Shown here: piece after piece, positions 1-43,319 of the stretch | Position numbering within the stretch: the first letter of the stretch is position 1 | How the letters are laid out: every line of letters starts with the position of its first letter | DNA from: Phycisphaerae bacterium | Lineage (GTDB): Bacteria > Planctomycetota > Phycisphaerae > UBA1845 | Length of the DNA stretch: 43,319 bases | NCBI GenBank assembly: GCA_029260215.1 | Contig: JAJDDQ010000043.1 | Span: 1-43,319, forward strand | Reading direction: 5' to 3' | Notes under the pieces: generated by a model | Databases searched by the model: none | What the model was told of the DNA's origin: nothing | Seen by the model: the letters and a program-made list of their open reading frames with translations, nothing else | Program-made: the position numbers and the translations under genes

Positions 1-408
1 GGTGACCTCGACCGTGGAGGGCGAACCGCTCGAACCGTTCTGCATCCGCACCAGGTATTTCGACGTCCCGCTGCCAGCCAGGTCCGTGCCGATGGTCCAC
101 GTGTTCGAGGCCTTCAGCAGCAGATAGCGGTCGTTCGGCGAGTCCCCGTTACCCGTGAAATTGGCGCAATCCCGGTTGCCCGTTACCTCGATGTGCGACG
201 TGAACGAATTGTCCTGAGTCGCGTTGTCGCCGGGGCCGGGGAAATCGAATGGGTTAGTGCTGTCCCAATTGTTTGGAATGTTCCACGCACCGTTTGTGCC
301 GGTATCCCATGTAAAGTTCTCCGCCCACAACGTGCCGGACGTTACCATCGCAACCGCCGCAACCAAGAAACAAAATGTCCGATTCAACCGTTTCCTCATC
401 GTTTTCAT
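1..408 (-). CDS. Exported protein, N-terminal fragment (cut by window edge)
   Basis: The 136 visible codons begin at an ATG with a strong AGGAGG ribosome-binding site nine bases upstream. The N-terminus is a typical signal peptide: basic MKTMRKRLNR, then a hydrophobic FCFLVAAVAMV stretch ending near TLWAEN. The mature part is rich in Asn, Asp, Gly, Ser and Thr and has the W-x-x-G-x-W...NW pattern seen at the start of many planctomycete exported beta-strand-rich proteins. The C-terminus lies beyond position 1, so any PEP-CTERM or dockerin ending cannot be seen. It is transcribed in the same direction as the exported protein at 629-1837. I do not recognise a specific family, and no enzymatic function can be assigned. 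Confidence 0.8.
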   Translation of the reverse strand, partial: MKTMRKRLNRTFCFLVAAVAMVTSGTLWAENFTWDTGTNGAWNIPNNWDSTNPFDFPGPGDNATQDNSFTSHIEVTGNRDCANFTGNGDSPNDRYLLLKASNTWTIGTDLAGSGTSKYLVRMQNGSSGSPSTVEVT

Positions 409-470
409 CACGAAAACCTCCTACAATGCGCAGAGACCACCCTTCAGCGTGTAATGCGTTCGAAGGGCCG

Positions 471-510
471 GGCGGACGGGGATTCCTTGACGGGGTTGTA
501 CCCGTCCGCC
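471..510. repeat. Perfect 10-bp inverted repeat in the leader of the edge gene
   Basis: GGCGGACGGG at 471-480 is exactly complementary to CCCGTCCGCC at 501-510, with a 20-base loop. It lies about 60-100 bases upstream of the ATG at 408, within the 5' leader expected for that minus-strand gene. No T-run follows on either strand, so it is not a typical terminator. A second short dyad, GCATGC/GCATGC, is at 525-540. This could be a leader structure or chance in GC-rich DNA. Confidence 0.45.
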
Positions 511-628
511 CTCTTGTTCATGTGGCATGCACGCGCATGCTCACGTTTCGATCAATTTCGTTCCGATAACCGATTCTTCTGCCTATAGCGAAAGCCACCT
601 CCTTATGATCGGTGTTGGAACACCAACG

Positions 629-1837
629 CTAATTATTTGCGGGTGTCACGAGGCGCTGAAACAAAGCGAAGTCGCGAAAGTCGATATCGCCGTCTGAGTC
701 GAAATCGAAAACATCGAGACAAACGGGTGGCATTTGGACGCCACATTCAACATTGCTCATGCAATTTTGCATGGATTCAAAATCGAAACGGTCTACGATC
801 TTGTCCCCGGTGAAATCACCGGGATCGCGTGTCCGCCAGAGCAAAGCTATATCCAGTTCCGGAAAATCCCCAACACCGAACGCCACTTCGCCCGAATCGC
901 TTATGTCGTATCCATGAAAGGCGAGTTCCGGTGTATCGATGAGTTGATATGTTTGACCATCTCTGAACAACATGCCTGACCCGAAATTACCGAGCGACAG
1001 TCCATAAATCACGTCCCCGGCGTTACTAATCCTCGGCCCTCTGCCGTTTAGCGAGTTTGGCAGCACGCTTATCACGCCATTGGTGCGCATCAGAACGCCT
1101 ACGTTGTCATGCCACACAGTGGTTCCCGCATCGTTTATCCCGCAGCCTTGTGCTTGCGTGGTTCCATCACTTGTTTCATGCACCTCTCCGCCGATCGAAC
1201 ACATGATTGTCGAGACCCACGGATTCAAGTTGAATTCGTAACGCACCCATGCGTAGTCGCCGGATGCGTTGATCGTCACGCAAACATTGGTGAACCCGTT
1301 GTCCGTGATTGGAACGGCGTTGCCGTTTTCGTAACGATACAACTCGACTTGGACCGAACTGAACCATATCGGCCAGATGATCGTACCGTCGTTGCCGATG
1401 GATGGGCCGAGTTGGTCAACAGCGTCATTGGTAAGCTGTTCGATTACACCATCGGTGTAGCGCATGATCTCATGCTCACTCGTTCCTGGGTCTTTCTTAT
1501 TCCAAACGATGACGCCCGCATCATTGATGTCGGGCGATGCGTCCTCGAGAATGTCGTTGGTGAGTCGCCGCAGCTTGCCGTTGTCGTAGAGGTAAATTTC
1601 CTCGCGCGTGCCGCCCGGGTTGGGGATGGCCCGCTTGCTGAACACGATCTGGCCAACATTATTCATGGCCACACGCCGATCCTGCTCCGGATCGTCGGTG
1701 ATTTTGACGATTTCCCACCCCGGCGGGGGGCCTTGGATGATCGCGGGCACAGGCCCTTCAGCGCGCGCGGTAGAGGGGGTAAGCAAGGCGGACAGCATCA
1801 GCGCGGCGCATACCGCGACTTCGGCGAGTTTGGACAT
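629..1837 (-). CDS. Exported TolB-like repeat protein with dockerin-like C-terminus
   Basis: This is a 402-residue exported protein. The frame is open further upstream to 1987, but the ATG at 1837 has GGAGA seven bases before it and begins a clear signal peptide (MSKLAEVAVCAALMLSALL...TARAEG), so I start there. The middle has repeated blocks of the form 'Y-NG-x-x-x-x-L-T-N-D...NDAG-x-I-x-W', resembling TolB/PD40-like beta-propeller blades as found in planctomycete secreted proteins. The C-terminus has two Asp-rich calcium-loop motifs, GDFTGDKIVDRFDFESM and FDFDSDGDIDFRDFALF, typical of a type I dockerin-like pair. Likely role: secreted or surface-attached structural or binding protein. No catalytic residues can be identified. 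Confidence 0.8.
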   Translation of the reverse strand: MSKLAEVAVCAALMLSALLTPSTARAEGPVPAIIQGPPPGWEIVKITDDPEQDRRVAMNNVGQIVFSKRAIPNPGGTREEIYLYDNGKLRRLTNDILEDASPDINDAGVIVWNKKDPGTSEHEIMRYTDGVIEQLTNDAVDQLGPSIGNDGTIIWPIWFSSVQVELYRYENGNAVPITDNGFTNVCVTINASGDYAWVRYEFNLNPWVSTIMCSIGGEVHETSDGTTQAQGCGINDAGTTVWHDNVGVLMRTNGVISVLPNSLNGRGPRISNAGDVIYGLSLGNFGSGMLFRDGQTYQLIDTPELAFHGYDISDSGEVAFGVGDFPELDIALLWRTRDPGDFTGDKIVDRFDFESMQNCMSNVECGVQMPPVCLDVFDFDSDGDIDFRDFALFQRLVTPANN

Positions 1838-2301
1838 AGCGCATCTCCAGGACGCGCTCGGTCGGAAAGGAGCGCGTACGGTTATCTTACCAGCTCGGCC
1901 CGCTGGATTCACGATTTCGAGCCTTTTTCGCATCGACTCAGCCCCGATTACCGGTCCCGACACCCAATTAGGGCATCGAAACCGCACATGCCCGCCCGCG
2001 AGGCGAGCATGCCACCCACCGACTCAGCCCCGGTTGCCCGCCCCACGCAGCCCGATCGAGGGATCGAGGGATCGAGGGCACCTCCAAATGCCCCGCTCAC
2101 GAACAACCGCACACCAGCAGAGGGTAGTATCCAACCGTGAGAGTCGGGTCAATCGAAAATAGCGGAATAACTGATCCAATCGTGTGTGACTTTACACAGA
2201 CCTGCCCGCGAACAGCGCCAGCCATCCCGCAGTGCGCACATACAATGTACACCGTGTACACAGCGCACGCACAGTCGCCTTCCTATTTTTCCAAGGTGTG
2301 G
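1838..2301. other. Intergenic stretch without a supported gene
   Basis: No reading frame here has a convincing ribosome-binding site or recognisable protein. It holds three perfect tandem copies of the 8-mer GATCGAGG at 2054-2077 and a dyad TGTACA-CCG-TGTACA at 2246-2260 flanked by GTGCGC/GCGCAC. The dyad looks operator-like but has no adjacent gene start. The promoter of the minus-strand gene at 1837 should lie in the first 150 bases; I see no clear sigma-70 pair. Confidence 0.5.
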
Positions 2302-2577
2302 CTATTGCAATGGGTAACAGGTCGGCCATGTGCAATGCGTGTGTATCTTTTGCCCTTTCCTTGCGACAGAGAACAATCTATCTCCCCCCTTACAAAGTGG
2401 GGATACGGGGGGGTTGGACCAGAGCAAAGCGTCGCTTTGCAAAAAGAACCTCCCCCGGCCCCTCCTTCTGAAGGAGGGGAGGAAGAGGTCAATCTTTGCG
2501 TCTGCACGAAGAAGTCTCGCCTCTGCGGTGTTTATCGTCATATGACACTGCACACGGCTGACCTGTTACCGCAATAG
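2302..2577. mobile_element. MITE-like element with about 30-bp terminal inverted repeats
   Basis: The left end (2302-2335) and the right end (about 2545-2577) are imperfect inverted copies sharing CTATTGC, then GGTAACAGGTC, then GCC, TGTGCA and TG in order. Inside is a second, nested inverted pair: a C-rich arm from about 2384 and its complement to about 2482. The nested pair surrounds a perfect hairpin GCAAAGC-GTC-GCTTTGC (2424-2440), and CCTCCTT-CTG-AAGGAGG (2461-2477) forms another. No transposase frame is present, so it would have to be mobilised in trans. Target-site duplications are not obvious. The inner C-rich unit resembles intergenic repeats seen in many bacterial genomes. Confidence 0.55.
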
Positions 2578-2950
2578 ATGTCGGCCGAGGCTGGTCCGTT
2601 CGGGTCGCGTCACCGTCGCGCCTCCTTCCTTCCCCACGCCTTCAGATCAGTAAAGGCTCCGAAGGCATACCGGAGAGCACCAGTGATAAGAACATCCACC
2701 ATCGCGCCCCTATTCAACGGGGGCGCAGCCACGGCGAGTGCGACCTGAAGCGAGACCAGCCCGTCGGCCGACACGTTGCCCGGAGTCGGGGATTGAATCG
2801 CGAAAATCAGTCGTGTCGGGGGTGGCACGACGAACGTGAGACCGGCGATGCGAAGAACATCCTCAGCCTCGTTCGATTATTCAACGCCGAAAGTCAAAGG
2901 CAAGCAGCGACGTGAAACAATTCGGGGAACAGGGCGAATCACCCCAGGGG
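2578..2950. other. Intergenic stretch, one weak minus-strand frame
   Basis: A minus-strand frame open from about 2885 to 2610 could encode up to about 90 residues. Its only usable start is a GTG at 2828 (MPPPTRLIFAIQ...), which has no clear ribosome-binding site. The product has no recognisable motif, and the frame starts immediately after a stop codon. It may be a decayed remnant downstream of the large LptC-like gene. I do not call it a gene. No terminator is evident after the stop at 2951. Confidence 0.35.
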
Positions 2951-5900
2951 TCATTGCCCCCTTGGTCGCTCGCGTACAGGTCGGGAGGCTGATCGCGACC
3001 GGCCGCCAAGAATCAATTCGGGCGCTTCGACCTCGCCGGTCTTCAAGTTGTAGTTGAACTCAGGCCCGCGATATCGGGGGCCGTTGGGGAGGTCGCTGAA
3101 GATTTCCGCCGGCGACACCGATCCGCCGACGATACGCAGAAGATCGCTGTCCACGTATTTGACCACGCGGGCAGCGTTGAGTGTGAAGTCGTCCGTCGTC
3201 ATCAGCACGCCGCGGGCGGCTTCGAGTTGCGACAGGCTTTGCATGCTGAGTCCGCCGATATCCGATTTTTTCTTCCCGTCGTCACCGGGGGCGAATTCGA
3301 CCATCAGGTCGCCGCAATCGAGCCGCATATTTCTGCCATCCAACGTGGATTTCTCGGCGTCGAACTCTTCGTCAGCCAACCGCTCGCGGGCGAGCAGCAT
3401 CTCGCTGCCGGCGCGATGATCGAGCATCACGTCCTGCCTGAAATCGGCACGGTTGCGATCCGCATGGAACGTGAACGAGTCCGCCCATTTGATAAACGTC
3501 TGCGAAGGAAGCCGGCCAACGTCGGTAAGAAGCGGGTCGCGGGAGACGCTCGCCGGATCGACATCGCGCTGCGTGTAATCTTCGATCAGCAGCGACCCCG
3601 CCACCGGCACGGTCAGAAGCTGCGTGCGAAGATCGGCTGTCAGCTTCTCACCCGCGAGACGGGCGCGGCTCATCACGTAGCCCGTGTCGTCGGTGTTGGA
3701 AAAAACCACAACAACATCGCGCAACGCGACAAGGTAGGTCGGCTGACGATCGAACTGAACCGGGCGTGAAGCGGGGTCTTCGACCGGCCCGCTCAAAGCG
3801 AGCGCGACGGGCGAGAAAACCCACCAATCACCGGCTGGCGACACCGTGGCGTCTCGATCCACCGGCCTGGTCTTCGCGAACAGCTTCGGTGCGTCGATAC
3901 CGGTAGAGAAATTCAGCATCACGCCCACCAGCCAGCGCAGCGGACTCCGAAAAACATCCGCCGCCTCGTCGGACGCGGCAACCTGCTTCGCCCTCTCCGC
4001 TTTGATGAAGTCGATCACCATCTCCTGCGCATTGAACTGCGCGACTTCGAGCGAGGCTTCATCACCCTCCACGCGACGTCGGCTCACCGCCTTCACATCG
4101 CCGAGCAGGCGCGCGGTGTTGTTGCCCCCGCGATAGGCCAGCGATTTCGACCAGGACATGTTGATGTTCTGCGGCTTATCAAGTTGCCGGCCGTCAAGCC
4201 CGCGGGCGGTAACGAACTCGGCTTTGCCCGCACCGAAGACATCGATGCGTTCCCGTTCAAGATCGGCTTCGATCTGGTTGGCTGAAATCGTGTAATCCTG
4301 AAACTGCACGAAGGCCATGCGATCGGACGGACCGGTCAAACGCACAAAACTCGGCGACTGCTGCTCGTCCAGCTCGGCTGTCAGCGTTTCCGCCGAGATG
4401 TCCAACCCCTGCGCCGAATCGTAGGCCAACACTCCGCCGTGGGCTTCGACGCGCTCGATGCCGAATTCGTAATGATCGCGTTCGATGTCCTGACGTCGCT
4501 TCTCCCAATCCACCGCGCTCGGATCGCGACCTTCACCCAAGACTGCAAACCACTCCGTTAGCTTCATCAGCGGACTGAACACCCGGCCAGGCCTGCGCAG
4601 CGGAACCAGCGAGAGCGTCACGCCCCGCTCAGCCGACAGGCTCAGCGTGTCACGCTTGACGAATACATTTCCGGTGGCCTCCACCGCATGAGGCATACTG
4701 CGCCCGTCGGGCCAAACGTCGAACACGACAGCCAGATCGTCGCACGTAACGCGGGCCGTGTCCTGCGTCAGCAACACACCGCCAGCCGCCTCCAGCGTCG
4801 CCAATCTGTCCGAGAACATGGCATCGGTGGTCGGGGCATCGAACGTGGCGATCACCTCGTCGGCGGCCAACGTGTCGGCACTGCGGCGGAACATGACATC
4901 GCCGCGAAACTCCGCTCGGGCGATGTACTCGAATAGTTTGGGACGCGAACGACCGGGAACCTCCAACGCGTGCTGCGCAATCTGAAGATCAGCCCCCTCG
5001 GAAAAACGAACATGCACCTCCTCCGACGACTGCTGACCGTCCGGTTGCCCCTGACTCACCAGGGACGCCAGGCCGCCGCTCAACACCGCAGGCCCGTCGA
5101 TGTGAATCACGTTGGCGGTTCCATCCACGAAAATCGCGGGGGAACGCATCGAACCTTGATCCGGGAACGAAAGCATCACATTGTCGGCGGACTCTCCGGC
5201 TGTGATCCACACGCGCTTCGAATCCTGATGCAATTCCAGCCTGTCGCACGCGACGGAACCGTTCGCGTCCGTCACGCGCACGTTGCCCTCCGCCAGCACC
5301 TGAACGCGATCGGAAGACGGATGTCGCGAAGCAGGAAGCACCTCCTCAGGTCGAGCACGAAGGTCGCCCGTCCATGTAATGACCACTTCCTTTGAAGGTT
5401 CCGCCTTCTTCTCCGGCGACTTCACTTTCGACGCGCGCTCCGACTTCTCACCGTCCGAATCCTGGCCGTCAGCCGTCGCATCTTCGGAAGCCTTGATCCG
5501 GGGCATCAGAAAAAGAAGGCTCAATCGATCCGCGGAAAATACCTGCGCGCCGTCGTGTGAATCGACCGTCGCAATCCGCACCTCGCCCGTCAGCTCCGCC
5601 AGATACGACGTATCGCCCTCGTTGTCCTCGTCCGCCTGGTGGCCTTGCGCCGGAACCGTGTTCGCGTCGGATTCGGGTTTGTCACCGTCGGCCCCGAGAA
5701 TCGGCGAAAACGCTTCCCCGCCCGCGCGAATGATCAGCTTGCCCGCCTCCATGAATTCCAGTTCTTCGACACGGCGATCGGCTTCGTTGAAGACGAACAT
5801 CATGCCCACGCCGCTGATTTCGCCCTCAACCAGCCGCACCGAGAACGCGTTGGCGGTCTCCATGCGCGACGCTTCCATATCAAAGGAAACGTCTTCAAAC

Positions 5901-6475
5901 CTCAAAAAGATCAGCCGCTCAATATCATCGGGTTCAGGGTCGTGTTCGGATTCGGGGAGCGCGTCACGCTGCTCGCGCGTCAGCCGGTCGATATCCATGC
6001 GCACGTCACCGATGAGCGTCCCGCGTATCGGCTCGGGCTTGCCCACGCCGCGCACCGCCAAGACGCCCCGCCGCGCCACCGTGCGCACGCGCTGGCCGTC
6101 GGGCATCTCGACGCGAATATCCGGATTATCGACCTCGATCTCCTGTATGCCGTTTTGCGGCTCGCCCAGCGGTCGCCAGGCGCTGCCGGAAAACTCCAGT
6201 CGAGGTTGCTTCGTTTTGGGGTCGTACACAACGTTGCGAAAAGCCCCGCCCGCACCGACATACATGGACTCGATACTCACGACGGGGGTGGCTGAATCCG
6301 GAAGTGCGATGTCGGCCAATTCCTCGGGCAGCATCTCTTCCGCGACATCCGCCAACTGCACCGCCGACGAATACTGATAAACCGCGAAGAGCACGCCGAT
6401 GATCGCGAGAGAGGAAACCGCGAGGATCAACGATCGGACGATCGCGTAGCCATGCCTGTGATGGTTCGCGGACAT
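2951..6475 (-). CDS. Giant LptC/LptA-like lipopolysaccharide-transport protein
   Basis: This is a 1174-residue protein with one N-terminal membrane helix (about residues 10-35, AIVRSLILAVSSLAIIGVLF) and an otherwise extracytoplasmic body. It starts at an ATG 7 bases after the kdsC stop; an upstream in-frame extension would overlap kdsC and is rejected. The position after kdsC matches lptC in proteobacteria. The body repeats the LptA/OstA pattern 'A-x-G-x-V-x-V...L-x-A-x-x-L' about eight times, near residues 395, 523, 561, 598, 676, 788, 1010 and 1084 (for example AEGNVRVTDANGSVACDRL, AARGVLMTTDDFTLNAARV). LptC and LptA are normally about 190 residues each, so this looks like a fused multi-jellyroll version. 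A charged, disordered insert sits near residues 325-370. Inference: it forms or anchors a periplasmic bridge carrying lipopolysaccharide. Separate lptA and lptB genes are not in view. Confidence 0.75.
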   Translation of the reverse strand: MSANHHRHGYAIVRSLILAVSSLAIIGVLFAVYQYSSAVQLADVAEEMLPEELADIALPDSATPVVSIESMYVGAGGAFRNVVYDPKTKQPRLEFSGSAWRPLGEPQNGIQEIEVDNPDIRVEMPDGQRVRTVARRGVLAVRGVGKPEPIRGTLIGDVRMDIDRLTREQRDALPESEHDPEPDDIERLIFLRFEDVSFDMEASRMETANAFSVRLVEGEISGVGMMFVFNEADRRVEELEFMEAGKLIIRAGGEAFSPILGADGDKPESDANTVPAQGHQADEDNEGDTSYLAELTGEVRIATVDSHDGAQVFSADRLSLLFLMPRIKASEDATADGQDSDGEKSERASKVKSPEKKAEPSKEVVITWTGDLRARPEEVLPASRHPSSDRVQVLAEGNVRVTDANGSVACDRLELHQDSKRVWITAGESADNVMLSFPDQGSMRSPAIFVDGTANVIHIDGPAVLSGGLASLVSQGQPDGQQSSEEVHVRFSEGADLQIAQHALEVPGRSRPKLFEYIARAEFRGDVMFRRSADTLAADEVIATFDAPTTDAMFSDRLATLEAAGGVLLTQDTARVTCDDLAVVFDVWPDGRSMPHAVEATGNVFVKRDTLSLSAERGVTLSLVPLRRPGRVFSPLMKLTEWFAVLGEGRDPSAVDWEKRRQDIERDHYEFGIERVEAHGGVLAYDSAQGLDISAETLTAELDEQQSPSFVRLTGPSDRMAFVQFQDYTISANQIEADLERERIDVFGAGKAEFVTARGLDGRQLDKPQNINMSWSKSLAYRGGNNTARLLGDVKAVSRRRVEGDEASLEVAQFNAQEMVIDFIKAERAKQVAASDEAADVFRSPLRWLVGVMLNFSTGIDAPKLFAKTRPVDRDATVSPAGDWWVFSPVALALSGPVEDPASRPVQFDRQPTYLVALRDVVVVFSNTDDTGYVMSRARLAGEKLTADLRTQLLTVPVAGSLLIEDYTQRDVDPASVSRDPLLTDVGRLPSQTFIKWADSFTFHADRNRADFRQDVMLDHRAGSEMLLARERLADEEFDAEKSTLDGRNMRLDCGDLMVEFAPGDDGKKKSDIGGLSMQSLSQLEAARGVLMTTDDFTLNAARVVKYVDSDLLRIVGGSVSPAEIFSDLPNGPRYRGPEFNYNLKTGEVEAPELILGGRSRSASRPVRERPRGQ

Positions 6476-6482
6476 GAAGGTC

Positions 6483-6983
6483 TCAACTGCTTGCCGGCGT
6501 GGCCCATCGCCCTTGCTTACGCAGCAGGTATTCGATGACCTCCGCCACCGCTCCGTCACCGCCACGACGACGGGTCACGAAGTCGGAACATCGCTTGACG
6601 GCTGGGACCGCGTTCGCAACAGCCACGCCGAACCCGACGGATTCGACAGCCGGCGCGTCGGGCAAATCATCCCCAACGTAGCAGACAGCCTCAAACGGCG
6701 CTTGAACTTCATCAAGCAACGCACGCAAACCAGCCAGCTTGTCGCGCACGCCCTGCCTGATAATCTCGATGCCCACCTCAGCCCCCCGGCGGACGACGAT
6801 CGACGTCTCCCGCCCGGAAAGCACCGCCGCTCGGCAGCCAGCCTGTTTCCACAGTTTCAGCGCCACGCCGTCCTGAATGCTGAAGCTCATACTCCGGGCC
6901 AAGCCGTCGTCGTAGGTGACGTCGCCCGGCGTCAGCACACCGTCAACATCCAAAACCAGCAACTGAATGAGGCTGAAATTCAT
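6483..6983 (-). CDS. kdsC: 3-deoxy-D-manno-octulosonate-8-phosphate phosphatase (KdsC), HAD family
   Basis: The product is 166 residues, the normal size for KdsC. It hydrolyses KDO-8-phosphate to KDO in the cytoplasm, for the lipopolysaccharide core. HAD motifs are clear: motif I LDVDGVLT (D12, D14), motif II LSGRE, the motif-III Lys in VRDKLAG, and motif IV GDDLPD. The frame is open to 7217, but the upstream part translates a dispersed DNA repeat; the ATG at 6983 (MNFSLIQLLVLDVDG) matches the family N-terminus, although its ribosome-binding site is weak. It is followed after 7 bases by the LptC/LptA-like gene, so the two are probably co-transcribed. This indicates an outer membrane with KDO-containing lipopolysaccharide. 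Confident at family level. Confidence 0.9.
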   Translation of the reverse strand: MNFSLIQLLVLDVDGVLTPGDVTYDDGLARSMSFSIQDGVALKLWKQAGCRAAVLSGRETSIVVRRGAEVGIEIIRQGVRDKLAGLRALLDEVQAPFEAVCYVGDDLPDAPAVESVGFGVAVANAVPAVKRCSDFVTRRRGGDGAVAEVIEYLLRKQGRWATPASS

Positions 6984-7464
6984 ACGAGCACATTTCACAA
7001 ACGGGACAGCCGAGGCTTCAGGCCGACAGTGCGACCTCCCAGGATCACGCGATAACCAGCATTGTAGGTGCCCAGCCAAGTCTCCACCACCCCACGCCAA
7101 AAGTCCCCGCGAGCAAGCATAGCCGTCTCGATGGGTGCCCCATCTCTTCAGAGGTGGGGGAGTCGAATCAGTCTGTCTCGAACTCGTTTTGTCTGCGACT
7201 GGATTCGACTCCCCCACGGCTAAAGCAGTGGGGCACCCGGCGTGATTACAAACCGAATGTGGGACGCGGCAGATTCGGGGGGGATCGCGAAAAAACGCGG
7301 GCGTGGTCGATTCTACCCGTTGCTCAATTGAATGTTTGGGCGGGGGATTTTTCGAACCGACACCCGTCGCGCGCGTAGGATGGGTTGGCTGGCGCGGTGT
7401 TTGTGAGGGGGTTAGTGTTATGGGACGGCGACGGTTGCGGGAGCGGGAGCGGGAGAGAAGTTTG
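6984..7464. other. Divergent intergenic region between kdsC and the PEP-CTERM genes
   Basis: This region must hold the promoters of kdsC (minus) and of the exported protein at 7465 (plus). Its main content is the inverted repeat at 7133-7238. Near 7436-7455 there is a purine-rich run of GGGAGC-type hexamers just before the plus-strand ribosome-binding site. No confident -35/-10 pair was found on either strand. Confidence 0.4.
7133..7238. repeat. Dispersed inverted repeat, copy 1
   Basis: The ends are GGGTGCCCC (from 7133) and GGGGCACCC (to 7238). One arm carries CTCTTCAGAGG followed by TGGGGGAGTCGAATC. The other carries GATTCGACTCCCCCACGG and a degenerate CCACGGCTAAAGCAGTGG dyad. The copy at 24045-24125 has the same two arms in the opposite order. 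It is probably a REP/MITE-type intergenic element. Confidence 0.7.
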
Positions 7465-8262
7465 ATGCATCATTATCGATTTGGCGGAGTTGTCTCGGCT
7501 TGGGTTCTGGTTCTGGCGGCGACGGCGGGTGCGGAGCCGGTGGGGCTGTTCGAGATTCTGCGACACGAGGTGGACGCGGAAGGCTCGGCCCAACTATTCG
7601 ACGGCGGCCCGGCGGATACGTTCACCTGGGCGTACGATCTGCCCATGCAGACGACGGTCAATCAGGGGGCCCATGATTCAACCGGTACCGGGGCAGGGAA
7701 TTCGTCCTCGAGCGCCGGATTCATATCCAGGATGGTTTCGCCCGCGCTCGAACCGGAGAAATTCATCTTTAGGACCGATGCTAGCGCGAGCTACATCGGC
7801 GACGGGCCGAACAGGCCCGGCGGGACGAGCAGCGCGAGCATGGCCTCAATCATCGAGTTTGTCATGCCGGCGGAGCGTGCGGATTTCGCGCTGTCGCTCA
7901 GGCACGTGCCGGATGGGTTCTTCTCCCAATCGGGGTCGGTGTTGGTGGAAAACATCACCGCCAATCAGGAAATATTTTCGGCGAACAGCCAACTCACCTT
8001 TCAGGGTTCGTACGCCGGCAATGTCGGCGACATTATTCGCATCACCAGCGATTTCTCGGCGATGGGAAGCGTCCCCGCCGATGTTTCGGGGTTCTTTGGC
8101 AGTCTGACCTCATTCGTAATTGAGATCACGGTTCCCGAACCGGCGACGGGGGCGATTGTGATCTTTGGAGCAACATTTTGCCTCTCGGCCCGCAGGCGCG
8201 GGCGGGCGGACTTGACGGTTATTCGGACTTGTTTGGCATGCGAAATGCCGCATGTTTTTTGA
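7465..8262 (+). CDS. PEP-CTERM exported protein, tandem paralogue 1
   Basis: The product has 265 residues. The ATG at 7465 follows a GGGAGAGAAG ribosome-binding site and begins a signal peptide (MHHYRFGGVVSAWVLVLAATAGAEP). The mature part shares long blocks with the next gene: PVGLFEILRHEV, GSAQ-x-FDGGPADTF, IIEFVMPAERADF, FFSQSGSVL and ENITANQE. Near the end is VPEPATGAIVIFGATFCLSARRRGR, a PEP-CTERM signal (PEP motif, hydrophobic stretch, Arg cluster) recognised by exosortase. Here about 15 extra residues follow the Arg cluster, which is unusual for this short tail. Likely a surface or exopolysaccharide-associated protein; the beta-rich domain is not one I can name. Confidence 0.85.
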   Translation: MHHYRFGGVVSAWVLVLAATAGAEPVGLFEILRHEVDAEGSAQLFDGGPADTFTWAYDLPMQTTVNQGAHDSTGTGAGNSSSSAGFISRMVSPALEPEKFIFRTDASASYIGDGPNRPGGTSSASMASIIEFVMPAERADFALSLRHVPDGFFSQSGSVLVENITANQEIFSANSQLTFQGSYAGNVGDIIRITSDFSAMGSVPADVSGFFGSLTSFVIEITVPEPATGAIVIFGATFCLSARRRGRADLTVIRTCLACEMPHVF

Positions 8263-8373
8263 GGTCATGAAGATCATGAAAGTGCATTGGGACTCATACA
8301 ATACTTCATGCGGCAATTCATGCAGAGCGTGTGCGCGGGTGGCCTTGGGATGGCTGGAGCGGGAGAGTTTATC

Positions 8374-9114
8374 ATGAGCATTGCGAGACGGTTTGTCGGG
8401 AGGGTTTTGGCCTTAGTGTGCTTGTCGGCAGCAACGGCGGGTGCGGAGCCGGTGGGTCTGTTCGAGATTCTGCGACACGAGGTGAACGCGGAGGGCTCGG
8501 CCCAAATCTTCGACGGCGGCCCGGCGGATACGTTCGACTTCGATTTCGACCTACCGGGCCAAGTCTCCATCGGTACGGGTGCGTCGGATTCGACCGGACC
8601 GGGAGCCGGAGGAACGACCGCGGGTGCGGGATTCCGATCCGCCTTCGGTTCGGGTGGGCCTGGGATCTTCATCATGAGTACAGGTGTCACAGCCAGTTAT
8701 GTCGGCGGCACCCCGCCTTGGGGAGGCACCAGTGACACAACGATGGTTTCGATCATCGAGTTTGTCATGCCGGCGGAGCGTGCGGACTTCACCGTTGCGT
8801 TCAGGCGCGACTCGGTTGGGTTCTTTTCCCAATCGGGGTCGGTGTTGATGGAGAACATCACCGCCAACCAGGAGTTGTTTTTCGCAAACGACTCACTCAC
8901 TTTTCTGGGTTCGTTCGTCAGTAACGTCGGCGATGTCATTCGTGTGACAAGTGACTTTTCGGCACAGGGAAACGTCCCTGCCGATGTCTTCGGAGTCTTC
9001 GGTGGCCTAGTCAGCCTGGACGTCGACGTAATCGTTCCTGAACCGGCGAGCGTCGGATTCCTGGGAATAGGAGCAGTATTTTGCCTATCGGTCCGCAGGC
9101 GCGGGCGCCGGTAG
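8374..9114 (+). CDS. PEP-CTERM exported protein, tandem paralogue 2
   Basis: The product has 246 residues and is a close paralogue of the gene ending at 8262. The start at 8374 (MSIARRFVGRVLALVCLSAATAGAEP) has GGGAGAG eight bases upstream. The untranslated leader 'GAGCGGGAGAG' is also shared with paralogue 1, so the duplication included the ribosome-binding site. The protein ends with VPEPASVGFLGIGAVFCLSVRRRGRR, a standard PEP-CTERM tail with the Arg cluster at the very end, unlike paralogue 1. The two copies differ mainly in a Gly/Ser/Thr-rich region around residues 55-110. Expected fate: export by Sec, then processing and anchoring by an exosortase, which is not in this window. Confidence 0.87.
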   Translation: MSIARRFVGRVLALVCLSAATAGAEPVGLFEILRHEVNAEGSAQIFDGGPADTFDFDFDLPGQVSIGTGASDSTGPGAGGTTAGAGFRSAFGSGGPGIFIMSTGVTASYVGGTPPWGGTSDTTMVSIIEFVMPAERADFTVAFRRDSVGFFSQSGSVLMENITANQELFFANDSLTFLGSFVSNVGDVIRVTSDFSAQGNVPADVFGVFGGLVSLDVDVIVPEPASVGFLGIGAVFCLSVRRRGRR

Positions 9115-9180
9115 GCAGACTTTCAAACTTACGTTTTCGTTTTTTTCTTAGTTTCCGCATGGAAAGAAAGGATGTGTGCC

Positions 9181-11780
9181 ATGCAAGCGAGAAATGTACG
9201 CGCACTGTGCGCGGGCAGCGTATTGGGTATCGTGGGACTTTGCGGCCCACCGGTACAAGCTCAAACGACGTGTTACGTGGACGACAGTCAGACGGTGAAC
9301 CCTCAGACAGGAGTAAGTTGGAACAATGCCTACACGGATTTGCAGAACGCGTTGGATGACACCTGAGGTATCATTCGCGTCGGGCAGGGAACGTACGTAC
9401 CCAGCGTAAACCTGCCCGCCCTGCCGAACGACCCCAGCGGGAAGTCGTTCCTGATGAAGCAAGGTCTGGAGATTTACGGCGGGTATGCAGGGTTCGGCGC
9501 ACCGGACCCCGACGCGCGGGACACGGACATCTACGAGACGATTCTCAGTGGTGACCTGAACGGGGACGACCCGCTCACCGCTGACAACGCCTTTCACGTG
9601 CTCACCGCCATGAGTGTCGGCTTGACGCTCGACGGGTTGATCATCGAGGCTGGCCACGCCTTCGGAGACCTGGCCCGCAGCGATGACGAGGGCGGCGGAC
9701 TTTATGCCGACAAAGCAAACATTTTCGTGTTTGACTGTGTGTTCCGTAACAACACGGCGGCCCGACGGGGCGGGGCGGTCACCACCGAAGGTCAGGGTGT
9801 GCTCCTGACTGCTCCCAAGTTCACGCAGTGCGACTTTGTGGATAACACCGTTGCCGGCAACATAGGGGGTGGTGGTGCGGTCGCGGCGAATCAGACATCA
9901 CCGGATTTCACAGACTGCCGGTTCGATGGAAACAGGGGATGGCGCGGTGGAGCATTGAACTTCGAGTTTTTCGGCGTCGCGGGAGATGTCGAAATTACCG
10001 ATTGCACATTCATTGGTAACAGAGGCATTGTCGCGGGCGGGGCGATTCATTCGGACGCGGGGCAGTACTTCGATGAATCACCCGCACCGGAGGGGACTTT
10101 CTTCGACGTCCGTTCCTGCGCATCCGGCGGACCGATTTCTTCCGAAACCGAGCCACGAATCTCGATGCCGACGGGGGTGCGTTCTACATGCAGGGGCGGA
10201 CGGCGCGCTTCGAGAACTGCCGGTTCAACGGCAACTTCGCGGACGGGGAGGGCAGCGCCATTTACATGATCGGTTCGGATGAAGAGGCTGCACAATTCGT
10301 TACCGTCCCCGCGTTGCGTGCCATCAACTGCCTGTTCAGCGGGAACACGTCCAACGGCAATTCGACGCGCACGGTGTACCTGACCGAGTGGCCTACCGGG
10401 ATCGGCGGTACCTATTTCAATGACGCCACGTTCTGGTTCCACAACAACACGTTCAGCCGGAATCTGACGGACGTGGACCTTTCGTCGAAGGCGGCGGAAG
10501 TGAAGGTGGCGCGCGGGGACGCCAAGTTTCGGAACTGCGCCTTCTGGAACGACGACGCGGCCTACGACGCGGTGGACGGAATTACGGTTCAGGTGAACGA
10601 CGCGACGGCCGATTTTGGGAACTGTGTTATTGAGGGCGTGACTTCTGCGTTTTACACGCCGGCTGAGATCACTGACCTCGGTGCCAATCTCGCGACCGAC
10701 CCGACGTTCGTGGATTCGGACGGGGTGAACGACACGCTCGGCGACGCGGACGACAATCTGCGACTGCAAGCCGCCTCCCCAGCCATCGCCACCGGGGCGA
10801 ACGGCTTCTTTCCTTTGGATCTGTACGACATTGACGAGGACGGGATCACGGACGAGTGTTTTCCGGTGGACCTGGACGACTGCGTGCGTGTGGTTGTTTC
10901 CGCATGCACCGGCGATGTTGATATCGGCGTGTACGAGTTCGATGCGGCGACGGATTCGACTGGCACGTGCGACGCGGCTTTGTTCGCTGCGGGCGATATG
11001 GACAACAACGGCATCTTGGACGTTTGCGATGTATTGAACTCGGGTATCGACTGCGACGGCAACGGTTTGTTGGATGCGTGTGAACTGGCTGAGGACATCT
11101 TCAACCTGCTCGATCAGGACGGCAGCGGCGGGCTTGACGTGTGCCAGCCATTCCTGGCGCCCGGGTCTCAGGGTGTTTCGTTTTCCGATCATGCGTTTTC
11201 GGGCTACATCGACCCGCGCTGGGAAAGCGACGATGGAGTCAACTTCGAATTCGGCATTTCGCAAGTCGCGCTGGTTTTCTCGGAGGCGATGATCGGTTCG
11301 GCAAACTGTGCGGGTTCCGTCTGCCCGGACAACTTCATCGTGACCGTCACGGGTTCGGGTTCGGCACCGACGGTGACATCCGTGGACGATTCCGCCAACC
11401 CGAAGATCGTGCTCACACTCAGCGGTATCATCCCGCTCAAAGAGTGGACCACGATCGAAGTGAAGAACAACGTCGTCTCCGCGGCCACGGGTCGCCCCAT
11501 TCTGAAGGCGGGACACAACGACCTGCTGGACGTCGGGTACATGCCCTGCGATGTGGATCAGGACGGCACGTGCGGCCCGTTTGATATCATCAAGATACGG
11601 CAATACATCACGAACGGCGTTCAACCTTCAATTGGCACGCCGGAGGATTATGCCGATATCAACCGCACCAGTGCCCTCGACCCACAAGACGTCATAAGAT
11701 TCCGCCAGTTGATCAACGGCGTCAGCCCGCCCGCGACGCAAACGTGGGGCAATGTATCGATGAACAACCCACAACCGTAA
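9181..11780 (+). pseudogene. Parallel beta-helix / dockerin exported protein, broken by a stop and a frameshift
   Basis: One protein of about 865 residues is spread over two frames. It starts at the ATG at 9181 (AAGGA eight bases before) with a signal peptide ending near PVQAQTT. A TGA at 9364-9366 interrupts the frame inside the usual 'LQNALDD...IRVGQGTY' segment; reading through it restores the family sequence. Near 10118-10122 one base is missing: the frame ending in SSETEP must shift to continue as RRTDFFRNRATNLDADGG. The body has right-handed beta-helix repeats (G-G-A-x...F-x-N-C-x-F-x-x-N). The end has Asp-rich calcium loops and a dockerin-like pair (DVDQDGTCGPFDIIKIRQYI and DPQDVIRFRQLI). 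It is either a decaying gene or contains assembly errors; two independent lesions favour decay. Confidence 0.75.
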
Positions 11781-12103
11781 CGGCGAACAAGGCCGAGAAA
11801 TGTGCAAACTGTGCCGCCGACGGATAGGGTTCGCCCTCTCCGCCGGCGGCGATGCTGTTCCGGGCGCGTTTGATTTGACCATCGGCCCGGCCCCGACGTA
11901 TGGTTTCCCGCTTGAATGCGGGGAAAACGCAACCGGTCACATCGCCGCCTTGACAACAATCGACTGCAAAACGATGCTGCGCGGTAGCGATGTCGCACCG
12001 AGCGATACACACAATAGTCCCGGAAAAACGCGAAGCAGGGCGGGTTCCATACCGCCTCCGCTGATCGACGCGGATTGCGCGTTCCGGCTGCGAAACGGAA
12101 ATC
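11781..12103. other. Intergenic region upstream of trpS
   Basis: No supported gene. A perfect TTGACA at 11950-11955 could be a -35 box, but the matching -10 (GATGCT at 17 bp) is poor. A GC palindrome CCGCCGGCGG at 11840-11849 has no T-run. The trpS operon promoter should be here, but I cannot place it with confidence. Confidence 0.35.
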
Positions 12104-13087
12104 ATGCGCGTACTATCCGGTATCCAACCGAGCGGCAAACTGCATCTGGGAAACTACTTAGGTGCCATCCGGCAGCATATCGAGCTGCAGGATGAGGACG
12201 AAGCACTCTACTTCATCGCCAACTACCACTCGCTGACCACCGTTCACGACGCCGAACGCATGCGCCAACTGACGGCGGACGTCGCCCTCGATTATCTCGC
12301 CCTGGGCCTCGATCCGCAGAAGGCGATGCTGTTCCGGCAGTCTGACATTCCCGAAGTTACGGAGCTAGCCTGGATTCTCTCAACCGTAACCGGCAGGGGG
12401 TTGCTCGAACGCGCCCATTCCTACAAGGATAAGGTGGCTAAGGGCATCAGTGCCAGCATGGGGTTGATGTGCTATCCGCTGCTCATGGCGGCTGACATTC
12501 TCATCTACCGCAGTAACCTCGTCCCGGTCGGCAAGGATCAGGTCCAGCACATCGAGATGACGCAGGACATGGCCGGCTATTTCAACAACACCTTCGGTTG
12601 TGAGGTGCTGGTTCGCCCCGAACCCCGGCTGAACGCCGCGCAAGTCGTCCCCGGAATCGACGGGCAGAAGATGTCCAAAAGCTACGGAAACACCATCGAC
12701 CTGTTCGACACTGCCAAGAAAACACGCAAGCGCATCATGGGCATCAAGACAGACAGCACGCCCGTCGAAGACACGAAAAACCCCGAAACGTGCAACGTAT
12801 TCGCCCTGCTGAAACTGATGGCTGAACCGGCTGAACTGGAAGAATGGGACTCGCGCTACCGCAAAGGGGGCATGGGTTACGGGGAGGCCAAGGGGCGCGT
12901 CGCGGAACTCTTCGAGGAGACCTTCGGCCCGGCGCGCGAGCGACGCGACAAGCTGGCTACCGACCCGGATTACGTGGAAGACATTCTCGTCACCGCAGCC
13001 GCCAAGGTTCGCGTGATGGCTGAAGAGGTCATGCACGACGTGCGCGAAGCGTGCGGGCTTGTCACCGCGAAGAAGGTTCAACGATGA
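12104..13087 (+). CDS. trpS: Tryptophanyl-tRNA synthetase
   Basis: The product has 327 residues, normal for bacterial TrpS. It charges tRNA-Trp with tryptophan using ATP in the cytoplasm. The class I signatures are present: the HIGH-type motif in SGKLHLGN (residues 10-17) and a perfect KMSKS near residue 189 (DGQKMSKSYGN). The tryptophan-pocket region VPVGKDQVQHIEMTQDMA is also intact. The ATG at 12104 gives the family N-terminus MRVLSGIQPSG; the ribosome-binding site (GGAA) is modest. The stop overlaps the scpA start in an ATGA, so the two are translationally coupled. No leader peptide or T-box is visible. Confidence 0.97.
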   Translation: MRVLSGIQPSGKLHLGNYLGAIRQHIELQDEDEALYFIANYHSLTTVHDAERMRQLTADVALDYLALGLDPQKAMLFRQSDIPEVTELAWILSTVTGRGLLERAHSYKDKVAKGISASMGLMCYPLLMAADILIYRSNLVPVGKDQVQHIEMTQDMAGYFNNTFGCEVLVRPEPRLNAAQVVPGIDGQKMSKSYGNTIDLFDTAKKTRKRIMGIKTDSTPVEDTKNPETCNVFALLKLMAEPAELEEWDSRYRKGGMGYGEAKGRVAELFEETFGPARERRDKLATDPDYVEDILVTAAAKVRVMAEEVMHDVREACGLVTAKKVQR

Positions 13088-13977
13088 GCGAATACCGCGT
13101 CGAGCTTGATGCATACAACGGGCCTCTGGATCTTCTGCTCTTTTTGATTCGCAAAGACGAGATCGACATCTACGACATCCCGCTGGCCCGCGTCACCGAG
13201 CAGTACATTCAGTTTGTCGCGTTGATCCAGCAGATCGATCCGAATCTCGTCGGCGATTTTCTGGTCATGCTGGCTTCGCTGCTGGAGCTCAAGTCGCGTG
13301 CCCTGCTTCCGCGGCATCTGGCCGTCGAGGGTGAAGATGAGGAGGACTTCGAGGATCCGCGTTTGGAACTCGTGCGCCAGTTGTTGGCCTACAAAGCCTT
13401 CAAAGACGCAGCCCAGGATTTGGGAGCGGCGGCTCAGGTGCAGGCGCTCCGCTTCCCAAGCGCTCCGGGCGATTTGCCCAAGGAGGGGGACGACGCGGTT
13501 GACCTTGAGGATTGCAACATCTGGGCGCTGATGAATGCGTTCGCAGGCCTCCTGGAACAAACCGGCAAGAACAGGCCTTTTCACGAGGTCGTGGTTGACG
13601 ACACGCCGATTTCGCTCAACGCAGCCGATATCGTCGATTCCCTCGAACGGGCCGACGGTTCACAGCTTTTCAACGAGATTTTCCGAGGGAGGAACAAGCC
13701 GCAGATGATAGGCCTGTTCCTCGCCCTGCTGGAACTCATCCGACAGCGGCGCGTGCGCATGACCCAGGATCAGCTTTTCGGGCCGATCACGCTGCACCTG
13801 ATCGACGTCACGCCCATCGACGAGGTGGCGGATGTCGATTCGGAGTCCCCTTTCGCGGAGCAAGCGGACGACGATCCCAACGCGGAATCGGGGTCGGAGG
13901 TTGATGAAATCGAAGGCGAGAGCGGCGAATCCGACGATGCGGACCGCCAAGCCCCCCAATCGGAGAACCACGCATGA
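13084..13977 (+). CDS. scpA: Segregation and condensation protein A (ScpA)
   Basis: The product has 297 residues. ScpA is the kleisin subunit of the bacterial condensin; it bridges the SMC heads and works with ScpB in chromosome compaction and segregation. The N-terminus YRVELDAYNGPLDLLLFLI is the family signature, followed by the 'I-DIYDIPLARVTEQY' and 'LVMLASLLELKSRALLP' segments. The C-terminal winged-helix region (about residues 200-245, LFLALLELIRQRRVRMTQDQ) binds SMC. An acidic tail of about 45 residues follows, which is not usual and is probably disordered. It overlaps trpS by ATGA and the next gene by ATGA. No scpB follows. Confidence 0.93.
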   Translation: MSEYRVELDAYNGPLDLLLFLIRKDEIDIYDIPLARVTEQYIQFVALIQQIDPNLVGDFLVMLASLLELKSRALLPRHLAVEGEDEEDFEDPRLELVRQLLAYKAFKDAAQDLGAAAQVQALRFPSAPGDLPKEGDDAVDLEDCNIWALMNAFAGLLEQTGKNRPFHEVVVDDTPISLNAADIVDSLERADGSQLFNEIFRGRNKPQMIGLFLALLELIRQRRVRMTQDQLFGPITLHLIDVTPIDEVADVDSESPFAEQADDDPNAESGSEVDEIEGESGESDDADRQAPQSENHA

Positions 13978-14447
13978 GTCCGACCGAAAAGCTCGAAACT
14001 CTGGGAATCACCCTGCCGGAGGTGGCTGCCCCCGTGGGCAGCTACGTACCAGCCACCCGCGTGGGAAACCTCATTTTGACCAGTGGGCAACTGCCCATGA
14101 AGGACGGCGCGCTGACCTGTACCGGCAAGGTCGGTCGGGATGTTTCGCTGACAGAAGCCACCCTGGGAGCTGAAATCGCGATTATCAACGCTCTGGCAGC
14201 AGCCGCTTCCGTGGCGGGCGGACTGGGCAATATCACCCGAATTGTGCGATTGGCGGTTTTCGTCAACAGTGCCCCCGGTTTCACGGATCAGGCCAAGGTC
14301 GCCAACGGAGCCAGCGACCTGTTGGCCAAAATCTTCGGCGACGCCGGCAAACACGTCAGAGCCGCCGTCGGCGTGGCGGAATTACCTCTGAACGCGGCGG
14401 TCGAACTGGAATTAACGGTTGAGATCGCTGAAATCAAGCATTCCTGA
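13974..14447 (+). CDS. RidA (YjgF/YER057c/UK114) family protein
   Basis: The product has 157 residues, slightly longer than classic RidA (about 128). Canonical RidA hydrolyses reactive enamine/imine intermediates such as 2-aminoacrylate in the cytoplasm. Visible family elements are VGNLILTSGQLP, the central 'NALAAAASVAGGLGNITRIVRLAVFV', and the C-terminal HVRAAVGVAELPLNAAVELE. In the last, the Arg corresponds in position to the catalytic Arg of RidA and the Glu pair to its acidic active-site residues. The N-terminal MSPTEKLETLGITLP extension marks the longer RidA subgroup. Since the substrate is not certain I give no symbol. The start overlaps the scpA stop (ATGA). Confidence 0.87.
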   Translation: MSPTEKLETLGITLPEVAAPVGSYVPATRVGNLILTSGQLPMKDGALTCTGKVGRDVSLTEATLGAEIAIINALAAAASVAGGLGNITRIVRLAVFVNSAPGFTDQAKVANGASDLLAKIFGDAGKHVRAAVGVAELPLNAAVELELTVEIAEIKHS

Positions 14448-14452
14448 CGGGG

Positions 14453-14481
14453 TTGACGGTTAGTGGTGAAATCGCGACAAT
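14453..14481 (+). promoter_or_regulatory. Possible sigma-70-type promoter for rplU
   Basis: TTGACG (14453-14458) and GACAAT (14476-14481) are separated by 17 bases. This would start transcription near 14488, leaving a leader of about 70 bases before rplU. Moderate match only. Confidence 0.35.
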
Positions 14482-14555
14482 CCCGGGTCTTGCGCTGCGG
14501 CGATGCCCGCGGGCGCGTCGATTGACAGGCATTGGCCCTTGGCTGGAGTTTCCAC

Positions 14556-14870
14556 GTGTACGCGGTGATTGAGGACGGTTCGCATCAGTATAAGGTCCAG
14601 GAGGGCGATACCCTGGAGATTCAACGTCACGACCTCGAAGAGGGGCAGACGACCTTTGAATTCAACAGGGTGGTCATGGTCGGCGACGGCGCGGAAAGCA
14701 AGATAGGCCAACCCTACGTCGAAGGTGCCAAAGTCACCGCGTCGATCGAGGGCGAGATCAAGGGCCAGAAGATCTACATCTATAAGTTCAAGCGGCGTAA
14801 GAACATGCGTCGCAAGACCGGCCATCGCCAGCGCTACCTGCGCGTGAAGATCGACAAGATCGAAGCGTAG
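14556..14870 (+). CDS. rplU: 50S ribosomal protein L21
   Basis: The product has 104 residues, the normal L21 size. The start is a GTG at 14556: it gives the family N-terminus (M)YAVIEDGSHQYKV and has TGGAG seven bases upstream. A TTG start at 14532 would add eight residues not found in L21. The core is typical, with the basic RNA-binding loop KFKRRKNMRRKTGHRQRYLRVKI. In most bacteria rpmA (L27) follows directly; here an apparent terminator and a convergent gene follow instead, so L27 must be encoded elsewhere. The 108-base gap upstream has a plausible promoter of its own. Confidence 0.95.
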   Translation: MYAVIEDGSHQYKVQEGDTLEIQRHDLEEGQTTFEFNRVVMVGDGAESKIGQPYVEGAKVTASIEGEIKGQKIYIYKFKRRKNMRRKTGHRQRYLRVKIDKIEA

Positions 14871-14909
14871 TTCGCTTCCGGCGAAGCTCGATATCAGAAA
14901 CGATTGACG

Positions 14910-14943
14910 AACCACCGGCGTATCCGCGTCGGTGGTTTTCTTA
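14910..14943 (+). terminator. Rho-independent terminator after rplU
   Basis: AACCACCG (14910-14917) pairs perfectly with CGGTGGTT (14930-14937), and the stem is followed by TTCTTATT. It lies between the convergent genes rplU and the 1418-residue minus-strand protein. The minus-strand side lacks a T-run, so it acts for rplU. Confidence 0.75.
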
Positions 14944-14948
14944 TTGGC

Positions 14949-17900
14949 TCAGGGTGCTATGTGGATTCGCGGGTTTACGAACTCGAAATCGTCCAGATCG
15001 CCACGGCAACTGACGGCTTCGATGACGATGACGTTTGGGCCTGCGTGCAGCAGTGCGATGTCGAAGGGGATGGCGAATTCACCGAAACTTCCGTCCCTTG
15101 GGGATTCCTGCAAAGTTTCGAAACGCCTCCCGTTGAAGTAGATGCGGTGCGGGCATTGCACGCCCTTGGTCATGATACGCAACTCCGCCGGCGCGTTGCC
15201 CGACTGAAGCGGCTCGGCTGGGACCGTGAAGGTGGCTTCGTAGACTCGGCCTTCGGACTCCTTTTGAAACTGGCTGTTGACCCGCCCCTCGAAGCGATCA
15301 TTGCCCAAATGGTGTACATCGGGAACGGTCTCGATGGCGATGATGTCCTCGCGTGCGGGATCGAGCGCGAAATCGACTTCAAAGGTACGCCCCTCCACAT
15401 CTGCGGCTGATATGTTGGCTGTCCTCGGGACGTAGCCTTCGTGGTACGCGGACAGCGCGAAATAGTCCGGAACCTCGGGCGTGAACAGAATATACACACC
15501 GTCGCGGGCGGATCGGACTTCGAGTGGTTCCTCGCCGGGCAGATTCAGACGGACGACGGCTCCGTACAGCAGTTGGCCTGTATCGGCATCGGTGACGCGG
15601 CCGCGTACAACGCCCATCGCGTCTTCCATGTCCGGCTGAGCCTGCATCGGCGGGTAGCGGTAATAGGTTTCGAGCGTCAGGGTGTTCAACGCGGTTTGGT
15701 AGACGCGACCGTGGACGCCGGACCATTCGTCGGACGGATCCCAACTGCCGGAGCGTTTTTGGTCTTTGTGCTGATGGGCGAGCAACTCCCGAGTCAGCGC
15801 GTCATTCCAGCGTTGCCACGCAGGCCCTTTGATCTGGTGCAAAGCGAGCGTCGCGAAGTGCCAATAGTAGGTGTCGGCTGACGTTTCCCACTCCGGCAAC
15901 CGGTCCATGATGAACGATACGGCTTCGTGTGTACGCCGGTCGGTCGGCGATCGCCCCAGCAGACTTTGTGCGAACAGGCCCTCAGCCGTCATGCCGGCGG
16001 TGGGTGTGCTGCCGGGTTCGTAGGCGTACAGCCCGCCATGCCGACCGGCTGCCGCGTTCTTCAGCCAATCGCGTGCGGACTGGAACGACGCGAACGGCAC
16101 GTCGATGCCGCCCGCGCGGGCGCAATGCAGTGCCAACGCCTGCCACCCGGTTACGGAAGTGTCGGCTGACTGATCCAGGGCGATGCCCCATCCGCCGGTG
16201 CGACGGTTGCGCGAGCTGTCGATAAACGCGACTGCTCTACGAAGCGGATGAAGCAAACGCACGTCCCCGGTCATCGCGAATGCCTCCGCCAATGCGAGCG
16301 CTGCGATTCCGTGGCTGTACATGGATTCACTGTCGCCAAGATTACCGTCGTCGGCCTGATGTTCGAGCAGCCAATCGAGGGCGCGGCTCACGGTTTGTGC
16401 GTAACGGCCGTCGTCAATATGTGTGTGATGCGCACCGAGAAACGCCAGCGTCGCAAGACCCGTGGTTGTCACATCGACGTCGATCTCGCTCGGGGCGTCG
16501 CATTGGTCACAAGTGGCGTCGAACTCGGCGGAGTCCCATCGACCGTCGGGGCTTTGATGGTTCGCCAGCCAGATCAACGCGCGGCGCACAGCCTCTTCGG
16601 TCTGATCGTTGCCGCCGATTTCCTCCAATGTCTGCTCGCGCTTTTCGGGTTGGCGGAGGGCGAACGGGTTGTCGTGTGCGAAGGTTTCCTGCGGCAGGCG
16701 AAGCCCGTCGAAGATCGCGGAGTCGGCTGGCTGCGCGGGTTCGTTGATGTCGCGGACGCGCAGAAGAGATTCCGAGAGCATTGGCGACGGGGCGAACGAA
16801 GCGTGGGCGACAACGTCCTCAGGAAGCGCGTCGACGAGAGACGTGTCCGCTGCGGTTGGATTCGCGGGACGGATCGCGGAATCGATGTGAACTTGCGACG
16901 GCGGCGGCGTATCCGTCAGATCGAGCACGGGCGAATCCATACGCACGCTGTCGAATCGCTTAGCCACCGAATGCGATGGCTGAGCACCGTCGGCCATCGC
17001 TCGCTCGACGTTGGAAATCGCTTCCGGCAGGTCGAGTTGGATATTGGCTGCCGGATCGGTCGCATCCTTCTTTGGCAGGGGGATGTGCCACGGTGCTGCC
17101 GTTTGTGCATCGGCCAGCGCATCGGGCCAATTGGCGACGCTGGTTTCCTGCTCGTTCGTGCCAGACGGTGACACCGGCGCGACGGCGGCCATTGGAATAG
17201 TCACGTGCGCTTCGTTTGACGCGGACAATGCCGGCGAACGGGGTGAATCAGGCGAAGCGGTAGCCGTAACTCCGGCTTCGGGTTCAGTCTGTGCGATCCG
17301 TGGTTCAGCCTGATTCGCGTTCGGTATGCGAAAATCGTTTTTCCAACGAGATAGCGGTGCTTGTGCTGAAACCGTCGCGATTGTCGGCATGGCTGGCGGG
17401 GCGGGCGCTTCACGCGATGCAACCGTATCGGTAAACGGGACGTCCGGTTCGATTCTGGAACGGTCGATGATCGCCTCGGGGCTTCGCGTTGAATCGATCG
17501 GCTGAACAGGCTCAGCCGCGCGAACGGCTGATCGCGAAGCCGGAATATCGGCGATCGGGCGATCCGATTCGACGGTTTCCGAAACTGTGTTTCGATCGCC
17601 CTCCGACGGTAAGACCAGGTCAACCGGCTTGGCGGGTTCCGTCGGTCTGTGGTCGTTTTCAAGCATCGCGGTGCGTGCGTCGGCGAGGTCAATAGCTGGG
17701 GCTGACTCGCGTGCGGATGCGTCCGTTTCGATTCGCTTGGAGAAATCGATCGGAGCGCGGTCAACAGTCAGTTGCACCGTCGACGCCGGGGCGTCGTGGT
17801 TGAGTTCATGCTCGACGCGCGTGTCTGTGGTCTCGGCGAATTCGGGCGTCTCCACATCCGTCAGTCGGCCGCGAATTTGTCCTGTGATTTCACCCGCCTG

Positions 17901-19205
17901 CACCGGAGAAGCCAGCACGACGCGCGTCCCGCCCCCGTGACGCAGCGAATCGGCGATGCCGGCTGACACTTCCCAAAACGCGAAAAGGAGCAGCAGCATC
18001 AGATGCGTCAGGAGTGACAGAAGGAGGCACTTGACCAGTAAGCTCAATCGACGATCGCGGGCCTCTCGCCATAGTGCCAGCAGCGCAAGCGCAGCAAGAA
18101 GCAGCAGGAGCAGCCAAAGCAGATTGATTCCGATGGCATCCCACCAGCCTGCCCAGTCGATCCCCGGTGCAGCGGTTTCGCTTTGTACGAAAACCTCGCG
18201 CGACGCGCTGTAGAAAATGTCGTAGCGATTTCGCTCGACGGTCGGCCCGTCCGATGCGGTGGCTGATCGATCCGAACTGAAGTAAAGCCCGAACCCGCCC
18301 ATGAGCAGTCCTGCGTCGAGTTCGTTGGCGGGCGTGTTGACGGTTACGCCCAGGTTTTCCACATCGATGTGTTTCCCATCGAAACGGCGCGCTCGATACA
18401 GGTCGAAACCGCCCGCTCCGCCGGGCCTGTCGGAAGCGAAGTAGAGAAAATCACCGAACGGGCTGACGGCCGGTGCGCCGTCGTTGTACGGCGTGTTCAG
18501 CGCGCGAATCGCTTCCGCTTCGCCGGGGCCTGCACCGGTTAGCACGGCTGCGTAGAGATCGTAATCGCGATGGAACAAGTCCTCGCGGACGGTCGCGGGC
18601 CAGGCTTCGGGATCGGGTTGTCGCCCGTCGTCCGGTCGCGGGCGATTCGATGCGAAATAGAGCACACCATCGTCGGGTGACAATGCCGGCCCGTATTCGT
18701 TGAACGGGCTGTTGATGTTAGGCCCGAGGTTGAGCGGTTCGTGCCAGCCGCTTGGGCCTTGATGTGCGACCCACAGATCGTACCCACCTTCACCTCCGAG
18801 ACGATCCGAGTAAAAGTACAGCGACTTTCCGTCGGCAGACGGTTGCGGGCCGAGTTCTTCGTATTCCGTGTTGATGCCGTTTACCGGCTTCGGCTCGGAC
18901 CAACCGTCAATCGTGCGTTCTGTGAAGAGGATATCCGCGTTTTGCCCTGCTTGGCCGCGTACGAAAAAGAGCGTCGATTCATCGGCTGAGATGCGCGGCT
19001 CGTAGTCGTCTATGGTCGAGTTGATCGTGTCGGGCAGGCGTGTCGGCGGTTGCCAGAGCACATCGCGCGGCTCGACACGATCGGTGGATTCGCGAATCGT
19101 CTCGCCATCGGTATAGACGCGGACGGTGCGAGGCCGAAGCATCCACGCTGTCGTGACAGCCGCGGTGGTTGCGAGAATCAGGATGAGCAGTGCGTACTTC
19201 TTCAA
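14949..19205 (-). CDS. Giant PD40-propeller / TonB-like helix / terpenoid-cyclase-like toroid membrane protein
   Basis: The product has 1418 residues. It starts at a TTG (19205) with AAGG nine bases upstream. An N-terminal membrane helix (about 5-22) is followed by a PD40-type beta-propeller (about 55-335; repeats such as GPALSPDDGVLYFASNRP). Two membrane helices lie at about 359-379 and 393-411; the second reads CLLLSLLTHLMLLLLFAFW and contains S397-x-x-x-H401, the spacing of the essential Ser and His of TonB. A low-complexity Pro/Asp/Ala linker spans about 430-860. Residues about 865-1190 form a squalene-cyclase/prenyltransferase-like toroid (ALIWLANHQSPDGRWDS, RALDWLLEHQADDGNLG). A carboxypeptidase-regulatory-like domain (about 1198-1285) and a C-terminal beta domain finish it. 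The toroid lacks the DxDD cyclase acid motif, so enzyme activity is unlikely. It lies 39 bases downstream of exbD and is probably that motor's partner. Confidence 0.8.
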   Translation of the reverse strand: MKKYALLILILATTAAVTTAWMLRPRTVRVYTDGETIRESTDRVEPRDVLWQPPTRLPDTINSTIDDYEPRISADESTLFFVRGQAGQNADILFTERTIDGWSEPKPVNGINTEYEELGPQPSADGKSLYFYSDRLGGEGGYDLWVAHQGPSGWHEPLNLGPNINSPFNEYGPALSPDDGVLYFASNRPRPDDGRQPDPEAWPATVREDLFHRDYDLYAAVLTGAGPGEAEAIRALNTPYNDGAPAVSPFGDFLYFASDRPGGAGGFDLYRARRFDGKHIDVENLGVTVNTPANELDAGLLMGGFGLYFSSDRSATASDGPTVERNRYDIFYSASREVFVQSETAAPGIDWAGWWDAIGINLLWLLLLLLAALALLALWREARDRRLSLLVKCLLLSLLTHLMLLLLFAFWEVSAGIADSLRHGGGTRVVLASPVQAGEITGQIRGRLTDVETPEFAETTDTRVEHELNHDAPASTVQLTVDRAPIDFSKRIETDASARESAPAIDLADARTAMLENDHRPTEPAKPVDLVLPSEGDRNTVSETVESDRPIADIPASRSAVRAAEPVQPIDSTRSPEAIIDRSRIEPDVPFTDTVASREAPAPPAMPTIATVSAQAPLSRWKNDFRIPNANQAEPRIAQTEPEAGVTATASPDSPRSPALSASNEAHVTIPMAAVAPVSPSGTNEQETSVANWPDALADAQTAAPWHIPLPKKDATDPAANIQLDLPEAISNVERAMADGAQPSHSVAKRFDSVRMDSPVLDLTDTPPPSQVHIDSAIRPANPTAADTSLVDALPEDVVAHASFAPSPMLSESLLRVRDINEPAQPADSAIFDGLRLPQETFAHDNPFALRQPEKREQTLEEIGGNDQTEEAVRRALIWLANHQSPDGRWDSAEFDATCDQCDAPSEIDVDVTTTGLATLAFLGAHHTHIDDGRYAQTVSRALDWLLEHQADDGNLGDSESMYSHGIAALALAEAFAMTGDVRLLHPLRRAVAFIDSSRNRRTGGWGIALDQSADTSVTGWQALALHCARAGGIDVPFASFQSARDWLKNAAAGRHGGLYAYEPGSTPTAGMTAEGLFAQSLLGRSPTDRRTHEAVSFIMDRLPEWETSADTYYWHFATLALHQIKGPAWQRWNDALTRELLAHQHKDQKRSGSWDPSDEWSGVHGRVYQTALNTLTLETYYRYPPMQAQPDMEDAMGVVRGRVTDADTGQLLYGAVVRLNLPGEEPLEVRSARDGVYILFTPEVPDYFALSAYHEGYVPRTANISAADVEGRTFEVDFALDPAREDIIAIETVPDVHHLGNDRFEGRVNSQFQKESEGRVYEATFTVPAEPLQSGNAPAELRIMTKGVQCPHRIYFNGRRFETLQESPRDGSFGEFAIPFDIALLHAGPNVIVIEAVSCRGDLDDFEFVNPRIHIAP

Positions 19206-19244
19206 GTCAGTCAGCCTTTTGGCACATTGAGACCGGGGTCACGA

Positions 19245-19661
19245 TCAGGGTTCGAGAACGGTGTCGAGGTACGGCTCCTGCACGCCGCCGCCCTTGCACA
19301 CGTCAAGCACGCGCACGATGTTTGCGTAGACCGTGCCGCGGTCGCCGCGCACGGTTACTTTTTGCTCGGGGTTGTTGCGGACAGCCTGCACGATCATGTC
19401 GCGCAGCTCGTCCGTCTCCATGCGCCGGCCGGCGACCACGATGCCACCGTCGGCATCCACGTTCACGATAATCTCGCGTAACGCTCCGCTGATCGGGCCG
19501 GAAGACGACGCGAAGGGCAGTGCGATTTGCATTTCGCGTTCGTTCTTTTGAAACGTGGTCGCGACCAGGAAGAAAATCAAAAGCAGGAACACCATGTCGA
19601 TGAGTGGTGTGAGTTCGATGGCCATCACCGGTGTGCCTTCTGCGTTGTTCTTGATCAACAT
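19245..19661 (-). CDS. exbD: ExbD/TolR-type biopolymer transport protein
   Basis: The product has 138 residues, the usual ExbD size. A single N-terminal membrane helix contains the essential Asp (D22 in IELTPLIDMVFLLLIFFLV), which carries protons in the ExbB-ExbD motor. The periplasmic domain (about 60-138; VNVDADGGIVVAGRRM, KVTVRGDRGTVYANIVRVLD) is standard for the family. The start at 19661 has GGAGG nine bases upstream. exbB lies upstream, separated by a 166-base gap containing a dispersed repeat; the 1418-residue TonB-like protein follows after 39 bases. The context points to an energised envelope complex rather than a standard TonB system, since no TonB-dependent receptor is nearby. Confidence 0.92.
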   Translation of the reverse strand: MLIKNNAEGTPVMAIELTPLIDMVFLLLIFFLVATTFQKNEREMQIALPFASSSGPISGALREIIVNVDADGGIVVAGRRMETDELRDMIVQAVRNNPEQKVTVRGDRGTVYANIVRVLDVCKGGGVQEPYLDTVLEP

Positions 19662-19716
19662 GCTCGGGGTTCCTCCGATTGGCGAAGCATTAGTGCATTA
19701 GCGCATGTCACTTGAT

Positions 19717-19799
19717 GGGTGGCACGATCTGCCGGCGTAGCCGGGAGGCCGTGGTTGCTACAGGTTCCCACGGCCTGGCTGCGCCAGACCGTGCCACCC
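19717..19799. repeat. Dispersed inverted repeat, copy in the exbB-exbD gap
   Basis: The ends are GGGTGGCAC (from 19717) and GTGCCACCC (to 19799). The arms continue as 'GATCTGCCGGC...GGCCGTGG' and 'CCACGGCCTGGCTGCGCCAGACC'. It is a relative of the elements at 7133 and 24045 by its ends and layout, but has different arm sequences. It lies inside the predicted operon and could form a strong hairpin between exbB and exbD. Confidence 0.65.
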
Positions 19800-19827
19800 G
19801 ACTCACCAATCGATCTATGTCGTAGCA

Positions 19828-20643
19828 CTAGGCCGTCACCGGTTCGGAATGAACTTCGGACGACTCTTTCTGCGATTGGCCGTTCTGTCCTGTGGGTTCA
19901 GGGTCGCTTGGGCGCGTGCTGCCGGATCGGCCGTGCGTTTCGATGAAATCGACGGTCATGAGATCAATCTCCAGCACGAGCGAATCGATTTTCGCACTCA
20001 CACCGTGGTAGGCGACGAGCACTGGAATCGCGAGCAGCAGGCCTGCGGCTGTTGTGATCATCGCTTCGTAAATGCCTTTGGCGAGCAGTTCCGTTTTGCC
20101 GAGTGCTTCGCCGGAGGTGGCCACCGTTTGAAACGCTTCGATCATCCCGAAAATCGTACCGAGCAGGCCCATCAGGGGCGCGATCGCTCCGATGACCATG
20201 AGCAGGCGGAGGTATCGTCGCAGCTTGAGCACTTCGCGTTCGCCAGCGTCGGTGATGTGTTTTTCGAGAAGCTCGACCGGTTCGTCGAGGCGTTTGATGG
20301 CCGTCGCGAAAATGCTCGCCACGCAACTGCCGTTCTTGCGGCAATACTCGATCGCGTCATCGCGATTGAGGCCATCTTCGGCCAAGACATTTTCCAACCC
20401 GTCCCGAAATTTCGGCGGAATGACGCTCGAGCGCCGCAGCGTCATCATGCGCTCCGCCACCACCGCCATCGCAATAAGCGAGCAGAGCAGGATCGGCACC
20501 ATCATTGGGCCGCCCTTGAGCACGAAATCCCAGACCGACTGCACCTGCAACGACATGTTGGCTGACTCGCCCGAAGCGGTCGAACCGGTGTCAGCCTGCG
20601 CTAAAATTGAAGCACAGATAGCCACTGCACCTGGAATCATCAT
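19828..20643 (-). CDS. exbB: MotA/TolQ/ExbB proton-channel family protein
   Basis: The product has 271 residues. There is a hydrophobic N-terminus (signal-like, MMIPGAVAICASILAQA), as in many planctomycete ExbB proteins, and then three membrane helices (about 44-65, 148-171, 193-213). The family core is intact: MVIGAIAPLMGLLGTIFGMIEAF with T163, and IYEAMITTAAGLLLAIPVL with the conserved Glu E193 and T198, which correspond to E. coli ExbB Glu176 and Thr181. ExbB pentamers surround ExbD and use proton flow to drive a TonB-like partner. The start has AGGAG nine bases upstream. The C-terminal tail (about 240-271) is Ser/Glu/Pro-rich and probably cytoplasmic and disordered. The TPR gene is 65 bases upstream. 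Confidence 0.92.
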   Translation of the reverse strand: MMIPGAVAICASILAQADTGSTASGESANMSLQVQSVWDFVLKGGPMMVPILLCSLIAMAVVAERMMTLRRSSVIPPKFRDGLENVLAEDGLNRDDAIEYCRKNGSCVASIFATAIKRLDEPVELLEKHITDAGEREVLKLRRYLRLLMVIGAIAPLMGLLGTIFGMIEAFQTVATSGEALGKTELLAKGIYEAMITTAAGLLLAIPVLVAYHGVSAKIDSLVLEIDLMTVDFIETHGRSGSTRPSDPEPTGQNGQSQKESSEVHSEPVTA

Positions 20644-20708
20644 CGGGCGAACTCCTCTATTTCAATCTCACGACTTAATGTGCATTCGGTGCCACACGTT
20701 TGACACGT

Positions 20709-23700
20709 TCAACGCCCCGGCAACCCGCCGGCGGACACGACTTCCAGTCGCTTGCCTGCCAGCTTGGCCCACTTCGATTCGGAAAACCGGCTCGCGACTT
20801 CCTGAAACTGCCTGCGCGCTTCGACAGGTTGGCCCAGCTCTTCGAAACATCGCCCCGCCTCAAACAACGCAGCCGCACTCCACTCCGGGTAGCCGTAGTG
20901 AATGTCCACGCCGATCAGCTCGCGAACCGCGTCTTTGTATTGCTTTCTCGCGAAGAGGCACTCTCCGATTTGAAACTGTGCCCGCGCCGCCGTCGGCCCC
21001 TGATGACGCTCGACTACCGGTTTGTAGGCTTTGATCGCGTCGTCGTACCGTCTCTGATTTTCGCGTGCCCAACCCAATCCGAACTGTGCCTGAAACCACA
21101 GGTCGCGATCGGCGAAGTGGTCGAGATATCGCGTGAATGTTTCCTCGCTCTTGGCCCACTCCTGGGCAGAGGCCTGACACTCACCGAGTCGAAGCAGGGC
21201 GGCTGGACAGGCGGGGTCGGCGGCGTATCGCTCCGTCACGCGCTGAAAATGCACTCGGGCACGTTGTGTCGCGTTTGTCTTGTACAGAGATTCACCGCAA
21301 AAATAACCGGCTGACGCAGCCAACGTGCTCGCCGGGAACGCGTTGAGGAATTCCTCCAGGCGAACGGCAGACTCGTCAAAACGCTTCAATTCGAACAGGC
21401 AGACGCCAAGCCGATACATCGCCTGCTCGCGAATGCCTTCGGGGACGCCGGTTGTGTTCGACATCAATCGTTGAAGCAACCCGTACGCAGCCTCAAACCG
21501 CCGCGCTTCCATTTCCATACCAGCCAGGTCGGCTGACGCGTAGACGGACACTTGCTCGCGCCCGTGCCGATCCAGTATTTCCCGGTACGATCGCTGCGCC
21601 GTTTTGGTCTTTCCGAGCTTGCGCGCGCACCACGCCTTTTCGTACAGAACCGCCGCAGCCAGTGCGTCGTCCAACTCATCAAACCCGCGTTTTTCCAGCT
21701 TTTTGACGGCTGCCAGAACGTCTTCGTGCCGGTCCTGCCGGGCGAGGGCGACAATGCGTTGGGCGCGAGCCTCATTGGCACGCGCGGACTTGCCGTAGCG
21801 ATCGATGTGGTTGTCGAAAACTTTCTCTGCCTCAGCGAACCTGTTCGCACTCAGCAACGCCTGTCCCTGAAACAACAGTGCGTCGCCAGCCTCTTTGCTC
21901 TTGCCGGTCATAGCCATCGCCATCTGATCGAAATGTCCGGCGGCGACATCGAATTGCTTCTCGCGCAGGGCGATGGTGCCAAGGTGATTGCGCACGTGCG
22001 GTTCGAACAACGACCCCGGCGATTGCGTCAGGACAAGATTGAACGATTTCTTGGCCTCCGCAAAACGATTCAGCGCCGACAGGCATTGCCCGCGCTCGAA
22101 CATCGCCTGCAAGCGATGCTCGCTGTTCTCGAAACGATTGATAATCACATCGAACGCTTCGATCGCCTCTTTGTGTCGGCTTTGTCGCATCCGAGAGATG
22201 CCGATCATCAGCCATGCGTCGTCGTCAGCCGGCGATTCGTCCTTCAATGAATCCCCGTTCGGTGCGATATTCACAAAGCGACGCAGGTACGTTTCGGACT
22301 CTTCCCAATCGGCCTTTTGGAAACTGATGTCTCCAAGCGCGAAGTACATCGAAGCGTATGCGGGCTTGTCGCCCAAGACTTCGGCGGCGGTGGCCAACTG
22401 CTTGGCAGCGCCCTCCGTCCTGCCCAGGCGGTACATCGCGATGCCCATGCGGTAGCGGGCCTTGCCAGCCTGCTCGCTTTCGGAATGTTTCTTCAGGTAT
22501 CGCTGGTAACTCTTGATCGCGTCTTCAAGCCGGTTGCGAAGAAAGTCATTCTCCGCCGCCAGAAACCGTACAGCCGCGACATGCCCACCCTTCGGAAACC
22601 GCCCGAGATATTCCGAACAGGCATCGAGACTTTGGCCAAAGTCGCCAAGCCGATGCAATGTCGCAGCCAACAGATGTTGAGCGTCGTCGGCCAGCGCGTG
22701 ATTGGTGAATCGATCGAGATAGTCTTTGAGCGCAGACACCGCCGCCTCCAACGTCTCCCCGCGCACAAGCGCTACCCCGCGATCGTAATGCATCTCAGCC
22801 GCAAGAATGCTGTCCGGGTATTTCGCGATGGCGCGGTCCAACCGGTCAGCCGCTTCAACAAAATCACGCTCGCGCAAGCGACACTTGGCCTGCCAGTACG
22901 CAGCCTGATCCGCGAGCGCCAGCGATTCCTGTGCGACGCGATCGAGCAACGTCATGGCCTCTGCGTTTTGCCCCGCGTCCCAATAAATCCGGGCGCGGAG
23001 CAGTCGCGCGGAATGAGCCACGTCGGCATCGGCAAACTCGCCAAGCAGACGGTCCATCAGCTTCGCCGCCTCAGCACCATCCCCGCTGTTGTGAATGATC
23101 GTCGCCAATCCCAGCAACGCTTGCGGTGTGTCCGTGGCGTCTCCCCGCGCAATCACGCGACGATAGTAGCGGGCAGCGTCGGCAGGCCGATTCAATTGAT
23201 GCAAACATTGGCCGGCCAACAATTGCGACCGTTGCGCGTACTCGTCGTCCGCAGCCCCGTCCGCCAGCTTCAGCAGGCGATCGGCAGCGGCTTGGTAATT
23301 GCCGCCCGCCATCTCCGCCAACCCGCCGTAATAATCGATGCGAGAACGGAGCGGGCTTTCAGGCCAATGCTCGCCTACAAGACGCGATCGCCGGGCGGCA
23401 TCTTTATAACGACCGGCGCGGTACAACGCCTCAACCAAACCAGCGGCTGCATCGTCGGCCAGCGCGTGCTCGCTGTACTTTTTGACCACGCGCTCAAACG
23501 CGGCGGCAGCCTTTGCATGCTCCCCAAGCGAGGCCCGACATCTGCCCAAAATCGTGCCGACCTCGGCTGCGAATTCGAATCGAGGCTGACGCACGAGTCG
23601 CTCCAACTGCACCGCAGCCTCCGCGTATCGTTCGAGACGAAACGCCGCGACAGACAGGCCGTAACGTGCGGTGGGCGACTGTTTATCATCCGGAAATGCG

Positions 23701-23894
23701 TCGAGGAAACGGCGGTATTCCTCAATGGCGAGATCGTGCAGGCCTCGGTTGAGAAACCCGTTTCCGCTTTGCAGTGATCGTCGAGCAGCCTCTTTCGAGC
23801 CGGCTTGTTCTTCGGGCGTACCGGCTTGAGTTGTGACCGATAACGCGAGTATCGCGAGACAGGCGGCGCGCAGAGCGAAACGGATCGCACACAT
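20709..23894 (-). CDS. Large exported tetratricopeptide-repeat protein
   Basis: The product has 1061 residues from the ATG at 23894, which has AAGGG upstream and begins a signal peptide (MCAIRFALRAACLAILALSVTTQAG). The frame is open to 23942, but that part lacks a ribosome-binding site. Almost the whole mature chain is TPR helices, roughly 25 or more units (A-x-Y-x-L-G...Y-A-D-A...F-P), including many of the 'YbgF/BamD' style such as AIEEYRRFLDAFPDDKQSPTA. TPR proteins of this kind are periplasmic scaffolds; YbgF (CpoB) works beside Tol-Pal and TonB-type machines. Position just upstream of exbB and exbD, and the same strand, suggest it is a periplasmic partner of that motor. No catalytic domain is seen. 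Confidence 0.87.
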   Translation of the reverse strand: MCAIRFALRAACLAILALSVTTQAGTPEEQAGSKEAARRSLQSGNGFLNRGLHDLAIEEYRRFLDAFPDDKQSPTARYGLSVAAFRLERYAEAAVQLERLVRQPRFEFAAEVGTILGRCRASLGEHAKAAAAFERVVKKYSEHALADDAAAGLVEALYRAGRYKDAARRSRLVGEHWPESPLRSRIDYYGGLAEMAGGNYQAAADRLLKLADGAADDEYAQRSQLLAGQCLHQLNRPADAARYYRRVIARGDATDTPQALLGLATIIHNSGDGAEAAKLMDRLLGEFADADVAHSARLLRARIYWDAGQNAEAMTLLDRVAQESLALADQAAYWQAKCRLRERDFVEAADRLDRAIAKYPDSILAAEMHYDRGVALVRGETLEAAVSALKDYLDRFTNHALADDAQHLLAATLHRLGDFGQSLDACSEYLGRFPKGGHVAAVRFLAAENDFLRNRLEDAIKSYQRYLKKHSESEQAGKARYRMGIAMYRLGRTEGAAKQLATAAEVLGDKPAYASMYFALGDISFQKADWEESETYLRRFVNIAPNGDSLKDESPADDDAWLMIGISRMRQSRHKEAIEAFDVIINRFENSEHRLQAMFERGQCLSALNRFAEAKKSFNLVLTQSPGSLFEPHVRNHLGTIALREKQFDVAAGHFDQMAMAMTGKSKEAGDALLFQGQALLSANRFAEAEKVFDNHIDRYGKSARANEARAQRIVALARQDRHEDVLAAVKKLEKRGFDELDDALAAAVLYEKAWCARKLGKTKTAQRSYREILDRHGREQVSVYASADLAGMEMEARRFEAAYGLLQRLMSNTTGVPEGIREQAMYRLGVCLFELKRFDESAVRLEEFLNAFPASTLAASAGYFCGESLYKTNATQRARVHFQRVTERYAADPACPAALLRLGECQASAQEWAKSEETFTRYLDHFADRDLWFQAQFGLGWARENQRRYDDAIKAYKPVVERHQGPTAARAQFQIGECLFARKQYKDAVRELIGVDIHYGYPEWSAAALFEAGRCFEELGQPVEARRQFQEVASRFSESKWAKLAGKRLEVVSAGGLPGR

Positions 23895-23944
23895 AATGGT
23901 TACCCTTGCGAGATGCTGTGGTTGATTGTTTCGGAAGCCCATTT

Positions 23945-23976
23945 CCGGCGGGCTGACAGACCGCGCAGCCCGCCGG
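23945..23976. repeat. Perfect 11-bp hairpin in the leader of the TPR gene
   Basis: CCGGCGGGCTG (23945-23955) is exactly complementary to CAGCCCGCCGG (23966-23976) with a 10-base loop. It lies about 50 bases upstream of the TPR-protein ATG. No T-run follows on the minus strand, so attenuation would need another mechanism. It could mark the start of a separate transcript, or stabilise or limit expression of the downstream genes. Confidence 0.5.
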
Positions 23977-24044
23977 ACGAAGGCACTGTATCAGGAAAGC
24001 AACGGAATCCGACTAATGCATTGTCACGACTCAATTGATGAGTC

Positions 24045-24125
24045 GGGTGCCCCACGGCTTTAGCCGTGGGAAAGTCGAATCCAAGGGCTTTTCGACTTCC
24101 CCACCTCTGAAGAGGTGGGGCACCC
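24045..24125. repeat. Dispersed inverted repeat, copy 2
   Basis: The ends are GGGTGCCCC and GGGGCACCC. The first arm holds CCACGGCTTTAGCCGTGG and AAGTCGAATCC; the second holds TTCGACTTCCCCACCTC and AGAGGTGGGG. It has the same two arms as copy 1 at 7133-7238 in reversed overall orientation. It lies between the M56 gene and the TPR gene. Confidence 0.7.
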
Positions 24126-24152
24126 ACCCGTCGTTTTAGGGTTGACAAAGCA

Positions 24153-26921
24153 CTAACGGTCGGCGCCCGCGTCGGGCGTTGACTGCATCGTTTCGACGCT
24201 CGCGCTCATGACCGCCCGGGCGACTTGTTCGAGCACGGACGGGGCAGACGAATCGTCCGCCTCGGCATCCCGCATGTCGACCTGACCGCCGATCACGCCA
24301 CGGCGCTGGAGTTGTCTGAGTGTCTCCATCTCACGCTGCTTTTTCTTTTGCAAGTTGTTCAGCTTGTCCTGTTCCACTTCTATCTTAAGCTTCTCCGCGC
24401 GCAAGCGTTCATTGACAATGTCGGACTTAGCCATCTCTCCCTCAGTGCTGGTGCGAAGTCGCTTCTGGACCACGCCCGAGCGACCGAACAAATTGTCATG
24501 CGTCTCGCCTTGAGCGTGACGTTGGCCTGTGGGGTTTATCATGTTCACGAACGCCCCGAAGATCAGTTGTTCAAGCTCGTTGCCGTTTACACGAATGTGA
24601 TCGTCCTGAGGGCTGACGTAGATCGGCACGTCGCTGCGCACCATCAGTTCGCTCATGGCTTCGAGCTTGTCGGACGGCAGCGCGAACGATTTGTACTCTT
24701 GCTCGCCGTTGCCGATCATGCGCACGAACGCATCAAATACGGCGTGCTCGAACGGTGTGCCTTGTACCTCAATCTCACCGTCGCCCGGTCGAATCATGAT
24801 TGGGACGCTGTTCAGCGACATGAGTTTCGTGAGGCCTTCCAATTTGCCGCTCGCAATCATGTATGAACGCCATGTTTTTTCGCTGTCCGCAATCACGATC
24901 GTCGTACTTGGCCGTGAAGGGGCCAATGGATTCCGTCCACGCGACGACCTGGGTTGCACCCGCCCGCGGCCCGCCCGCGACGCTGATCGTTTGGCGCTGG
25001 CCAAGCTTCGTCGAATCTCCGCCATCTGCGTATTCAGGCGGGCGATTTGCATATCCAGCTCCGCCAGCTCACGGTCGATTCCGTCCGATCGCGGATCATC
25101 GACGAGGATCGCAACCGGCGGCGCTACCGTGCCAACGACAACCGGCACCGGCGCGAATCGCGGCTGCGAATTCAAAATGTACTGCGGCATCGGCTCGGGC
25201 AACGGCGTGGCGTCCGGTGCGACGTATTTCAAAAGCGTCTTCGCTTGCGGAACGACCTGCTTCGATTTCTTGTGTTTCGGACACGAAAGCGCGGGCGTCG
25301 CAATCCAGCCGGCTGCACAAAGCGCCAGTGCAAGAACCAGACCGGAAGCCGAAAACCCCGGTCGTCGTGTGTCAGTCATCACCATTTTCAATCTCCTTGC
25401 GAATCGGGCGGCCCGCCCAGTCATCACACCAATGCCCGTCACCGGCGTCCGCTGCGACGCCGTCGTGACGAACTCTTTCGTTATCAACAAAGCCTCCGCG
25501 TACGCACGACGGTGACGGGGATAAAGCCAGGTCACCCACGTGTCGCAGCAGAACTCAGCCTCTTCATTCAAACGGCGGCGCACCCACCACACCAGCGGGT
25601 TCCACCAGTAAAAAGCCATCACAAACAACTGAAGCCAATTCACCCAATGATCCCGCCGGCGTATGTGTGCCAACTCGTGACACACCACCGCACGACGACC
25701 ATCCGCATCCAGGTCTCGCCAGAGCGCTTCCGGCAGAATCAGGCGAACACGACCGCCAAACCACACCATCGGCGACACACGCTCGGAAGTCATCAGCGTC
25801 TCGGGCACGCGACGCATACCCAAACCATTCGCACAATCTCTGACCAGGCGACGTACCGACTCCGGCGCAGGTCTCGCCAAGCGCATCCGGCGGCGGAACA
25901 TGCCCATCCGAACAGCCGCCGACAAGACACAAAGCAACGCGCCAAGACACCACACGCCGGACGGGAGCGGCTTCAACCCGCCGAGCACAACCCGCAAAGA
26001 CGCGAACCCCGCCACCCACGAGCCCCACGCTTCAGACGCCCGCACGCGCCAACCCAACACCACCGCCGGTTGCACACGTTCTGCGTCAACGACCGGCGGG
26101 GATGGTGCCTTCGCTTGCAGTTGCGGGGGTGACTCGTCAGAAACAACGTTCGAGGCAGCCTCGGTCGTTGGACCTGCGAAATCATCACGTATCACCCAAC
26201 GCGGCTCGCCCGCGATCTGTCGCGTCGCGTGTGCCAGCATTGTGTTGTCTTCAGGTTCGGTATCCCGTTCATCGATGTGCGTACGGCTCGATGGGATAGG
26301 GAGAAAAACAGGCGGCGAAGCTTCCCGAGCAGCCACGATTGGCGAATCGTCCCGACCCTCCGGCGACGGTTGAGCAGGCGATGGAGGCCGAGACTTTACT
26401 GCGGAGTCATCCGCAACGAACTCGCCCAGAGCGGGCCTGACCGATCGCGGCGCCTGGGCGAGCCTTTCCCGCGACCGCGATTCGAACCGACCCGCCCGTG
26501 GGCGAGTTACCGAAGGAGTCTGTCGGCCTGCGTTCCGTCGCGAAAACAGCCCTTTTTCTGTGGGAACCCGAGCCACGATCCGCTTGATGTCGTCAGCCGG
26601 CAAGTCGGGCAAAAGCGCATCAGCGTGCGCCGCCTTTTTGCTCAAACCAGACTCGCGAATCTCCTGCGATTCCCCGGGTTCCGTCAATTCGTGGTCCAAA
26701 CGCGCCGTCGGCCCCGGAATATACCTGCCGATCAAATCAGACGTGGGCAAAGCCGCCGCAACCAGAAACCAGACCAGAATGATGAGCCAGAAACTGTGAC
26801 GCGTCGTAGGCCTGCACGGCACGAAACGACAGATCAACAGCACCGCCAAAATCAACGGCACAGCGCCCAGCGTATTTCGCCATAAGATTTCGGTCGCCAG
26901 CGATACCCAATCGCCCATCAC
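24153..26921 (-). CDS. BlaR1-like M56 membrane metallopeptidase with an unusual C-terminal sensor region
   Basis: The product has 922 residues. M56 peptidases are zinc proteases in the membrane that typically cleave a BlaI/MecI repressor after sensing a signal. Membrane helices lie at about 15-32, 43-58, 322-338 and 433-448; a long Pro-rich disordered insert lies at about 70-290. The zinc motif is HELAH (415-419), with the third-ligand region NEEAEFCCD (452-460). A last helix (about 523-545) leads to an extracytoplasmic part. Instead of a penicillin-binding domain this part has a coiled coil (about 612-645), two tandem repeats of about 50 residues (686-736 and 744-795; SGKLEGLTKLMSLNSVPIMI and SDKLEAMSELMVRSDVPIYV), and a second coiled coil (about 838-875). 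The start at 26921 has GGGAG upstream; the BlaI-like gene ends 12 bases before it. Confidence 0.88.
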   Translation of the reverse strand: MMGDWVSLATEILWRNTLGAVPLILAVLLICRFVPCRPTTRHSFWLIILVWFLVAAALPTSDLIGRYIPGPTARLDHELTEPGESQEIRESGLSKKAAHADALLPDLPADDIKRIVARVPTEKGLFSRRNAGRQTPSVTRPRAGRFESRSRERLAQAPRSVRPALGEFVADDSAVKSRPPSPAQPSPEGRDDSPIVAAREASPPVFLPIPSSRTHIDERDTEPEDNTMLAHATRQIAGEPRWVIRDDFAGPTTEAASNVVSDESPPQLQAKAPSPPVVDAERVQPAVVLGWRVRASEAWGSWVAGFASLRVVLGGLKPLPSGVWCLGALLCVLSAAVRMGMFRRRMRLARPAPESVRRLVRDCANGLGMRRVPETLMTSERVSPMVWFGGRVRLILPEALWRDLDADGRRAVVCHELAHIRRRDHWVNWLQLFVMAFYWWNPLVWWVRRRLNEEAEFCCDTWVTWLYPRHRRAYAEALLITKEFVTTASQRTPVTGIGVMTGRAARFARRLKMVMTDTRRPGFSASGLVLALALCAAGWIATPALSCPKHKKSKQVVPQAKTLLKYVAPDATPLPEPMPQYILNSQPRFAPVPVVVGTVAPPVAILVDDPRSDGIDRELAELDMQIARLNTQMAEIRRSLASAKRSASRAGRGRVQPRSSRGRNPLAPSRPSTTIVIADSEKTWRSYMIASGKLEGLTKLMSLNSVPIMIRPGDGEIEVQGTPFEHAVFDAFVRMIGNGEQEYKSFALPSDKLEAMSELMVRSDVPIYVSPQDDHIRVNGNELEQLIFGAFVNMINPTGQRHAQGETHDNLFGRSGVVQKRLRTSTEGEMAKSDIVNERLRAEKLKIEVEQDKLNNLQKKKQREMETLRQLQRRGVIGGQVDMRDAEADDSSAPSVLEQVARAVMSASVETMQSTPDAGADR

Positions 26922-26933
26922 CGAATCTCCCGA

Positions 26934-27335
26934 TTAAGAGTCAGAATCCGTTTCCGTCTGATCGAGTTCGTCGATCAACGCGTGCAGCTTCTGTATCTCG
27001 TCTTTCGTGAACTGTTCCGAGCGGATCAACTGCAACACGAGCGGAGCAGCCGCACCGTCGTACAACTGACTGACCAGCGACTTCACCCGCGACTTCCGCA
27101 ACCGCGTCCGCGAAAGCGTCGCCTCAAAAACATACGCCAAACCCGTCTTGTCGCTCTGGACGAATCCCTTCTGCTCCAGCCGCGTCAAAAAGGTCTGCAC
27201 CGTCGTGTACGCCAACTTGCGACCCTGCTCATGCAGACGTTCCAAAACGTCGCGCACCGTACAAGGCCCCGCGCTCCACAAAACACGCAGGATCTGAAGT
27301 TCCGCCGTTCCTAGTTCGTATTGACGCTTGGCCAT
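26934..27335 (-). CDS. BlaI/MecI/CopY-family transcriptional repressor
   Basis: The product has 133 residues, the family norm. The N-terminal winged helix (about 5-75; LGTAELQILRVLWSAGPCTV, YTTVQTFLTRLEQKG) binds DNA as a dimer; the C-terminal helices (about 80-125) form the dimer interface. In the family, M56/BlaR1 proteolysis between these parts releases the operator. The gene directly precedes the M56 peptidase (12 bases), the standard pair. Two operator-like palindromes lie in its own promoter, so autorepression is expected. The target genes beyond this operon are unknown; the neighbours suggest envelope functions and not beta-lactam resistance. No beta-lactamase gene is in the window. 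Confidence 0.93.
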   Translation of the reverse strand: MAKRQYELGTAELQILRVLWSAGPCTVRDVLERLHEQGRKLAYTTVQTFLTRLEQKGFVQSDKTGLAYVFEATLSRTRLRKSRVKSLVSQLYDGAAAPLVLQLIRSEQFTKDEIQKLHALIDELDQTETDSDS

Positions 27336-27359
27336 ATTTCCAGCCTACTCCGCTTCTCC

Positions 27360-27371
27360 TACAACTGTCGG
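27360..27371 (-). promoter_or_regulatory. BlaI-type operator, proximal copy
   Basis: TACAACTGTCGG is a half-conserved copy of the palindrome CGACA-AC-TGTCG found 22 bases away. It lies just downstream of the predicted -10 box of the BlaI-like gene (minus strand), near the transcription start. Both copies sit in the repeated context TCCTAC...ACTGTCGGA. Confidence 0.6.
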
Positions 27372-27375
27372 AGGT

Positions 27376-27404
27376 ATCCTACGACAACTGTCGGACCTAT
27401 TCAA
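27376..27404 (-). promoter_or_regulatory. Promoter of the BlaI-M56 genes with an operator in its spacer
   Basis: On the minus strand, TTGAAT (27399-27404) and TAGGAT (27376-27381) are 17 bases apart. The perfect palindrome CGACA-AC-TGTCG (27382-27393) fills most of the spacer. This is the arrangement expected for steric repression by a BlaI dimer. Both hexamers are 4/6 to 5/6 matches to the sigma-70 consensus. Confidence 0.6.
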
Positions 27405-27469
27405 CAAGAAAATCAGTAGCAAATTGTAATCCGTACCCGTCGCGCGTCTTCAACCTGTTTTGCAAACGC

Positions 27470-27538
27470 AAAAAACCGCCACACCCCTGCTTAGCCGTGT
27501 CGCGTGCGACACGAGCAGGCAGCACCGGTCCGGCGGCT
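27470..27538 (-). terminator. Structured terminator of the TPR lipoprotein gene
   Basis: Read on the minus strand, CCGCC (27532-27536) pairs with GGCGG (27476-27480), which is followed directly by TTTTTT (27470-27475). Within the loop, CCTGCT/AGCAGG and the perfect GTGTCGC-GT-GCGACAC dyad (27497-27512) strengthen the fold. It lies between the lipoprotein stop at 27569 and the BlaI promoter. Confidence 0.65.
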
Positions 27539-27568
27539 CAAAAAAACCACATTTATGCATCACGGCGC

Positions 27569-28522
27569 TCAGCGATCGGTCTGGCGGTAAAGATCAACCT
27601 CAGCAGCAATGTACCCAAACGCAGGCCAATACGGACCCGCCACCACCTTGCGCCAAATCTCCCGAGCGCGATCTCGCCGCCCGTTACACCAGTGCCAATT
27701 GCCAAGCCCGAAGCCAAGCGTAGCCAAATCGAGCGCAGAAGCCGATTCAACATCGAGCAATTCATCTGGGGCGATCACCCCCTTGTACATCAGCAGCCGA
27801 CGGTGGTAGGCGAAGTTCTCGATGATGTTCATCTTCTCGCGCACCAGGCCAAGCAGTGCATCTGCCTCCCGCCCGCGATCGGCCCGTTGCAGCGTCATGT
27901 ACATCCAATCCACAACGGACACGATGTTGTCGTGCAGCCCGCGCGAATGCGTCAGACAATTCCGAAAAGCCACCATCGCGGCATCATAATCCCCTTTCAG
28001 ATAACGGGTTAAGCCGAGGTGATACCACACGTTGAACGCCATCGTCGTCAACGGAATGTTGCGCGCGTTGGGCATGCCGTCGGCTTCGATCACTTCCGGC
28101 GCACCCTCGATCAACGTCGCAGCCGTCTCGAAATCCGCAATCGCCTCATCGAATCGGCGCATGCTGATGAACCGATGGCCTCGATGCCGGTACAACGGTG
28201 CGTATTCCGGATGCTGCTCAATTCCGCCCGTGAACACCGCCACGGCTTCTTTCATCCGCCACAGATAGCCAAGCCGCCGACCGACCCACACGATGCGCGC
28301 GGGGTCTTGCGGGGCTTCCGCCAGCCGCGCACGCGCTTCGGCCAGTTCGGACTCCAGTTTCGCGACATCCGCACCGGGCGGCGGACCGTCCAACTGTTGA
28401 CCGAGCAGTGAAATCACTTCGGCGGAGCGTTGCGATTGAGCCGTCCGCGCCCCCGTCGCAGCACAGCCACCAACAAACCCCGCACAACCGACCGCGATCA
28501 AAAATGTCAGAAAAACTCGCAT
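27569..28522 (-). CDS. TPR lipoprotein
   Basis: The product has 317 residues. A short signal sequence ends in a lipobox-like VGGC with Cys20 (MRVFLTFLIAVGCAGFVGGC), so it is probably a lipoprotein. Residues about 80-240 hold TPR-like helices (EAVAVFTGGIEQHPEYAPLY, RRFDEAIADFETAATLI, YLKGDYDAAMVAFRNCLTHS). The last 100 residues (about 215-317) look helical, and the end (AREIWRKVVAGPYWPAFGYIAAEVDL) is typical of planctomycete lipoproteins of unknown function. The ribosome-binding site is weak. It is divergent from the FG-GAP protein at 28660, and its own terminator separates it from the BlaI operon, so I do not count it as part of that operon. Confidence 0.78.
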   Translation of the reverse strand: MRVFLTFLIAVGCAGFVGGCAATGARTAQSQRSAEVISLLGQQLDGPPPGADVAKLESELAEARARLAEAPQDPARIVWVGRRLGYLWRMKEAVAVFTGGIEQHPEYAPLYRHRGHRFISMRRFDEAIADFETAATLIEGAPEVIEADGMPNARNIPLTTMAFNVWYHLGLTRYLKGDYDAAMVAFRNCLTHSRGLHDNIVSVVDWMYMTLQRADRGREADALLGLVREKMNIIENFAYHRRLLMYKGVIAPDELLDVESASALDLATLGFGLGNWHWCNGRRDRAREIWRKVVAGPYWPAFGYIAAEVDLYRQTDR

Positions 28523-28592
28523 CCCGCGTTTTTAGCACAGGCCCGCACGATCGCAACCTCGCCCCATCGTTCCCGCCACCAATCGCTGTGTT

Positions 28593-28601
28593 TGCTATAC
28601 T
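28593..28601 (+). promoter_or_regulatory. Extended -10 promoter element for the FG-GAP protein gene
   Basis: TG-C-TATACT (28593-28601) is an extended -10 element. No good -35 is found 17 bases upstream, which extended -10 promoters can tolerate. The start codon is about 60 bases downstream. Confidence 0.4.
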
Positions 28602-28659
28602 CCCTATTGATTTTTATTCGGACCTTGGCCATAAGAACATGCGAGGGGGGTCGCTGATC

Positions 28660-30138
28660 ATGAAAAACCGAGATTCAATTGGCGTCGTTTTGTTCCGCAT
28701 CACCGGGCTGTTTTGCGCGCTGAGCACGCTCGGTTGCGATGCGGCGGCCGGGCCGGTTCCCCGGACTTTCCTCGTGCCGGACGATTTGCCGGTCATTGCC
28801 AACTTCGGGCAATCCGTTGCGATCAGTGGCGATGTGCTCGTCGTTGGCGCCCCTGGAGATGATCACGCCGGAGGCAATTCGGGGGCGGTCTACGTCTTCA
28901 GCAAGTCGATGACGGGCGACTGGGTGTTTCGACAGAAAATCGTCGCCGACGACGCCTCGGCGGGAACATCCTTCGGCGCGTCCGTCGCCACGGACGGAGA
29001 AACCATTTTCGTCGGAGCGCCGTTCCACGCCCAAGCCGGCGCGAATTCCGGGGCTGTCTATGTTTTCGAGCGAGTCACCGCGACGCAATGGCAACAATCG
29101 GCAAGACTCGTCGGCATGGACACCGTCGGCCAGGATCGATTCGGCGCCTCCGTGGCCGCAACCGACGGTGCGATTCTCATCGGCGCACCAGGCCACGATT
29201 TTTTCGCGGGTGCAGCCTACGTGTTTGAAGGAAACACCCCAGGCCCGTGGGTACAATCGCAGAAAGTAACGGGCGACAACGGCGGCGGGTTCGGAAACGC
29301 GGTTGCGCTGGATGGCGACCGGTTGATCGTCGGAGCCGTCGGCGAACTCAGTGCCGTCGGACCTTTAACCGGAGCGGCGCACGTGTTCCGGCGCAACGGC
29401 GGCCAATCATGGACCCTTGAGGCAAAACTCATACCCGATGATATTGCCACACTGGATCGCTTCGGCGCCTCCGTTTCGATTCGCAACGACTTGATCGCGG
29501 TCGGGACCGTTTGCGAAGTTTCCGAGGTCAATCCCTGTGAAGCAGCCTACGTATTTCGACGCGAGGCGAACCAAACATGGACCCAGGAAGCGCGTCTGGC
29601 ACTCGCCAATCCCGGTTTTGACCGATTCGGGGAATCGATCGCCGTGGGTTGCAATTTCGTCGCCGTCGGTGCGCCGGCTGACGATGCGCTCTGCGGCGGC
29701 GGCGTTGGGTGTGATGCGGGCGCGATCTACCTGTTTCAGGGCGTGGGGAATGCGTGGACGCTGGTGAATACGATTTTGGCTTCGTCTGCCGGGGACCGGA
29801 TGGGGGCTTCTGTCGCGATTCACGCGGATTCCGTGTTGGCGGGCGTTCCGGGCGATGACCAGTTCTGCCGTGCGATGCCGATCTGCAATTCCGGTTCTTC
29901 GGTCATCGTTGAGAATCTGGCCCCCGGATTGGATTGCAACGGAAACGGCGTCTCCGACGTGTGCGACATCGCCGACGGTACTTCCGCCGACGCGAACATG
30001 GACAGCGAACCCGACGAGTGCAGCGTTTCCGTGCCGGCTGCCTCTCAGTGGGGGACCGTGGGGCTGATGCTCCTGGTGCTGATTTTCGGAACCCTGCTTT
30101 GGGCGCGTACAGAGCGCGTCGCTCTTCCGGGCAATTGA
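28660..30138 (+). CDS. Exported FG-GAP beta-propeller protein with IPTL-CTERM-like tail
   Basis: The product has 492 residues from the ATG at 28660 (GGGGGG nine bases upstream); an alternative ATG at 28639 adds seven residues. The N-terminus is a signal sequence (VVLFRITGLFCALSTLGC). At least seven repeats of the FG-GAP type follow, such as FGQSVAISGDVLVVGAPGDD, FGASVATDGETIFVGAP and FGESIAVGCNFVAVGAP, which fold as a seven-bladed propeller. An Asp-rich segment (DCNGNGVSDVCDIADGT) follows. The end, VPAASQWGTVGLMLLVLIFG then a charged tail, resembles IPTL-CTERM sorting signals (P-x-x-S-x-WG then a helix). Likely surface-displayed; binding partner unknown. Eukaryotic FG-GAP proteins (integrins) bind ligands, but that does not predict a function here. 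Confidence 0.85.
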   Translation: MKNRDSIGVVLFRITGLFCALSTLGCDAAAGPVPRTFLVPDDLPVIANFGQSVAISGDVLVVGAPGDDHAGGNSGAVYVFSKSMTGDWVFRQKIVADDASAGTSFGASVATDGETIFVGAPFHAQAGANSGAVYVFERVTATQWQQSARLVGMDTVGQDRFGASVAATDGAILIGAPGHDFFAGAAYVFEGNTPGPWVQSQKVTGDNGGGFGNAVALDGDRLIVGAVGELSAVGPLTGAAHVFRRNGGQSWTLEAKLIPDDIATLDRFGASVSIRNDLIAVGTVCEVSEVNPCEAAYVFRREANQTWTQEARLALANPGFDRFGESIAVGCNFVAVGAPADDALCGGGVGCDAGAIYLFQGVGNAWTLVNTILASSAGDRMGASVAIHADSVLAGVPGDDQFCRAMPICNSGSSVIVENLAPGLDCNGNGVSDVCDIADGTSADANMDSEPDECSVSVPAASQWGTVGLMLLVLIFGTLLWARTERVALPGN

Positions 30139-30273
30139 CTCCAACGATCTCCGGGATTTCCGATTCTCTCCATGAGCTTTGATTTCGGGCACACGCACCG
30201 GAGCAGCTCCAATCGACTACCGCACCGCCGGAACTGTCATGCACTCTTCAGGAATCGGTTGGCGAGGGCTGGG

Positions 30274-30302
30274 TTCACCTTTGACGCGGAACTACGTATA
30301 GT
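30274..30302 (+). promoter_or_regulatory. Promoter of ileS
   Basis: TTCACC (30274-30279) and TATAGT (30297-30302) are 17 bases apart; the -10 box is a 5/6 match. The predicted start near 30308 leaves a short leader of about 37 bases. Confidence 0.5.
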
Positions 30303-30311
30303 ACCGGATTC

Positions 30312-30329
30312 GACGCCTGTTTCGGCGTC
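30312..30329 (+). promoter_or_regulatory. Leader hairpin next to the ileS ribosome-binding site
   Basis: GACGCC (30312-30317) and GGCGTC (30324-30329) form a perfect 6-bp stem with a TGTTTC loop. The stem ends five bases before the GGGAG ribosome-binding site (30334-30338). It could affect initiation; it is too short to be a T-box. Confidence 0.4.
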
Positions 30330-30344
30330 ATTCGGGAGCTATTG

Positions 30345-33300
30345 ATGTCGTTTGATAAAGTGGTCGCCCGAGCCGATTTCCCGGCTTTGGAGCGCAGCAT
30401 CCTCAAGTTCTGGTCCGACGAGGGCATCTTCGAGAAACTCCGCGCGAAGAATCGCGGGAGGAAGAAGTGGTCGTTCCTCGATGGGCCTATCACCGCCAAC
30501 AACCCTATGGGCGTTCATCACGCGTGGGGTCGCACCTACAAGGATGCGTTTCACCGCTACTTCGCGATGGCGGGCCATGATTGCCGTTACCAGAACGGTT
30601 TCGACTGTCAGGGTCTGTGGGTGGAGATCGAGGTCGAGAAGCAGCTTAACCTCAGCACGAAGGCCGACATCGAACGCATCGGCTTGGATACGTTTACCGA
30701 AGCGTGCAAGCAGCGCGTGCACAAATACGCAGCCGTTCAGGCGGAGCAGTCCAAGCGTCTCGGCTACTGGATGGACTGGGACGATTCCTACTTCACGATG
30801 TCGGACGACAACAACTACACCATCTGGTCGTTCCTCAAGAAGTGTCACGAAACGGGCTTTCTCTACAAAGGCACGGACGTGATGCCGTGGTCCGGCCGGG
30901 CGGGCTGTGCGTATTCGCATATGGAAATCGCGGAGGGTCGCAAGCTCGTCGCACACACCGCGTTGTTCGTGCGTTTTGCGATTCGCGACCGGGAGAACGA
31001 GTTTCTTCTAGTCTGGACCACGACCCCCTGGACGCTCACCTCCAATGTCGGGGCGGCGGTCAACGGCGATCTGACTTATGTCAAATTGCGTGCCAAGCGC
31101 GACAACGCGCTCTACTACTTCGCGAAAGACAACCTCAATCACAAGCGGCTGGACAAGGAATTCAAGCAGGGTTTCGGATCGCAACCCTGGCCTAAGAACG
31201 TGCCCAAGCTGAAGACGCTGCACCAGATTTTCAACGAGCATGGCGGCTACGAAATCGAGGGTGAAGTGCGCGGGTCGGAACTGGTCGGCTGGACGTACGA
31301 TGGGCCTTTCGATGAGCTTCCCGCACAACAGCAGCAGGGCGGATTCGCCGCACCGATGGACCTGATCCCCGCCGACCAGCGCGGGTGGGCCAGTGGGCGC
31401 GACGGGCATCGTGTGATCGACCCGGGCAAGGATTCGCGGGGCGAGTCTTACGTGGTCGCTGGCGAGGGCACGGGCATCGTTCACTCCGCACCCGGTTGCG
31501 GCGATGTGGACAACAAGTGGGGCAAGAAGCACGAGATGGTCGCGATCGCCCCGCTTGGCGCTGATGGAAAATTCATCGAGGGGTTCGGTCCGCTCACCGG
31601 CAAGCGTGCGACGGACAAGGAAACCGTGCAGGAGATCATCGCAAGTCTGAAGGATAAGGGCCTGCTCGTTGCGGCGGAGGAATATCCGCATATCTACCCA
31701 CACTGCTGGCGCACCGGCGATGAACTCGTCTTTCGCCTGGTCGATGAATGGTACATCTCGATGGACTGGCGCGACGACATTAAGAAGATGGCCCAACGGG
31801 TCAACTGGATGCCGGCTTCCATGAGGGGCATGGAGCGCGAGATGGACTGGTTGACCACGATGAAAGACTGGATGATCTCCAAGAAGCGCTATTGGGGATT
31901 GGCACTGCCCATCTGGGAGTGCCACAAGTGCGGCACGTTTGAAGTCATGGGCGGGCGTGACGAATTGCGCGAGCGAGCCGTCGAAGGCTGGGCGGAATTC
32001 GAGAATCAGACGCCGCATAGGCCTTACGTCGATCGCGTGAAGATCAAGTGCGTTTGCGGCGAGCACATCAGCCGTATTCCCGATGTGGGCAACCCCTGGC
32101 TGGACGCGGGCATCGTGGCCTACTCGACGACGCGGTACAACACGGATCGCGAATACTGGAATGAATGGGTGCCGGCGGACCTGATCACCGAGTGCTTCCC
32201 CGGGCAATTCCGCAACTGGTTCTACGCCATTCTCGCGATGAGCACGATGATGGAACTCGGCAAGGAGAAGCCGCGTCCGCCGTTCAAGAACCTGCTGGGG
32301 CATGCACTGGTGCTCGACGAAAATCGTCAGGTGATGCACAAGTCCGACGGGACAGCCATCTGGTTCGAAGAGGCGGCGGAGCAGCTTGGCGTGGACACGA
32401 TGCGCTGGATGTACTGCGCCCAGCCGCCGACGGTGGACCTGCCCTTCGGCCTGCGACACCCGGACGAAGAGATTACTGTTCAATGTGCCGACGGCGGAAC
32501 CATCACGCACACGGTTGACGGGGATCGACTGTGTCGCGTCACGTCCAAACCGGCAGACGAAGTGCGTCGCCGCGTGCTCATGTCGATCTGGAATTGCTAC
32601 AAGTTCTTCTGCGACTACGCCCGGATCGACAATTTCGACCCCACCGCGGAGCAGGTGCCCGTCGCGGACCGGCAGGACATCGACCGTTGGATTCTCTCTG
32701 ATTTGCAACTTGTGGTGGCCGACGTGCGCGGCGCGTTTGAGCGATACGAACTGGCTCCGGTCTGCCACGCGATCGAAGAATTCCTCGACAACCTCAGCAA
32801 CTGGTACATCCGCCGCAATCGCCGCCGGTTCTGGCGGGGGCAGTCCGAAGGCGATGCCGACAAACTGGCCGCCTATCAGACGCTGTATCAATCGCTGGTA
32901 ACGCTTACGCAGTTGGCTGCCCCTGTCGTGCCGTTCCTTTCGGACACGATTTATCGCAACCTTGTGGCGAATCACGTTGAAGGTGCCCCCGAAAGCGTCC
33001 ACCTGTGCGACTATCCCGAACCCGACGAAACGCTTATCGATCGCGATCTTTCCGATCGGATGGCTGCGCTGCTCAAGATTATTTCGATGGCCCGCGCTGC
33101 GCGTACCAATGCCAAGCTCAAGGTGCGACAGCCGCTGGCGATGATACGCGTTCAGCCAGCGTCCGATACCGAGCGGGCAGCCGTCGAGCTGTTCAAGGAT
33201 CACATTCTGGAGGAATTGAACGTCAAGGATGTCGTGGTGGACGACGATCTGTCGTCGATGTGCATGGTCGCCATTGAGGGCAACATGAAACTCCTCGGCC

Positions 33301-33818
33301 CTGCGTTCGGGAAGAACGCCGGCACCGTCGCGCGTGCCCTCGCCGACGTCAATGCCAAGGCGACGGCGGAGCAGATCGCCCGCGGGTTGTCGGTGGAAGT
33401 CAAAGTCGGTGGCGAGACACACATCGTCGAGCCGGCGGCGATCATCGTCTCCAAATCCTACGGCGACGACTGGGCGGGCGAGGAACAGGTGAACACGGTC
33501 GTACTGCTCGACAAGCGCATCACGCACGAACTCAAGCTCGAAGGGCTGGCCCGCGACATCGTCCGCCACGTGCAGACGCTACGCAAGGAGGCCAACCTCG
33601 ATCTCGAAGACCGCATCACGCTGAGCGTGCGGACCGACGACGACGATCTCAACGAAGCGGCCCGCGTCTGCCGCGATCACATCGCGCGCGAGACGCTCGC
33701 TGCCGACATCGTCCACAGCAGTCTGGAAGCAGCCGCGACGAGCAGCGTTAAGATCGACGGCAAGACCGTCGAAATTGAACTGGTGCGATGCCAGGACGAT
33801 GGACTGCGCACAATGTGA
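30345..33818 (+). CDS. ileS: Isoleucyl-tRNA synthetase
   Basis: The product has 1157 residues. It charges tRNA-Ile and edits misactivated valine. The ATG at 30345 has GGGAG seven bases upstream; a TTG just before it is rejected. The HIGH-type motif is degenerate: PMGVHHAWGRTYKD (H58, H59). The KMSKS loop reads VMHKSDG (residues 663-669). Both variants are what I recall for a distinct bacterial IleS clade, related in length to the longer, eukaryote-like type. The CP1 editing domain is present (residues about 230-470; VVAGEGTGIVHSAPGCGDVD). The anticodon-binding domain (about 800-980; WYIRRNRRRFW) and a C-terminal extension complete it. Two Cys pairs (CHKCG and CVCG) may bind zinc. Sole IleS in view. 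Confidence 0.95.
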   Translation: MSFDKVVARADFPALERSILKFWSDEGIFEKLRAKNRGRKKWSFLDGPITANNPMGVHHAWGRTYKDAFHRYFAMAGHDCRYQNGFDCQGLWVEIEVEKQLNLSTKADIERIGLDTFTEACKQRVHKYAAVQAEQSKRLGYWMDWDDSYFTMSDDNNYTIWSFLKKCHETGFLYKGTDVMPWSGRAGCAYSHMEIAEGRKLVAHTALFVRFAIRDRENEFLLVWTTTPWTLTSNVGAAVNGDLTYVKLRAKRDNALYYFAKDNLNHKRLDKEFKQGFGSQPWPKNVPKLKTLHQIFNEHGGYEIEGEVRGSELVGWTYDGPFDELPAQQQQGGFAAPMDLIPADQRGWASGRDGHRVIDPGKDSRGESYVVAGEGTGIVHSAPGCGDVDNKWGKKHEMVAIAPLGADGKFIEGFGPLTGKRATDKETVQEIIASLKDKGLLVAAEEYPHIYPHCWRTGDELVFRLVDEWYISMDWRDDIKKMAQRVNWMPASMRGMEREMDWLTTMKDWMISKKRYWGLALPIWECHKCGTFEVMGGRDELRERAVEGWAEFENQTPHRPYVDRVKIKCVCGEHISRIPDVGNPWLDAGIVAYSTTRYNTDREYWNEWVPADLITECFPGQFRNWFYAILAMSTMMELGKEKPRPPFKNLLGHALVLDENRQVMHKSDGTAIWFEEAAEQLGVDTMRWMYCAQPPTVDLPFGLRHPDEEITVQCADGGTITHTVDGDRLCRVTSKPADEVRRRVLMSIWNCYKFFCDYARIDNFDPTAEQVPVADRQDIDRWILSDLQLVVADVRGAFERYELAPVCHAIEEFLDNLSNWYIRRNRRRFWRGQSEGDADKLAAYQTLYQSLVTLTQLAAPVVPFLSDTIYRNLVANHVEGAPESVHLCDYPEPDETLIDRDLSDRMAALLKIISMARAARTNAKLKVRQPLAMIRVQPASDTERAAVELFKDHILEELNVKDVVVDDDLSSMCMVAIEGNMKLLGPAFGKNAGTVARALADVNAKATAEQIARGLSVEVKVGGETHIVEPAAIIVSKSYGDDWAGEEQVNTVVLLDKRITHELKLEGLARDIVRHVQTLRKEANLDLEDRITLSVRTDDDDLNEAARVCRDHIARETLAADIVHSSLEAAATSSVKIDGKTVEIELVRCQDDGLRTM

Positions 33819-33827
33819 GGGGGCGCG

Positions 33828-33972
33828 TTAGCAGGCTGTTGAAAAAGTGTGGCACGGGGTTGCAACCCGTGTCTTCACGGGCAGGGAAACCATCGCCACG
33901 AAGAACACCAACTATGGCACCGGTTGAAAACCGGTGCCACACCGTAAGCCTCCATTCTTCAACAAACTGTTA
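33828..33972. mobile_element. MITE-like element overlapping the RIC stop codon
   Basis: The outer ends TTAGCAGGCTGTTGAAAAA (from 33828) and TTCTTCAACAAACTGTTA (to 33972) are imperfect inverted repeats. Inside are two hairpins: CACGGG...CCCGTG and the perfect GGCACCGGTT-GAA-AACCGGTGCC. It shares the GTGGCAC/GTGCCAC theme with the other dispersed repeats. The last TTA (33970-33972) is the TAA stop of the RIC gene. No transposase is present. Confidence 0.6.
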
Positions 33973-34689
33973 GATCACATGTACTTCCGCAATGATCGCC
34001 CTCGGAAAGAGGATGTTGTTCTCCTTGTGAATGTGCAAATGGAGATCGGCCTCGAGTTTCGCCAGGCTGTCAAGCATGACGTGGTACGTGTTGCAGGCGT
34101 CAGCCGGAGGAGCGAAGCCACCGGTTAGCGACCGCAATGTACCCAGAGCGTCGCCGGCGCTGTCGTGCTCCTGCTCCATCATTCGAATCGGATTCTCGAT
34201 CGTCCCGCAATGACCGGCAGCATCAGCGGCGTTGGCTTCGATCTGCTTGATCATCGGGAACAGAACCTGCTCTTCCTTGTGCATATGCGATTCCAGCTCG
34301 TTGCGCAGTGCCGCAAAAACATCCCGCACTTCCGGCAACTCCGGGTGCCGTTCACCATGCACCAAAGCGACCCTCTCGGTCATTTTGGTCAGGCGCGGAA
34401 ACTCCTCACGCAAATAGGAATGGTGCGTCGCGACGATATGATCCACCAGAGCGGTCATCGATGCCTGTGACCAATCCTCTTCAAACTCCGACGATGCGTC
34501 GGCTTCAATCTTGTGCAACGATTCCAGTACGGCATCGATATCCACGCCGCGCTTCACACAGGCTTCCGCGAGGGGTATCTTGCCTCCACAGCAATAGTCG
34601 ATACCGAAGCGTTCAAATACGCGTGCCCTGCCCGGTTCTTCGACAACCATTTCTCCGACGGTAATCTCTTTTGCTTCGTTGGCTCTCAT
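33970..34689 (-). CDS. ric: Iron-sulfur cluster repair di-iron protein RIC (YtfE/ScdA)
   Basis: The product has 239 residues, the family size. RIC proteins repair iron-sulfur clusters damaged by nitric oxide and oxidants, and can also act on NO. The N-terminal ScdA domain has the signature FGIDYCCGG (Cys33, Cys34 by my count). The hemerythrin-like four-helix bundle carries the iron-binding His and Glu residues, in VDHIVATHH, NELESHMHKEEQVLFP, MEQEHDSAGD and DLHLHIHKENNILFPRA. The start has GGAG upstream. It lies 44 bases after norB on the same strand, so the pair is likely co-transcribed: NO removal plus damage repair. Its stop codon lies in the end of a MITE-like repeat. Confidence 0.93.
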   Translation of the reverse strand: MRANEAKEITVGEMVVEEPGRARVFERFGIDYCCGGKIPLAEACVKRGVDIDAVLESLHKIEADASSEFEEDWSQASMTALVDHIVATHHSYLREEFPRLTKMTERVALVHGERHPELPEVRDVFAALRNELESHMHKEEQVLFPMIKQIEANAADAAGHCGTIENPIRMMEQEHDSAGDALGTLRSLTGGFAPPADACNTYHVMLDSLAKLEADLHLHIHKENNILFPRAIIAEVHVI

Positions 34690-34733
34690 GATTTTCTCCG
34701 TTCTTCCCCGGCCGATGACGCCGGTAATTCTGG

Positions 34734-37010
34734 TTACCCTCTCGGGGTTTCAACAACCGATTCCGTTTCTTTGGCGACAGACCAACCCGTCACAAGCCCA
34801 AGCACAAACCACGCGAGCGCGATGATCCCGATCGCAAAAATCGTGTCCCCTATCACGCGAAGCCATCGCAAGGTACCCACCACGTCCGCCTGTAGAAATT
34901 CCGCGGATCGTGCGTACCACATTCCGTGCTCCACGCTCGCCCAAGTCTGCATGAGACCTACGGGCAGCACGCTGATCAGAACCATCAGCGCCAACCCAAT
35001 GTTGATGGACCAGAATGCGAACGACAGAACCCGTGTACGCCAAACCTGACGCGCGGCGTTCCCTTTGAGACAAAAGAGCATAAGCCCAATGCCGAGCATC
35101 CCGTAGACGCCAAACAATGCGGTGTGCGCGTGAACAGCTGTCGTGTTCAAACCCTGCATGTAATAGAGCGCAATCGGTGGGTTAATCAGGAATCCGAACA
35201 AGCCTGCACCAACCAGATTCCAAAACGCCACAGCCACAAAGAAATACATAGGCCACTTGTAGGCGGAAACCCACGGGCGGGCGCGACTGAGCCTAAGACT
35301 CTCGTAGGCTTCGAATCCGATCAAAATGAGCGGCACGACTTCCAGCGCGCTGAATGTTGCACCAAGGGCCAGGATTGCCGTTGGTGTCCCGGTAAAATAG
35401 AGATGGTGGAACGTACCGATAATGCCACCGCTCAAAAAGATCGCCGTCGAAAACAGTGCAGCCGCAGTGGCAGTCGAAACACGAAGCAACCCCATGCGTG
35501 TGAACAGGAAAGCGATCACCACCGTGGCGAAGACCTCGAAGAACCCTTCGACCCACAGATGAACGACCCACCAACGCCAATATTCCGCAATGGCGAGATT
35601 GGTTTGCCGCCCCCACATCAACCCCGCACCGTAAAACAATGCGATGGCGGCGGAGGCGATCAGGAAGAGTGCCAAGAGGCTGCGGTTCTCGTTGGGTTTC
35701 CTGATCGCCGGCCACATGGCACGGAGCATCAAGGTCAACCACAGAAACAAACCGACCAGCAGGAATATCTGCCAAAAACGGCCGAGATCGACGTACTCAT
35801 AACCCTGGTGACCGAACCAGAAATTCTCCACCATCCCAAGCCGCTGCTGCACACCGAGCCATTCGCCGGCCATCGAGCCGACCACGATCACTACCAGGCA
35901 AACCCAAAGAAAATTGACGCCAAGGCGTTGAAACCGCGGCTCATGGCCCGAAACGGCCGGCGCCATGAACAGACCTGTGCCCAACCACGCCGTCGCGATC
36001 CAGAAGATGCCAAGCTGTGAGTGCCATGTTCGCGTTACCGCGTAAGGCAGCCATTTTGCGAGTGGAATACCGTAAAACCCTGATCCCTCGACACCGTAGT
36101 GAGCGGTAACGGCACCAAGTCCTATTTGCACGAGCATCAGCGCCGTCACAATCCAGAAATACTTCAACGTGGCCTTCATCGATGGCGTCGGCGAAAGACC
36201 CAGCAACGGATTCGACTGCGGAATACTGTGTGGAGCTTCTTCCTTCTCACGAGCCACCGCGAAATACCAGGACAGTGCGCCGATTCCCGCAAGTAAGACC
36301 ACGAAGCTTACCACCGACCACACCACGATTGCGCCGGTCGGACGGTTGTCGATCAGGCGCTCCGCAGGCCAGTTGTTGGTGTATGTGATGTCCATACCGG
36401 GACGATTCGTCGAGCAAGCCCACGAAGCCCAGAAAAAGAAGGCGTTGAGTTTGTCCTGACGTTCCGGCGTCTTGATGGAATTCGGCGGGATGGCGTAAGC
36501 ATCACGAAGCTCGTCCAGCATTTCATTATCGCCGAACAGCTTCGCATAATGCGTCCCCACGTTGCGAATCGCTTCCGCTCTTTCCGCAGAGACAAGCAGG
36601 TCGCCCGTCTGCGGATCGTAACTGTTGGTACGCAGCTCAGTCTTGAGCCGCTGCCGAAGCGACGCCTGAACCTCTTCGTGCAACGAGGCATAATCGCCGC
36701 CGTGCTCGCGTGTCGCCCAGTGTTCCAGAAGCCAGGCCGCTTCCCGATGCAACCAATCCGCCGACCAATCCGGTGCGACATACGCTCCATGCCCCCAAAC
36801 CGAGCCTACCTCCTGACCGCCCATCGATTGCCAGACGTTCTGCCCGTCGGAAATATCCTGTCCGGTAAAAAGCACCTCTCCGCCCGCCACGACGACTTTC
36901 TGAGGAATCGGGGGTGCCTGGCGATACAATTCCGCTCCGAAGTACCCCAGGACCGCGAAAGACCCGACGATTACCGCTCCCAACGCCAACCACAGCCGCT
37001 TCGTACGCAT
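34734..37010 (-). CDS. norB: Quinol-dependent nitric oxide reductase (qNOR)
   Basis: The product has 758 residues. It reduces two NO to nitrous oxide with quinol electrons in the membrane. It is the long single-subunit form (cNOR NorB is about 460), with an N-terminal helix and a periplasmic domain (about 30-220) before about 12 core helices. Conserved iron ligands are visible: H484 and E488 in VVHLWVEGFFEVF, and H535, H536 in IGTFHHLYFTG; the spacing matches His508/Glu512/His559/His560 of Geobacillus qNOR. Heme ligands are likely H330 (RTWHSQLG) and H627/H629 (HAHT). The start has GGAG about nine bases upstream. RIC follows; the Rrf2-type regulator is divergent. With no nitrite reductase nearby, NO detoxification is more likely than full denitrification. 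Confidence 0.94.
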   Translation of the reverse strand: MRTKRLWLALGAVIVGSFAVLGYFGAELYRQAPPIPQKVVVAGGEVLFTGQDISDGQNVWQSMGGQEVGSVWGHGAYVAPDWSADWLHREAAWLLEHWATREHGGDYASLHEEVQASLRQRLKTELRTNSYDPQTGDLLVSAERAEAIRNVGTHYAKLFGDNEMLDELRDAYAIPPNSIKTPERQDKLNAFFFWASWACSTNRPGMDITYTNNWPAERLIDNRPTGAIVVWSVVSFVVLLAGIGALSWYFAVAREKEEAPHSIPQSNPLLGLSPTPSMKATLKYFWIVTALMLVQIGLGAVTAHYGVEGSGFYGIPLAKWLPYAVTRTWHSQLGIFWIATAWLGTGLFMAPAVSGHEPRFQRLGVNFLWVCLVVIVVGSMAGEWLGVQQRLGMVENFWFGHQGYEYVDLGRFWQIFLLVGLFLWLTLMLRAMWPAIRKPNENRSLLALFLIASAAIALFYGAGLMWGRQTNLAIAEYWRWWVVHLWVEGFFEVFATVVIAFLFTRMGLLRVSTATAAALFSTAIFLSGGIIGTFHHLYFTGTPTAILALGATFSALEVVPLILIGFEAYESLRLSRARPWVSAYKWPMYFFVAVAFWNLVGAGLFGFLINPPIALYYMQGLNTTAVHAHTALFGVYGMLGIGLMLFCLKGNAARQVWRTRVLSFAFWSINIGLALMVLISVLPVGLMQTWASVEHGMWYARSAEFLQADVVGTLRWLRVIGDTIFAIGIIALAWFVLGLVTGWSVAKETESVVETPRG

Positions 37011-37036
37011 TACTCAGGCTCCATGCCATAAAGTGT

Positions 37037-37054
37037 GTATTTGGGTCCAAATAC
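37037..37054. promoter_or_regulatory. Operator 1 in the norB leader
   Basis: GTATTTGG-GT-CCAAATAC is a perfect 18-bp palindrome. It lies just downstream of the predicted norB transcription start (near 37063), so a bound repressor would block norB. It is a likely site for the divergent Rrf2-family regulator. Confidence 0.65.
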
Positions 37055-37058
37055 CCTG

Positions 37059-37086
37059 TTGACTCCTGGAGCATAGCTCATACAAT
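37059..37086 (+). promoter_or_regulatory. Promoter of the Rrf2-family regulator
   Basis: TTGACT (37059-37064) and TACAAT (37081-37086), spacer 16 bases. It overlaps the norB promoter on the other strand, so the two starts compete or are co-regulated. Confidence 0.6.
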
Positions 37087-37097
37087 TTGGATGTCAA
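37070..37097 (-). promoter_or_regulatory. Promoter of norB-ric
   Basis: On the minus strand, a perfect TTGACA (37092-37097) and TATGCT (37070-37075), spacer 16 bases. Transcription would begin near 37063, with a 50-base leader to the norB ATG. Confidence 0.6.
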
Positions 37098-37106
37098 GGC
37101 CCAAAT
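37085..37106. promoter_or_regulatory. Operator 2, wider inverted repeat
   Basis: ATTTGG (37085-37090) and CCAAAT (37101-37106) with a 10-base gap use the same half-sites as operator 1. They flank the norB -35 box and the start of the regulator transcript, which suits autoregulation. Confidence 0.5.
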
Positions 37107-37127
37107 AGTCAATTCAGGAGCGTTCCC

Positions 37128-37592
37128 ATGATTTCGCCCACCGCCGAATACGCGCTCAGGGCCGTCGTGGCCATTGCTCAAAACAGCGGAAAACCCGTGG
37201 TAACTCCGACGATCGCGGAGATTACGAAAGTGCCCGCAGGCTACTTGCCGAAGGTTCTGCAGACATTGCGCAAAGCCGGACTGGTCAATTCCAGGCGAGG
37301 GCTGGGCGGCGGATTCACCTTGGTCAAACCAGCTAAGGATGTGACGGTTCTTGACGTCGTAAACGCCATAGACCCGATCAAACGCATCGATCGCTGTCCG
37401 CTGGGCATCGACGCGCACGGAACGAATCTCTGCCCGCTGCACAGGCGACTTGACGAAGCCGCGGCGTTGCTGGAGCAGTCGTTCGCCTCGACGACGATTG
37501 CGGAATTGCTTGCGGCCCCTGGACAAAGCTCGCCACTGTGTCAGCCCTCCGGGACAGTCGGTCTTACGTTGCCACCCCTTAAAGCAACCTGA
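37128..37592 (+). CDS. Rrf2-family transcriptional regulator (NsrR-like)
   Basis: The product has 154 residues. The start at 37128 has AGGAG eight bases upstream. The N-terminal winged helix (about 1-80; TAEYALRAVVAIAQN, LPKVLQTLRKAGLV, RGLGGGFTL) is typical of Rrf2. In NsrR and IscR three Cys bind an iron-sulfur cluster with about C-x5-C-x5-C spacing. Here C90 and C102 keep the outer positions, but the middle position (96) is Ala, next to H97. E7 sits where a non-Cys ligand occurs in NsrR/RsrR. It is divergent from norB-ric with shared operators, so an NO-responsive repressor is the best reading. The C-terminal tail has one more Cys (C138). The symbol nsrR is withheld since cluster ligation differs. 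Confidence 0.85.
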   Translation: MISPTAEYALRAVVAIAQNSGKPVVTPTIAEITKVPAGYLPKVLQTLRKAGLVNSRRGLGGGFTLVKPAKDVTVLDVVNAIDPIKRIDRCPLGIDAHGTNLCPLHRRLDEAAALLEQSFASTTIAELLAAPGQSSPLCQPSGTVGLTLPPLKAT

Positions 37593-37644
37593 TCATGACG
37601 TAGGACATCATAAACGTGGTCCGGGATCGCGGGGGCGGCGCACG

Positions 37645-39942
37645 TTATTCCTGGTATCGCGTCGATGCTTCATACCGACGCAGGTGCGTTTCGATCTGCT
37701 GCGTGAGGCGTGCTCGGCGTTGCTGTTGGGCGAGCGTGTGGGCCAACCGAGCGGTTTCAACCGCCGCTGAGAAATCGCCTGCGGCTGCGAGACAGGCAGC
37801 GCGAACGTCCTGCACATAAGCATCCCGCGCGAGGGCCTCGACGGCTTGTGCGGACAGCTTCAGCGATCGGATGATTTCGTCCTGCGTGATGGTCGGACTC
37901 GTAGCCAGCGCCCACGCCAAACGGGCAGCCAGCATCGCGTCGTCGGGCTTGCGATCGTGGGACGATTCGAGAATCTCACGAACCACGCTGCGCGACACGC
38001 CCGATCGGCGCATCGCGTCCCAAAGCCCTCGATGGGCTTGATGACATGCGGGATCGATCTCGATCGCCCGTCGAAAGAGATTGGCTGCCTCCGAAAAACG
38101 CCCCTGAGACATACGCAGGCCGCCGAGATTGAAATGCGCGTTGGGCGATTCGGGCGACAGCTCGACGAAACGTACAAAATGACGTTCGGCCCGCTTGATG
38201 CTACCGCGCGAGCCGTAGATGTTCCCCAGGCGACTGTGGACTTGTGCGAGCGCGTCATCGATCTTCAACGCAGCTTCGAACACCGAAACCGCTTCGTCGA
38301 ACTTGCGAAGGTAGAACAACGACTCGCCCAAACCGCTCAGCCTGGCTGTATCGTTCGGGTTCTGACGCAGACTGGCTGCGAACGCCTCCTCTGCTTCCGC
38401 ATACCGCTTTAACTCAAGATACGCCTGCCCCAGCGTACGATGAATCGAATCGGACTCCGGGCTGCGCTCGCGAACAGGCTCCAGCAGCGCGACAACGTCC
38501 GCGTACCGCTCCAGCCCTTGAAGGTGGACGGCTTGCATGACCGCGTTGAGCACGTCCACCATGTCTTTGGGATCGTGGCGATCCAGATCGTCCACACCAT
38601 CGGAAACCGCAGGCCCGCTGATGTAGCCCAATGATTCCAACGCGCGCACAGCCGAAGCATCGACCTCAGCCATGCCGTCGCGACGCGGCTTCATGCGCGA
38701 TCGCCATTCATTCAACTGCCCGCGCAATGTGTCAGCGTCGCCCGTGAACCCGGCGATGACATTTTCCGTGCAGGCGGGATCGGCCCGATAGTCGTACAGC
38801 TCAGCCTTTGGCGCTTCGACGTAGAGCCAACGCTCCGTGCGCATGCTGCGCAACGGTGCCCAGCCGAAGCTCAGCTTCGCGTATTCCGATTCCGCATAGC
38901 AAGGCGCGAAAGGCCAATCACCCGTTCGCCACGCCCGGGCGAAACTCGTACCGTCCATGTCGAAAGCGGGCACATGGCCCAACAGGTCCAGAATCGTCGG
39001 GGCTGAGTCGACCAGTTGAACGCCTCCCTCGACAACCCGATCGCCCGGCAGCTTTCCAGGCCAGGACATGATCAGCGGTACGCGTATCGTGTCGTCGTAC
39101 AGAAATAAGCCGTGTTGTAATTCCTCGTGGGCACCGAGCGATTCGCCATGATCGCCCGCCACCACCACGAGCGTATTCTCCCGCAGGCCCGCAGCCTCAA
39201 GCCAATCGATCAGACGGCCCACCTGTGCGTCCACAAAGGCGATCTCGCCGTCGTACGCATCAGCCAACTCATCTCGAAAGGGCGGCGGCGGCTCGTAGGG
39301 ATGATGAGGATCGAAAAAATGAACCCACGCGAAAAACGGCGAACCCGGCTGCGATTGCAGCCAATCCAACGCCACGTCGCACGTGTGCTCGCCGGACCGC
39401 TCGATGTCGTGCTCGTCAGTGTCGCCACCACTCGCCCCTACGGAATCCTCGTACAGATCAAAACCGTCATCCAAGCCAAAGCGATGGTGCAGCACGAACG
39501 CGGACACGAACGCGCCCGTTCGATACCCCTTGCTCTTGAAGTGAGATGCGAGCGTCGGCGTTGCCCCGGCATCCAGACGCTGGCCATTGACGCGCACGCC
39601 GTTCGCAATCGGATACGTCCCGGTCAACAGCGAAGCGTGCGACGGCATCGTCAGGGGAACCTGACAATACGCATGCTCGAAACGAGCGCCCGAAGCAGCC
39701 AGCGCGTCGAGCCGCGGAGTCCGCGCCGCCTCATGCCCATAACAACCGATGCGATCCGCCCGGGTTGTGTCCAACGTGATGAGCAGGAGGTTGGTTGAAT
39801 CGCCGCTCGCGGTGGTCGAGCCGCTCGCGCGCCGCCCTTCGGTCCCCGACCGATCACACCCGCCCGAAACCGCCGCAAGAATAACAAGGGAGACTACGAG
39901 GCACGCAAGACGATTTGTCGATGAAACACCCGGCACAGCCAT
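37645..39942 (-). CDS. Sulfatase-like (alkaline phosphatase superfamily) lipoprotein with TPR domain
   Basis: The product has 765 residues. The signal peptide ends in lipobox VSGGC (Cys29), so it is likely membrane-anchored and periplasmic. Residues about 50-420 form the alkaline phosphatase superfamily fold: LLLITLDTTRADRIGCYG (D58) and VVAGDHGESLG (D264, H265) bind metal. The nucleophile site reads LTMPSHASLLTG, where true sulfatases have C/S-x-P-S-R; here T98 replaces the formylglycine precursor and H102 the Arg. So it is probably not a classical sulfatase; Thr is the nucleophile in LtaS and EptA-type phospho-transferases. Residues about 470-750 are TPR repeats. It is convergent with the Rrf2 regulator, with 52 bases between. 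Confidence 0.85.
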   Translation of the reverse strand: MAVPGVSSTNRLACLVVSLVILAAVSGGCDRSGTEGRRASGSTTASGDSTNLLLITLDTTRADRIGCYGHEAARTPRLDALAASGARFEHAYCQVPLTMPSHASLLTGTYPIANGVRVNGQRLDAGATPTLASHFKSKGYRTGAFVSAFVLHHRFGLDDGFDLYEDSVGASGGDTDEHDIERSGEHTCDVALDWLQSQPGSPFFAWVHFFDPHHPYEPPPPFRDELADAYDGEIAFVDAQVGRLIDWLEAAGLRENTLVVVAGDHGESLGAHEELQHGLFLYDDTIRVPLIMSWPGKLPGDRVVEGGVQLVDSAPTILDLLGHVPAFDMDGTSFARAWRTGDWPFAPCYAESEYAKLSFGWAPLRSMRTERWLYVEAPKAELYDYRADPACTENVIAGFTGDADTLRGQLNEWRSRMKPRRDGMAEVDASAVRALESLGYISGPAVSDGVDDLDRHDPKDMVDVLNAVMQAVHLQGLERYADVVALLEPVRERSPESDSIHRTLGQAYLELKRYAEAEEAFAASLRQNPNDTARLSGLGESLFYLRKFDEAVSVFEAALKIDDALAQVHSRLGNIYGSRGSIKRAERHFVRFVELSPESPNAHFNLGGLRMSQGRFSEAANLFRRAIEIDPACHQAHRGLWDAMRRSGVSRSVVREILESSHDRKPDDAMLAARLAWALATSPTITQDEIIRSLKLSAQAVEALARDAYVQDVRAACLAAAGDFSAAVETARLAHTLAQQQRRARLTQQIETHLRRYEASTRYQE

Positions 39943-40038
39943 CTGCGATTCCGATCAAGACTTCACGCTTTCCGAAACTCGAACCGCGCTCATCTTAACG
40001 CACATTTCGCGGGCAGGCGAAATCGCTGGAGATTGAGG

Positions 40039-42093
40039 TCATCGCTGCCGCCGTTGCAGGACGCGTCGGCGTATCTCCAATCGCAAGCTGTCCGCCAACA
40101 CCGGATCTTCGTCGGCGTTCATCTCAAGGAAGTCGGCTACGTCTTTGGCATCGACCTTGCCGTCCTTGTTCACGTCGGCTGCGTCCACGTAGGCGCCCAA
40201 GCCGAGCGCGCGAAGCTCGCGCGATGAGGCTTCAGCCATCGGCTTCGGCGCGGGGGAGGGCGGGTTGCACACGTTGTCACAGCGCGCGCCTGAACCGCTC
40301 ATGAAATTGAAGACGATGAATTGAAAATCTGACAGTGTGACTAAGCTGTCACCGTTGATGTCGGCATGCGTGCCTTCCACGCCGCACGGAGAATCTTCTC
40401 CCGGCACTGTGAAATACTCCGCCGCGAAAAGCGTGAAGTCGACAATGTCCACAAACTCATCGTTATTCATGTTGCCCTGAACGAGCAGATGGCAATATGG
40501 ATCGATCGACATGGGTGTGCGAAACGAAGCCACAAACGCGCCGTCAGCATCGCACACCAACGGACAGGCAGAAATCAGCGAATGCTTTGGATCGTTCGCA
40601 CTCACGCAGAACCAGTTGGCCGGCGGAACCTCCACCGTCGTCGTGCCGGACCCAGCCACATTCAGCGGAGCACCGAACACAACTTCACTCGAAACAAAGT
40701 ACGATTCGCTGGCAGCGCCGCCACAATCGCTCAATTCAAATTCGATGCATCGCTCGATCGGATTGTCGGCGAAACCCGGATTCATGGTCGGCGAAAGGTC
40801 CACAGCCACACGCAACGCATTCATGCCCGAGTTGCCAATCGCTACCTCACAACTCGATGACAAACCGCACGAATTGGCATAGGAGCAACTTATCTTCGTC
40901 AGACCGGGCAGGAACGATCCGCCCCCTTCCGCGAACGACTGAATATCGACGCCGGCGGGCGTGACCGGTTCATCGCAAATACCATTCACACAGGCAGCCA
41001 CTCGGCAAAATCCGATACAAGGTTGGCCACCGGGACACGGGAATCCGACGGCCTCGGGATCGGGCACGCATTCGCCGTCGCCACAATCCTGTCCACCCGC
41101 ACAGAAGTCGCCCCTGCCGCAATCGAGGTCTTCCTCGCACGGCGGAAAATACTTGACCTCACAAACTTCAAGCCCTTCAGCCGATGTGCCGTCACAGGCG
41201 TCTGTCACGCGGATCGGCGACAGTGCAACCTCGCGCAGGATCGTTCCGCAGAACGCATGCCCCGTGCTGCTGGACGGGCACTCCCACACCGGGAACTCAG
41301 CCTGTGCGATTGTTCCGGACCCCGAGGGCGTTGCATCGCCATTGCATCCGATCAGATTCATGGCGCCGAAAGCAGATCCGACTGAAGTCGGCGGCGCATG
41401 CTCGCGAAACCAGACCGACCCGCTCGCATCGCACGCACCGTCCGCGAGGAGAGTCAGTCGCGCAATCGTTCCACCACCGAACGCACCCGTCGCATCGTTG
41501 CACGGGAACGAGGAAATGAGGCTCACAACCAAGTCCATCGTGCCGTTGGCTGCATCGACGATGTTCACAATCGGCGCGGGCGATCCGAATTCATTATCGG
41601 GATCGACTTCCATGTTTACGAATGACAGAGCACTTACATCCCAGGCAAGAAAAACCTGCGCACCGCACGCAGGGTCGCCGGTCGGGCCTAGCTCTATGTC
41701 CACAGTTACAGCCTCACCCACGCCCACGCAGGCCTGGCTGACGCAGACGCCGCCGTCGAGAGGATCGGTGTTGTCGTCGATACATTGGCTATCGGACGGG
41801 CACTGTGCATCGTCAGCTTGACAGGCCCCTAGTCCATCCGTGGTAGCCACGTTACGCAACTCCAGACACAACGAGTCGATTTGGTTGAGATTATTCAATT
41901 GGCCTGAATCGGCCTGCTGTGCGCTCGTGCGAACACCCGCCAGTGATACCATCACCAGCGCGCTCAGCCCTACAAGCGTAAACCTCGCGCTCAAGTCCAG
42001 CAATTCCTTAACCCCGTCCAACGCGCTATGCGCATCCGTAAATCCACATTCGCCCGCCATCACGGCAGACGAGTCGAATTCCGGCGGCGGCAC
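40039..42093 (-). CDS. Exported cohesin-like / dockerin-containing Cys-rich protein
   Basis: The product has up to 684 residues. The listed start is a GTG at 42093; an ATG at 42060 would give 673. Neither has a good ribosome-binding site. The signal segment is ARFTLVGLSALVMVSLAG...SAQQ, preceded by a long N-region. The middle contains cohesin-like segments (VTVDIELGPTGDPACGAQVF, 'FLAWDVSALSFV') and a Cys-rich section with 'CPGGQPCIGFCRVAACVNG' repeats. A dockerin-like pair follows (NMNNDEFVDIVDFTLFAAEY, ADINGDSLVTLSDFQF), and a third Asp-rich loop (DVNKDGKVDAKDVADFL) comes after. Cohesin-dockerin pairing holds cellulosomes together; planctomycetes have many such proteins of unknown role. No enzyme domain is seen. 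Confidence 0.78.
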   Translation of the reverse strand: MPPPEFDSSAVMAGECGFTDAHSALDGVKELLDLSARFTLVGLSALVMVSLAGVRTSAQQADSGQLNNLNQIDSLCLELRNVATTDGLGACQADDAQCPSDSQCIDDNTDPLDGGVCVSQACVGVGEAVTVDIELGPTGDPACGAQVFLAWDVSALSFVNMEVDPDNEFGSPAPIVNIVDAANGTMDLVVSLISSFPCNDATGAFGGGTIARLTLLADGACDASGSVWFREHAPPTSVGSAFGAMNLIGCNGDATPSGSGTIAQAEFPVWECPSSSTGHAFCGTILREVALSPIRVTDACDGTSAEGLEVCEVKYFPPCEEDLDCGRGDFCAGGQDCGDGECVPDPEAVGFPCPGGQPCIGFCRVAACVNGICDEPVTPAGVDIQSFAEGGGSFLPGLTKISCSYANSCGLSSSCEVAIGNSGMNALRVAVDLSPTMNPGFADNPIERCIEFELSDCGGAASESYFVSSEVVFGAPLNVAGSGTTTVEVPPANWFCVSANDPKHSLISACPLVCDADGAFVASFRTPMSIDPYCHLLVQGNMNNDEFVDIVDFTLFAAEYFTVPGEDSPCGVEGTHADINGDSLVTLSDFQFIVFNFMSGSGARCDNVCNPPSPAPKPMAEASSRELRALGLGAYVDAADVNKDGKVDAKDVADFLEMNADEDPVLADSLRLEIRRRVLQRRQR

Positions 42094-42180
42094 CTTGACG
42101 CCGGTTTAGCAAAGTGAGCTTGCGACGAGACACGCCGCATTTAGTGCGACGCCTCCCAAAGACTCCACCCCCCACAGGTA

Positions 42181-42209
42181 ATGATAGGGTACCTAAATTG
42201 CCAAGACAA
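42181..42209 (-). promoter_or_regulatory. Promoter for the cohesin-dockerin protein gene
   Basis: On the minus strand, TTGTCT (42204-42209) and TATCAT (42181-42186; 5/6) are 17 bases apart. The start near 42173 would give an 80-113 base leader, depending on which start codon is used. Confidence 0.5.
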
Positions 42210-42326
42210 AACAATGGCAGAACATCCGCGCGAATTCGATATCAGGACCGAAAACTCCGCGCGCAAATGCACGACAATCCGGGTTCAATAAATGGGCTGA
42301 TGCATGGAGCGAACTGCGTCCGGGAA

Positions 42327-43319
42327 TCAGCGGTCGAGCCGCTCCTGACGACGACCACCGTATCGAATGGATATTCCCGACAGCAATAGAAGCAGAAGTA
42401 CCGATTGTCCCCACCAAGACACAGTTGGAACAGGCTGCACATTTACCGGAACACAACGATCGTCAAAACCGTCATTATTGGAATCACCCAAACAAGCTGA
42501 GCCAATTCCAAGAAATGCGGAACCCGCACCCTGCATCATGCATTGACTGGCAGTGATACCTGCGACACATTCTCCCATCGCGGAGCAGCAGGCACCACAA
42601 AAGGAGCTTACCAAATCGCAGTTGCCAGGCTGGCCGCTCTCACTGCACGCGAACGAGAGACACGCGGTGTCATTGGTGGAGCAATCAAACCTCGGCGCGA
42701 ATGCATCGCAGTTCCCGGTCGCCCCGTTCGGGCTACACGAAAACACCTCGCAGGCGGTGTCGTTGATGGCACAGTCCACCGTTGAAGTCGCATCGCACAT
42801 GCCGGTGGTGGCGTTGCACACAAACGTCTCGCAGGCGGTGTCAGCCGGGCAGGTCACAATCGAAGTCGCGTCGCAGGCACCCGTGGTCGGGTTGCACGCG
42901 AACGTTTCGCAAAGCGTGTCAGCGGGACACGTCACGATCGACGTGACGACATCACAGTTGCCGTTCGCACCGATCGGATCGCAGGCAAACGTCTCGCAGG
43001 CGGTGTCGTTAAGGGAGCAGTCCACCGTCGAAGTCGCATCGCACATGCCGGTAGCGGTGTTGCACGCAAATGTCTCACAGGCGGTGTCAGTCGGGCACGT
43101 CACAATCGAAGTCGCGTCGCAGGCACCCGTGGTCGGGTTGCACGCGAATGTTTCGCAAAGCGTGTCGGCAGGACACGTCACGATCGGTGTGACGACATCG
43201 CAATTGCCATTCGCACCGATCGGATCGCAAGCAAACGTCTCGCAGGCGGTGTCGTTCAGGGAGCAGTCCACCGTCGAAGTCGCGTCGCACATGCCGGTAG
43301 CGGTGTTGCACGCAAATGT
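42327..43319 (-). CDS. Cys-rich repeat protein with IPTL-CTERM-like tail (N-terminus beyond window)
   Basis: The visible part has 330 residues and the frame is open to the window edge, so this is the C-terminal part. Repeats of 26-29 residues have a fixed Cys pattern: TACETFACDPIGANGNCDVV, TLCETFACNPTTGACDATS and TACETFVCNATTGMCDATS. Three of these form an 82-residue unit that repeats exactly at the DNA level with a 246-bp period. After the repeats comes another Cys-rich segment (CGACCSAMGECVAGITASQC) and an Asp-rich 'DSNNDGFDDRC'. The end, VPTVSWWGQSVLLLLLLSGI then RYGGRRQERLDR, matches the IPTL-CTERM-like layout (P-x-x-S-x-W-G, helix, Arg). Likely a disulfide-rich surface protein; function unknown. 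Confidence 0.82.
   Translation of the reverse strand, partial: TFACNTATGMCDATSTVDCSLNDTACETFACDPIGANGNCDVVTPIVTCPADTLCETFACNPTTGACDATSIVTCPTDTACETFACNTATGMCDATSTVDCSLNDTACETFACDPIGANGNCDVVTSIVTCPADTLCETFACNPTTGACDATSIVTCPADTACETFVCNATTGMCDATSTVDCAINDTACEVFSCSPNGATGNCDAFAPRFDCSTNDTACLSFACSESGQPGNCDLVSSFCGACCSAMGECVAGITASQCMMQGAGSAFLGIGSACLGDSNNDGFDDRCVPVNVQPVPTVSWWGQSVLLLLLLSGISIRYGGRRQERLDR
42775..43319. repeat. 246-bp in-frame tandem repeat
   Basis: The unit beginning TCCACCGT(C/T)GAAGTCGC starts at 42775, 43021 and 43267, spaced exactly 246 bases apart (82 codons). Two full copies and part of a third are visible, so the array continues past the window. Copies differ by scattered single bases, mostly silent. 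Copy-number variation by recombination is likely. Confidence 0.85.

Follow-up and report, generated by a model that had tools for sequence, protein, structure and literature searches.

A putative ExbB/ExbD-coupled propeller-toroid transducer in a Phycisphaerae bacterium

The protein described here is very likely to engage a proton-driven membrane motor in the manner of TonB and TolA, to judge from residues conserved in it and in its partner. It is encoded in a window of 43,319 nucleotides (the whole stretch of DNA that was analysed) as the last gene of a set that runs BlaI-family repressor, M56 peptidase, TPR protein, ExbB, ExbD and transducer. We consider it likely to be a transducer of the TonB/TolA kind in a new build, made of a propeller, a docking helix, a D-box-like strand, a linker and a pulled tip. 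Its head and its tips set it apart from TonB, from TolA and from the vWA transducers already published, and the sequence marks make coupling to the motor testable. The gene set, the architecture, the conserved residues and their spacing come from sequences and models. The coordinates 14949-19205 given for the gene in a preliminary description of this DNA were correct, and the strand is minus. The features, in window positions, are as follows.

26934..27335, minus: BlaI-family repressor (Pfam E 9.3e-33)
24153..26921, minus: M56 (BlaR1-like) membrane peptidase (Pfam E 2.8e-33)
20709..23942, minus: TPR protein with YbgF/CpoB-like repeats (Pfam, NCBIfam)
19828..20643, minus: ExbB/TolQ (Pfam; S55 aligned to TolQ Ser28)
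19245..19661, minus: ExbD/TolR (Pfam ExbD E 1.3e-25; best NCBIfam model TolR, below its cut-off)
14949..19205, minus: transducer gene of 1418 aa, starting with TTG; the coordinates include the stop
19140..19202, minus: N-terminal membrane anchor or signal helix, residues 2-22 (AlphaFold2 helix 2-22)
18186..19043, minus: PD40 beta-propeller, residues about 55-340 (Pfam PD40 E 3.3e-25)
18054..18155, minus: first transmembrane helix of a hairpin, residues 351-384 (AlphaFold2, alignment)
17931..18041, minus: coupling helix, residues 389-425 (AlphaFold2, homologue alignments); S397 at 18017-18015, H401 at 18005-18003
17904..17927, minus: D-box-like strand, residues 427-434 (conservation and pattern search)
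16626..17903, minus: Ala/Pro-rich, poorly conserved linker, residues 435-860 (alignment)
15645..16610, minus: alpha/alpha toroid, residues about 866-1187 (Pfam, AlphaFold2, fold comparison)
14952..15623, minus: beta domains, residues about 1195-1418, of which the first is CarboxypepD_reg-like and another follows it (Pfam, AlphaFold2, Foldseek)

Recurrence of the gene set

Comparable sets of genes are found again in other Planctomycetota and in allied bacteria. A first scan of genome contigs with a single protein as query found no relative; a search with alignments as queries yielded at least 79 loci. In most loci, ExbB and ExbD genes lie directly 5' of the propeller-helix gene, and an upstream ExbD was found for 120 of 139 propeller ORFs. 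The other 19 comprise 13 from Bacteroidota, which match in the propeller only, three whose start lies at a contig edge or close to one (L138 twice, L147), and three (L125, L133, L137) in which the propeller gene directly follows the TPR gene with no ExbB/ExbD between them, the other side lying beyond the contig end. Dropping duplicates reduced the 120 to 103 ORFs, a set picked by propeller score and ExbD neighbour from loci that whole-protein, propeller-pattern or propeller-helix queries had returned. With an upstream ExbD thus required by selection, ExbB accompanies 103/103 and a TPR gene 98/103.

A further sample of 147 genomes was drawn from the phylum and scored with the propeller-helix profile A3, and 27 of them matched; the window's own genome appears among the matches listed. 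From the other 26, 20 stretches out of 19 genomes were examined, and seven genomes were left out, G190 because a contig end truncates it and G092, G097, G118, G125, G166 and G177 because they held only a partial propeller. Both ExbB and ExbD lie upstream in 20/20 stretches, and the TPR gene is present in 19/20 (L206 meets the contig end).

The probable coupling helix and the motor

AlphaFold2 models the propeller and the helices at 351-384 and 389-425 with a mean pLDDT of 85.9. The propeller that the preliminary description placed before the coupling helix is thus borne out by both the model and Pfam. Its best Foldseek match is TolB (E 6e-11), and with VIA-align a glycosidase ranks first (Z 20.6; TolB Z 18.2). 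When PDB sequences were searched with the propeller-helix profile, no match was found at E 0.01.

S397 and H401, located within 'KCLLLSLLTHLMLLLL', had been proposed as a TonB-like S-x-x-x-H pair, and conservation among homologues agrees. Across 75 sequences, only 11 of 440 columns are invariant, and H401 is among them. With membrane segments taken as plain hydropathy runs in stop-to-stop frames, the helix was seen in 92 of the 103 non-redundant propeller ORFs that have ExbD upstream; there the His is present in 92/92, and the Ser in 85/92 (Ala in six, another residue in one). Helices read by eye in the 20 stretches of the phylum sample have His in 20/20 and Ser in 16/20, with Ala as the replacement in L194, L195, L196 and L211. 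The 11 ORFs in which no helix was seen are four contig-cut genes and seven helix-less partner genes. Loss of the pair beside ExbBD had been named as evidence against the reading, and such loss was found in part: the His was never lost where the helix was seen, the Ser was lost in 7/92, and the seven partners, propeller-toroid genes that adjoin ExbBD, are entirely without the helix, the next gene carrying it in five of these cases.

Serine is not rare in leucine-rich helices, and the helix is leucine-rich, so the motif might be a coincidence in a single protein. The conservation just described argues strongly against this, since the same script found only four S-x3-H motifs among the 878 hydrophobic segments that it scored in neighbouring proteins (M56 2/275, ExbB 0/513, ExbD 2/90). 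A chance motif is thereby ruled out for practical purposes. The full SHLS pattern is another matter, as its Leu (His+7) and last Ser (His+11) are mostly not kept. The window protein has F408 and E412 at these places, and over 76 rows, which include near-copies and were picked with a profile that contains the helix, His+7 is Phe in 30, Leu in 30 and Met in nine, and His+11 is Glu in 22, Gln in 15 and Gly in nine.

A D-box-like pattern follows the helix in 77 of 95 sequences and is missing in 18, lying at H+25 to H+27 in 74; the pattern is a loose one of five residues, looser than the published one and composed with the conserved stretch already in view, and it also occurs in 88 of 549 linker control windows. 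In E. coli TonB the coupling histidine is His20 (PMC12215075) and the first Ile of the D-box peptide 43-54 is residue 45 (PMC10907165), a spacing of 25. The strand, recognised by its sequence pattern, thus stands at TonB spacing. The long Pro/Asp/Ala-rich linker reported after the helix was found as well: residues 431-860 are hardly conserved and have a high content of Ala, Pro, Ser and Asp.

The partner side gives a mixed picture. Ser55 of the window ExbB aligns with TolQ Ser28, which contacts TolA His22, and this position is Ser in 97/99 sequences. Where ExbB/TolQ have the Trp that touches the His, these sequences have Leu, Val, Met, Phe or Ile instead (Trp in 0/99); an ExbB beside a vWA protein of the same genome, aligned by eye, likewise lacks it. 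Three residues of ExbB (T163, T198 and P207) are invariant in 14 sequences and correspond to pore and hinge positions of TolQ/ExbB (PMC12215075), which suggests proton flow. Coupling to ExbBD appears well supported by the conserved Ser/His helix, the ExbB contact Ser and the spacing of the D-box-like strand.

Could the helix simply be an anchor, with ExbBD holding the propeller and the TPR protein in place while the tip receives no force? Such a static scaffold would fit the constancy of propeller, helix and stator while the tip changes. A pulled strand is better suited to the D-box-like strand at TonB spacing and to the linker, which measures 265-916 residues from helix to toroid (median 434; 71 ORFs, duplicates included), and the invariant ExbB residues point to proton flow. 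We regard the scaffold as unlikely and a pulled transducer as the better reading.

The tip

The C-terminal part was modelled by AlphaFold2 as a helical toroid followed by beta domains (mean pLDDT 91.6). Pfam places SQHop_cyclase_C at 866-1021 (E 2.2e-7) and, below threshold, CarboxypepD_reg at 1200-1281; it does not find TonB_C (PF03544) in the window protein. The TonB/TolA C-terminal fold is thus absent and a toroid with beta domains takes its place, as had been described from the sequence. The best fold matches of the toroid are squalene-hopene cyclases (Z 27.5, 281 aligned, 2.7 A), with sugar-active enzymes of similar fold next (Z about 23), in lists filled by toroid and propeller where the C-terminal beta domains and helices were barely tested. 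For the beta domains only, a hint comes from the first Foldseek matches of the C-terminal model, rhamnogalacturonan lyases (275 columns, TM-score 0.17).

These folds would favour a membrane-tethered enzyme, terpenoid- or sugar-active, with ExbBD serving another neighbour. The D-x-D-D string of class II terpene cyclases is absent from 48 of 51 toroids and stands at other places in the remaining three, and in a weak HMM alignment the residues that fall on the motif are non-acidic. Moreover, at least 21 of 83 homologues lack a toroid, yet the helix His is kept regardless. A catalytic cyclase is rejected on these grounds, and a tethered enzyme of any kind seems quite improbable.

Scored by script, 38 of 83 homologues have a toroid alone as their tip, 21 have beta domains alone, 20 have both and four have neither; two of these four are artefacts (in L044 the gene is split, and L096 stops 6 bases short of the contig end). 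L054 was scored as toroid only, with a broken frame and its beta domains on a second piece, and L062 as both, with a toroid that is only partial. One toroid protein has a PDZ end. Since it is missing in so many proteins, the toroid is one exchangeable tip module and not a general working end. The proposal of an ExbBD-energised effector with the toroid as its periplasmic working end is therefore retained for the coupled helix, with its Ser/His pair, D-box-like strand and upstream ExbB/ExbD, and given up for the toroid. In a quick tree of the 83 proteins the tip labels need 18 changes, and starred branches force only one to three per label, so repeated swapping of tips is likely at most. With the tip so variable, one common task is not evident.

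Proposed mechanism and known transducers

From these features we infer docking, orientation, force, partner and biological role as follows. The N-terminal anchor would export the TolB-like propeller into the periplasm, and the helix pair would lead back through the membrane. The second helix would dock onto ExbB via S397/H401, and the ExbD dimer would catch the D-box-like strand just outside the membrane. The long disordered linker would bear the tip, whether toroid, beta domains or both, across the periplasm. Proton flow through ExbBD would then pull on the tip and in this way affect a partner located at the outer membrane or the cell wall. More tentatively, these proteins may form one more class of proton-driven envelope transducer, spread across the PVC group, with a built-in TolB-like propeller, its own stator and TPR protein and a swappable tip; we rate this as possible, at slightly under an even chance. 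Such a class may fill, in these bacteria, the role that Tol-Pal has in others, or supply the energy for handling wall polymers or large molecules in their wide periplasm. Entry of macromolecules into the planctomycete periplasm is stopped by CCCP and its mechanism is described as unclear (PMC5394234). It is speculation that the propeller-toroid transducer is a candidate machine for this entry. The findings suggest that ExbBD motors are a common socket for different lineage-specific tools.

The protein shares with TonB the S-x3-H helix, a D-box-like strand 25-27 residues later, a Pro-rich linker and ExbBD genes. It is not a canonical TonB, as the TonB_C fold is missing, a propeller and extra helices are present, and the last half of SHLS is mostly not kept. 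Likenesses to Tol-Pal (TolQRA, TolB, Pal, CpoB) are a stator whose best NCBIfam models are TolQ/TolR, below their cut-offs, a propeller that resembles TolB among others, and a TPR neighbour with YbgF/CpoB-like repeats. Unlike in Tol-Pal, the propeller is fused to the transducer and there is no TolA C-terminal fold; TolB_N was found in 0/40 genomes. A canonical TolB is rejected. The gene set has no Pal gene, and its six proteins have no OmpA/Pal match in Pfam. OmpA-family genes occur elsewhere in the genome in 40/40 genomes. The toroid fold is that of squalene-hopene cyclase and other class II terpene cyclases, which differ in having DxDD at its expected place and in not being part of a membrane-tethered tip.

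Among the matches listed by searches of open-licence PMC papers, none was recognised as an account of a propeller-plus-toroid transducer, and absence from print is not claimed. The closest published relatives are the vWA-tipped force transducers of the PVC group, which have an SHLS-type helix and TolQ/TolR-like and TPR genes and in which another fold likewise replaces the TonB/TolA C-terminal one (PMC12204202). In these transducers the vWA tip follows after about 100 residues and the TolR genes come as a pair (PMC12204202). The present set, by contrast, has a single ExbD; in its transducer a propeller and then a first helix come before the coupling helix, the linker is about 430 residues long, and the tip consists of a toroid and beta domains. 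Pfam finds no VWA domain in the window protein. Elsewhere in the same genome, locus L222 encodes a vWA protein with an S-x3-H motif in its helix (SILYH); ExbB, ExbD, another ExbD-like ORF and a TPR gene lie close by. It would belong to the published vWA-tipped family, with a gene order that differs from the published one (PMC12204202). The genome also encodes an ordinary TonB with SILVH.

Gene organization and protein architecture

The window protein is the product of a gene whose features, and those of the protein, are as follows.

Features of the transducer gene (nucleotides) and its product (residues)
19205-14949, minus strand: transducer gene, 1418 aa, TTG start
2-22: N-terminal helix (AlphaFold2 model)
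about 55-340: propeller of PD40 repeats (Pfam and AlphaFold2 model)
351-384: helix before the coupling helix (AlphaFold2 model)
389-425: coupling helix (AlphaFold2 model)
427-434: D-box-like strand (sequence pattern)
from the D-box-like strand to about 860: linker
866-1187: toroid (Pfam and AlphaFold2 model)
up to 1418: beta domains (AlphaFold2 model)

Helices 351-384 and 389-425 are joined by the loop RDRRLSLLVKC. This loop is Arg-rich, which by the positive-inside rule would place it in the cytoplasm and direct the second helix outwards, like that of TonB. The nearest solved structures to the propeller by Foldseek were TolB (E 6e-11). VIA-align ranked glycosidases (best Z 20.6) over TolB (Z 18.2), and ‘TolB-like’ is therefore a resemblance only. 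The toroid matched squalene-hopene cyclase at Z 27.5.

Genes encoding BlaI, an M56 peptidase, a TPR protein, ExbB and ExbD lie upstream on the same strand; 39 bases separate the end of the ExbD stop codon from the TTG start. The genes adjoining the 3' end, which we take from their sequences to be bL21-, RidA-, ScpA- and TrpRS-like, are on the plus strand; thus, the gene set appears to stop at the transducer gene. One locus (L115) carries a tandem pair of TPR-ExbB-ExbD-transducer sets.

Conservation of the gene set and of the Ser/His pair

The coupling helix contains S397 and H401, spaced as Ser16 and His20 of TonB. Both were kept in 33/33 sequences of an alignment of the window protein with 32 propeller-helix ORFs from the loci taken. 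Some match was found in 56 of 60 relatives, in a number of these to the toroid alone. A scan of named genomes gave at least 79 loci, from Phycisphaerae, other Planctomycetota, Verrucomicrobia, Kiritimatiellota, Lentisphaeria and 13 Bacteroidota; the last (Mucilaginibacter, Pedobacter) matched the propeller, plus TPR once, and no other system profile. Among the matches listed, the nearest named relatives to the window protein are Planctomycetota, several being Phycisphaerae MAGs. In 76 helix rows, His was present in all, with Ser in 73 and Ala in 3.

A draw of 147 genomes from the phylum gave 27 matching at E 1e-20, several in part of the propeller only; the window's own genome is among the matches listed. 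From this draw, 20 stretches of 19 genomes were fetched (L194 shares its contig with L134). ExbB and ExbD were upstream in all 20 and TPR in 19, the exception (L206) stopping at its contig end. With the helix read by eye, His was found in 20/20 and Ser in 16/20.

Selection by propeller profile (at least 80 bits) gave 139 ORFs, 120 with ExbD upstream (103 without duplicates). These 103 were accompanied by ExbB in 103 and TPR in 98; M56 (49) and BlaI (45) counts are depressed by short flanks. In 92 of them, a hydrophobic run beyond the propeller contains a His, with Ser (85), Ala (6) or another residue (1, L144) at -4. No such run was found in the other 11 of the 103. Four are truncated by contig ends (L126, L129, L132, second gene of L146), and seven are propeller-toroid genes lacking the helix (L136, L140, L143, L144, L146, L149, L206) from Verrucomicrobia and kin, or, for L206, the window's phylum. 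A helix-bearing second gene comes next in five of these seven loci; the piece stops in L146 and L149. In the seven first genes after ExbD, the toroid sits between propeller parts; the gene in L140 (8845-11226) has one hydrophobic helix at its end.

Of the 19 ORFs that lack an upstream ExbD, 13 are from Bacteroidota, three begin close to or at the edge of a contig (L138 twice, L147), and three belong to other loci. In L125, L133 and L137, the propeller gene directly follows the TPR gene with no ExbB/ExbD between, the other side lying past the contig end; these loci count against a strictly fixed gene order.

The window genome has three helices with a Ser/His pair: SILVH (TonB), SILYH (a vWA protein) and SLLTH (window protein). 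Its TonB (TonB_C, E 5.5e-17) adjoins a TonB-dependent receptor, and the vWA protein is near ExbB, ExbD and a second, putative ExbD-like ORF. A third MotA_ExbB match looks by eye like flagellar MotA. A TonB-dependent receptor plug domain occurs in 20 of 40 relatives' genomes, of which only five (G000, G001, G010, G011, G018) matched the TonB_C model.

Probable coupling to ExbB and ExbD

The D-box is described as an alternating hydrophobic/hydrophilic strand right after the TonB helix, gripped by the ExbD dimer and represented by a TonB 43-54 peptide (Loll et al., PMC10907165). The conserved stretch 427-434 fits this pattern. A looser five-residue form, set after the stretch had already been seen in 29 sequences, was found in 77/95 proteins (searched from 18 to 45 residues after the His; 74 at 25 to 27) and in 88/549 linker control windows. 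Q443 is invariant in the same 29 sequences.

On the motor side, ExbB S55 aligns with TolQ Ser28, described as contacting TolA His22 in a cryo-EM structure (PMC12215075). This position is Ser in 97 of 99 ExbB sequences, and the neighbouring contact Trp is Trp in none of the 99. ExbB T163, T198 and P207 are invariant (n = 14), and the ExbD stretch PLIDMVFLLLIFF has one Asp in the membrane.

The proposal of the preliminary description that the helix is coupled to ExbBD stands, on features read from sequence: the recurring gene set, helix pair, Ser/His pair, D-box-like strand and ExbB Ser. The helix would dock and be pulled, with putative roles for the propeller and tip.

Tips and free-standing toroids

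Tips (the C-terminal end beyond the linker) were counted in 83 non-redundant proteins that the script's rule judged not to run off a contig. The toroid alone was present in 38, the beta domains alone in 21, both in 20 and neither in 4 (two of them, L044 and L096, artefacts). The toroid as the working end, also proposed earlier, may therefore hold for only part of the family and is not supported as a general rule, given the 21 tips with beta domains only. In L208 (11749-15318), a PDZ domain follows the toroid at the tip's end. Of 51 toroids, 48 lack the DxDD string.

Many relatives have toroid-only matches. A separate protein with little beyond the toroid, which appears to be exported, is found at L005 (1483-2499) and similar loci, and is present in the window genome. 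L072, L073, L074 and L075 encode toroid proteins of 617-786 aa with no propeller match and no ExbB/ExbD within the fetched piece; L075, the one scanned of these four, also contains HEAT repeats.
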